Below are positions 1 to 35,061 of a stretch of 35,061 bases of DNA, one piece after another. The notes beneath the pieces were generated by a model. That model had not been told where the DNA came from. It was given only the letters and a program-made list of their open reading frames with translations, and made no database searches. Origin of the DNA: Clostridiales bacterium (GTDB lineage Bacteria; Bacillota; Clostridia; Oscillospirales; Oscillospiraceae); contig JAJPXY010000145.1 in the NCBI GenBank assembly GCA_021205205.1, positions 3,498 to 38,558 on the forward strand, in the 5' to 3' direction. The position numbers were made by a program, and so were the translations under genes. Each line of letters starts with the position of its first letter. Positions within the stretch are counted from its first letter, which is position 1.

Positions 1-126
1 TTAGTCTTTTGTTGGCGCAGCTTTCTCCGCTCCCTGTGGGGCCCCCCCCCCGGTTTGGGGCGGCCGGGGGCCCGCCCGGTAACCCGGGGCGGTTTTGGGG
101 GGGCCCCGGGCCCGCCCCTACACACA
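1..126. repeat. GC-rich repeat, family B (partial, low-complexity)
   Basis: This stretch downstream of ftsZ is made of long C and G runs and ends at about 113-126 in the sequence CGCCCCTACACACACG. The same right-hand end (CCCCTACAC) closes the GC-rich elements at 14357-14458 and 31735-31876, so it is assigned to that family. The interior is so homopolymeric that base-calling errors are possible. No gene is visible in 1-197. Confidence 0.5.
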
Positions 127-180
127 CGCCGACAAAAAACGAAGCCGTATGTGTATTTGCGCAACAGATGGCAGACGAAT

Positions 181-193
181 AGCTAACAGCTAT
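181..193. repeat. CTAACAG-type heptad repeat (family D) after ftsZ
   Basis: A short run of AGCTAAC/AGCTAT units begins a few bases beyond the ftsZ stop codon. The same 7-bp unit follows the stop codons of ftsW, mraY and rsmH in this window. Confidence 0.5.
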
Positions 194-197
194 CATC

Positions 198-1421
198 TCA
201 CCGGTTCCCCTTCTCGAAAATGCGGAGGATGGCTGCATAGGGGTCCTCTTCCTCCTCCTTGGCGGGCTGGGGCGCGGCCACAGGCTCCTCCACGAAGGCG
301 GGCGTCGGCTCCGGCGCAGGCGCAGGCGCGGGTTCAGGGGTGGGAACCGGCTCGGCTGCGGCCGCCGGTTCAGCGGCAGAAACAGGCCCCGGGGTAGTCG
401 CCGGTGCGGGCTTGGGCGGTTCCGGCACCGGCTTAGAAAAAGAAGGGGCTTTCTCCTCTGCGGGGGTCTCGTCAAAGCCGGTGGCGATGACCGTGACCCG
501 AATTTCGTCCTCCAGGCTCTCGTCGAAGGTGGCACCAAAGATGATGTTGGCGTCGGGGTTGGCGGCCTCCTGCACCAGCGTGGCGGCGGTCTCCACCTCC
601 TCCAGGCCGATGTTCATGTCGCCGCAGATGTTGACCAGTACGCCCCGGGCGCCCACGATGGAGGTCTCCAGCAGGGGGGAGGAGATGGCCATCTTGGCCG
701 CTTCCTCCGCCTTGTTGGCCCCGGCAGCACGGCCCATGCCCATGTGGGCCAGGCCCGCGTCCTTCATGACGGCGGTCACGTCGGCGAAGTCCAGGTTGAT
801 GAAGCCCACGTCGGTCACCAGGTCGGAAATGGAGGTCACCGCCTGGCGCAGCACGTCGTCCGCGATCTCGAAGGCGTTGTTCAGGGTGATCTTCTGGTCG
901 GTGGCGTGCTTCAGCCGGTCGTTGGGGATGATGACCAGAGAGTCCACCTTCTCCTTCAGCTCATTGATGCCGGCCTCGGCCTGGAGAATCCGCCGCCGCC
1001 CCTCGAACTTGAAGGGCTTGGTGACCACGCCCACGGTGAGGATGCCCTTCTCCCGGGCCACGTCGGCCACGATGGGGCTGCCGCCGGTGCCGGTGCCGCC
1101 GCCCATGCCGCAGGTGACAAAGACCATATCGGCGTTCTCCAGGGCCTTGTCCAGCTGGCTGCGGCTCTCCTCGGCGGCCTTGCGGCCCACCTCCGGGTCG
1201 GCCCCGGCCCCCTGGCCGTGGGTGATTTTTTCACCGATTTGGATCTTGCTGGTGGCGCAGGAGTGATCCAGCGCCTGACGGTCTGTGTTGACTGCGATAA
1301 ATTCCACACCCTGGGTGCCGGAACTCGCCATGCGGTTGACGACGTTGTTGCCGCCGCCGCCTACGCCGACCACCTTGATGTTGACAACGGTGTCCGGCTC
1401 CAACTCAAATCCAAGGGACAT
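198..1421 (-). CDS. ftsZ: Cell division protein FtsZ
   Basis: FtsZ is the tubulin-like GTPase that polymerises into the Z-ring at mid-cell. The 407-residue protein shows the N-terminal nucleotide-binding start ([12 protein letters not shown], about residues 17-28), the tubulin signature GGGTGTG at 107-113 and the T7-type segment NLDFADV used for GTP hydrolysis across the subunit interface. The globular part ends near residue 316. A tail of about 90 residues very rich in Pro, Ala and Glu follows, with many PEP/PAP units, and ends in a conserved-type C-terminal peptide ([15 protein letters not shown]) that would bind membrane anchors. The two residues after the signature are G-S where A-A is common. 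The ATG is preceded by AGGAGG with 7-base spacing. It is the last gene of the dcw cluster and has its own upstream promoter at 1485-1513. No ftsA lies beside it. Confidence 0.98.
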
Positions 1422-1484
1422 ATGCTTTCCTCCTAAGTTCAGCTCCGTATTCGGGAAGTTAGATAGCCTGTTTTTCTAAATACC

Positions 1485-1513
1485 ATTTTATCGGATATTT
1501 TCTATTGGGTCAA
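1485..1513 (-). promoter_or_regulatory. Promoter of ftsZ
   Basis: On the minus strand a -35 box TTGACC (1508-1513) and a -10 box TAAAAT (1485-1490) are separated by exactly 17 bases, about 60 bases before the ftsZ start. The region is AT-rich relative to its surroundings. This would let ftsZ be transcribed separately from the upstream dcw genes. Confidence 0.7.
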
Positions 1514-1525
1514 TACCTTTGGCCC

Positions 1526-2362
1526 TTATTTTTCATTTTTCACCAGATGGGGATCGCCGTCGCTAAAGGTCATATCCAGCGTGCCGGTGTCGTCCTCCGC
1601 CCAGTTGTCCGCCACATAATCCGTCAGGATCTCGGAAAAATACTTGATTTTTTCGCCGTAGTCGGCCTCGATGGGCAGCTTGACCTGGATGCGTCCGTCG
1701 TAGTCCAGCAGCACCGTGCTGTCGGAGGACAGGTCGATGGAGACCACGTCCTCCAGCAGGGCGTAGTCCTGGAGGGGAGTCAGAAGCTGGAGCAGGCTTT
1801 CCCGCTGGAGGGTCTGGCTGCTGACCTCCTCGTCGCTGCCGTCGGGGACGGACAAAACCTCGCCCTCCACCGGGTCCACCAGGGTCAGCCCCAGGATGAC
1901 CGTGCAGCCCTGGTCGCTGTCCGTCTGCTCCAGCAGCTTGCCGTTCAGGTCGATGAGCCACCAGTCGTCGTCCTCCTGAATGGCCGCCGCCGCGCCGCTC
2001 TCGGTCAGCGTCAGTACGACGGTACCGGGCAGCTTCTTCTGGAGGGAGACGCTGGAGACGTAGTTCAGCCGGGCCAAAATACTCGCCGCCGCCCGGTTCT
2101 TGTTCAGCAGGAACAGGTTGTCGCCGATGTCGATACCGGCGGCCTCCAGAATTTCCTCCTGGGTGTAGCGGTCGTCCTGGGCCAGGGTCTCGGCGGCGCC
2201 GGTGTTGTCCCGGACGTAAATCTCCACGCTGCTGACCTTGAAGAACACAATGCAGCCCGCCCCGATGGCGGCCAGCACCACCACCGCCGCAAAGACGACG
2301 TAAAATCCCGACAGGCGTCCGCCGCCCTGGTAGCTGCGCTGGTGTCTCCGTTTGTTCGCCAT
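1526..2362 (-). CDS. ftsQ: Cell division protein FtsQ/DivIB
   Basis: This is a bitopic division protein that bridges the cytoplasmic and periplasmic-side divisome parts, working with FtsL and the septal PBP. The 278-residue protein has a short basic cytoplasmic N-terminus (ANKRRHQR), one membrane segment at about residues 20-42, then a POTRA domain beginning FKVSSVEIYV and a beta domain containing the typical KKLPGTVVLTLTE segment. Length and architecture fit the DivIB/FtsQ family. It lies 13 bases after murA and 104 bases before ftsZ, the usual position in Firmicutes. A GAGAGGGGG ribosome binding site precedes the ATG. Confidence 0.92.
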   Translation of the reverse strand: MANKRRHQRSYQGGGRLSGFYVVFAAVVVLAAIGAGCIVFFKVSSVEIYVRDNTGAAETLAQDDRYTQEEILEAAGIDIGDNLFLLNKNRAAASILARLNYVSSVSLQKKLPGTVVLTLTESGAAAAIQEDDDWWLIDLNGKLLEQTDSDQGCTVILGLTLVDPVEGEVLSVPDGSDEEVSSQTLQRESLLQLLTPLQDYALLEDVVSIDLSSDSTVLLDYDGRIQVKLPIEADYGEKIKYFSEILTDYVADNWAEDDTGTLDMTFSDGDPHLVKNEK

Positions 2363-2375
2363 GGTATTCCCCCTC

Positions 2376-3656
2376 TCACAGCGGTTCCCGCTGTTCCTCT
2401 GTGTCTGTGTCCGCCCGGAAGATGTCCGCCCCCAGGGCGGTCAGGTCCTGCTCCAGCCGTGCATAGCCCCGGTCAATGTGGTGCAGCCCGGTGATCTGGC
2501 TCTCGCCCTCCGCCGCCAGGGCCTCCACCACCAGCGCCGCGCCGCCCCGCAGGTCTGCCGCCTCCAATCGGGCGGCGTGGAGCCGGGGTACGCCGCAGAC
2601 CACGGCCACCCGGCCCTCCACCCGGATGTCGGCTCCCATCCGCGCCAACTCCGCCGCCTGGCGGTAGCGGTTCTCGAAGATGGTCTCCACAAAGACGGTG
2701 GCGCCTCTGCCGCCGCAGAAGGCGGCCATGACCATGGGCTGGGCGTCAGTGGGGAAGCCAGGGTAAGGCGCGGTGCGGATGGGCCGGACGCCGTTCAGGG
2801 GCCGGTCGCACCGCAGCTCCACCCGGCCCTCGCCGCCGGAGACGGTACAGCCCGCCTGGCGGAAGGTGTCCAGCACGGGCAGTAGCCACCGCCGGTCCAG
2901 ACCCTCCAGGGCCACATGGCCCCCGGTGGCCGCGGCGGCGGCCAGGTAGGTGGCCCCCACGATGCGGTCCGCGATGACGGTGTGTTCCCCACCGTGAAGG
3001 GGCGCGCCGCCCCGTATGGTCACGGTGGAGGTGCCCGCCCCGTCGATGTCCGCCCCCAGGGCGCGGAGGAAGGTCTGCAAGTCCACGATCTCCGGCTCCC
3101 GGGCGGCGTTGGAGATGGTGGTCACGCCGTCGGCGGCGCAGGCCGCCAGCATGATGTTCTCCGTGGCCCCCACGCTGGGGAGGGAGAGGGACAGCTCCGC
3201 GCCGTGGAGGCTGCCCCGGCAGCGGATGCCGCCCCGGGCGGCGTCGATCTCCGCCCCCATCCTCTGTAAGGCGTTCAAATGCAGGTCGATGGGCCGGGGA
3301 CCCAGCTCGCACCCGCCGGGGAAGGACAGCTCCGCCTGGCCGCACCGGGCCAGAATGGCCCCCAGAAAGATGACCGAGGAGCGCATCTCCCGCATGAGGG
3401 CGTCGGGGATGTCCATGCGGGTCAGGGTGGAGGAGTCCACCGTCACCGTCTCGCCCTCCCGGTGGACCCGGCAGCCCAAATGCCGCAGGATGGCCACCGC
3501 CGCGTCCACATCGGTCAGGGCGGGGCAGTTATGTATCACGCTGACGCCGCCCGCCAAAATCGCCGCCGCCAAAATGGGCAGCACACTGTTTTTTGCCCCG
3601 TGGACGGCCAGCTCACCGGAGAGCGGCCTGCCGCCGCGCACTCGCAACACACGCAT
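2376..3656 (-). CDS. murA: UDP-N-acetylglucosamine 1-carboxyvinyltransferase MurA
   Basis: MurA catalyses the first committed step of peptidoglycan synthesis, transferring enolpyruvate from PEP to UDP-GlcNAc. The N-terminal GGRPLSGELAVHGAKN segment with the catalytic-type Lys-Asn, and the loop PGGCELGPRPIDLHL containing the active-site Cys (fosfomycin target), are both present. At 426 residues it matches the family. The ATG at 3656 was chosen over one six codons upstream because a GGAGG site lies 7 bases before it and the family begins at this point. It sits between murG and ftsQ in the dcw cluster. Many Firmicutes have a second murA elsewhere, which cannot be judged here. Confidence 0.96.
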   Translation of the reverse strand: MRVLRVRGGRPLSGELAVHGAKNSVLPILAAAILAGGVSVIHNCPALTDVDAAVAILRHLGCRVHREGETVTVDSSTLTRMDIPDALMREMRSSVIFLGAILARCGQAELSFPGGCELGPRPIDLHLNALQRMGAEIDAARGGIRCRGSLHGAELSLSLPSVGATENIMLAACAADGVTTISNAAREPEIVDLQTFLRALGADIDGAGTSTVTIRGGAPLHGGEHTVIADRIVGATYLAAAAATGGHVALEGLDRRWLLPVLDTFRQAGCTVSGGEGRVELRCDRPLNGVRPIRTAPYPGFPTDAQPMVMAAFCGGRGATVFVETIFENRYRQAAELARMGADIRVEGRVAVVCGVPRLHAARLEAADLRGGAALVVEALAAEGESQITGLHHIDRGYARLEQDLTALGADIFRADTDTEEQREPL

Positions 3657-3729
3657 AGGGATTCCTCCATTCAACGTTTAAACGGATTTATCCCATCCTA
3701 TGCGCCGGTCGGGCGGTTTGACAGCGGCA

Positions 3730-4860
3730 TTATTTCTTCATCAGATCCTTCAGCACCTGATAAATGCGCTCGTTGGGGTTGCTGACAAAGAGCCGTTTCA
3801 GCTCCATCTGCATTTGCTCCAGCCGCCCCCGGTGGCCCAGCAGGTCGGTGACCTGGTCGTAGAGCTTCTTGCCGGAGCAGTCCGGCTCCAGCATCAGCAT
3901 GGCCGCCCCCTGGTCGGAGAGGACGCGGGCGTTCTTCTCCTGGTGGTTGGCGGTGACGTTGGGAGAGGGCACCAGAATACTGGGCTTGGCGATGGCGGAG
4001 ATCTCCGCGATGGTGGAGGCCCCGGCCCGGCTGAGGACCACGTCCGCCGCCGACATCACCACGGGCATATCATAGATATAGTCCCGGATGTCCACGTTGG
4101 GGTAGAGGCTCAGGTCGATGCCCTTGGCGGCAATGCCGTCCATCACCCGCTGGTAGTACCGCTGGCCCACGCCGTAGATGTGGTGGAAGGGGGTGCCCGC
4201 CTCCACCTCCCGGGCGACGAAATCCACCATGTGGTCGTTCATCACCTGGGCGCCCAGGCTGCCCCAGGTGGTGACCGCCACAGGTTTGGTGTCCCCGAAG
4301 CCCAGCTTGGCCCGGGCCTCCGCCTGGGTCTGGGCGAAGAAGTCCTCCCGGACGGGGGTGCCGGTGACCACCACCTTGCTCTGGTCCTCGTAGTGGCTCT
4401 TGCTCTCCTCGAAGCCCACCATCACCTTGTCCACCACCTTGGCCAGCCGCTGGGTGGTCAGGCCGGGGAAGGCGTTGGACTCGTGGACGGCGGTGGGGAT
4501 GCCCATTTTCGCCGCCTGGTTCACCACCGGGTAGGAGGCGTAGCCGCCGGTGCCCACCACCAGGTCGGGCTGGAAGTCTTTCAAAATCTGTTTGGCCTGG
4601 CCGGGGGACACCAGCAGGTTCTTCGCGGTGGTCAGGTTGTGCTTCAGGCTGTTCAGACTGACGGAACGGTAGAAGCTGGAAATCGTGACGGTGCGGATGG
4701 GGTAGCCGGACTTGGGCACCAGAGATTCCTCCATGCCGCCGTCAGCCCCCACAAAGAGGATCTCCGCGCCGTCCCGCTCCTGGAACATCCCTGCCAGAGC
4801 CACCGCCGGGTTGATGTGTCCGGCGGTGCCGCCGCAGGTGAAGAGAATTTTTGGATTCAT
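3730..4860 (-). CDS. murG: UDP-GlcNAc:lipid I N-acetylglucosaminyltransferase MurG
   Basis: MurG is a membrane-associated GT-B glycosyltransferase that converts lipid I to lipid II on the cytoplasmic face. The 376-residue protein opens with the glycine-rich loop CGGTAGHINPA, has a second GSLGA loop near the middle, HESNAFPG, and the C-terminal donor-binding block SRAGASTIAEI followed by NHQEKNA. All are MurG landmarks. A strong AGGAGG site precedes the ATG. Upstream, 214 bases including a perfect 21-bp inverted repeat separate it from ftsW. murD, often found upstream in other genomes, is absent. Confidence 0.96.
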   Translation of the reverse strand: MNPKILFTCGGTAGHINPAVALAGMFQERDGAEILFVGADGGMEESLVPKSGYPIRTVTISSFYRSVSLNSLKHNLTTAKNLLVSPGQAKQILKDFQPDLVVGTGGYASYPVVNQAAKMGIPTAVHESNAFPGLTTQRLAKVVDKVMVGFEESKSHYEDQSKVVVTGTPVREDFFAQTQAEARAKLGFGDTKPVAVTTWGSLGAQVMNDHMVDFVAREVEAGTPFHHIYGVGQRYYQRVMDGIAAKGIDLSLYPNVDIRDYIYDMPVVMSAADVVLSRAGASTIAEISAIAKPSILVPSPNVTANHQEKNARVLSDQGAAMLMLEPDCSGKKLYDQVTDLLGHRGRLEQMQMELKRLFVSNPNERIYQVLKDLMKK

Positions 4861-4938
4861 AGGTATATCCCTCCTGGAGGATGGGGTTGTTGATTTGTCG
4901 ATGGGAATCGTGGTTTTGAAACCGGTTTTATCCTGTTC

Positions 4939-5010
4939 CTGTAGGGGCGGCCCGTGGCCACCCTAGGCAAGCAGAAGGCTCCTGCGGGCGGCCACGGGCC
5001 GCCCCTACAG
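4939..5010. repeat. GC-rich inverted repeat (family B) between ftsW and murG
   Basis: A perfect 21-bp inverted repeat (4939-4959 and 4990-5010), outer end CTGTAGGGGCGG, encloses a 30-base loop. It lacks a T-run and so is not a standard terminator, although it could form a stable RNA hairpin inside the dcw transcript. Related elements lie at 1-126, 14357-14458, 25542-25611 and 31735-31876. Confidence 0.85.
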
Positions 5011-5028
5011 TAGATGGGTGAAAGAACC

Positions 5029-5075
5029 GCGCTTTTGGTTTGTAGTTCCCAACTAACGGCTAACAGCTAACAGCT
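5029..5075. repeat. Family D element end with CTAACAG heptads after ftsW
   Basis: The sequence CGCTTTTGGTTTGTAGT followed by three CTAAC(A/G)G-type heptads abuts the ftsW stop codon. A near-identical copy lies at 6394-6433 after mraY, showing a dispersed element rather than chance. Confidence 0.75.
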
Positions 5076-6322
5076 CAATTTTGCTTCGGCGGGGCGATCT
5101 GCCGGGAGACGGACAGAATGATCCCCATCTCCACCAGCTGGATGACCAGGGCGGTGCCGCCATAGGAGAAGAAGGGCAAGGAAATGCCCGTGGCGGGGAT
5201 GAGGTTCAGCACCACCGCCATGTTCAGGAACACCTGCACCGCCAGCAGGGTGGTGAAGCCCACGATGAGCAGGGAGCCGAACCGGTCTCTGGCGTGGAGG
5301 GCCAGCCAGTAGCCCCGAATGACCAGCAGCGCGAACAGCACCACGATGAGCGTGGCCCCGATGAAGCCCAGCTCCTCGCAGATGATGGCGAAGATGAAGT
5401 CGTTCTGCTCCTCCGGCAGGTAGAGGTACTTCTGGCGGCTCAGGCCGAAGCCCAGGCCGGTCAGGCCGCCGGAGGCCACCGCGTAGAGGGACTGTACCAC
5501 CTGGTAGCCGGTGTCGGTGGGATCGGACCAGGGGTCCAGCCAGACGGCAATGCGGCTGCTGTTGTAGCCGATGACGCCGATGACCAGATAGACCACAGCG
5601 CCCATCGCCCCCGCGCCCAGGGCGAACCAGCCCAGCCGGATGCCGGCGGCGAACAGGATGGCCGCGCCCGCGGCCAGCACCAGCAGGGTGCCGGACATAT
5701 GGGGCTCCTGTAGCATCAGGAGGCCGATGAGTCCCAGGATGAGGATGTAGGGGAACAGCTCGATCAGGTTGCTCCAGTAGACAAAGTAGCGCAGCCGCTC
5801 CCAGGGCTGGGGCAGCCGCCGGGAGAACTCCGGCGAACCCTGCCGCCGCTTGGATAGCCGCGCCGAGAAAAACAGCACCACGCCCAGCTTGGCGACCTCC
5901 GAGGGCTGGTAGGTCGGCCCGAAGAACAGGAACATCCGCAGCCAGCGGGTGGAGTTGTTCTGCGAGACACCCAGAGGCGTCAGCACCAAAATCAGCAACA
6001 CGATGGCTATCAGCAGCACCGGCACCGACAGGGCGCGGAGATATTGGTAATTCAGCCGGGAAACCAACAGCATGGCCACAACGCCCAGCACGGCGAAAAT
6101 CGCCTGCCGCTTGAAGTAATAATAGGGGTCGCCCAGGGTGCCAGTAGAGGCGTTATACCCCGCCGCCTTGTCATAGAGGGCGGAGTAGGACGAGGCCGAC
6201 AGCAGCATCACCAGGCCAATGCCCAGCAGCAGCAGCACCAGCATCAGGAAGGGCAGGTCGATGGGGCCTTTTGCCAGCTGCTGATAGCTTTTCAGGCCCC
6301 GCCGGCAAGACTTGACTGCCAT
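5075..6322 (-). CDS. ftsW: SEDS-family septal glycosyltransferase FtsW
   Basis: FtsW polymerises lipid II glycan strands at the septum together with its class B PBP partner. The 415-residue protein is highly hydrophobic with about ten membrane segments. It contains the SEDS landmarks GPTYQPSEVAKL, the loop LPEEQNDFIFAIICEELGF carrying the conserved Asp, and near the C-terminus PATGISLPFFSYGGT. It has a basic cytoplasmic N-terminus. An AGGAGG site lies before the ATG. The shape-determining homologue RodA is similar, but position in the dcw cluster favours FtsW. Heptad repeats flank both ends of the gene. Confidence 0.95.
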   Translation of the reverse strand: MAVKSCRRGLKSYQQLAKGPIDLPFLMLVLLLLGIGLVMLLSASSYSALYDKAAGYNASTGTLGDPYYYFKRQAIFAVLGVVAMLLVSRLNYQYLRALSVPVLLIAIVLLILVLTPLGVSQNNSTRWLRMFLFFGPTYQPSEVAKLGVVLFFSARLSKRRQGSPEFSRRLPQPWERLRYFVYWSNLIELFPYILILGLIGLLMLQEPHMSGTLLVLAAGAAILFAAGIRLGWFALGAGAMGAVVYLVIGVIGYNSSRIAVWLDPWSDPTDTGYQVVQSLYAVASGGLTGLGFGLSRQKYLYLPEEQNDFIFAIICEELGFIGATLIVVLFALLVIRGYWLALHARDRFGSLLIVGFTTLLAVQVFLNMAVVLNLIPATGISLPFFSYGGTALVIQLVEMGIILSVSRQIAPPKQN

Positions 6323-6342
6323 ATTGCCCCTCCTTTCGTTTG

Positions 6343-6433
6343 ATAGCTGTTAGCTCTTGGCTGTTAGCTTGGTGGTGCTGAACTGTTTGCTCTGCGCTTT
6401 TGGTTTGTAGTGCCTGACTAACGGCTAATAGCT
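6343..6433. repeat. Family D element between mraY and ftsW
   Basis: Heptads of the TTAGCTG type (6343-6370) face inverted CTAACGG/CTAATAG heptads (6417-6433), bracketing a short core that contains CGCTTTTGGTTTGTAGT. The right-hand end lies immediately after the mraY stop codon. The core and end match 5029-5075. Confidence 0.75.
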
Positions 6434-6436
6434 CCC

Positions 6437-7414
6437 TTACCGTCCCATCACGCCCAGATACGCCAGCACGCAGGCCGCGGCGGTGATACCGGTGAACACG
6501 GCGAACAGCTTGTATTCGCTCCAGCCGCCCATCTCGAAGTGGTGGTGCAGGGGGGCCATGCGGAAAATGCGCTTGCCGTGGGTCAGCTTGAAATACGTCA
6601 CCTGGATGATGTCCGAGGCGGTCTCCGCGATATAGATAATGCCCACCAAAATCAAAATCAGCGGCATATCCAGCGCGAAGGCCAGCCCGCAGACCATGCC
6701 CCCCAGGAACAGGGAGCCGGTGTCCCCCATGAACACCTTGGCGGGGTGGAAGTTATAGACCAGGAACCCCAGCAGTCCGCCCAGCATGGCAGCGCTGAGG
6801 ACGCCCAGCTCGGTATAGTCCCACAGCAGCGCCGTGGCCAGGTAGAACACCATCACCGGGATGGTCACGCCGGTGGCAAGGCCGTCCACGCCGTCGGTGA
6901 TGTTGACGGCGTTCACCGTCCCCACCATGACGAAGGCGGCAAAGACCATGTACACCGCCCAGGGGATCTCCACCGTCACGTTGGCGAAGGGGATATAGAG
7001 GTCGGGGTTCAGATACCCCGTGTTCCGCAGCAGCAGGGTGAACACGATGGCCGCCACCAGCTGGAGCAGGAACTTTTGCGCGGCGGTCAGACCCTCGTTC
7101 TGGTGGTAGCGGACCTTTTTGTAGTCGTCGATGAAGCCGATGACGCCGAACACCAGGGCGAAGCAGAACACGATCAGCGCGCCGAAGTCGCCGCGGGCGA
7201 AGTCGCTCCACCCCAGCGCCACCAGGGCCAGGAAGCTACCCGCGATGAACATCAGGCCCCCCATGGTGGGGGTGCCCTGCTTGGACATATGCCACTTGGG
7301 GCCGATCTCCTTGATGGTCTGGCCCGCCTTCAGGGCGCGGAGCCAGGGAATCAGAAAATGGCCAATGAGGACTGTGGCGGCAAAGGCCACAACGAAACTG
7401 ATAATCGCTCTCAT
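6437..7414 (-). CDS. mraY: Phospho-N-acetylmuramoyl-pentapeptide transferase MraY
   Basis: MraY is an integral membrane enzyme that transfers phospho-MurNAc-pentapeptide from UDP to undecaprenyl phosphate, forming lipid I. The 325-residue protein has about ten membrane helices. The catalytic aspartate motifs are visible in order: IDDYKK, NITDGVDGLA and FMGDTGSLFLGG, followed by the histidine loop APLHHHFEMGG. The N-terminal substrate loop GPKWHMSKQGTPTMGG is intact. An AAGGAG site precedes the ATG. It lies downstream of the degenerate MurE-like gene where murF would usually be expected between them. Confidence 0.97.
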   Translation of the reverse strand: MRAIISFVVAFAATVLIGHFLIPWLRALKAGQTIKEIGPKWHMSKQGTPTMGGLMFIAGSFLALVALGWSDFARGDFGALIVFCFALVFGVIGFIDDYKKVRYHQNEGLTAAQKFLLQLVAAIVFTLLLRNTGYLNPDLYIPFANVTVEIPWAVYMVFAAFVMVGTVNAVNITDGVDGLATGVTIPVMVFYLATALLWDYTELGVLSAAMLGGLLGFLVYNFHPAKVFMGDTGSLFLGGMVCGLAFALDMPLILILVGIIYIAETASDIIQVTYFKLTHGKRIFRMAPLHHHFEMGGWSEYKLFAVFTGITAAACVLAYLGVMGR

Positions 7415-7484
7415 CTTTCGCTCCTTCGGCTCCGCTCGTGGGGGAGCCTTGTTTCTTTCTATTTTATACGGAAAACAGCGGCAT

Positions 7485-8615
7485 TTATCCCCCTGTTTGA
7501 AATTCCTTCAAAATATCCCGCTCGTCGAAGGGCACTTCCTCCCAGCCCACCAACATGGTGGTGCGGTCGCCCCGCCCGGCAAGGATGACCAAATCTCCCG
7601 GCTCCGCCACGCTCACCGCCCGGCGGATGGCTTTGGCCCGATCCGGGACCAGCGTCCCCTTCCGGCCCTGCATTCCGGCGCGGATGTCCCGGCAGATGTC
7701 CTCCACCGGCTCGGTGCGGGGGTCGTCGGCGGTCAGGTAGACCCGGCCCGCCATGCGGGAGATGACCGAGCCGATCTGCGCCCGGCGGCTCCGGTCCCGG
7801 TCGCCCGGCGCGCCGCAGACCAGCAGCAGCCGCCCCTGGGCCATGGCTCGGGCGGTGAGCAGCAGGTTCTCCAACTGCTCCGGGGTGGTTGCGCTGTCGA
7901 TGAGGGCGGCGACGCCGCCCGTCAGCTCGTGCAGCTCCATGCGGCCCGGCACGCCTCCGGCGTGGCCCAGCACCTCCACCATCCGCTCCAGCGGGACCTC
8001 CCACAGCTGCCCCACCGCCAGGGCAGCCAGGCTGTGGTACAGGCCGAAGCCGCCGGGGACGGGCAGCCGCACCCGGGAGATGCCCTGGTCGGTCAGGGCC
8101 TCGAACTCGATGCGGTCCCGCAGCAGCCGCAGGTTGCGGCCGTTCACGTCGGCCTCCCCCCGCTTCTCGGCGTAGGTGCGCTTTTTCCCCGGCCACAGCT
8201 CCGCCAGACGGCGCACGTCGCCGTCGTCAACGCTGCACACCAGCGCGCCGCACCGTCCCTCCAGATTCTGGCACACCAACTCGGCCTCCCGGCTGTTTTG
8301 CAGGCTGGTGACCACCGCCAGCTCCAGGGGCAGGTCTTTGGCCAGCCCCGCCGCCAGCATGGGGACGGTCATGGTGAACACCGCCCGGTCACACCCGGCG
8401 TCGGCCATCCGGTCCAGGAGGTCGGGCAGCTGCCGCTCCCACCCCGGCCACGCCGGGGGCGGCAGCACCTGGTCCCGGACGTAGCTGTGCCGCGTGGTGA
8501 TGAGGCCGGTGGTCTGGCCCGCGCCGTCCTCCAGCATCCGACGCACCAGATGCGCCGTGCAGGTCTTGCCTGCCCCGCCGATCACCGCCGTCAGCGGGAT
8601 TCTTGGACTAATCAT
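7485..8615 (-). CDS. Degenerate MurE-like Mur ligase family protein
   Basis: The 376-residue protein aligns by eye with the central and C-terminal domains of MurE. It has a shortened P-loop GGAGKT at 13-18, VPGRMEL at 222-228 (MurE VPGRFE), DSATTPEQLENLL at 240-252 (usually DYAHTPD), GDRDRSRR at 271-278 and DDPR at 297-300 where DAP-adding MurE has DNPR. The N-terminal UDP-binding domain of about 100 residues is absent. The EVSSH block reads TMTVP, the DHLDFH block reads NSREAEL, and FNVYN reads FGLYH, so the equivalents of three catalytic residues known from Mur ligases (Glu157, His183 and Asn271 in MurD numbering) are missing. No frameshift or stop is seen. It starts inside the end of the PBP gene (8-base overlap), implying translational coupling. 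A true MurE role is doubtful. A structural or regulatory role in the divisome is possible but is inference. Confidence 0.8.
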   Translation of the reverse strand: MISPRIPLTAVIGGAGKTCTAHLVRRMLEDGAGQTTGLITTRHSYVRDQVLPPPAWPGWERQLPDLLDRMADAGCDRAVFTMTVPMLAAGLAKDLPLELAVVTSLQNSREAELVCQNLEGRCGALVCSVDDGDVRRLAELWPGKKRTYAEKRGEADVNGRNLRLLRDRIEFEALTDQGISRVRLPVPGGFGLYHSLAALAVGQLWEVPLERMVEVLGHAGGVPGRMELHELTGGVAALIDSATTPEQLENLLLTARAMAQGRLLLVCGAPGDRDRSRRAQIGSVISRMAGRVYLTADDPRTEPVEDICRDIRAGMQGRKGTLVPDRAKAIRRAVSVAEPGDLVILAGRGDRTTMLVGWEEVPFDERDILKEFQTGG

Positions 8616-10947
8616 CAATTTCCTGTCCTGTGTAGTCGGCCGCGGCGCTGTCGGCGAAGTTCACCGTAATGACGCTGCCCCGCTCCACCTCGGTCCCGGC
8701 GGCGGTGCTCTGGCTGTAGGCCAGCGTGGTGCTGTTGTAGTAGCTGGAGGAGCCGGTGGCCGTCATATAGAGGTCCAGCTCGCTCAGCGCCTCCTTTGCC
8801 TGGTCCACCGTCATGCCGATCAGGTCCGGCACGGTGACGGTGTCGTCGGGGGCCTCCTCCCCCATATAGAGGATGACCTCGCTGCCACTGGGCAGGGCGG
8901 ACCCGGACGCGGGACACTGGTCGGTGACGGTCTCGCCGTCGCCCACCACCCGGTAGGTCAGGTCCTTGGCCTCCAGCGCCTCCGCCGCCTCGCTCTCGCT
9001 GAGGCCCGCCAGGGCGGGCATGGAGACGCTGACGCCGGAGAGGTCGTCGTCGGTGTACTGCTTTTCGTAACCCAGATAGTCCAGGGTGTCGGCGATGAGC
9101 TGGCCCGCCACCGGCGCGGCCATGTTGCCGCCGGAGATGTAGTAGCCGGTGGTGGAGTAGTTGCTGCCCGCCGCGTCCACCTGGGGGGAATCGAAGGCCA
9201 CCAGCACGATGATCTCCGGGTCGTCCGCCGGGGCGAAGCCCACGAAGGAGACGACGTATTCATCGTCGTTCAAGGTCTGGGAGGTGCCGGTCTTGCCGCC
9301 GATGCGGTAGCCGGACATATAGGCGTTGCGCCCGGTGAAGCTGGTGACGACCCCCTCCAAAATGGTGGCGCAGCGCTGGGAGGTCTCCTCGCTGATGACC
9401 TGGCGGACGGGGGTGGTGTCCGCCTCATAGGTGGTGTCGCCGCCGGAGTCCACAATGCTCTGCACCACATGGGGGGTGTAGAGGTAGCCGCCGTTGACCA
9501 CCGCGTTGATGGCGGTGATGAGGCTGATGGGGGTGACGGTGAACCGCTGACCGAAGGAGGCGGTGGCCAGCTCGGTGATGCCGAAGCTGGACAGGTCCCA
9601 GATGACGTTGGAGCTTTCGCCGGGCAGGTCGATGCCGGTGGACTCCATCAGGCCGAACCGCTCCATGTAGGAGTAGAAGGTCTCCGCCCCCAGGCTCTGG
9701 CCGATGGAGATGAAGGCGGGGTTGCAGGAGTTGCCCACCGCCTCCGCCAGGGTCTGGTGGCCGTGGCCGGAGCGGTCGGAGCAGCGAATGGTCCAGTTGG
9801 AGACTGTGACGGAGCCAGTGCAGTTAAAGGTGGTGTTCTCGTCCACGACCCCTTCCTGTAAGGCGGCGGCCAGCACCAGCGACTTGAAGGCGGAACCCGG
9901 CTCATAGGTGTAGTTCAGCGCCTTGTTGCTCCACATCTCGCTGAGGGCGTCCGCCTCGCTGGTGGCCCCGGACTCCACCTCCTCCTGGAGCACCGTGTCG
10001 ATGATGGTGCTGTAGCTGTTCAGGTCGTAGGTGGGGCGGCTGGCCATGCCCAGAATGGCGCCGCTGTCGCAGTCCATGACGATGATAAAGCCGCCGTTCT
10101 GCACGTCATATTTCTCAATGCCGTCCGCCAGAGCCTCCTCGCACAGCTTCTGGATCTCGGTGGACAGGGTCAGGGTGACGGTGCTGCCGCTCTCCGCGTC
10201 GTAATACTCTTGGTAGAAGTTCAGCAGGTCGGTGCCGCTGGCGTTCTGGGCCGTGACCAGCAGCCCGGCGGTGCCGGACAGCTCGTCGTCCAGCTCCGCC
10301 TCGATGCCGTAGGCGCCGCCGTTGTCGTTGGTGAAGCCGATGATCTGGGCGGCCAGGGTGGAATAGGGGTAGTACCGCTTGGAGTTGGGGGTCAGGTAGA
10401 CGCAGCCGGTGAGGCCGTATTCGTCGATGAACGCCCGCACCGCCTCCTCCGTGGTGGCGTCCAGCTTGGTGGCGATTTTCTTATACTGGCTGGCGGTGTC
10501 CTGGCATTTCTCCCGGATGCTGTCGGCCTCCACGCCGTCCAGTATCTCTGCCAGACCAGTGGCAATGGTTTCCACTACGTCCAGGACCTCGCCGGGGTCC
10601 TCGCCCTTCTCCTCCGCTTCCGCGGCGGCGGCGTCCAGCGCCTGCTGCTTGTCGTTGATGGCCTTGGGGGACAAAATCACGTCGTAGGCGCTGGCGCTGA
10701 TGGCCAGCACGTTGCCCTCGGAGTCGTAGATGGTGCCCCGCAGGGCGGAGACGGACAGCTCGCTGGTCTGCTGATCCACCGCCTTCTGCTCTACCTCGTC
10801 GTGGCGGCTGATCTGCCAGTACCAGAGCTTGTAGACGATGGGGATAAACATCATGACGCCGCAGAGGGCCAGCAGGAACACCGTCCTGCGGAAGATACGG
10901 CGGTTGGCCGAGCGGCTGCTGTTCTTTTTTCGCTTTTGGCGGTTCAT
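8608..10947 (-). CDS. ftsI: Class B penicillin-binding protein with PASTA domains (FtsI/SpoVD type)
   Basis: This is a septal transpeptidase that crosslinks peptidoglycan. The 779-residue protein has a basic N-terminus, one membrane anchor at about residues 21-42 and a dimerisation domain beginning RGTIYDSEGNVLA. The transpeptidase motifs are SAFK (352-355, nucleophilic Ser), SCN (407-409) and KTGTS (552-556). Two C-terminal PASTA domains run from about residue 645 to the end (VSMPALAG... and VTVPDLIG...). The ATG at 10947 has a GGGGTGGAG site just before it; a GTG three codons upstream is an alternative. PASTA repeats occur in both SpoVD and PBP2X-type proteins, so vegetative or sporulation use cannot be told apart. 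A MITE-like repeat separates it from ftsL. Confidence 0.94.
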   Translation of the reverse strand: MNRQKRKKNSSRSANRRIFRRTVFLLALCGVMMFIPIVYKLWYWQISRHDEVEQKAVDQQTSELSVSALRGTIYDSEGNVLAISASAYDVILSPKAINDKQQALDAAAAEAEEKGEDPGEVLDVVETIATGLAEILDGVEADSIREKCQDTASQYKKIATKLDATTEEAVRAFIDEYGLTGCVYLTPNSKRYYPYSTLAAQIIGFTNDNGGAYGIEAELDDELSGTAGLLVTAQNASGTDLLNFYQEYYDAESGSTVTLTLSTEIQKLCEEALADGIEKYDVQNGGFIIVMDCDSGAILGMASRPTYDLNSYSTIIDTVLQEEVESGATSEADALSEMWSNKALNYTYEPGSAFKSLVLAAALQEGVVDENTTFNCTGSVTVSNWTIRCSDRSGHGHQTLAEAVGNSCNPAFISIGQSLGAETFYSYMERFGLMESTGIDLPGESSNVIWDLSSFGITELATASFGQRFTVTPISLITAINAVVNGGYLYTPHVVQSIVDSGGDTTYEADTTPVRQVISEETSQRCATILEGVVTSFTGRNAYMSGYRIGGKTGTSQTLNDDEYVVSFVGFAPADDPEIIVLVAFDSPQVDAAGSNYSTTGYYISGGNMAAPVAGQLIADTLDYLGYEKQYTDDDLSGVSVSMPALAGLSESEAAEALEAKDLTYRVVGDGETVTDQCPASGSALPSGSEVILYMGEEAPDDTVTVPDLIGMTVDQAKEALSELDLYMTATGSSSYYNSTTLAYSQSTAAGTEVERGSVITVNFADSAAADYTGQEIDD

Positions 10948-11052
10948 CTGCTCCACCCCCTGGTCGGCGAAGAAGGGCGCAAGAATTGACTCTTCTTACG
11001 CCCTCTGTTGTTTCTTATGGCTATGGCCGTTTTTCCTGAACGTTCTCATCGA

Positions 11053-11214
11053 AGGAAGCTCTGATTAAATGGCCTTGGATGGCTGGGCGAGCAGATTTTG
11101 CGCAAATCGAGGCGCGAAATCGCAGGAATCCTTTGTGGATTTCAAGATTTCGCAACGAAGAGTTGCACGAAATATGCCGTCCAGACGCCGGGAGTTATTT
11201 AATCAGAGGTTCCC
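11053..11214. mobile_element. MITE-like element inside the dcw operon, between ftsL and the PBP gene
   Basis: Terminal inverted repeats of about 18 bp (left AGGAAGCTCTGATTAAAT, right ATTTAATCAGAGGTTCCC, 16 of 18 matching) bound a 162-bp non-coding segment. It has no transposase gene and no convincing target-site duplication. The 278-bp gap 10957-11234 holds nothing else recognisable. Confidence 0.75.
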
Positions 11215-11234
11215 GAAGCATTGATATGCCGGAC

Positions 11235-11804
11235 TCAGCGGAAATATGCACCCAGACCGGCGAAGAAGGAGACCACCGTCTGCCAGCAGCCTCGCAGGCC
11301 CGTGGCCTGCTCCTGCTGCTCATAGACCACAGTGTTGTCCGGAGAGGAGAACTCGATGTAGACCTTCTGGCTGGCGCTTGGCTCGGTCAGACCGGCCTTC
11401 TCCGCCGCCTGGCGCAGGGTCTCGGCGTCAAAGACCTCCTCCTCCTCGGCGGCCAGCTTGGAATAGTCGGTCTCCAGCTCGGTCAGGGTGGTCTGGGCGG
11501 CGACGGTCTCGGCGTAGACGCTGTTGAGCTGGATGTAGCTGGTCAGCACGCCCACCGCCAGCATGGCCACCAGCACGAAACCGGCCACAGCGGTCAGGGA
11601 GACGGGCTGCTGTTTGCGCAGCTCTACCGGCTGGCGGCGGGTCTGCTTGGCCCGCTGGAGGCCGGTGTCGGAGATGCGCTGTTGCTCGGGGCGTTCCTCC
11701 TGCTCCGGCTCGTAGGCGACGTTGCCGCGGGGGTTGACATCATAGGCCACATTCCCGCTGATAGCCGTCTGAAATGGGTTCTGTCTTTTGCGTCGTGCAG
11801 CCAT
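11235..11804 (-). CDS. ftsL: Cell division protein FtsL
   Basis: FtsL is a small bitopic divisome protein that pairs with FtsB/DivIC and FtsQ to recruit and activate FtsW and the PBP. The 189-residue protein has a long charged cytoplasmic tail (1-68) containing a duplicated GNVAY segment, one membrane helix at about 69-91, then a heptad-rich coiled coil (about 95-125). It is longer than typical FtsL (about 100-120 residues), mainly because of the N-terminal tail and a C-terminal extension. Recognition rests on position between rsmH and the PBP gene plus this topology; sequence conservation in the family is weak. An AGAGGT site precedes the ATG. Confidence 0.82.
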   Translation of the reverse strand: MAARRKRQNPFQTAISGNVAYDVNPRGNVAYEPEQEERPEQQRISDTGLQRAKQTRRQPVELRKQQPVSLTAVAGFVLVAMLAVGVLTSYIQLNSVYAETVAAQTTLTELETDYSKLAAEEEEVFDAETLRQAAEKAGLTEPSASQKVYIEFSSPDNTVVYEQQEQATGLRGCWQTVVSFFAGLGAYFR

Positions 11805-11852
11805 GATAACTACCTCTCTTTGTTGAAATTGAGCTGTTTCGTAAGATGTTGC

Positions 11853-11885
11853 AAGCTAACAGCCAACAGCTAACGGCTAATAGCT
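11853..11885. repeat. CTAACAG-type heptad array (family D) after rsmH
   Basis: Five consecutive 7-bp units of the type AGCTAAC/AGCCAAC/GGCTAAT end two bases beyond the rsmH stop codon. The same unit occurs after ftsZ, ftsW and mraY. Confidence 0.75.
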
Positions 11886-11886
11886 C

Positions 11887-12822
11887 TCAAATCTTTTCCG
11901 CGATGCGCAGCTTGGCGCTGCGGGCGCGGGGATTTTGCTTGATCTCCTCCGCCGAAGGGAGGATGGGCTTCTTGGGGGTCATTTTGATGGCCGGGGTCCT
12001 GCCGCAGACGCACACCGGGAACTCCGGCGGGCAGATGCAGCCTCTGGCCTGGGCCTGGTAGCCGTTTTTCACCAGCCGGTCCTCCAGGGAGTGGAAGGTG
12101 ATGATGCACAGCCGCCCGCCCGGGTTCAGCCGGGGGATGATGGCGTCCACCGCCTGGGAGCAGGCGGCAAGCTCGTCGTTGACGGCGATGCGGATGGCCT
12201 GGAAGCTCCGCTTGGCCGGGTGCTGCTTCTCCCGCAGGGCGGCGGCGGGCATGGCGGACTTGATGACGTCCACCAAGTCCAGCGTCTCCAGGATGGGCCG
12301 TTCCTCCCGCCGCCGGACGATGGCGGCGGCGATGGAGCGGGCATAGCGCTCCTCCCCGTACCGGGAGAGGATAAAGCTCAGCTCCTGCTCCGGCCACTCG
12401 TTGACCACCTGGGCGGTGGTCAGCGGCTGGGTCTGGTCCATGCGCATATCCAGCGGCGCGTTGTAACGATAGGAGAAGCCACGGCTGGGGTCGTCCAGCT
12501 GGGTGGAGGACACCCCCAGGTCCAGCAACACCCCGTCGGCCCCCGGGAGGCCCAGCTCGTCCATCACCTGGGGGATGTTGGTGAAGTTGTCGTGGACCAG
12601 GGTGACCCGGTCCATATAATCGGCCAGGCCGTCCTGGGCGGCGTCCAGCGCCGCCTGGTCCCGGTCGATGCAGATGAGCCGTCCCCCGTCCAGCCGTTTG
12701 GCGATCTCCCGGCTGTGGCCTGCCCGGCCCAGGGTCCCGTCGATATAGACGCCCTCCGGGCGGATGCGCAGGCCCCGGATGCACTCCTCCAGCAGCACCG
12801 GGCGGTGGGTCAGTTCTTCCAT
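11887..12822 (-). CDS. rsmH: 16S rRNA (cytosine1402-N4)-methyltransferase RsmH
   Basis: RsmH uses S-adenosylmethionine to methylate C1402 of 16S rRNA in the decoding centre. The 311-residue protein begins HRPVLLEECI, followed by the SAM loop DGTLGRAGHSR, then LLDLGVSSTQLDDPSRGFSYR and ITFHSLEDRLVK, all hallmarks of the MraW/RsmH family. A GAAGGAG site precedes the ATG. It is the second gene of the dcw operon, directly after mraZ, the near-universal arrangement. Confidence 0.97.
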   Translation of the reverse strand: MEELTHRPVLLEECIRGLRIRPEGVYIDGTLGRAGHSREIAKRLDGGRLICIDRDQAALDAAQDGLADYMDRVTLVHDNFTNIPQVMDELGLPGADGVLLDLGVSSTQLDDPSRGFSYRYNAPLDMRMDQTQPLTTAQVVNEWPEQELSFILSRYGEERYARSIAAAIVRRREERPILETLDLVDVIKSAMPAAALREKQHPAKRSFQAIRIAVNDELAACSQAVDAIIPRLNPGGRLCIITFHSLEDRLVKNGYQAQARGCICPPEFPVCVCGRTPAIKMTPKKPILPSAEEIKQNPRARSAKLRIAEKI

Positions 12823-12853
12823 GAACAGCTCCTTCGGTTTTGGTGTTGTGATG

Positions 12854-13294
12854 TCAGCCCCGGATGGACTGCATCATCCGGGCGATGTTGTTGACGTTGA
12901 GCTTCATGCTCTCGGTCTGGGCCAGCAGGCCGGCGTCCCACAGCTTGGCGCGGTTGTTGCAGCCGATGAGCACCACGGCCTTTTTCAGCTGGGCGTATTC
13001 CCGCAAATAGCCGGGGATGACGATGCGATATTGGCTGTCCGGCTCGCAGCGCTCCGCCGAGGCGAAGAACGCCTCCGCCACGCTGCTCTCGTCCTCCGGC
13101 AGGGCGGCGAACTTGGCGCAGATGTCGTTCCATGCGTCCATGGGGTAGAGGGTCAGGTTGGGAATCAGATCCCCGTCCTGGGTCCTGTGGTACCCGGCGG
13201 CGATATAGAACGCCTCGCCCGGTTCGGCGCGGAACCGCACGGGCAGAATGAGGCGGCCCTTGCTGTCCAGGTTATGCTCGGATTTCCCGGTCAC
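12854..13294 (-). CDS. mraZ: Transcriptional regulator MraZ
   Basis: MraZ is a double-SpoVT/AbrB-fold DNA-binding protein that regulates its own dcw operon. The proposed 146-residue product begins with GKSEHNLDSKGRLILPVRFR, the first AbrB-like domain (the family normally has HNLDSKGR near residue 7). The second domain contains EPDSQYRIVIPGYLREYA. The GTG at 13294 is preferred over an ATG 14 codons upstream: a GGAGG site lies 8 bases before it and the resulting length matches the family (about 143). The longer N-terminus has no counterpart in the family, and its codons would overlap the GTGG boxes at 13300-13334. Confidence 0.9.
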   Translation of the reverse strand: MTGKSEHNLDSKGRLILPVRFRAEPGEAFYIAAGYHRTQDGDLIPNLTLYPMDAWNDICAKFAALPEDESSVAEAFFASAERCEPDSQYRIVIPGYLREYAQLKKAVVLIGCNNRAKLWDAGLLAQTESMKLNVNNIARMMQSIRG

Positions 13295-13299
13295 CTGCG

Positions 13300-13344
13300 C
13301 CACCTCCGCTCCACTTTGCCGCTTATCGCTCCACAAAGAGCCAC
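13300..13344 (-). promoter_or_regulatory. Candidate MraZ operator (GTGG boxes)
   Basis: On the minus strand four GTGG boxes (13341-13344, 13331-13334, 13311-13314, 13300-13303) lie between the promoter and the mraZ start, mostly about one helical turn apart; two read GTGGAG. MraZ proteins are known to bind short G-rich direct repeats spaced about one turn apart just downstream of their own promoter. The assignment is by pattern only. Confidence 0.55.
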
Positions 13345-13366
13345 TTTACTACCACCGGTACCTTAT

Positions 13367-13395
13367 AGTATAATTCACCCCCTTGGAAATAGCAA
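13367..13395 (-). promoter_or_regulatory. Promoter of the dcw operon (PmraZ)
   Basis: The minus strand carries a -35 box TTGCTA (13390-13395) and a -10 box TATACT (13367-13372) with a 17-base spacer, about 73 bases before the mraZ GTG. It lies in a locally AT-rich stretch downstream of the terminator of the preceding gene. Confidence 0.75.
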
Positions 13396-13546
13396 GTCTT
13401 TTTTTCTTATATTTTTTTCGTGAGACGGCGGGGTTTCTGAAATTTTTTGTCGTCTTTGGGACAGTTTTCGCCGCAAAACGTTCCATTTCTCCCTTTTCCG
13501 CCGCAAAGTGTTCCTTTTTTCTCCATTTTTCAGGGCCAGAGGCGGC

Positions 13547-13583
13547 AAAAAGGCCCGGCAGCGTTCTCTGTCGCTGCCGGGCC
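13547..13583 (-). terminator. Rho-independent terminator after the coiled-coil gene
   Basis: A perfect 12-bp GC-rich stem (13552-13563 with 13572-13583), 8-base loop, is followed on the minus strand by TTTTT (13551-13547). It insulates the coaD-side genes from the dcw promoter. Confidence 0.85.
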
Positions 13584-13597
13584 TCGGGGCTGTCGCC

Positions 13598-14170
13598 TCA
13601 GGATTCCTTTTCCGCGTCGTAGGCGGTCTTTTTCCTGCCCTTGTCCTTGCCGGAGAGGGTCTGGAACTGGCTGCGGGACTTTTGCACCTCGGCCAGGGCG
13701 TCGTTCAGAGCCTCCTCCGTCCGGCGCAGCACATCGTCACAGTAGCTGTTGGCCGCCTGCTGCAGCTCGGTGGAGCGCTGCTCGGCCCGGGCGGTGGCCT
13801 CGCTGGCGGCGGTCTCCGCCTGGTGGATCATCTCGTCCCGCCGCTTCTCCGTCTCCTGGAGGATCTCCGTGGCCTTGGCCTTGACCCGGGCCTGGATCTC
13901 GCTCTCGTCGATCATCTGGCGGGCCTGTTCCTCGGCCTGCTTGCGGATGCGGTCCGCGTCCTTCTCGGCCTTGGCCAGGTATTCCGCCCGCTGGGCCATG
14001 ATCCGCTGAGACTCGTCGATCTCCACCGGGAACACCCGGCGCACCTCGTCCAGGATGTCCAGCGCCTTGTCCCGGTCGATGCGGCAGGTGCCGCCAAAGC
14101 CGCCTCTGGCCTCGTCGATCATCTCGTATAGCGTGTTCAGCAGTTCGTTGACCTTTTCTTTATTTGCCAT
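13598..14170 (-). CDS. Coiled-coil protein of the type found next to coaD (DivIVA/V-ATPase subunit-like)
   Basis: The 190-residue product is almost wholly helical and charged. An N-terminal part with RIDRDKALDILDEVRRVFPVEI precedes a long coiled coil rich in Ala, Glu, Arg and Gln (about residues 55-165) and a basic tail. Proteins with this VDREE-LLDILDEIR...LPEEI start are commonly encoded beside coaD in Clostridia and are often loosely named ATPase or V-type ATPase subunit H. No enzymatic motif is visible. The single Cys pair is scattered. The ATG has a GGGGAGGG site. The true function is unknown; a cytoskeletal or membrane-scaffolding role resembling DivIVA is only inference. Confidence 0.75.
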   Translation of the reverse strand: MANKEKVNELLNTLYEMIDEARGGFGGTCRIDRDKALDILDEVRRVFPVEIDESQRIMAQRAEYLAKAEKDADRIRKQAEEQARQMIDESEIQARVKAKATEILQETEKRRDEMIHQAETAASEATARAEQRSTELQQAANSYCDDVLRRTEEALNDALAEVQKSRSQFQTLSGKDKGRKKTAYDAEKES

Positions 14171-14193
14171 GAACAGTGCCCTCCCCTTTTTTT

Positions 14194-14564
14194 AATTCGC
14201 AATTTGCAATGTGCAATGGCCGGGTTTGCAGCCATAACTGTATCACCGGAACACAGTCGAAAACGATTTCTTCGCAAAGCAACAGGCGTTTTCCGTTATC
14301 CGGTTATTGCTTTTGCTCGGCTGAATCGATTTTACTTGAAACTGTTACCACACGTCTGTAGGGGCGGCCCCCGGCCCCCCCCGGGGGGGGGGGGGCGCGG
14401 GGCGGCGCGGGGGGGGGGGTGGGGGGGGCGGGGGGCGCCCGCCCCCCCCGCCCCTACACAAACGTTTGTGCAGAACCACGCTTTTTACAGCAAACGCCCG
14501 GCGTCCGGTCTCCCTATCATTGCACATTGCTAATTGCTAATTGCACATTGACGATTGCACATTT
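14194..14564. repeat. Family A heptad-bounded element with nested GC-rich element (coaD downstream)
   Basis: Left heptads (GCAATTT GCAATGT GCAAT, 14194-14218) face inverted right heptads (ATTGCAC ATTGCTA ATTGCTA, 14518-14564). Between them are a conserved GGGTTTGCAGCC near the left end, a GC-rich family B insert (14357-14458), and a right-hand segment from about 14459 to 14517 that matches 15740-15800. The right heptads run into the coaD stop codon. The whole 392-bp gap 14171-14562 contains no gene. Confidence 0.8.
14357..14458. repeat. GC-rich family B element, highly homopolymeric
   Basis: It starts TGTAGGGGCGGCC and ends CGCCCCTACA, the family ends, but the middle is almost pure C then G runs. 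It is nested in the heptad element. The base sequence of the middle may be unreliable. Confidence 0.65.
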
Positions 14565-15066
14565 ATTTCTCTTCCAGCCGCTGCTGCATCCGCGCGGCCA
14601 CGTCGTCCGCAATGCTCCCGGCCACGTATCCCCCCAGGTCCACCCGGTACCGGGCCAGCTCCCTGACGATGGTGGAGCTGATAAAGGCCAGGTCGGGCCG
14701 GGCTGTCAGGAACAGCGTATCCACCCCGGGGCCGAGCTGCCGGTTCAGGTCGGCCATCTGCATTTCCGCCTCGAAGTCCGCCACCCGCCGCAGGCCCTTG
14801 ACCACGCAGCTGGCGTTCCGGCTGCGAGCGTAGTCCACCAGCAGACCGTCGGCGTGATCTACCTCCACGTTTTCCACGCCGTCCAGCCCGTCCAGGCTCC
14901 GGCGAATCAGGTCCACCCGCTCCGCCGTGGTGAACAGGCCCTGCTTTTCCGAGTTATACATCACGCAGACCACCAGCCGGTCGAACTGGGCCGCCGCCCG
15001 CTGGATGATGTCCAGATGGCCGACGGTGACGGGGTCGAAGCTGCCGGGATAGATGGCGGTTCTCAT
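14563..15066 (-). CDS. coaD: Phosphopantetheine adenylyltransferase CoaD
   Basis: CoaD joins 4'-phosphopantetheine and ATP to give dephospho-CoA, the penultimate step of coenzyme A synthesis. The 167-residue protein starts AIYPGSFDPVTVGHLDII, containing the nucleotidyltransferase TxGH motif, and has the C-terminal ISSTIVRE motif; KGLRRVADFEAEMQMA is also typical. Length equals the family norm. The ATG at 15066 was chosen because a GGAAGG site precedes it, and an upstream in-frame extension would overlap rsmD. It starts 4 bases after the rsmD stop, so the two are one operon. Confidence 0.96.
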   Translation of the reverse strand: MRTAIYPGSFDPVTVGHLDIIQRAAAQFDRLVVCVMYNSEKQGLFTTAERVDLIRRSLDGLDGVENVEVDHADGLLVDYARSRNASCVVKGLRRVADFEAEMQMADLNRQLGPGVDTLFLTARPDLAFISSTIVRELARYRVDLGGYVAGSIADDVAARMQQRLEEK

Positions 15067-15070
15067 GGCG

Positions 15071-15616
15071 TCAGCCTTCCTTTCGGTAGAGAGTGACCTT
15101 GATCTTGCCGTAGCGGTAATCCTTGCTCTTGACAAAGGGGGCGGGCAGGTCGGGCAGCTGGGCCTCTGCGCGGCTCTCACAGATGATTATACCATTATCC
15201 GTCAAAATGTCAATCGCAGCGAGCTTTTTCAGGGCAGATTCCAGCAATCCGCTGTCATAGGGCGGGTCCAAGAACACCAGGTGGAAGGGCTGGCGGACGG
15301 TGCTGAGGTAGCCGATGGAATCCCCCTGGACCACCTTGGCCTTGTCGGTGAAGCCGGTGACCCGCAGGTTGTCCCGGATGAGCTTCACCGCGTCCTTCCG
15401 CTGGTCCACAAAGACACACTCCGCCGCCCCCCGGCTCAGGCACTCGATGCCCAGCTGGCCGGTGCCGCCGAAGAGGTCCAGCACACGGCGGCCCTCGATG
15501 TCGAATTGGATGATGTTGAACATCCCCTCCTTCACCCGGTCGGTGGTGGGGCGGGTGTCCATGCCGGGCAGTTCGCCCAGGCGGCGGCCTCTGGCCGTTC
15601 CGGTGATGACGCGCAT
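15071..15616 (-). CDS. rsmD: 16S rRNA (guanine966-N2)-methyltransferase RsmD
   Basis: RsmD methylates G966 of 16S rRNA. The 181-residue protein begins MRVITGTARGRRL, carries the SAM-binding VLDLFGGTGQLGIE and the catalytic FLDPPYDSG motif (N/D-PPY), all diagnostic. The ATG at 15616 has a strong AGAGGAGG site 7 bases upstream; longer in-frame starts lie within heptad repeats and are rejected. It is coupled to coaD, the commonest arrangement in Firmicutes. Confidence 0.95.
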   Translation of the reverse strand: MRVITGTARGRRLGELPGMDTRPTTDRVKEGMFNIIQFDIEGRRVLDLFGGTGQLGIECLSRGAAECVFVDQRKDAVKLIRDNLRVTGFTDKAKVVQGDSIGYLSTVRQPFHLVFLDPPYDSGLLESALKKLAAIDILTDNGIIICESRAEAQLPDLPAPFVKSKDYRYGKIKVTLYRKEG

Positions 15617-15636
15617 GGCGAATCCTCCTCTTAATC

Positions 15637-15854
15637 CAATGTGCAATGTGCAATTAGCAATGTGCAATGACACAAACCAAAATGTTGAGCGTTACTTGCT
15701 GGACGCGCAGCATTATGAATCAGTGTACAATTCAACCCAACACAAACATTCGTGCAAAACCGCGCTTTTTCAGCAAACACCTAGCGTCCGGTTTCCGCAT
15801 AATTGCACATTGCACATTGCTAATTGCTAATTATAAACGCTAATTGCTAATTAG
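15637..15854. repeat. Family A heptad-bounded element between uvrC and rsmD
   Basis: Left heptads 15637-15669 (GCAATGT, GCAATTA) face right heptads 15801-15854 (ATTGCAC, ATTGCTA). The core right half (ACACAAAC..TTCGTGCAAAACC, then GCGTCCGGTTTCC) matches 14459-14517. The right heptads contain the uvrC stop codon (AAT TAG). No gene lies in 15617-15846. Confidence 0.85.
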
Positions 15855-17679
15855 TCTCTTCTTCCGGGTGGAAGTGCGTATACACCGCCTTCGCGGCGTT
15901 TTTCGGCACCGCCTGGCACAGCTCATCGTAGCTGGCGGCGCGGATGTTCTTCACGCTTTTGAACTGCTTCATCAGCGCCTTGCGTCGGGCCTCCCCCACG
16001 CCGGGGATGGCCTCCAGCGCAGAGGAGACAGTATGCTTCGCGTGGCTCTCCCGGTGGTAGGTGATGGCGAAGCGGTGGGTCTCCTCCTGGATGCGGCCGA
16101 TCATGGAAAAAATCGCCTGGTTGGACTGGATGCCGATCTCCCGGCCGTCCCCCGCCACCAGGGCGCGGGTGCGGTGGCGGCCGTCCTTTACCATGCCGAA
16201 CACGGGGACGGTCAGCCCCATCGTCTCCAGCACCGCCTCCGCCGCGTGGACCTGGCCCAGGCCGCCGTCCATCAGCAGCACGTCGGGCAGGGTGTTGAAT
16301 TTCTCGTCCCCGTCCAGGTACCGGCGGAACCGCCGGGTCAGCACCTGCTCCATGGAGGCGTAGTCGTCGGGGGCGGTCATGTCCTTAAGCCGGAACCGGC
16401 GATAGTCCTTTTTCAGGGGCTTTCCGTCCACAAAGACGGTCATGGAGGCCACGATGTCCGCCGCGCCGGTGTTGGAGATGTCGTAGGCTTCGAACCGGTG
16501 GGGCACGTTTTCCAGTCCCATCATGCTGCCCAGCAGCTCCATCAGGCGGTTCTGCCGCTCCTCCTTGGTGGTGGCGCGTTCGGCCTCGTCTGCGGCGTTT
16601 TTGCCCGCCAGCTCCACCAGCCGCACTTTATCTCCCCGCTGGGGCACCAGCAGCTCCACCTTGCGCCCCGCCGCCTGGGTCAGCAGTTGCTGGAGGGCCT
16701 CCCGGCCCTCCACCTGGCAGGGCAGCAGGATCTGCCGGGGCAGGTTGCCCCGGTCGCCGTAATACTGGCTCACCAGCGCGGAGACCACGTCCTGCTCGTC
16801 CTCCTCCATGGGGGTGGGCAGCAGCTCGGTGTCCCGGTCCGCCAGCGCCCCGTCCAGGAAGTGCAGCACCACGAAGCAGCTCTTGGCCTCGCCGCGATAG
16901 AAGCCCACCACGTCGGTGTCGGCTCCCGCCCCGGCCACCACCTTCTGCCGGGTGCCCAACAGCTGGATGGCCTGGAGGCGGTCCCTCAGCTCGGCGGCGT
17001 TTTCGAACCGCAGCTCCGCCGAAGCCTGGAGCATTTCTTCTTCTAATTCCTTCTCTACCTGGGCGAACTTGCCGTCCAGCAAGCGGATGGCCTGGCGGAT
17101 GCGGGTCTGGTACTCCTCCGCGGTCATCGTCGGCTGGCACCAGCCGTCGCAGGTGCCCAGGTGGTGGTTCAGGCAGGGCCGCTCCTTGCCGATGTCCCGT
17201 GGGAACTTCTTTTTGCAGGTGGGCAGGCGCAGGGCGGCGGAGACGGTCTTGATGATCTCGTAGCTGCTGCCCCGGCTGCCGTAGGGACCGAAGTACCTGG
17301 CCCCGTCGTCCACAGCCTTGGAGGCCAGGGAGAACCGGGGGTACTCGTCCTTCACGGACAGGCGGATATAGGGGTAGCCCTTGTCGTCCTTTAATAAGAT
17401 GTTGTACTTGGGCTTGTGGCGCTTGATGAGGGAGTTCTCCAGCACCAGCGCCTCGAACTCGCTGTCGGCCAGGATATAGTCGAAGTGATCGATTTGACTG
17501 ACCATGGCCCGGGTCTTGCCCGTGTGGCTGGCCAGGTCGGCAAAGTATTGGCTGACCCGGTTTTTCAGCGCCCGGGATTTGCCCACGTAGATGACCTCTC
17601 CCGCCTTGTCCATCATGATATAGACCCCTGGCTGGAGGGGGAGGGAGTGGGCTTTTTCCTTCAATTCTTCCTTGGTCAT
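15847..17679 (-). CDS. uvrC: Excinuclease ABC subunit C (UvrC)
   Basis: UvrC makes both incisions around bulky DNA lesions after UvrAB recognition. The 610-residue protein has the N-terminal GIY-YIG nuclease (PGVYIMMDKAGEVIYVGKS) and a four-Cys cluster (CKKK...PCLNHH...TCDGWC), matching the iron-sulfur cluster cysteines described for UvrC. A UVR motif (FENAAELRDRLQAIQLL), the RNase H-like endonuclease domain (EAYDISNTGAADIVASM, LLMDGGLGQ) and a C-terminal helix-hairpin-helix (IPGVGEARRKALM) follow. The ATG at 17679 has a GGAGG site and follows a terminator. The last two residues (Thr-Asn) and the stop codon lie in a heptad repeat. Confidence 0.97.
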   Translation of the reverse strand: MTKEELKEKAHSLPLQPGVYIMMDKAGEVIYVGKSRALKNRVSQYFADLASHTGKTRAMVSQIDHFDYILADSEFEALVLENSLIKRHKPKYNILLKDDKGYPYIRLSVKDEYPRFSLASKAVDDGARYFGPYGSRGSSYEIIKTVSAALRLPTCKKKFPRDIGKERPCLNHHLGTCDGWCQPTMTAEEYQTRIRQAIRLLDGKFAQVEKELEEEMLQASAELRFENAAELRDRLQAIQLLGTRQKVVAGAGADTDVVGFYRGEAKSCFVVLHFLDGALADRDTELLPTPMEEDEQDVVSALVSQYYGDRGNLPRQILLPCQVEGREALQQLLTQAAGRKVELLVPQRGDKVRLVELAGKNAADEAERATTKEERQNRLMELLGSMMGLENVPHRFEAYDISNTGAADIVASMTVFVDGKPLKKDYRRFRLKDMTAPDDYASMEQVLTRRFRRYLDGDEKFNTLPDVLLMDGGLGQVHAAEAVLETMGLTVPVFGMVKDGRHRTRALVAGDGREIGIQSNQAIFSMIGRIQEETHRFAITYHRESHAKHTVSSALEAIPGVGEARRKALMKQFKSVKNIRAASYDELCQAVPKNAAKAVYTHFHPEEETN

Positions 17680-17692
17680 TGCCGCCTCCGAA

Positions 17693-17723
17693 CAAAAAAA
17701 GCGCCGCAAAACCCTGCGGCGCT
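17693..17723 (-). terminator. Rho-independent terminator after the HPr gene
   Basis: A perfect 9-bp stem (17700-17708 with 17715-17723), loop of 6, is followed on the minus strand by a T-run (17700-17694). It separates the HPr gene from uvrC; the uvrC ribosome binding site begins a few bases beyond the T-run. Confidence 0.85.
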
Positions 17724-17743
17724 GATTTTTGTCCTAAAACAGA

Positions 17744-18007
17744 TCAGTTGACGGTATCGCAGGCCAGGACTTCCACCAGGCCGGCAATGGCCTCCTTCTC
17801 GTCCGGACCGTCTGCCATCAGTTTCACAACGGTTCCCTGGAGGATGCCCATAGACAGCACCCCCAGCAGACTCTTGGCATTTACCCGGCTATCCTCTACC
17901 TCCACCCAGATGGAGCTGACATATTCGTTGGCTTTTTGGATGAAAAACGTGGCGGGACGCGCATACAGGCCAACCTCACTCTGGACAACCGCTTCTTTAA
18001 CAGTCAT
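17744..18007 (-). CDS. HPr-family protein with Tyr at the active-site His position (Crh-like)
   Basis: The 87-residue protein has the full HPr fold pattern: GLYARPATFFIQKAN at 13-27, VNAKSLLGVLSMGI at 42-55, and GPDEKEAIAGL near the end. Position 15, where PTS HPr has the phosphorylated His, is Tyr (codon TAT). Ser46, the target of HPr kinase/phosphorylase, is kept in KSLLG. The combination resembles Bacillus Crh, which has Gln15 and Ser46 and acts in catabolite regulation rather than sugar transport. A GGGGAGG site precedes the ATG. It has its own promoter and terminator, and no ptsI is adjacent. A PTS phosphotransfer role through His15 is excluded if the base is correct; a regulatory role is inference. 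Confidence 0.9.
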   Translation of the reverse strand: MTVKEAVVQSEVGLYARPATFFIQKANEYVSSIWVEVEDSRVNAKSLLGVLSMGILQGTVVKLMADGPDEKEAIAGLVEVLACDTVN

Positions 18008-18050
18008 GAAAGATTCCTCCCCAAAGGCTCTCCTGTTGTAACTAAAGTAT

Positions 18051-18080
18051 ATGATAGCAAATTTTATTTCCCGCCGTCAA
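18051..18080 (-). promoter_or_regulatory. Promoter of the HPr-like gene
   Basis: The minus strand shows a -35 box TTGACG (18075-18080) and a -10 box TATCAT (18051-18056), 18-base spacer, about 44 bases before the ATG, in an AT-rich stretch. Confidence 0.65.
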
Positions 18081-18196
18081 TGTCATTTTGAACAAACTTT
18101 CCTCCGTCCTGGGGGGAAAGTTGCCACATTGTCGAGAAAGTAGAACGGAATCCGCAAAGAACGCCGGGAAGCAGCCCGGAATGTGCAGGATTTCTG

Positions 18197-20578
18197 TCAT
18201 TTTAGTTCGACGACCGTGACGCCGTCCTCGCCCTCGCCGAACCGGCCCAGCCGGTAGCGCTTGACGTACTTGCAGGTTTTTAGGTACTGATGCACCGCCT
18301 GACGGAGCACGCCGGTGCCCTTGCCGTGGATGATGGAGACGCCGGTCAGGTGAGCCATCACCGCGCTGTCCAAAAACCGCTCCACCATGGCCACGCCCTC
18401 GTCGCAGGTCATGCCCCGGATGTCCAGCTCCTGGCCCACGCTGCTGCGGGTGACCTGGTGGTGGGCGGTGTTGGATTTCCGCTGGGGCGGCTGCTTTTTG
18501 GGCTGGGCGGAGGCGGCGGAGACCACCCGCACCTCGTCCTGAGTGGCGGAGATGGTCAAAATGCCGGCTTTCAGCTGCAAGGCCCCGTCCTTGCCCACGG
18601 AGAGCACCTGGGCGCGGGTGCCCAGGCTGAGCAGCTCCACCGTGTCCCCCGCCTGGGCAGGGCGGGACGGCTCCGGCTGGGGCAGGCTGCGGCTCTGGCC
18701 CACCCGCTGGCTGGCCTGGTTCAGCTGGCGGCGCAGCTCGGCCCGCTGGGCGTTGGTGTCCCCGGCCTCCTGGCCCTGCTTCTGGCGTTTTTTCATGCCG
18801 TCCAACTCGTGGAACACCCGGTTGGAGGCGCTGCGGGCGTCGTCCAAAATCTGCTGGGCCTCAGCCCGGGCCTTGTCCACCACCTTGGCGCGCTCCTCCT
18901 CGATGGCCCTGCGGCTCTCGGCGGAGGCGGCGGCGTCCTGCTCCATCTGGCGGCGGAGTTTTTCCGCCTCCCGCTGCTGGTCCTCCAGCTCCTGGCGCTG
19001 CTGCTCCAGCCGGGTCAGCACGTCCTCGAACTGGACGTTCTGCCGGTCAATGCGGCCCCAGGCGTTGGCGATGACGTGTTCCGGCAGGCCCAGCCGCCGG
19101 GAGATGGCGAAGGCGTTGGACTTGCCGGGGACGCCGATGAGCAGCCGGTAGGTGGGCTGTAACGTCTCCACGTTGAACTCGCAGGAGGCATTCTCCACCC
19201 CCGGGGTGGTCATGGCGTAGACCTTCAGCTCGGCGTAGTGGGTGGTGGCCGCCACCCGCGCCCCGATGCTCCGGGCCTCCTCGATGATGGCCACGGCCAG
19301 GGCCGCGCCCTCGATGGGGTCGGTGCCCGCCCCCAGCTCGTCGAAGAGAATCAAGGTGTCCTCCCCCGCCTGAGCCAAAATCTCCACGATGTTGGTGATG
19401 TGGGAGGAAAAGGTGGAAAGGCTCTGCTCGATGGACTGCTCGTCCCCGATGTCCGCCAGCACCGCCTGGAAGATGGAAAAGCTGCTGTCGTCCCCCACGG
19501 GCAGGTGCAGGCCGCACTGGGCCATCAAGGTCAGCAGCCCGGCGGTTTTCAGCGTCACCGTCTTGCCGCCGGTGTTGGGACCGGTGATGACCAATGTATC
19601 GAAGTCCTCCCCCAGCCGCAGGTCGATGGGCACCGCCGTTTTGGGGTCCAGCAGGGGGTGTCGGGCCTTGCGGAAGTGGAACCCGCCGCTGTGGGACAGC
19701 CGAGGAGGCATCCCGTTCATGGCGTAGGACAACTTACCCCGGGCGAAAATGACATCCAGCTGGAGCAGCAGGTCATAGTCCAGCAGGATGTCCTCCCGCC
19801 GCTGGGCGGCCAGGGCAGAAAGCTCCGCCAGAATCCGGGCCACCTCTTTTTCCTCCCGGCTCAGCAGCTCCCGCAGCTCGTTGTTGGCCTGCACCGCCGC
19901 CATGGGTTCCACGAACAGGGTGGAGCCGGAGGCGGAGACGTCGTGGATGAGGCCTGGGACGCTGCCCCGGCACTCGGCCTTCACCGGCACCACGAAGCGG
20001 TCGTTGCGGATGGTGATAATGGCCTCCTGCAAATATTTGGACGCGGAGGAGGAGATGAGCCGCTGCAACACCTCCCGGGCCTTGCCGGAGGCGCTGCGGA
20101 TGTGGCGGCGAATGTCCGCCAGGGCGGGGCTGGCGCTGTCTGCCACCTCCTCCTCGGAGAGGATGGCCCCGGTGATGCGGTTCTCCAGCCCCTGGTCGGG
20201 GACCAGGCTGCGGAACAAGGGGTCCAAAACGGTGCTTTTCTCTCCGAAGCCGCTGTAGGCGGCCACGTTCCGGGCGGTGCGCAGCACCGCCGCCACCTCC
20301 AGCAGCTCCCGGTTGTTCAGCGCGCCCCCCAGCGCCGCCCGCTGGAGGGTGGCGTCCACCGGTTTCAGGTTGGCCAGGGCCGGGTTGCCGTGGAGGTCCA
20401 TCATGTCCCTCGCGGCGGTGGTCTCCGCCTGGCGGCGCAGCACCTCCACCTCCTCGCCGTTGGGCCGCAGGGCCAGGCAGCGCGCCTTGGCGCCGTCGCT
20501 GACCGCCTGCTCCGCCAGCAGCTCCAGCACCCGGGGCAGCTCCAGGGTGTGGATGGATTTTTCGTATAAGTCTGTCAT
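18197..20578 (-). CDS. mutS2: MutS2 family ATPase/endonuclease
   Basis: MutS2 is a MutS-related ABC-type ATPase reported to suppress homologous recombination in some bacteria and to rescue collided ribosomes in Bacillus. The 793-residue protein has the MutS lever/clamp region, Walker A (TGPNTGGKT, about 330-341), Walker B (LILFDELGAGTDP, about 403-415), a long coiled coil rich in Glu, Gln and Arg (about 515-610), a KOW-like segment, and a C-terminal Smr nuclease domain (about 716-793) with ELDIRGMT and IIHGKGTGVLR. There is no N-terminal mismatch-recognition domain, so this is not MutS1. It lies between recO and the HPr-like gene. AAAGGAA precedes the ATG. Confidence 0.96.
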   Translation of the reverse strand: MTDLYEKSIHTLELPRVLELLAEQAVSDGAKARCLALRPNGEEVEVLRRQAETTAARDMMDLHGNPALANLKPVDATLQRAALGGALNNRELLEVAAVLRTARNVAAYSGFGEKSTVLDPLFRSLVPDQGLENRITGAILSEEEVADSASPALADIRRHIRSASGKAREVLQRLISSSASKYLQEAIITIRNDRFVVPVKAECRGSVPGLIHDVSASGSTLFVEPMAAVQANNELRELLSREEKEVARILAELSALAAQRREDILLDYDLLLQLDVIFARGKLSYAMNGMPPRLSHSGGFHFRKARHPLLDPKTAVPIDLRLGEDFDTLVITGPNTGGKTVTLKTAGLLTLMAQCGLHLPVGDDSSFSIFQAVLADIGDEQSIEQSLSTFSSHITNIVEILAQAGEDTLILFDELGAGTDPIEGAALAVAIIEEARSIGARVAATTHYAELKVYAMTTPGVENASCEFNVETLQPTYRLLIGVPGKSNAFAISRRLGLPEHVIANAWGRIDRQNVQFEDVLTRLEQQRQELEDQQREAEKLRRQMEQDAAASAESRRAIEEERAKVVDKARAEAQQILDDARSASNRVFHELDGMKKRQKQGQEAGDTNAQRAELRRQLNQASQRVGQSRSLPQPEPSRPAQAGDTVELLSLGTRAQVLSVGKDGALQLKAGILTISATQDEVRVVSAASAQPKKQPPQRKSNTAHHQVTRSSVGQELDIRGMTCDEGVAMVERFLDSAVMAHLTGVSIIHGKGTGVLRQAVHQYLKTCKYVKRYRLGRFGEGEDGVTVVELK

Positions 20579-20604
20579 GGTCGGGTTCCTTTAATTTATA
20601 TTTG

Positions 20605-20922
20605 TTGGTTATCCCTTTGAACCGACCTTGTCTGTGATTCCAGCGAGAAACCCCTCCACCATGCTAACGCATGGTCCCCCTCCCCTTTCAGGGGAGGCGA
20701 GAGGGGTGGTCAGTTACAAAAGGGTATTTGTTAAAGGGAAAGTATTTTCTATTTGGTTCATTTTATCTCAAAAAACACTCATGTCAAGCAAAAAAAGCAA
20801 ACAAAACGGCAAGCACTTTCCCCCTTGCCTCCCCTGAAAGGGGAGGTGGCACGGCGTAAGCCGTGACGGAGGGGTTTCTCGCTGAAATTGCTGAAAAGGC
20901 TGATTCAAAGGAATAGCCAGTT
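20605..20922. mobile_element. MITE-like inverted-repeat element, family C (upstream of mutS2)
   Basis: Two arms of about 100 bp are inverted. The outer ends are TTGGTTATCCCTTTGAA and, reversed, CTGGCTATTCCTTTGAATC; both continue through CAGCGAGAAACCCCTCC to CTCCCCTTTCAGGGGAGGC. No ORF of note lies between them. The same terminal sequence bounds 34643-34733. It fills most of the 474-bp gene-free gap 20579-21052, the rest being a family A element. Confidence 0.75.
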
Positions 20923-20923
20923 T

Positions 20924-21059
20924 AGCAATTAGCAATGAACGGGTTTGCAGCCGTGTTCGTATCACGGGAACATTGGCGGAAAACGATACATTTCATTAGG
21001 GAAACACCAGCGTTGGTTTTCCCGATAACTGCACATTGCACACTGCTAATTGCTAATTA
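20924..21059. repeat. Family A heptad-bounded element between mutS2 and recO
   Basis: Left heptads (TTAGCAATTAGCAATG) are followed by GGGTTTGCAGCCGTGTTCG; the right side has GTTTTCCCGATAACTGCAC and heptads 21027-21059. The right heptads supply the recO stop codon (AAT TAG). Confidence 0.8.
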
Positions 21060-21808
21060 TGATGAATCTGTTTATAAAAATCCAATGTACGAAACCCCCG
21101 CTCCAGCTGGGTCAGCAGAAACCCCTCCGCCGCGTCCCCCAGCCGCTTTTCCCCCGGCCCGGCCAGCCGGAAGGAGAACAGCCGCTTGGAGGGGCAGGAG
21201 ACGATGTGCCGCATGGCGGCCAGGCTCCCGGCGTCCAGGGGCAGGGAGATCCCCTCCCCCACCCGGCAGCCCCGGCAGTGGAGGACGCCCTCCCGCAGGT
21301 GGAACCGAGGTTCCTCCGGCTGCTCCGCGCCGCAGACCGCGCACCGGTCCAGGGCGGGGGCGTACCCCGCCAGGCACATGGCCCGCAGCTCGAAAGCCGC
21401 CTTGACCAGCGGCAGGGGCCGTTCCAGGCTCTCCAGGGCGTAGAGGCTGTTCAGCAGCAGCGCCAGCAGCTCCGGGGCGGGGACCCCCTCCGGGGTCAGC
21501 AGCTCCGTCACCTCCGCGAAGTAGGAGCCGAGGACCATTTTGTCCAGGTCCTCCCGGACGCCCCGGAACTCCCGGTTCGTCACCGCCTCGCTGAGGGTCC
21601 AGCGGCCCCGGTACTCCTTGAGCACCACGTCGGACCAGACCAGCAGCTGGGCGGCGGCGGAGACGCCGCCCCCCTGTTTGCGGCTTTTGCGGCAGGCCCG
21701 GGCCGTGGCGGTCAGCTTGCCGCTGTCACGGGTCAGCAGGGTCAAAATTTTGTCCGATTCCTTGTAGTTCACCGCCCGCAGGACGATGGCCTGTGTGGTC
21801 AGGTTCAT
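21053..21808 (-). CDS. recO: DNA repair protein RecO
   Basis: RecO anneals single strands and loads RecA in the RecFOR pathway. The 251-residue protein has the N-terminal OB-fold start (TTQAIVLRAVNYKESDKILTLLT) and a C-terminal zinc site CAVCG...HCRGC at about residues 152-180, both typical. Length fits the family. The gene lies downstream of era and the yqzL-like ORF, as in Bacillus. AGAGGA lies about 11 bases before the ATG. The final Asn and TAG stop fall in a heptad repeat, so the C-terminus may have been altered by the repeat. Confidence 0.93.
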   Translation of the reverse strand: MNLTTQAIVLRAVNYKESDKILTLLTRDSGKLTATARACRKSRKQGGGVSAAAQLLVWSDVVLKEYRGRWTLSEAVTNREFRGVREDLDKMVLGSYFAEVTELLTPEGVPAPELLALLLNSLYALESLERPLPLVKAAFELRAMCLAGYAPALDRCAVCGAEQPEEPRFHLREGVLHCRGCRVGEGISLPLDAGSLAAMRHIVSCPSKRLFSFRLAGPGEKRLGDAAEGFLLTQLERGFRTLDFYKQIHHN

Positions 21809-21851
21809 GGTGGTCCCGTCCTCTCTCGGCGGCCTTGGCCAGCACGTAAGC

Positions 21852-21902
21852 CTACGGCAGGCCGGTGCGGAAAAAGAGCGCCCAACTCTGTTCAGATGTC
21901 AT
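21852..21902 (-). pseudogene. YqzL-like small ORF with in-frame amber codon
   Basis: Between era and recO a strong GGAGG site (8-base spacing) precedes an ATG giving MTSEQSWALFFRTGLP, then TAG. The same frame continues AYVLAKAAERGR and remains open into the start of recO. Bacillus and Clostridia encode a very small YqzL protein at exactly this place, with a W..F..TG.P-E-AYLLY pattern. Here the amber codon stands where Glu is expected (GAG to TAG is one change). Options are a nonsense mutation, a sequencing error, amber readthrough, or a truncated 16-residue product. The assignment rests on position and a short motif. Confidence 0.55.
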
Positions 21903-21977
21903 AGTCGAATCCTCCGTTGAAGTTAGGCTGTGAGGATTCTGTGGGGTTTATGTCTGGAAATGAACGGTGGGGCTGGG

Positions 21978-22874
21978 TCAATCCTCCCGGTAGCCGAAGT
22001 TGTGGATGGCGGTCAGGCTGTCCTGCCAGTTCTCCTTGACCTTGACCCAGGTCTGGAGGTAGACCTTGGCCCCCATGAAGCGCTCCATGTCCCGCCGGGC
22101 GGCGGTGGAGATGCTTTTCAGCATGGTCCCGTTTTTGCCGATGATAATGCCCTTGTGGCTGGCCTTTTCGCAGAAGATGGTGGCCTCCACGTCGATGATG
22201 CCGTCGTCCCGCTCGGCGAAGCGGGTGATCTCCACGGCGGTGCCGTGGGGGATCTCCTTGTTCAGCCGCAGCAGCAGCTTCTCCCGCAAAATCTCCGCCA
22301 TCATCTGGCGTTCCGGCTGGTCGGTGACCATGTCGTCAGGGAACAGCTGCGGCCCCTCGGGCAGCAGGCCCCCCAGGGTGTCCAGCAGCTCGTCCACACC
22401 GTCCTTTTTGGCGGCGGAGAGGGGGATGATGGCCTCGAACCGGCACTGCTCCTGGTAGGCGGCGATGACCTCCAGCAGCTTGTCCTTGTTCTCCAGCAGG
22501 TCGATTTTGTTGATGACCAGCACGGCGGGGACCTTCAGCGCCCGGATGCGCTCCATCAGCTGCCGCTCCGGCTCGCCGGGGGCGGGCACCGGCTCCACCA
22601 CCAGCACCGCCGCGTCCACGGAGTCGATGCTGGCCCGGACCACGCCGTCCATATACTCCCCCAGCCGGTTGCGGGCCTTGTGGAGGCCGGGTGTGTCGGT
22701 AAAGACATACTGCTTGTCCCCCCGGTTGACGATGCCGGTGATGCGGTTCCGGGTGGTCTGGGGCTTGTGGCTGACGATGGCCACCTTTTCCCCCACCAGG
22801 GCGTTGAGCAGGGTGGACTTGCCCACGTTGGGACGGCCCACGATGGTGATGATGCCGGAATAGTTGATGTTCAT
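21978..22874 (-). CDS. era: GTPase Era
   Basis: Era is a Ras-like GTPase with an RNA-binding KH domain that binds the 3' end of 16S rRNA during 30S maturation. The 298-residue protein shows G1 GRPNVGKST (13-21), G3 DTPG, G4 NKID, and the C-terminal KH domain with IIGKNGTMLKSIS. The ATG at 22874 has an AGAGGT site; the eight-codon extension upstream is repeat-derived and rejected. It lies in the conserved ybeY-era-recO order. Confidence 0.97.
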   Translation of the reverse strand: MNINYSGIITIVGRPNVGKSTLLNALVGEKVAIVSHKPQTTRNRITGIVNRGDKQYVFTDTPGLHKARNRLGEYMDGVVRASIDSVDAAVLVVEPVPAPGEPERQLMERIRALKVPAVLVINKIDLLENKDKLLEVIAAYQEQCRFEAIIPLSAAKKDGVDELLDTLGGLLPEGPQLFPDDMVTDQPERQMMAEILREKLLLRLNKEIPHGTAVEITRFAERDDGIIDVEATIFCEKASHKGIIIGKNGTMLKSISTAARRDMERFMGAKVYLQTWVKVKENWQDSLTAIHNFGYRED

Positions 22875-22890
22875 AGTTACCTCTTTTTCA

Positions 22891-23028
22891 ATTTGCAATT
22901 AGCAATTAACCGATTTGCAGCCGTGGTTGTTCTGTGGAAATGCCGGTGGGAGACGATGCCATTTAAAAGGAACCGCCAGCCTCCGTTTTCCACATAATTG
23001 CACATTGCTCATTGCTCATTGCTCATTG
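22891..23028. repeat. Family A heptad-bounded element between era and the YcxB-like gene
   Basis: Left heptads 22891-22909 are followed by GATTTGCAGCCGTGGTTG. The right side has CCTCCGTTTTCCACATAATTGCAC and heptads 22995-23028. The right heptads encode the last residues (Met-Ser-Asn-Glu-Gln) and stop of the YcxB-like protein. Confidence 0.85.
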
Positions 23029-23623
23029 TCATAGCGTCGCCCAGATAGACGTAGAGCAGTTCCTTCAAATCTTCCTCCTCGCCCTCGTCCAGGCTGTCCT
23101 GCCGAAAAACGATGGCCTGACCGGCGACTTCCATCATGTAGCAGCCGTCCTCCAGCCACCAGCCGGTGATCTCCTCCCACTTGAACAGGGCCTCCTGGCC
23201 GTTCAGGGTCAGGGTGATGCCGTCGTCGGAGACGACGTAGTGCCACGCCTGGCCCAGGTAGGGCTGCATCCGCTTCTCCATCGTGTCCACCAGCGGGGTG
23301 CGGAGATACCGCAGCAGCGTGATGGCCATAATGACCATGATGGCGATCATCACCGGCCCCCGGGTGGTATTGGTCTTAGTGATGAAGTAGGTGTAAGCCA
23401 GGTACGCCGCCAGCACCAGAATAACGATGGCCAGGGCGGTGTAGAGGGGGCGTCGCTTCTCGCTCTTTTGGTCCCGGCGGGCGGCGCTTTTGGCCAGCAC
23501 ATGGACCAGCCGCTGGTCGATGACGGTGGTGGTCTCCACGATGGGGCGGGATTCCTCCTCGCCCACTTCCTCGATGGTGACGTTGACGGAGTCAAAGCTC
23601 TCGTTTTGTTCTAATTCGCTCAT
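23009..23623 (-). CDS. YcxB-like two-helix membrane protein
   Basis: The 204-residue protein has an acidic N-terminus, a basic patch at about 46-58 and two membrane helices at about 60-80 and 90-107. A soluble C-terminal domain follows, with VSDDGITLTLNGQEALFKWEEITGWW then a short beta-rich stretch. This two-helix plus W-E-E-I layout resembles YcxB-type C-terminal domains, whose function is unknown. The ATG at 23623 has an AAGGAG site. It occupies the place between ybeY and era where dgkA and cdd are often found. The last five codons are made of heptad-repeat DNA. Confidence 0.7.
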   Translation of the reverse strand: MSELEQNESFDSVNVTIEEVGEEESRPIVETTTVIDQRLVHVLAKSAARRDQKSEKRRPLYTALAIVILVLAAYLAYTYFITKTNTTRGPVMIAIMVIMAITLLRYLRTPLVDTMEKRMQPYLGQAWHYVVSDDGITLTLNGQEALFKWEEITGWWLEDGCYMMEVAGQAIVFRQDSLDEGEEEDLKELLYVYLGDAMTMSNEQ

Positions 23624-23644
23624 GGGTTCGCTCCTTCTTAATAT

Positions 23645-23954
23645 AATTAGCAATTAGCAATGTGCAATGTGCAATTACGGGGAAATCGGACGCATCGTTG
23701 TCGCCTGACGGCGAGGGAACGTTGTATTTGCTGTTTTGTCAGCACCTTTGCCCGGTATACTACAAGTTTTCCACAGAGAACTGCCTTTCGGTAATTGACC
23801 ACCCCTCTTGCCTCCCCTGAAAGGGGAGGAGGGCCGCCGCCCTTGGGCGGTGGCGGAGGGGTTTCCAACGGTTCTGTTTTCCACCAGTGTTTCCGCTATA
23901 CGAACACGGCGGCAAACCCGTTCATTGCAAATTGCTAATTGCACATTGCAAATT
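23645..23954. repeat. Family A heptad-bounded element containing a family C core, between ybeY and the YcxB-like gene
   Basis: Left heptads 23645-23678 and right heptads 23923-23954 bracket a segment holding a family C copy at 23799-23866 (GCCTCCCCTGAAAGGGGAGG and GGAGGGGTTTCC). Near the right end the reverse strand reads GGGTTTGCCGCCGTGTTCG, the conserved family A end. The 330-bp gap has no gene. Confidence 0.8.
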
Positions 23955-24451
23955 TATTCTCTAGTAATTCCCAGCGCGTTCATAATCGTTTCTTCCCGGG
24001 CGCGCATCTGCCGCTTCATGGGGCCGTCGTCCCCGTCCATGTGGTCATAGCCCAGCAGGTGGAGGACGGAGTGGACCGCCAGATACCCCAGTTCCCGCCG
24101 GACGCTGTGGCCGTACTCCGCCGCCTGGGTCTCGGCCCGCTGGTAGGAGATGACCATGTCCCCCAGGGGCAGCAGGCCGGTGGCGGGGTCGGTCTCCGCC
24201 GTCTCCGGCGTGGGGGGGACCCCCGGCTCCAGCTGGAACATGGGGAAGGACAGCACATCGGTGGGCCGGTCCACCCCCCGCTGCTCCCGGTTGATTGCGT
24301 GGATGCCCGCGTCGTCGGTGATGAGTACGTCCACCTCGCAGCCCACCGCGCCCCCCTCCTGCTCCAGGGCGGCGCAGATGCAGGTCTCCAGCAAATCGGC
24401 GTAGGGGAACGGCTCCTCCAGCTCGGATTCCAAAATGATTTCGTGGTTCAT
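23954..24451 (-). CDS. ybeY: Endoribonuclease YbeY
   Basis: YbeY is a zinc-dependent ribonuclease involved in 16S rRNA 3'-end maturation and 70S quality control. The 165-residue protein contains the diagnostic metal motif HSVLHLLGYDHMDGD (H-x3-H-x5-H), and upstream NREQRGVDRPTDVLSFPM, also conserved. The ATG overlaps the phoH stop codon (ATGA), which indicates translational coupling. The stop lies just before heptad repeats. Confidence 0.96.
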   Translation of the reverse strand: MNHEIILESELEEPFPYADLLETCICAALEQEGGAVGCEVDVLITDDAGIHAINREQRGVDRPTDVLSFPMFQLEPGVPPTPETAETDPATGLLPLGDMVISYQRAETQAAEYGHSVRRELGYLAVHSVLHLLGYDHMDGDDGPMKRQMRAREETIMNALGITRE

Positions 24452-25458
24452 GGCGTCTTTCCTCCCCTGTGGGGCTTGTCCGCCGGGTGCTTTTTGGGCG
24501 GGTTCCGGCGCTGCTCGTCCTCCTCGTAAGCCTGAATGATGCGTTGCACCAGGGCGTGGCGCACCACGTCGTCCCCGGTCAGACGGCGGATGGCGATGTC
24601 CTCCACCCCATTCAGCACCCGCATGGCCTCCTTCAGGCCGGAGGTTTGGTCCTTCGGCAGGTCGATTTGGGTGATGTCGCCGGTGATGACGATTTTGGAG
24701 CCAAAGCCCAGCCGGGTCAGGAACATCTTCATCTGCTCCCGGGAGGTGTTCTGGGCCTCGTCCAGGATGATGAACGAGTCGTCCAGCGTCCGGCCCCGCA
24801 TATAGGCCAGAGGGGCCACCTCGATGTTGCCCCGCTCCACGTACTTCTCATAGGTCTCGCTGCCCAGCATTTCGAACAGCGCGTCGTAGAGGGGCCGCAG
24901 GTAGGGGTCCACCTTGCTCTGGAGGTCGCCGGGCAGGAAGCCCAGCCGCTCCCCGGCCTCCACCGCCGGGCGGGTCAGGATGATGCGGTTGACCTCCCGG
25001 GCCTTGAAGGCCGCCACCGCCGCGGCCACCGCCAGGTAGGTCTTGCCGGTGCCGGCAGGCCCCACCCCCAGGGTGACGGTGTGGGTCTGGATGTCCTTGA
25101 CATACCGGGCCTGTCCCACGGTCTTGGCCTTGATGGGCTTGCCGCCCGCGGTGACGCAGACCACGTCCTTGGCCATGTCGTTGATGCGCTCCTCCTGGCC
25201 CGCCCGGGCCAGAGAAATCATGTAGCGGATGTTCTGCTCGTTCAGCGTCTCGCCCCGGGCGATGAGGCTCATCAGGCCCTGAATGGTCTTTACCGCCAGC
25301 AGCACCTGCTCCGCCTCGCCGCTGACTTTCAGCTCTTCCTCCCGAATCAAAATGCGGACGGACAGCTCCCGCTCGATGATGCGGATATTTTCATCAAAAG
25401 CGCCGAAGATGGTGGCAGCTTCCTCCATCCGTTCCAGGCTGACGCGCTGTTCGATCAA
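24448..25458 (-). CDS. phoH: PhoH family ATPase (PhoH/YbeZ)
   Basis: The protein is a cytoplasmic P-loop ATPase usually paired with YbeY in RNA metabolism. It has an N-terminal region (EQRVSLERMEEAATIFGAFDENI) typical of PhoH-like proteins, then Walker A GPAGTGKTY (about 132-140) and Walker B FIILDEAQN (about 224-232). Next come KIVITGDITQIDLP and a C-terminal RRLTGDDVVRHALVQRII. The TTG at 25458, giving 336 residues, fits family length; an ATG ten codons in is an alternative, and upstream codons are repeat DNA. The gene sits between yqfD and ybeY, as in Bacillus. Confidence 0.93.
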   Translation of the reverse strand: MIEQRVSLERMEEAATIFGAFDENIRIIERELSVRILIREEELKVSGEAEQVLLAVKTIQGLMSLIARGETLNEQNIRYMISLARAGQEERINDMAKDVVCVTAGGKPIKAKTVGQARYVKDIQTHTVTLGVGPAGTGKTYLAVAAAVAAFKAREVNRIILTRPAVEAGERLGFLPGDLQSKVDPYLRPLYDALFEMLGSETYEKYVERGNIEVAPLAYMRGRTLDDSFIILDEAQNTSREQMKMFLTRLGFGSKIVITGDITQIDLPKDQTSGLKEAMRVLNGVEDIAIRRLTGDDVVRHALVQRIIQAYEEDEQRRNPPKKHPADKPHRGGKTP

Positions 25459-25541
25459 TGTGAGTTCATCTCCAGTCTCTCTGTGGGTGTGGTGGGAACC
25501 CCTCTGCCATAGGCACACGGTTTCTCTTTTGCTGTCGTAGG

Positions 25542-25611
25542 TGTAGGGGCGGCCCGTGGGCGCCCCGGGTTCGCAGTTGGTTGCAGTGGGCGGCCAAGGG
25601 CCGCCCCAACA
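25542..25611. repeat. GC-rich inverted repeat (family B) upstream of phoH
   Basis: Arms 25542-25565 and 25588-25611 match at 21 of 24 positions, with outer end TGT(A/T)GGGGCGGCCC. It lies in the 275-bp gap between yqfD and phoH, in the leader of the phoH transcript. Confidence 0.8.
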
Positions 25612-25706
25612 GGAGGGTTGGAGTACTTGCCGGGAAAAAGATTTGCCAGGGAGCAAGGTACAACGCCCCCTCGCCGCAAGGCGGCAACAACGCCTCCGGT
25701 TTCCCA

Positions 25707-25742
25707 TAATTGCACATTGCAAATTGCTAATTGCTAATTGTT
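25707..25742. repeat. Family A right-end heptads at the yqfD stop
   Basis: CGCCTCCGGTTTCCCATAA is followed by ATTGCAC, ATTGCAA and ATTGCTA units. The yqfD stop codon (AAT TAG) is inside this array. No matching left heptad array was found, so this copy may be one-ended. Confidence 0.8.
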
Positions 25743-26936
25743 ATCGCCCAGCTCCACCGTTCTGCCGATCTGCTCCAGACACGAGGCCCGCAGCGTGCCG
25801 GTCAGCACGCCGTCCCCCTCCGCGAAGGTCAGCGCGTGGGAGAGGTCCTGGCCCTCCTCCCCCAGCAGGGCGGAGAGCTTCGCCTCCAGCACCCCGGTCA
25901 GATAGTCCTCGGCGCTGGCGCGGTTCACGCTGGCGGCGGCCGACTCACTGGTAGTGACGGTCAAAACCTCCCACGCCAGGGGCAAAACCGTCCCGCCCGG
26001 CAGGGTCAGGGCGTAAACTTTTTTTATTTTACCACAGGTCAAACCGGAAATGCTACTGTTTTGATAAAATTTGATGGGGTGTTTCAAAATTTTTAACGAA
26101 TACAGGGTCCGCGTCTCCTCCGTTGTCCGGGTCTGCGCCGTCAGGGGGGTGGCGGCGCGGAGGGTGCGGTTGGTCAGCGCCCAGACCTCTCCCTCCGCCC
26201 GGACCTCCCGGGAGGACAGCACCGTGCCGCTGCCGTCGCCGCTCTCGTAGGTCGCCAACCCGGAGATGAGAATCTCCCCCGCCAGCACCGCCTGGCCCTC
26301 GGCCACCTGGCTCCGCCCGGCCACCGTGTCCGCGTCCACCACCACCCCGTCCACGGCGGCCACAATGTCCGCCGCCGCGTCGCTCTCAATCTCCGGGGCG
26401 GGGGCGGCCTCCCGCACCACCACCTGGGCGTAGACGCCGCTGATGTTGACGGACAAAAAGCTCAGCTCCCGCAGGTCCAGCAGGGCCTGGTTGGACAGGG
26501 CGCGGCAGTCCACGCCGGGGCCGTAGCTGCCAATTCCGAATCCTAAGGATTCCAATTCGGTCAAAATGACGGAATTTGAGACGGCGGTATTTCCCGTCAC
26601 CTCAATGACCCAAACGAACTGGGACAGGGTGACAGCGCAAAAAAGTGCGAACGCCAGCCCCGCCGCCAGAGCGTACCGCCGCCGGAACCGGCGCAGAAAA
26701 GCGTGCAGTCCTTCGCCCCGCTCCACCTCCAGCCGACACATGGCCCGCTCCGCCAGCGCCCTGGCCCGCCGGAGACGCCAGGCGGGCAGCGTGACCCGGA
26801 GGACCTGCGCGCCCTCCCGCTCCACGTCCCAGAAGGGGACGCGCTCCGTGCCGCACAGGTTCAGGAACCGCTCCGGGAACGGCCCTTCCAGGCGAATTTG
26901 CACCGAACCGGCGATGAAATGAATGATTTTCCCCAC
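25734..26936 (-). CDS. yqfD: Sporulation protein YqfD
   Basis: YqfD is a membrane protein made in the mother cell of sporulating Bacillus and conserved in Clostridia; its biochemical role is not established. The 400-residue product (B. subtilis YqfD is about 400) starts GKIIHFIAGSVQIRLEGPFPERFLNLC and has a membrane helix at about residues 88-110. The extracytoplasmic part contains FVWVIEVTGN and REAAPAPEIESD...VDGVVVDADTVAG. The GTG at 26936 is chosen because the family begins here; AAGGCGGG lies before it but is a weak site. It is paired with yqfC. The last residue (Asn) and TAG stop are repeat-derived. Confidence 0.92.
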   Translation of the reverse strand: MGKIIHFIAGSVQIRLEGPFPERFLNLCGTERVPFWDVEREGAQVLRVTLPAWRLRRARALAERAMCRLEVERGEGLHAFLRRFRRRYALAAGLAFALFCAVTLSQFVWVIEVTGNTAVSNSVILTELESLGFGIGSYGPGVDCRALSNQALLDLRELSFLSVNISGVYAQVVVREAAPAPEIESDAAADIVAAVDGVVVDADTVAGRSQVAEGQAVLAGEILISGLATYESGDGSGTVLSSREVRAEGEVWALTNRTLRAATPLTAQTRTTEETRTLYSLKILKHPIKFYQNSSISGLTCGKIKKVYALTLPGGTVLPLAWEVLTVTTSESAAASVNRASAEDYLTGVLEAKLSALLGEEGQDLSHALTFAEGDGVLTGTLRASCLEQIGRTVELGDNN

Positions 26937-26965
26937 GTTTTGCCCGCCTTTCCCCCGCCGCCTGG

Positions 26966-27253
26966 CTACTCCAGTTCCACGCTGCGGATGGTTCCCGTGA
27001 TGAGCAGGGACTCCCCGCTCATGGCCCCCAGGGCCAATCCCTCCCCCCGGACCCGCACCAGCAGCCGTCCGCCGCTGATGCTGATCTCCTCCGGGTCGTA
27101 GGACAGGATGCCCCGGTGATTTTCCATGCGAAGTTCCCGTTTGCCCACCAGCTCGATGAGGGGCGCGCCCGCCACAACATCCGCCGGAAGTTCCAACGCC
27201 TCCGCCGCGGCGTCCATAAAGTCCCAACGCTCTTTTTTCCCATTCGCTGTCAC
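26966..27253 (-). CDS. yqfC: Sporulation protein YqfC
   Basis: YqfC is a small conserved protein always paired with YqfD and regulated with mother-cell sporulation genes in Bacillus. The 95-residue product matches the family length (about 93) and pattern: EALELPADVVAGAPLIELVGKRELRMENHRGI followed by YDPEEISISGGRLLVRVRGEGLAL. The GTG at 27253 has GGAG 7 bases upstream. No confident sporulation-sigma promoter could be read upstream. Its presence suggests an endospore-forming lineage, although such genes can persist in non-sporulating relatives. Confidence 0.9.
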   Translation of the reverse strand: MTANGKKERWDFMDAAAEALELPADVVAGAPLIELVGKRELRMENHRGILSYDPEEISISGGRLLVRVRGEGLALGAMSGESLLITGTIRSVELE

Positions 27254-27366
27254 TTCCCGTCTCCAGCCTATGCCGGAGGGGGAAAAAGGTTGCCTGTCCA
27301 CCGCCATTCCGGTTGAAATTTTTCTTTTTGGGGGCCGTTTGTGCAAAACGTAGAATTTCGCCCGCC

Positions 27367-27412
27367 GCACGATGTAGTGGGGGCGGATTTTCTACACCGC
27401 AAGATATTGATT
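27367..27412 (+). promoter_or_regulatory. Candidate NrdR operator upstream of nrdD
   Basis: Two 16-base segments, 27367-27382 (GCACGATGTAGTGGGG) and 27397-27412 (CCGCAAGATATTGATT), match the published NrdR box pattern acaCwAtATaTwGtgt at about 10 and 11 positions. Their starts are 30 bases apart, close to the three helical turns usual for tandem NrdR boxes. The second overlaps the -35 box of the nrdD promoter. Matching is by eye and moderate. Confidence 0.4.
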
Positions 27413-27435
27413 TTCGGCTTGGAATCTGGTATGCT
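27407..27435 (+). promoter_or_regulatory. Promoter of nrdD-nrdG
   Basis: TTGATT (27407-27412) and TATGCT (27430-27435) are separated by 17 bases. The nrdD ATG lies about 290 bases downstream, leaving a long untranslated leader that contains a half family B repeat at 27639-27653. I see no riboswitch or ORF that I can support in 27254-27726. Confidence 0.55.
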
Positions 27436-27726
27436 GAAAGCCACCCACCGGCGCGGCCTGTTTGCCGCAGTCGCCGGTCGTCCACCGCTCAAAAACAGAA
27501 CCGTTCACCGCACGCACAGCCCCGCCTGCTGAAAAACTGGCGGTTGGTCTGGCGCGCGTCGGTCTTTCCATTTGCCCTTATCGTCGTCTCTTTGCATCCG
27601 TATTTCTCAGTGTTGCTTCCAACGGTTACGGCCCTTTCTGTAGGGGCGGCGACATCAAAACGGAGGAAAAGAGACCCGTTCACCCTTTTCGCACACACCC
27701 TGCGCACACCCCAAGGAGGAAGGAAC

Positions 27727-29853
27727 ATGAAAGTTATCAAGCGAGACGGCTCCACCGTCGATTTCGACCGCACAAAAATCATCGTCGCCGTCCAGAAGGC
27801 CAACGCCGCCGTCGCCCCGGAGGACCGTATCACCAACGCGGAGATTGAGTCCATCGCGGACTACGTGGCCGCCGTGGACCGGCCCCGGCTGATGGTGGAG
27901 GACATCCAGGACATGGTGGAGAACCAGCTGGTCAAAATCGGCACCTATCCCCTGACCAAGGCCTACATCATCTACCGCTATCAGCGCTCCCTGGCCCGGA
28001 AGCAGAACACCACTGACAACGACATCCTCAAGCTGCTGGAGGGCACCAACAAGGAGATGGCGGAGGAGAACTCCAACAAGGACACCAGCGTGGCCTCCAC
28101 CCAGCGGGACTACATCGCCGGTATCGTCAGCCGGGACCTGACCCGCCGCCTGCTGCTGCCGGATAAGATTTCCAAGGCCCACGACGAGGGCGTGCTCCAC
28201 TTCCACGACGCGGACTATTTCGTCCAGCCCATCTTCAACTGCTGCCTCATCAACATCGGCGATATGCTGGACAACGGCACCATGATGAACGGCAAGCTCA
28301 TCGAAAGCCCCAAGAGCTTCCAGGTGGCCTGCACCGTCACCACCCAGATCATCGCCTGCGTGGCCTCCAACCAGTACGGCGGCCAGAGCGTGGACGTCAG
28401 CCACCTGGGCAAGTACCTGCGCCGCAGCCGGGACAAGTTCCGCAAAAAGATTTTGAACGCCGTGGGCGGCGACCTGCCCGCCGACGTGCTGGATCGGCTG
28501 GTGGACGAGCGGGTGCGCACCGAGCTTTCCAACGGCGTGCAGACCATCCAGTACCAGATCAACACCCTGATGACCACCAACGGCCAGTCCCCCTTCGTCA
28601 CCCTGTTCCTCTACATCCGGGACAACGACCCCTATGAAGAGGAAAACGCCATGATCATCGAGGAGATCCTCCGCCAGCGGCTGGAGGGCATCAAGAACGA
28701 GAGCGGCGTCTACGTCACCCCCGCCTTCCCCAAGCTGGTCTACGTGCTGGACGAGAACAACAACCTCACCGGCGGCAAATACGACTACCTGACCCACCTG
28801 GCCGTCCGCTGCTCCGCCAAGCGGATGTACCCCGACTATATCTCCGCCAAGAAGATGCGGGAGAACTACGAGGGCAACGTGTTCTCCCCCATGGGCTGCC
28901 GCTCCTTCCTGGCCCCCTGGAAGAACGACAAGGGCGAGTACCAGTTCGAGGGCCGCTTCAACCAGGGCGTGGTCTCCATCAACCTGCCCCAGGTGGGCCT
29001 GGAGGTCCGGGGCAACATGGACAAGTTCTGGCCCGAATTTGACCGGCGGCTGGAGCTGTGCAAGGAGGCGCTGATGTGCCGCCACAACGCCCTGAAGAAC
29101 GTCACCTCCGACTCCAGCCCCATCCACTGGCAATACGGCGCCATCGCCCGGCTGGAAAAGGGCCAGTCCATCAAGGACCTGCTCTACGGCGGCTACTCCT
29201 CCATCTCCCTGGGCTACATCGGCCTGTATGAGCTGACCTACCTGATGACCGGCCACAGCCACACCTCCGGCGAGGGCCACGACTTCGCCCTCCAGGTCAT
29301 GCGGCATATGCAGTCCACCGTCCAGCGGTGGAAGGCCGAGACCAACATCGGCTTCGCCCTCTACGGCACCCCCGCCGAGAGCCTGTGCTACCGCTTTGCG
29401 GAGATCGACCGCAAGCGCTACGGCACCGTGAAGAACGTCACCGACAAGGGCTATTACACCAACTCCTACCATGTGGACGTGCGGGAGCCGATCGACGCCT
29501 TCTCCAAGTTCCAGCTGGAGGCCGAGTTCCAGGCCATCTCCCTGGGCGGCTGCATCAGCTACGTGGAGGTGCCCAATATGCGCCACAACCTGACCGCCAT
29601 GGAGGACGTGGTCCGCTTCATCTACGACAACATCCAGTACGCCGAGTTCAACACCAAGAGCGACTACTGCCAGGTGTGCGGCTACGATGGGGAAATGACC
29701 ATCAACGACAAGCTGGAGTGGGAGTGCCCCTGCTGCGGCAACCGGGACTGCCACAAGATGAACGTGGTGCGCCGGACCTGCGGCTACCTGGGGGAGAACT
29801 TCTGGAACGTGGGCAAGACCAAGGAGATCAAGGCCAGAGTGCTGCACCTGTGA
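27727..29853 (+). CDS. nrdD: Anaerobic ribonucleoside-triphosphate reductase NrdD (class III)
   Basis: NrdD reduces ribonucleoside triphosphates to deoxy forms with a glycyl radical, using formate as reductant in studied cases. The 708-residue protein has an N-terminal ATP-cone allosteric domain (about 1-90, beginning VIKRDGSTVDFDRTKI), then the barrel. Near the C-terminus are four zinc-binding cysteines (CQVCG...CPCCG) and the glycyl-radical motif RRTCGYLG at about 682-689. AAGGAGG precedes the ATG at 27727, and the long in-frame upstream extension is non-coding. It is followed by nrdG in the same direction. Oxygen-sensitive chemistry implies an anaerobic life. Confidence 0.98.
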   Translation: MKVIKRDGSTVDFDRTKIIVAVQKANAAVAPEDRITNAEIESIADYVAAVDRPRLMVEDIQDMVENQLVKIGTYPLTKAYIIYRYQRSLARKQNTTDNDILKLLEGTNKEMAEENSNKDTSVASTQRDYIAGIVSRDLTRRLLLPDKISKAHDEGVLHFHDADYFVQPIFNCCLINIGDMLDNGTMMNGKLIESPKSFQVACTVTTQIIACVASNQYGGQSVDVSHLGKYLRRSRDKFRKKILNAVGGDLPADVLDRLVDERVRTELSNGVQTIQYQINTLMTTNGQSPFVTLFLYIRDNDPYEEENAMIIEEILRQRLEGIKNESGVYVTPAFPKLVYVLDENNNLTGGKYDYLTHLAVRCSAKRMYPDYISAKKMRENYEGNVFSPMGCRSFLAPWKNDKGEYQFEGRFNQGVVSINLPQVGLEVRGNMDKFWPEFDRRLELCKEALMCRHNALKNVTSDSSPIHWQYGAIARLEKGQSIKDLLYGGYSSISLGYIGLYELTYLMTGHSHTSGEGHDFALQVMRHMQSTVQRWKAETNIGFALYGTPAESLCYRFAEIDRKRYGTVKNVTDKGYYTNSYHVDVREPIDAFSKFQLEAEFQAISLGGCISYVEVPNMRHNLTAMEDVVRFIYDNIQYAEFNTKSDYCQVCGYDGEMTINDKLEWECPCCGNRDCHKMNVVRRTCGYLGENFWNVGKTKEIKARVLHL

Positions 29854-29857
29854 GTTT

Positions 29858-30008
29858 AATGTGCAATTAGCAATGTGCAATGTGCAATTATGGGGGAAAC
29901 CCGGCCATTGCGCATTGCACAGCACACGGAGATTGCGGACGCAAACCATAAAAAACCATGCCAGGGCAGCAGTTCATTGCTAATTGCTAATTGCAAATTG
30001 CTAATTGT
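29858..30008. repeat. Family A heptad-bounded element between nrdD and nrdG
   Basis: Left heptads 29858-29890 (GCAATTA, GCAATGT) begin 5 bases after the nrdD stop. Right heptads 29974-30008 (ATTGCTA, ATTGCAA) end just before the nrdG ribosome binding site. The core is short and not closely like other copies. Confidence 0.8.
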
Positions 30009-30025
30009 AAAGAGGGGAGACATCC

Positions 30026-30559
30026 ATGAACTACGCCGCCATCAAAACCCACGACATCGCCAACGGCCCCGGTGTGCGGGTCTCCCTCTTTGTGTCCGGC
30101 TGCACCCACCACTGCGAGGGCTGCTTCAACCCGGAGACCTGGGATTTCCACTACGGCCAGCCCTACACCGCCGAGACGGAGCGGGAGATTTTGGACGCCT
30201 GCGACAAGCCCTACATCCGGGGGCTGTCCCTGCTGGGGGGCGAACCATTTGAACCGGCCAACCAGAAGGCGCTGCTGCCCCTGCTGCGCCGGTTCCGGGA
30301 ACGGTTCCCGGACAAGACCGTGTGGTGCTACTCCGGCTACAACTACGAGCTGGATATGCTCACCGGCCAGCTGGGGGACTGGGCCGTGACGAAGGAGATG
30401 CTCAGCCTCCTGGACGTGCTGGTGGACGGGGAGTTCATCCTGGACCAGAAAGACCTGAACCTCCGGTTCCGGGGCAGCGCCAACCAGCGCATCATCGACG
30501 TGCAGCGGAGCCCGGAACACGACCAGGTGCTGTGGTGGGACGGCAGCAGCCAGCCCTGA
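30026..30559 (+). CDS. nrdG: Anaerobic ribonucleotide reductase activating protein NrdG
   Basis: NrdG is a radical SAM enzyme that generates the glycyl radical on NrdD. The 177-residue protein has the NrdG-type cluster motif CTHHCEGC (CxxxCxxC; residues 29-36) preceded by GPGVRVSLFVSG, and LSLLGGEPFEPAN. The ATG is preceded by an AGAGGGGAG site. The operon is closed by a strong terminator at 30630-30674. Size and motifs are typical of the family. Confidence 0.97.
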   Translation: MNYAAIKTHDIANGPGVRVSLFVSGCTHHCEGCFNPETWDFHYGQPYTAETEREILDACDKPYIRGLSLLGGEPFEPANQKALLPLLRRFRERFPDKTVWCYSGYNYELDMLTGQLGDWAVTKEMLSLLDVLVDGEFILDQKDLNLRFRGSANQRIIDVQRSPEHDQVLWWDGSSQP

Positions 30560-30629
30560 CGGCGCGAAGGCTGCCCCATTTCATCGGCCTCTCAGCTTTG
30601 CGGGGACACGCCCTTCTCCACAACCAACG

Positions 30630-30674
30630 CCCGGGACAGACGAACCGACCTCGTCTGTCCCGGGTTTGCTTTTT
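30630..30674 (+). terminator. Rho-independent terminator after nrdG
   Basis: A perfect 14-bp stem (30630-30643 with 30651-30664), 7-base loop, is followed by TTTGCTTTTT. Confidence 0.9.
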
Positions 30675-30717
30675 GCGCGGCGGCGTTCCCGCAGGACGGC
30701 CAGGGCCGCAAACCCGC

Positions 30718-30750
30718 CATTGCACATTGCTCATTGCAAATTGCAAATTG
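30718..30750. repeat. Family A right-end heptads
   Basis: ATTGCAC, ATTGCTC, ATTGCAA and ATTGCAA units follow GGGCCGCAAACCCGCC. No left heptad partner is seen, and the array lies just after the nrdG terminator. The 280-bp gap 30560-30839 otherwise holds only the terminator and a promoter. Confidence 0.75.
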
Positions 30751-30769
30751 TTTTATCCCTGGCGGGGGG

Positions 30770-30799
30770 TTGCGCGTCCGTTTGGTTTTCCGATATAAT
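30770..30799 (+). promoter_or_regulatory. Promoter of the small membrane protein pair
   Basis: A perfect -10 box TATAAT (30794-30799) lies 18 bases after a weak -35 box TTGCGC (30770-30775), about 40 bases before the start at 30840. Confidence 0.6.
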
Positions 30800-30839
30800 A
30801 TAGAAGGTAAAATCTGAACCTAAATTGGAGGTACAAACT

Positions 30840-31253
30840 ATGGCTTGCTTTTTAGTTCCCGCAGCGGAGGCCGCTGTCGTCACCATCGCCGCCCACGGCC
30901 TGGAGCTGGCCGAGCAGAAGAAGGCCCAGCGCCTGACCCTGTCCGGCGACCACACCGCCGCCCTGGCGGAGGAAAATCCCCTGCCTTGGAGCCGGAAGCT
31001 CAAGTGGTTGACCTATCTGCTCTGGGGCGGCGTGCTGCTGCTGGCCTTTGAGCACGTCTGGCACGGAGAGGTCACTCCCTGGTTCCCGTTCCTGACTGCG
31101 GCGTCCAACCCGGCGGACATGGTGGAAATGTTCCACGAGATGGCCACGGTGGGCGTCACCATGGCGGTCATCGTCACCGCCGTCTGGGGCGTGCTGGTGG
31201 CCTGCGCCACGCTGCTGATGAAGCGCTCCGCCGGGGCAGAACTGGCCCGGTAA
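30840..31253 (+). CDS. Small membrane protein of unknown function
   Basis: The 137-residue product has a mildly hydrophobic N-terminus (ACFLVPAAEAAVVTIAAHG), a charged stretch, and two membrane helices at about 55-75 and 103-127. The short loop between them contains HVWHGEVTPWFPF and MFHEM, histidine- and acid-containing segments. A clear GGAGG site precedes the ATG at 30840. I do not recognise the family. The second small membrane gene starts 6 bases after its stop, so the two are co-transcribed and may form a complex (inference). Confidence 0.75.
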   Translation: MACFLVPAAEAAVVTIAAHGLELAEQKKAQRLTLSGDHTAALAEENPLPWSRKLKWLTYLLWGGVLLLAFEHVWHGEVTPWFPFLTAASNPADMVEMFHEMATVGVTMAVIVTAVWGVLVACATLLMKRSAGAELAR

Positions 31254-31259
31254 GCGCCC

Positions 31260-31577
31260 ATGACCCTGCTCATCACCGTCTTTGCGGCGGTTTTCGCCAC
31301 GGTCAAGTGGTACGGCCAGACGGACGGCCGCTGGAACCTGGCACCGCTGTGCTTTCTCTATTGGGGCGCGGCGCTGATGTGGCTGGCCGACGCCATCTTT
31401 GAGTACATGGAGCTGGGCGCGGACTACTTCGCCCCCGCCCTGGCGGACATGGTCAACGACGCCTATCTGGGCCTGTCCGTGGTGGCGCTGGGGCTGGTGG
31501 TCTGGCTGGTCATCCTGCTGGTCAAGGACCCCCAGGGGAGCATCCGCGCCGCTCTGCGGAAGGGGAAGTCCAATTAG
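31260..31577 (+). CDS. Small three-helix membrane protein of unknown function
   Basis: The 105-residue product has membrane segments at about 1-15, 28-48 and 70-88, with acidic and aromatic residues in the loops (WLADAIFEYMELGADYF). It follows the preceding membrane gene by 6 bases without a strong ribosome binding site of its own, so coupling is likely. The last residue (Asn) and TAG stop are in a heptad repeat. I do not recognise the family. Confidence 0.7.
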   Translation: MTLLITVFAAVFATVKWYGQTDGRWNLAPLCFLYWGAALMWLADAIFEYMELGADYFAPALADMVNDAYLGLSVVALGLVVWLVILLVKDPQGSIRAALRKGKSN

Positions 31578-31603
31578 CAATTCGCAATGTGCAATTTGCA
31601 ATG
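31571..31603. repeat. Family A left-end heptads after the membrane protein pair
   Basis: GCAATTC, GCAATGT and GCAATTT units begin at the stop codon of the 31260-31577 gene (AAT TAG) and are followed by GCGGGTTTTCC. No right-hand partner array is visible before 31912. Confidence 0.75.
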
Positions 31604-31661
31604 AGCGGGTTTTCCGCCCTGTTTCCCCTGAAAAGACCGCTGAAAACTGCTCAAAGCCGTA

Positions 31662-31700
31662 AAAAAGGAACCTCTGGCGCCACGCCAGAGGTTCCTTTTT
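31662..31700. terminator. Bidirectional rho-independent terminator
   Basis: A perfect 18-bp stem (31662-31679 with 31683-31700) with a 3-base loop has A5 on one side and T5 on the other, so it can terminate the plus-strand membrane pair and also the minus-strand oxidoreductase transcript. Confidence 0.9.
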
Positions 31701-31734
31701 GGGTATTTGATTGCCTTGAAATTGCTGTACGCCG

Positions 31735-31876
31735 TGTAGGGGCGGCCCGTGGCCGCCCGCGGGTTTCGCGTTCTGTTTCCGGGCGGCGGCAGGGAGCGCA
31801 GCGCAGGGAGAAGTGCAGCTTCAGAAGTACCCCTTGAGGGTAGAAGTGCCGCTTGACGGCAAGCGTCGCCCCTACA
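31735..31876. repeat. GC-rich family B element downstream of the oxidoreductase gene
   Basis: It begins TGTAGGGGCGGCCCGTGGCC, like the copies at 4939 and 25542, and ends GTCGCCCCTACACACA. The interior has GAAGTGC/GAAGTAC/GAAGTGC short repeats. With the terminator and heptads it accounts for the 335-bp gap 31578-31912. Confidence 0.75.
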
Positions 31877-31912
31877 CACACGGCAGGAAAGACGAACGTG
31901 GTGTACGACCAC

Positions 31913-32875
31913 TTACCGGCAATTCTTATGGGCCAGCTCCAGCACGGAGGACACCTCGATGCTCTGGACCGCCATTTGCTCAAACAGCTCCTTATCCCCG
32001 CCGTCGATGGCCTCCCGGAAGGCGGCCATCTCGTAGGTCAGGCGTCTGTCGTTGTCCTGGAGCTGGAAGGGCTGGCTCCGCCCCGCCGTATCCAGCGAGC
32101 ACTGGCCGAAGGTGTTCAGCGGGCCGTCCACCCGCAGGGTGGCGGCGGTGCCCTGGAGCAGGAAGCTGCTGCCCCGGGCGCAGTTCTTGGCGCAGAAGAT
32201 CTCCACTTTCAGGTCGGGATAATCCAGCGTCAACATTCCGGACACGTCCACCCCGTTCTTGCCCCGGATGGGAAAATAGGTGACGCCGTGGGGGCGGCCC
32301 AGCAGCCACACCACCGCGTGGACGGCGTAGACCCCCAGGTCGTTCAGCGCGCCGCCCTCCATCTCCGGGTCGAAGGCGTTGATATGCTCCCCCCGCAGGT
32401 AGGCGCTGTAGCGGCTGGAGCGCTGGGTGTAGCTGCACACCACGTTCTTCACCTGCCCCACTTGCTGCACCAACTCCGCGCAGCGCAGGAAGTTGGGCAT
32501 ATACAGGGTGGAGACAGCCTCGAACACAAAGACGCCCTTGGCCCGGGCGGCCTGGAACACCTCTTTGGCCTGGGCGGCGGTGGTGGCCAGGGGTTTTTCG
32601 CAGATGACGTGCTTCCCCGCCGCGATGGCCTGGAGGGCCTTGGCGGCGTGGAGGCTGTTGGGGGAGGCCAGATAGACGGTGTTGATGTCGCTGCTCTTGA
32701 CCATCTCCGCCAGGGAGTCGAAGGCCAGAGGGATCTGGTGGATCTGGGCGAACTGGGTGGCCCGCTCCTGGCTGCGGGAGCAGATGGCGGCGCACTCCAC
32801 GCCCTCCACCTGGGCCATGGCGCGGAGCATTTGCTCGGTGATCGCACCGGTTCCAACGGTTCCGATTTTTAACAT
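31913..32875 (-). CDS. Gfo/Idh/MocA family NAD(P)-dependent oxidoreductase
   Basis: The 320-residue protein begins LKIGTVGTGAIT, a Rossmann dinucleotide-binding loop, has the family motif CEKPLA at about residues 93-98, and the C-terminal alpha/beta dimerisation domain (EGGALNDLGVYAVHAVVWLLG). Members oxidise or reduce sugars, inositols or related cyclic compounds; the substrate cannot be told from sequence or context. A GAGGT site lies 7 bases before the ATG at 32875. The long in-frame upstream extension is non-coding. It is alone on the minus strand between plus-strand genes, hence monocistronic. Confidence 0.92.
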   Translation of the reverse strand: MLKIGTVGTGAITEQMLRAMAQVEGVECAAICSRSQERATQFAQIHQIPLAFDSLAEMVKSSDINTVYLASPNSLHAAKALQAIAAGKHVICEKPLATTAAQAKEVFQAARAKGVFVFEAVSTLYMPNFLRCAELVQQVGQVKNVVCSYTQRSSRYSAYLRGEHINAFDPEMEGGALNDLGVYAVHAVVWLLGRPHGVTYFPIRGKNGVDVSGMLTLDYPDLKVEIFCAKNCARGSSFLLQGTAATLRVDGPLNTFGQCSLDTAGRSQPFQLQDNDRRLTYEMAAFREAIDGGDKELFEQMAVQSIEVSSVLELAHKNCR

Positions 32876-32930
32876 AGCGGTTACCTCGATACAACTGACG
32901 CCCGGGACGATACGGGCGGATTTATTTCTG

Positions 32931-32946
32931 TATTTTATAGTATAAT
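32931..32946 (-). promoter_or_regulatory. AT-rich promoter region of the oxidoreductase gene
   Basis: The minus strand reads ATTATACTATAAAATA, offering -10 boxes TATACT or TATAAA about 60-70 bases before the ATG. No good -35 box at standard spacing was found. From here to 33190 I see no gene; 33120-33160 has a faint heptad-like CATTGCAAAG. Confidence 0.4.
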
Positions 32947-33194
32947 CGAAGCCACGGCAAATTTCCAGCCACTTGACAGAAAAACCTGACGAATTGGAGG
33001 CGGGAAACGCCGTCTGTTCCGCTCGGTTTCGTGCGTCTCGCCGCCGACGCCCCGTTTTGCGCGGACGGCGGGGCGCAGAACGCTGCGCTGTCCCTTTCGC
33101 TCCGGCCTCATTGCAGGCAGCGAACTGGCGCATGGCACATTGCAAAGCACGACCGGCGAATCCACAGAAAAAGTGGCGAATTTCCCCGGAGACG

Positions 33195-33223
33195 TTGCGA
33201 CCCCCCAAAAATTCTGTTATAGT
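33195..33223 (+). promoter_or_regulatory. Promoter of the phosphoesterase lipoprotein gene
   Basis: TTGCGA (33195-33200) and TATAGT (33218-33223) are spaced by 17 bases, about 110 bases before the ATG at 33334. Confidence 0.6.
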
Positions 33224-33333
33224 AAAGCCTGAGCAAGGGTTCCACCAGGACCATGGAATCAAAGGTTCCCTTACAAACAATACGGATACGAGTCGGCGCT
33301 GTGAGAGCCGACAGATCAGGAGATGGAGTGAAA

Positions 33334-34575
33334 ATGAAAAGAAAAGGAACGCAGATTTGCGCGCTGCTGCTGGCGGGAATGCTTCTTTTGACCGCCTGCG
33401 CCTCAAATACCGCCAGCCGCGGCGGGGCGGAGAGCTTTTCTGGCGCGGAAGGGTCCACAAGCGCCTCCGCGCCTGCGGAGCCGTCCTCCTCGGCGGAAAC
33501 CGAACCGGTGAGCGCGGAGAGCAGCGTCGAGGCGGAAGCAGAAACGATGAGCGCGGAGAGCAGCGCCGAGGTGGAGGCAGAGCCAGAGCTGCTTGCCACG
33601 CTGTTTTTCGCCTCCGATTATCAGTACAAGGAGGGCTGGCCCCAACCGGCTGAAACGCTGTCCTCCCTCCTGGACGCGGTCAGCAGCGCCGGGTACCAGC
33701 TGGACAACGCGATCCTCTGCGGAGATTACACCTATTTGAAGGGTCTGAGCAATTACGAGGCAAGCCCGGAGGAGTCCATCGCGGAAATCAAGAGCATTTT
33801 CACCGCTTATGATCCCGACTGGGATGCGGAGGATATGGTCTTTGTCCAGGGGAACCACGACGCGCTGACGGAGTCCCTCAATGAGACCGGGCTATATGAA
33901 TACGAGGACTACCTCGTCTATGTGCTGGATACGCAATATGACTTCCCCTGGAAGCAGGGCGCGCTGGGGCTGGAGGAGACGGTCCAAAACGCCGCCGCGG
34001 AGATGGAGGCGTGTTTCGACGAACTGATCGCCGACGGCGAGACGCGCCCGGTGATCATCGCCGGTCATGTTCCGCTGCACTATTCGGGCCGAACCAGTTC
34101 GCAGCAAGGCACTGGTGACAATCTGTATTCGTCCTACATCTTCAACGTGGTCAACGACGCCGCAACGGAGCTGGACTGTATTTATCTCTTTGGACACAAC
34201 CACTCCAAGGGATGGGACAGCTATATGGGCGGCAGCTGCGTTTACAGAGCGGTAGGAGATTCGCTTCTGCTCCCCGCCTTTTCGGAGGGCGCTGTGGCTA
34301 CGGACACGTTTTCTGTGGAGACGCTGAACTTCACCTATCTGAACGCCGGCTACCTGGGCTATTTCAGCGACAGCGGCGCGGCAGATACGCTGACCTGTAC
34401 GATTTGCGAGATCTATGAGGACGAAATTGTTTTGACGCGCTGCTCTGTGGACGGCGTATGTGAACTCAGCGCCGACGGGGCCGCGAACCCTTATTCCGAC
34501 GACACGGGCCTCATCTCATCGGACTACTATGGGACCGCGCTGCCCAGCCCCCAGGTGATCGCCCGGAAATCATAA
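33334..34575 (+). CDS. Calcineurin-like metallophosphoesterase lipoprotein
   Basis: The 413-residue protein has a lipoprotein signal (KRKGTQICALLLAGMLLLTAC, lipidated Cys22), then an acidic Ser/Glu/Ala-rich linker (about 30-88) with an imperfect tandem SAESS-EAEAE repeat. The phosphoesterase domain has D96 in FASDYQY, GD at 131-132, GNHD at 174-177, H246 and H250 in AGHVPLH, and GHNH at 288-291. The first metal motif, usually DxH, reads DYQ, so one metal ligand is changed. It should sit outside the membrane on a flexible tether. The substrate is unknown. The ATG at 33334 follows a GGAG site; an earlier in-frame ATG would lack a signal peptide. GC is slightly lower than its neighbours. Confidence 0.88.
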   Translation: MKRKGTQICALLLAGMLLLTACASNTASRGGAESFSGAEGSTSASAPAEPSSSAETEPVSAESSVEAEAETMSAESSAEVEAEPELLATLFFASDYQYKEGWPQPAETLSSLLDAVSSAGYQLDNAILCGDYTYLKGLSNYEASPEESIAEIKSIFTAYDPDWDAEDMVFVQGNHDALTESLNETGLYEYEDYLVYVLDTQYDFPWKQGALGLEETVQNAAAEMEACFDELIADGETRPVIIAGHVPLHYSGRTSSQQGTGDNLYSSYIFNVVNDAATELDCIYLFGHNHSKGWDSYMGGSCVYRAVGDSLLLPAFSEGAVATDTFSVETLNFTYLNAGYLGYFSDSGAADTLTCTICEIYEDEIVLTRCSVDGVCELSADGAANPYSDDTGLISSDYYGTALPSPQVIARKS

Positions 34576-34642
34576 CGGCGGTTTTCCGGCGATAAGCGTA
34601 CAGAAGGGGGAGCGTCGTTCATTTTAAGCGAGTATTTTACAA

Positions 34643-34733
34643 CTGGCTATCCCCTTTACTCAGCCATGCGTTAGCATGGTGGAGGGGTTTCTCGTTGGAA
34701 TTGCTGATAAGGTCGATTCAAAGGGATAACCAG
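34643..34733. mobile_element. MITE-like family C element (short form)
   Basis: The 91-bp element has ends CTGGCTATCCCCTTT and, reversed, CTGGTTATCCCTTTGAATC, and contains GGAGGGGTTTCTCG. This matches the right arm of the element at 20605-20922. It abuts a truncated regulator gene, whose 5' part it may have replaced. Confidence 0.75.
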
Positions 34734-35015
34734 TTAAATTTATACGGGGTCTTCCAAAGCAAGAATACGAATTATCTTTTTGGCCTCTTCCAGCCCGACA
34801 TCTCTGCTCTGGCCGGTGCGCTTGGGGTTAGCGCAGCTTATTTGGCCGATTTTGAAGATATGCACCTGACCATCACCGACACCGACCCCCAGCTGGAAGA
34901 GCTGACCCGCAACGCCAAACAGCTCAACGCCCAGGGGCCGCAAAAGCTGGTGGACATCTCCGACGATATGGTGGCCTCCGGCAAATACGAGAAAAAGCCC
35001 CCAGCGCCGAAGTGA
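34734..35015 (+). pseudogene. C-terminal remnant of an Xre-type transcriptional regulator
   Basis: In frame from about 34791 the sequence reads QPDISALAGALGVSAAYLADFEDM, matching the last helices of an Xre helix-turn-helix domain (PDIxxLxxLADxLGVSxxYL). It continues ELTRNAKQLNAQGPQKLVDISDDMVASGKYEKK, a tail common in small Xre regulators. The DNA-recognition helices and start codon are missing, because a family C repeat sits immediately upstream. An upstream ATG at 34695 lies in the repeat. Probably non-functional. The TGA stop is at 35013-35015. Confidence 0.65.
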
Positions 35016-35023
35016 TGTGCCTC

Positions 35024-35043
35024 CTGTCAAGTAGACAGTGAAA
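35024..35043. other. Short palindrome near the window edge
   Basis: CTGTCAAGTAGACAG has 5-bp inverted arms followed by an A-rich run. It could be the end of an insertion sequence lying beyond the window, but the sequence stops too soon to tell. Confidence 0.25.
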
Positions 35044-35061
35044 AAACGAAAAAGGATTTCT

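Follow-up and report, generated by a model that had tools for sequence, protein, structure and literature searches.

The dcw cluster of the window (the whole 35,061-nt stretch of DNA analyzed here) carries a shortened murE, and the identification of its product as a pseudoenzyme, designated pseudo-MurE, is well supported by sequence comparison: the catalytic motifs are lost, the fold is kept in structure predictions, and the gene is under purifying selection. The case extends beyond one genome, as the dcw murE is reduced (five genera) or full length but decayed (two genera) in at least seven genera of one family, with a second MurE encoded elsewhere.

Results

The pseudo-MurE gene (7485..8615, minus strand) runs from an ATG at 8615 to a stop at 7485-7487 and encodes 376 amino acids. 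A sequence-only reading of this DNA had described an intact frame that overlaps the PBP gene by 8 bases and lies between it and mraY, and all of this is confirmed. The start overlaps the end of the gene for a SpoVD-like PBP with PASTA domains (8608..10956, minus strand) at 8608..8615 on the minus strand, and mraY (6437..7414, minus strand) follows after a gap of 70 nt. An ATG with equal spacing to the PBP gene end is found in genomes G204, G226, and G219 and, as one of several possible starts, in G046. The cluster order is mraZ, rsmH, ftsL, PBP, pseudo-MurE, mraY, ftsW, murG, murA, ftsQ, and ftsZ, where ftsQ is named by position, without an NCBIfam match, and ftsL, ftsW, murG, and mraZ are best NCBIfam matches somewhat under cutoff. 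The murA gene (window positions 2376-3674) sits inside the dcw cluster, in the gap between murG and ftsQ, as it does in many of the related loci read.

In pseudo-MurE, Pfam recognizes Mur_ligase_C in full and Mur_ligase_M in part. Its best NCBIfam matches are MurE models, well under their cutoffs (196.7 bits versus 373 for NF001126 and 187.4 versus 257.3 for TIGR01085). The UDP-binding domain 1 of MurE is missing, and the structure model aligns from residue 90 (4bub) or 96 (7b6i) onward. Where MurE has its catalytic Glu, loop His, and carbamylated Lys, three columns that are invariant in the 56 full-length MurE proteins aligned, pseudo-MurE has Thr81 (8373..8375, minus strand), a gap, and Cys, respectively; the His of DYAH and the His of GKGH are also lost. 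The P-loop, GGAGKT (aa 13-18; 8562..8579, minus strand), and the D(N/D)PR motif, here DDPR in the C-terminal domain (aa 297-300; 7716..7727, minus strand), are present. The loss of the substrate domain and of key catalytic residues from a MurE-like protein of the dcw operon, with P-loop and DDPR remaining, had been read from the sequence and stands.

The 56 proteins comprise 27 full-length MurE proteins found with the short protein, with the dcw position checked for some of them, and 29 of type 2; L019 (an 816-aa frame) and L022 (the decayed protein of G026) were dropped before the counts. The window protein retains 47 of the 92 columns that are invariant in at least 95% of this alignment, and most of what it has lost belongs to domain 1 or to the catalytic loops. 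Among the invariant columns of the C domain it retains 29 of 41, with 29 to 30 of 41 across the four proteins counted from clade A, the group of the window's genus in which the P-loop is kept. The AlphaFold model of the window protein (mean pLDDT, 83.7; pTM, 0.77) matches solved MurE domains 2 and 3 along its whole length (VIA-align), a comparison with MurE structures that had been proposed as a check, and the predicted fold is confident for clades A and B alike. A dcw MurE profile scores the window protein at 289.9 bits versus 162.4 for a type-2 profile, and in the MurE tree the protein is placed with the dcw proteins. By these sequence comparisons and by gene position, pseudo-MurE is a descendant of dcw MurE.

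The window genome, estimated as 100% complete, has six Mur_ligase_M matches, namely, pseudo-MurE and five others (MurE, MurF, MurD, MurC, and FolC), each of the latter above a curated NCBIfam cutoff. The full-length MurE (487 aa) is located after dapF, scores 504.5 and 438.9 bits versus the cutoffs of 373 and 257.3, and has 28% identity to the short protein. The second murE, murD, and murF that the sequence-only reading had suggested looking for are thus all present. As a complete murE is accompanied by murC, murD, and murF in this genome, the short gene is an extra copy and probably does not encode a ligase.

At least 29 of 400 family genomes have matches to the full-length MurE of the window genome at an E value of 1e-126 or better. 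Seven of the 29 listed adjoin mraY, and G240 and G319 were left out of the position check. Among the remaining 20, the dcw copy is degenerate, reduced, or absent in 18 and intact in 2 (G394 and G049), both of which have the two MurE types. Each of the four genomes of genus g66 likewise encodes a full-length MurE at another locus, and in the MurE tree these proteins are placed with type 2. Of the 17 pseudo-MurE carriers in the window's genus, 16 have a second MurE of full length; in the other, G215 (clade B), none was found with the short protein as the query. A third MurE-like class, with frames of 800 to 875 aa (L257, L259, L260, and L261, from G145, G066, G230, and G030), has 34% identity to the full-length MurE of the window genome. 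G211, of the same genus as the window and 97% complete, has no MurE match at an E value of 1e-20, probably due to an assembly gap.

The 17 carriers, from 32 genomes of the genus searched, consist of 10 in clade A, 5 with whole copies in clade B, in which the P-loop, VPGR, and DDPR are all lost, and 2 with copies split across contig ends. In the last two (G205 and G209), each short frame is half of a gene interrupted by a contig end, and neither entered the dN/dS sets; the G209 fragment, of clade B, has one in-frame stop near the contig end. All 15 whole copies have open frames. Both neighbors, PBP and mraY, are confirmed for 11 whole copies, and mraY adjoins the gene in the rest. In the other 15 genomes (13 + 2), pseudo-MurE is absent and mraY comes directly after PBP, at a distance of 81 to 260 nt in all 13 measured. 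Retention in the operon, as proposed from the sequence, therefore holds for 17 of the 32 genomes of the genus (15 whole copies and 2 halves) and fails for 15. The dcw gene is also absent in G041 (g42) and G121. Its absence in 15 of 32 genus members indicates that the gene is not required everywhere and, taken with G041 and G121, that it is dispensable in some lineages. Two absences look like recent losses: G222 lacks the gene and its tree neighbor G226 has it, and G121 lacks the gene and G026, of the same genus, has a full-length decayed copy. A two-peptide-pattern scan of 84,980 species genomes recovered 15 relatives, 4 of them 91 to 93% identical to the window protein, and found no copy beyond the genus.

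By the NG86 method, which is crude at this G+C content, pairwise dN/dS is 0.055 to 0.213 among the seven closest copies (21 pairs), 0.055 to 0.354 over all 45 clade A pairs, and 0.18 to 0.32 over the 10 clade B pairs, whose P-loop and DDPR are lost. From the first and last of these ranges, pseudo-MurE is not a pseudogene but a gene whose codons record purifying selection. This was another of the proposed checks, and the neutral decay offered as an alternative does not fit clades A and B, where values are well below 1. The proposal of a pseudoenzyme is thereby strengthened: a second, complete murE passes the cutoffs that the short protein fails, catalytic residues are gone, and selection persists.

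The reduced forms compared have in common a conserved middle-domain core (aa 128-202; 8010..8234, minus strand), made up of a helix, a strand, three antiparallel strands, and an LAAL helix. The core has a smaller pooled dN/dS than the remainder of the gene in clade A (0.054 versus 0.157 in set A7), clade B (0.132 versus 0.302 in set B5), g66 (three of four copies, G230 being left out), and g87. Compared with the remainder, dS of the core is not reduced in clades A and B and g66, which argues that the constraint acts on the protein, and it is reduced in g87. Windows of core length with fewer nonsynonymous changes number 24 of 302 in A7, 21 of 302 in A10, and 34 of 267 in B5, while 138, 22, and 417 of 5000 random codon sets, respectively, are as low as the core; with 417 such sets, core constraint in clade B alone is not significant. 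The least-changing 75-codon stretch in A7 is aa 249-323, a part of the C domain under constraint no weaker than that on the core. The first 25 codons, the P-loop segment (window positions 8541-8615), have a pN of 0.000 and a pS of 0.12 in A7; this low level of change possibly reflects a translation-coupling or a P-loop constraint. Given the constrained C domain and P-loop in clade A and the nonsignificant core in clade B, the core is, as far as substitution patterns tell, what the reduced lineages share and not the sole selected part in the window's group. In that group, constraint on P-loop and C domain matches that on the core, so ligand binding may persist there. The mini gene of g87 is under weak constraint, with pairwise dN/dS of 0.43 to 1.20 and pooled values of 0.50 for the core and 1.09 for the rest. 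One PBP pair, G000-G226, had a dN/dS of 3.34, out of line and suspected to be a misalignment, and was left out.

Smaller forms of MurE occupy the gap between PBP and mraY in g55, g14, g87, and g66. The proteins go down to about 170 residues, and the smallest retain mainly one ~80-aa piece of the middle domain; in the g14, g87, and g66 forms read, the C domain is absent. A family survey for the same short gene, as the sequence-only reading had advised, thus yields reduced forms in these four genera and an absence in G041 and G121. The forms were counted among the matches listed, and their number is a lower bound. In G641 the short frame belongs to a MurE of the full type that is truncated by the end of its contig and is not a reduced form, and frames of 329 to 427 aa in G521, G583, G539, and G448 were left out of the count. 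The dcw MurE profile matched 23 of 23 forms tested (15 of them from the window's genus, with g66 left out) and 0 of 460 shuffled copies.

The core stands out when identities are compared over six regions, expressed as averages over nonindependent pairs, with g66 left out of the comparison and g27 and g91 left out of its reduced columns. Between intact dcw and type-2 MurE proteins, the core has the lowest identity of the six, 29% (others, 38 to 53%). Among the reduced lineages (clades A and B, g55, g14, and g87), it has the highest, 41% (others, 16 to 30%), and between reduced and intact dcw proteins it reaches 44% (others, 17 to 34%). Within the intact dcw enzymes the core is about average, at 66.5% (others, 53 to 75%), and within the type-2 enzymes it is lowest, at 56.9% (others, 59 to 72%). 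Genus g7 is, judged from its protein sequences, the reverse case, with catalytic motifs retained and the core lost. Its MurE proteins (L254, L253, and L252 in G006, G110, and G175) adjoin mraY and have frames of 410 to 436 aa from which the core is missing; the catalytic motifs are kept in all three, with EHL replacing DHL in two, and the one scored, from G175, is above both MurE cutoffs.

As seen from a tree of five neighboring proteins, genera with degenerate or reduced MurE fall in at least four places: g91 with g66; g27; g87, beside g40, which has an intact MurE; and g55 with g1 and g14. A smaller neighbor tree without g66 agrees for the remaining genera, and constraining these genera to one clade is rejected (AU test, p = 1.8e-10, fast constrained search). 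In the MurE tree the decayed proteins cluster, probably through long-branch attraction, and independence was therefore judged from the neighboring-gene tree.

Discussion

The explanation we favor, and consider somewhat probable, is that a former dcw murE whose ligase job was passed on has been retained as a noncatalytic binding module in lipid I/II synthesis. Pseudo-MurE would be the former murE of the cluster, with ligation taken over by the second, distantly related full-length MurE encoded after dapF. With the UDP-binding domain and catalytic loops gone, it would be unable to perform UDP-MurNAc-tripeptide ligation, and its product appears to be kept as a folded protein, by prediction, under purifying selection. 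The ~80-residue middle-domain module may dock on a partner among MraY, MurG, FtsW, and the cytoplasmic part of the PBP, helping to organize or regulate lipid I/II synthesis without catalysis; in the window's group, binding of a ligand by the P-loop and C domain may come on top of this. A role as scaffold or regulator with MraY, FtsW, and the PBP, as first suggested from the sequence, is a plausible hypothesis.

CwlM is an inactive amidase relative, and its family is unrelated to MurE. Its role is possibly of the same kind as that of pseudo-MurE, since in mycobacteria it is described, in the excerpted text of PMC6180346, as a proposed regulator of peptidoglycan precursor synthesis and transport. 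Contacts of Mur ligases with other cell wall proteins are described in excerpts of PMC6420597, with MurE-MurF binding MurG in Bordetella and MurD, MurE, and MurF occurring with MreB and MurG in Thermotoga. PAP11 (9epc_Q) is first among the structural matches of the window model, tied with Thermotoga maritima MurE (VIA-align). This MurE-like subunit of the plant plastid RNA polymerase is a MurE homologue inside another machine, and most plant copies retain many of the catalytic residues (PMC12681378, in excerpt); pseudo-MurE differs in belonging to a cell wall operon and in having lost those residues. From MurE itself (NF001126 and TIGR01085; PDB 4bub and 1e8c), it differs in lacking domain 1, the catalytic Glu and Lys, and the loop His, in falling under both cutoffs, and in having a complete MurE elsewhere in the genome. 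Among the matches listed from the open-access literature, as represented by titles and abstract openings, none describes a degenerate MurE encoded in a bacterial dcw cluster.

Some of the same evidence could be read differently. A ligand-sensing pseudoenzyme, whose P-loop and C domain in the window's group still hold ATP/ADP or diaminopimelate and which, when occupied, controls the type-2 MurE or the synthesis of lipid I, would account for GGAGKT in 10 of 10 clade A copies, the 29 to 30 C-domain columns kept, and the strong constraint on the first 25 codons and on aa 249-323. We regard it as unlikely, however, as clade B keeps the gene without P-loop and DDPR, the g14, g87, and g66 forms read are kept without a C domain, both the DYAH and GKGH His residues are lost, and the pS of the first 25 codons hints at constraint at the nucleotide level. 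Far less probable is a new ligase that, like MurT, uses a membrane-bound substrate, here lipid I or II. MurT, which together with GatD forms a lipid II amidotransferase, is a Mur ligase relative with central and C-terminal domains and a P-loop and without the loop His (PMC6085368, in excerpt), and loss of the UDP-binding domain would suit a membrane-linked substrate. Yet pseudo-MurE lacks the catalytic Glu and Lys, and clade B is under selection with its P-loop lost. Moreover, the middle domain of MurT bears a cysteine-rich zinc-ribbon insertion (same source), whereas pseudo-MurE has seven Cys and no CxxC pair; by profile it is closest to MurE, with the MurT model absent among the NCBIfam matches listed, and no GatD is found among the ten named genes of the cluster. 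Action on another substrate, also raised in the sequence-only reading, is weakened by the missing Glu and Lys and by a sister group still selected without its P-loop; it is less improbable for the window's own group, in which P-loop segment and C domain are under strong constraint.

That a redundant dcw murE is simply decaying on its way out, being already gone in many relatives, receives some encouragement from its absence in 15 of the genus members, the graded decay across genera, the stop in the G209 fragment, and near-neutral values outside the core in g87. We hold this to be very improbable: dN/dS is well under 1 in clades A and B and g66, every whole genus copy is open, the fold is confidently predicted even in clade B, and the same core is retained in lineages that do not form one clade. 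Least probable of all is that what selection maintains here is the DNA or RNA itself, as a translational-coupling spacer or an internal mraY promoter. Possible starts do lie from 37 nt before to ~75 nt after the PBP gene end in the 17 reduced forms measured, but synonymous change in the core equals or exceeds that elsewhere in clades A and B and g66 (it is lower in g87), and all 13 relatives measured join PBP straight to mraY. For clades A and B, dN/dS and regional dS thus make both the decay and the nucleotide-level readings unlikely.

In some gut bacteria, then, a cell wall enzyme has lost its catalytic parts and a second gene apparently covers their job, while a portion of the old protein is still encoded between two cell division genes. 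This points to an additional, noncatalytic role of the enzyme. It is possible, if somewhat short of probable, that the dcw MurE of this family has two separable jobs, ligation and a noncatalytic role of the ~80-residue module where lipid I/II is made, that evolution has repeatedly split, several lineages keeping the module without the enzyme and one keeping the enzyme without the module. Pseudoenzymes are already known; a MurE pared down to a single module on repeated occasions would be new. It has long been asked whether cytoplasmic Mur enzymes join MraY, MurG, and the divisome in a physical complex, and interaction data on this point are scattered; lineages with module but no enzyme, or enzyme but no module, would offer a natural dissection that singles out one small domain.
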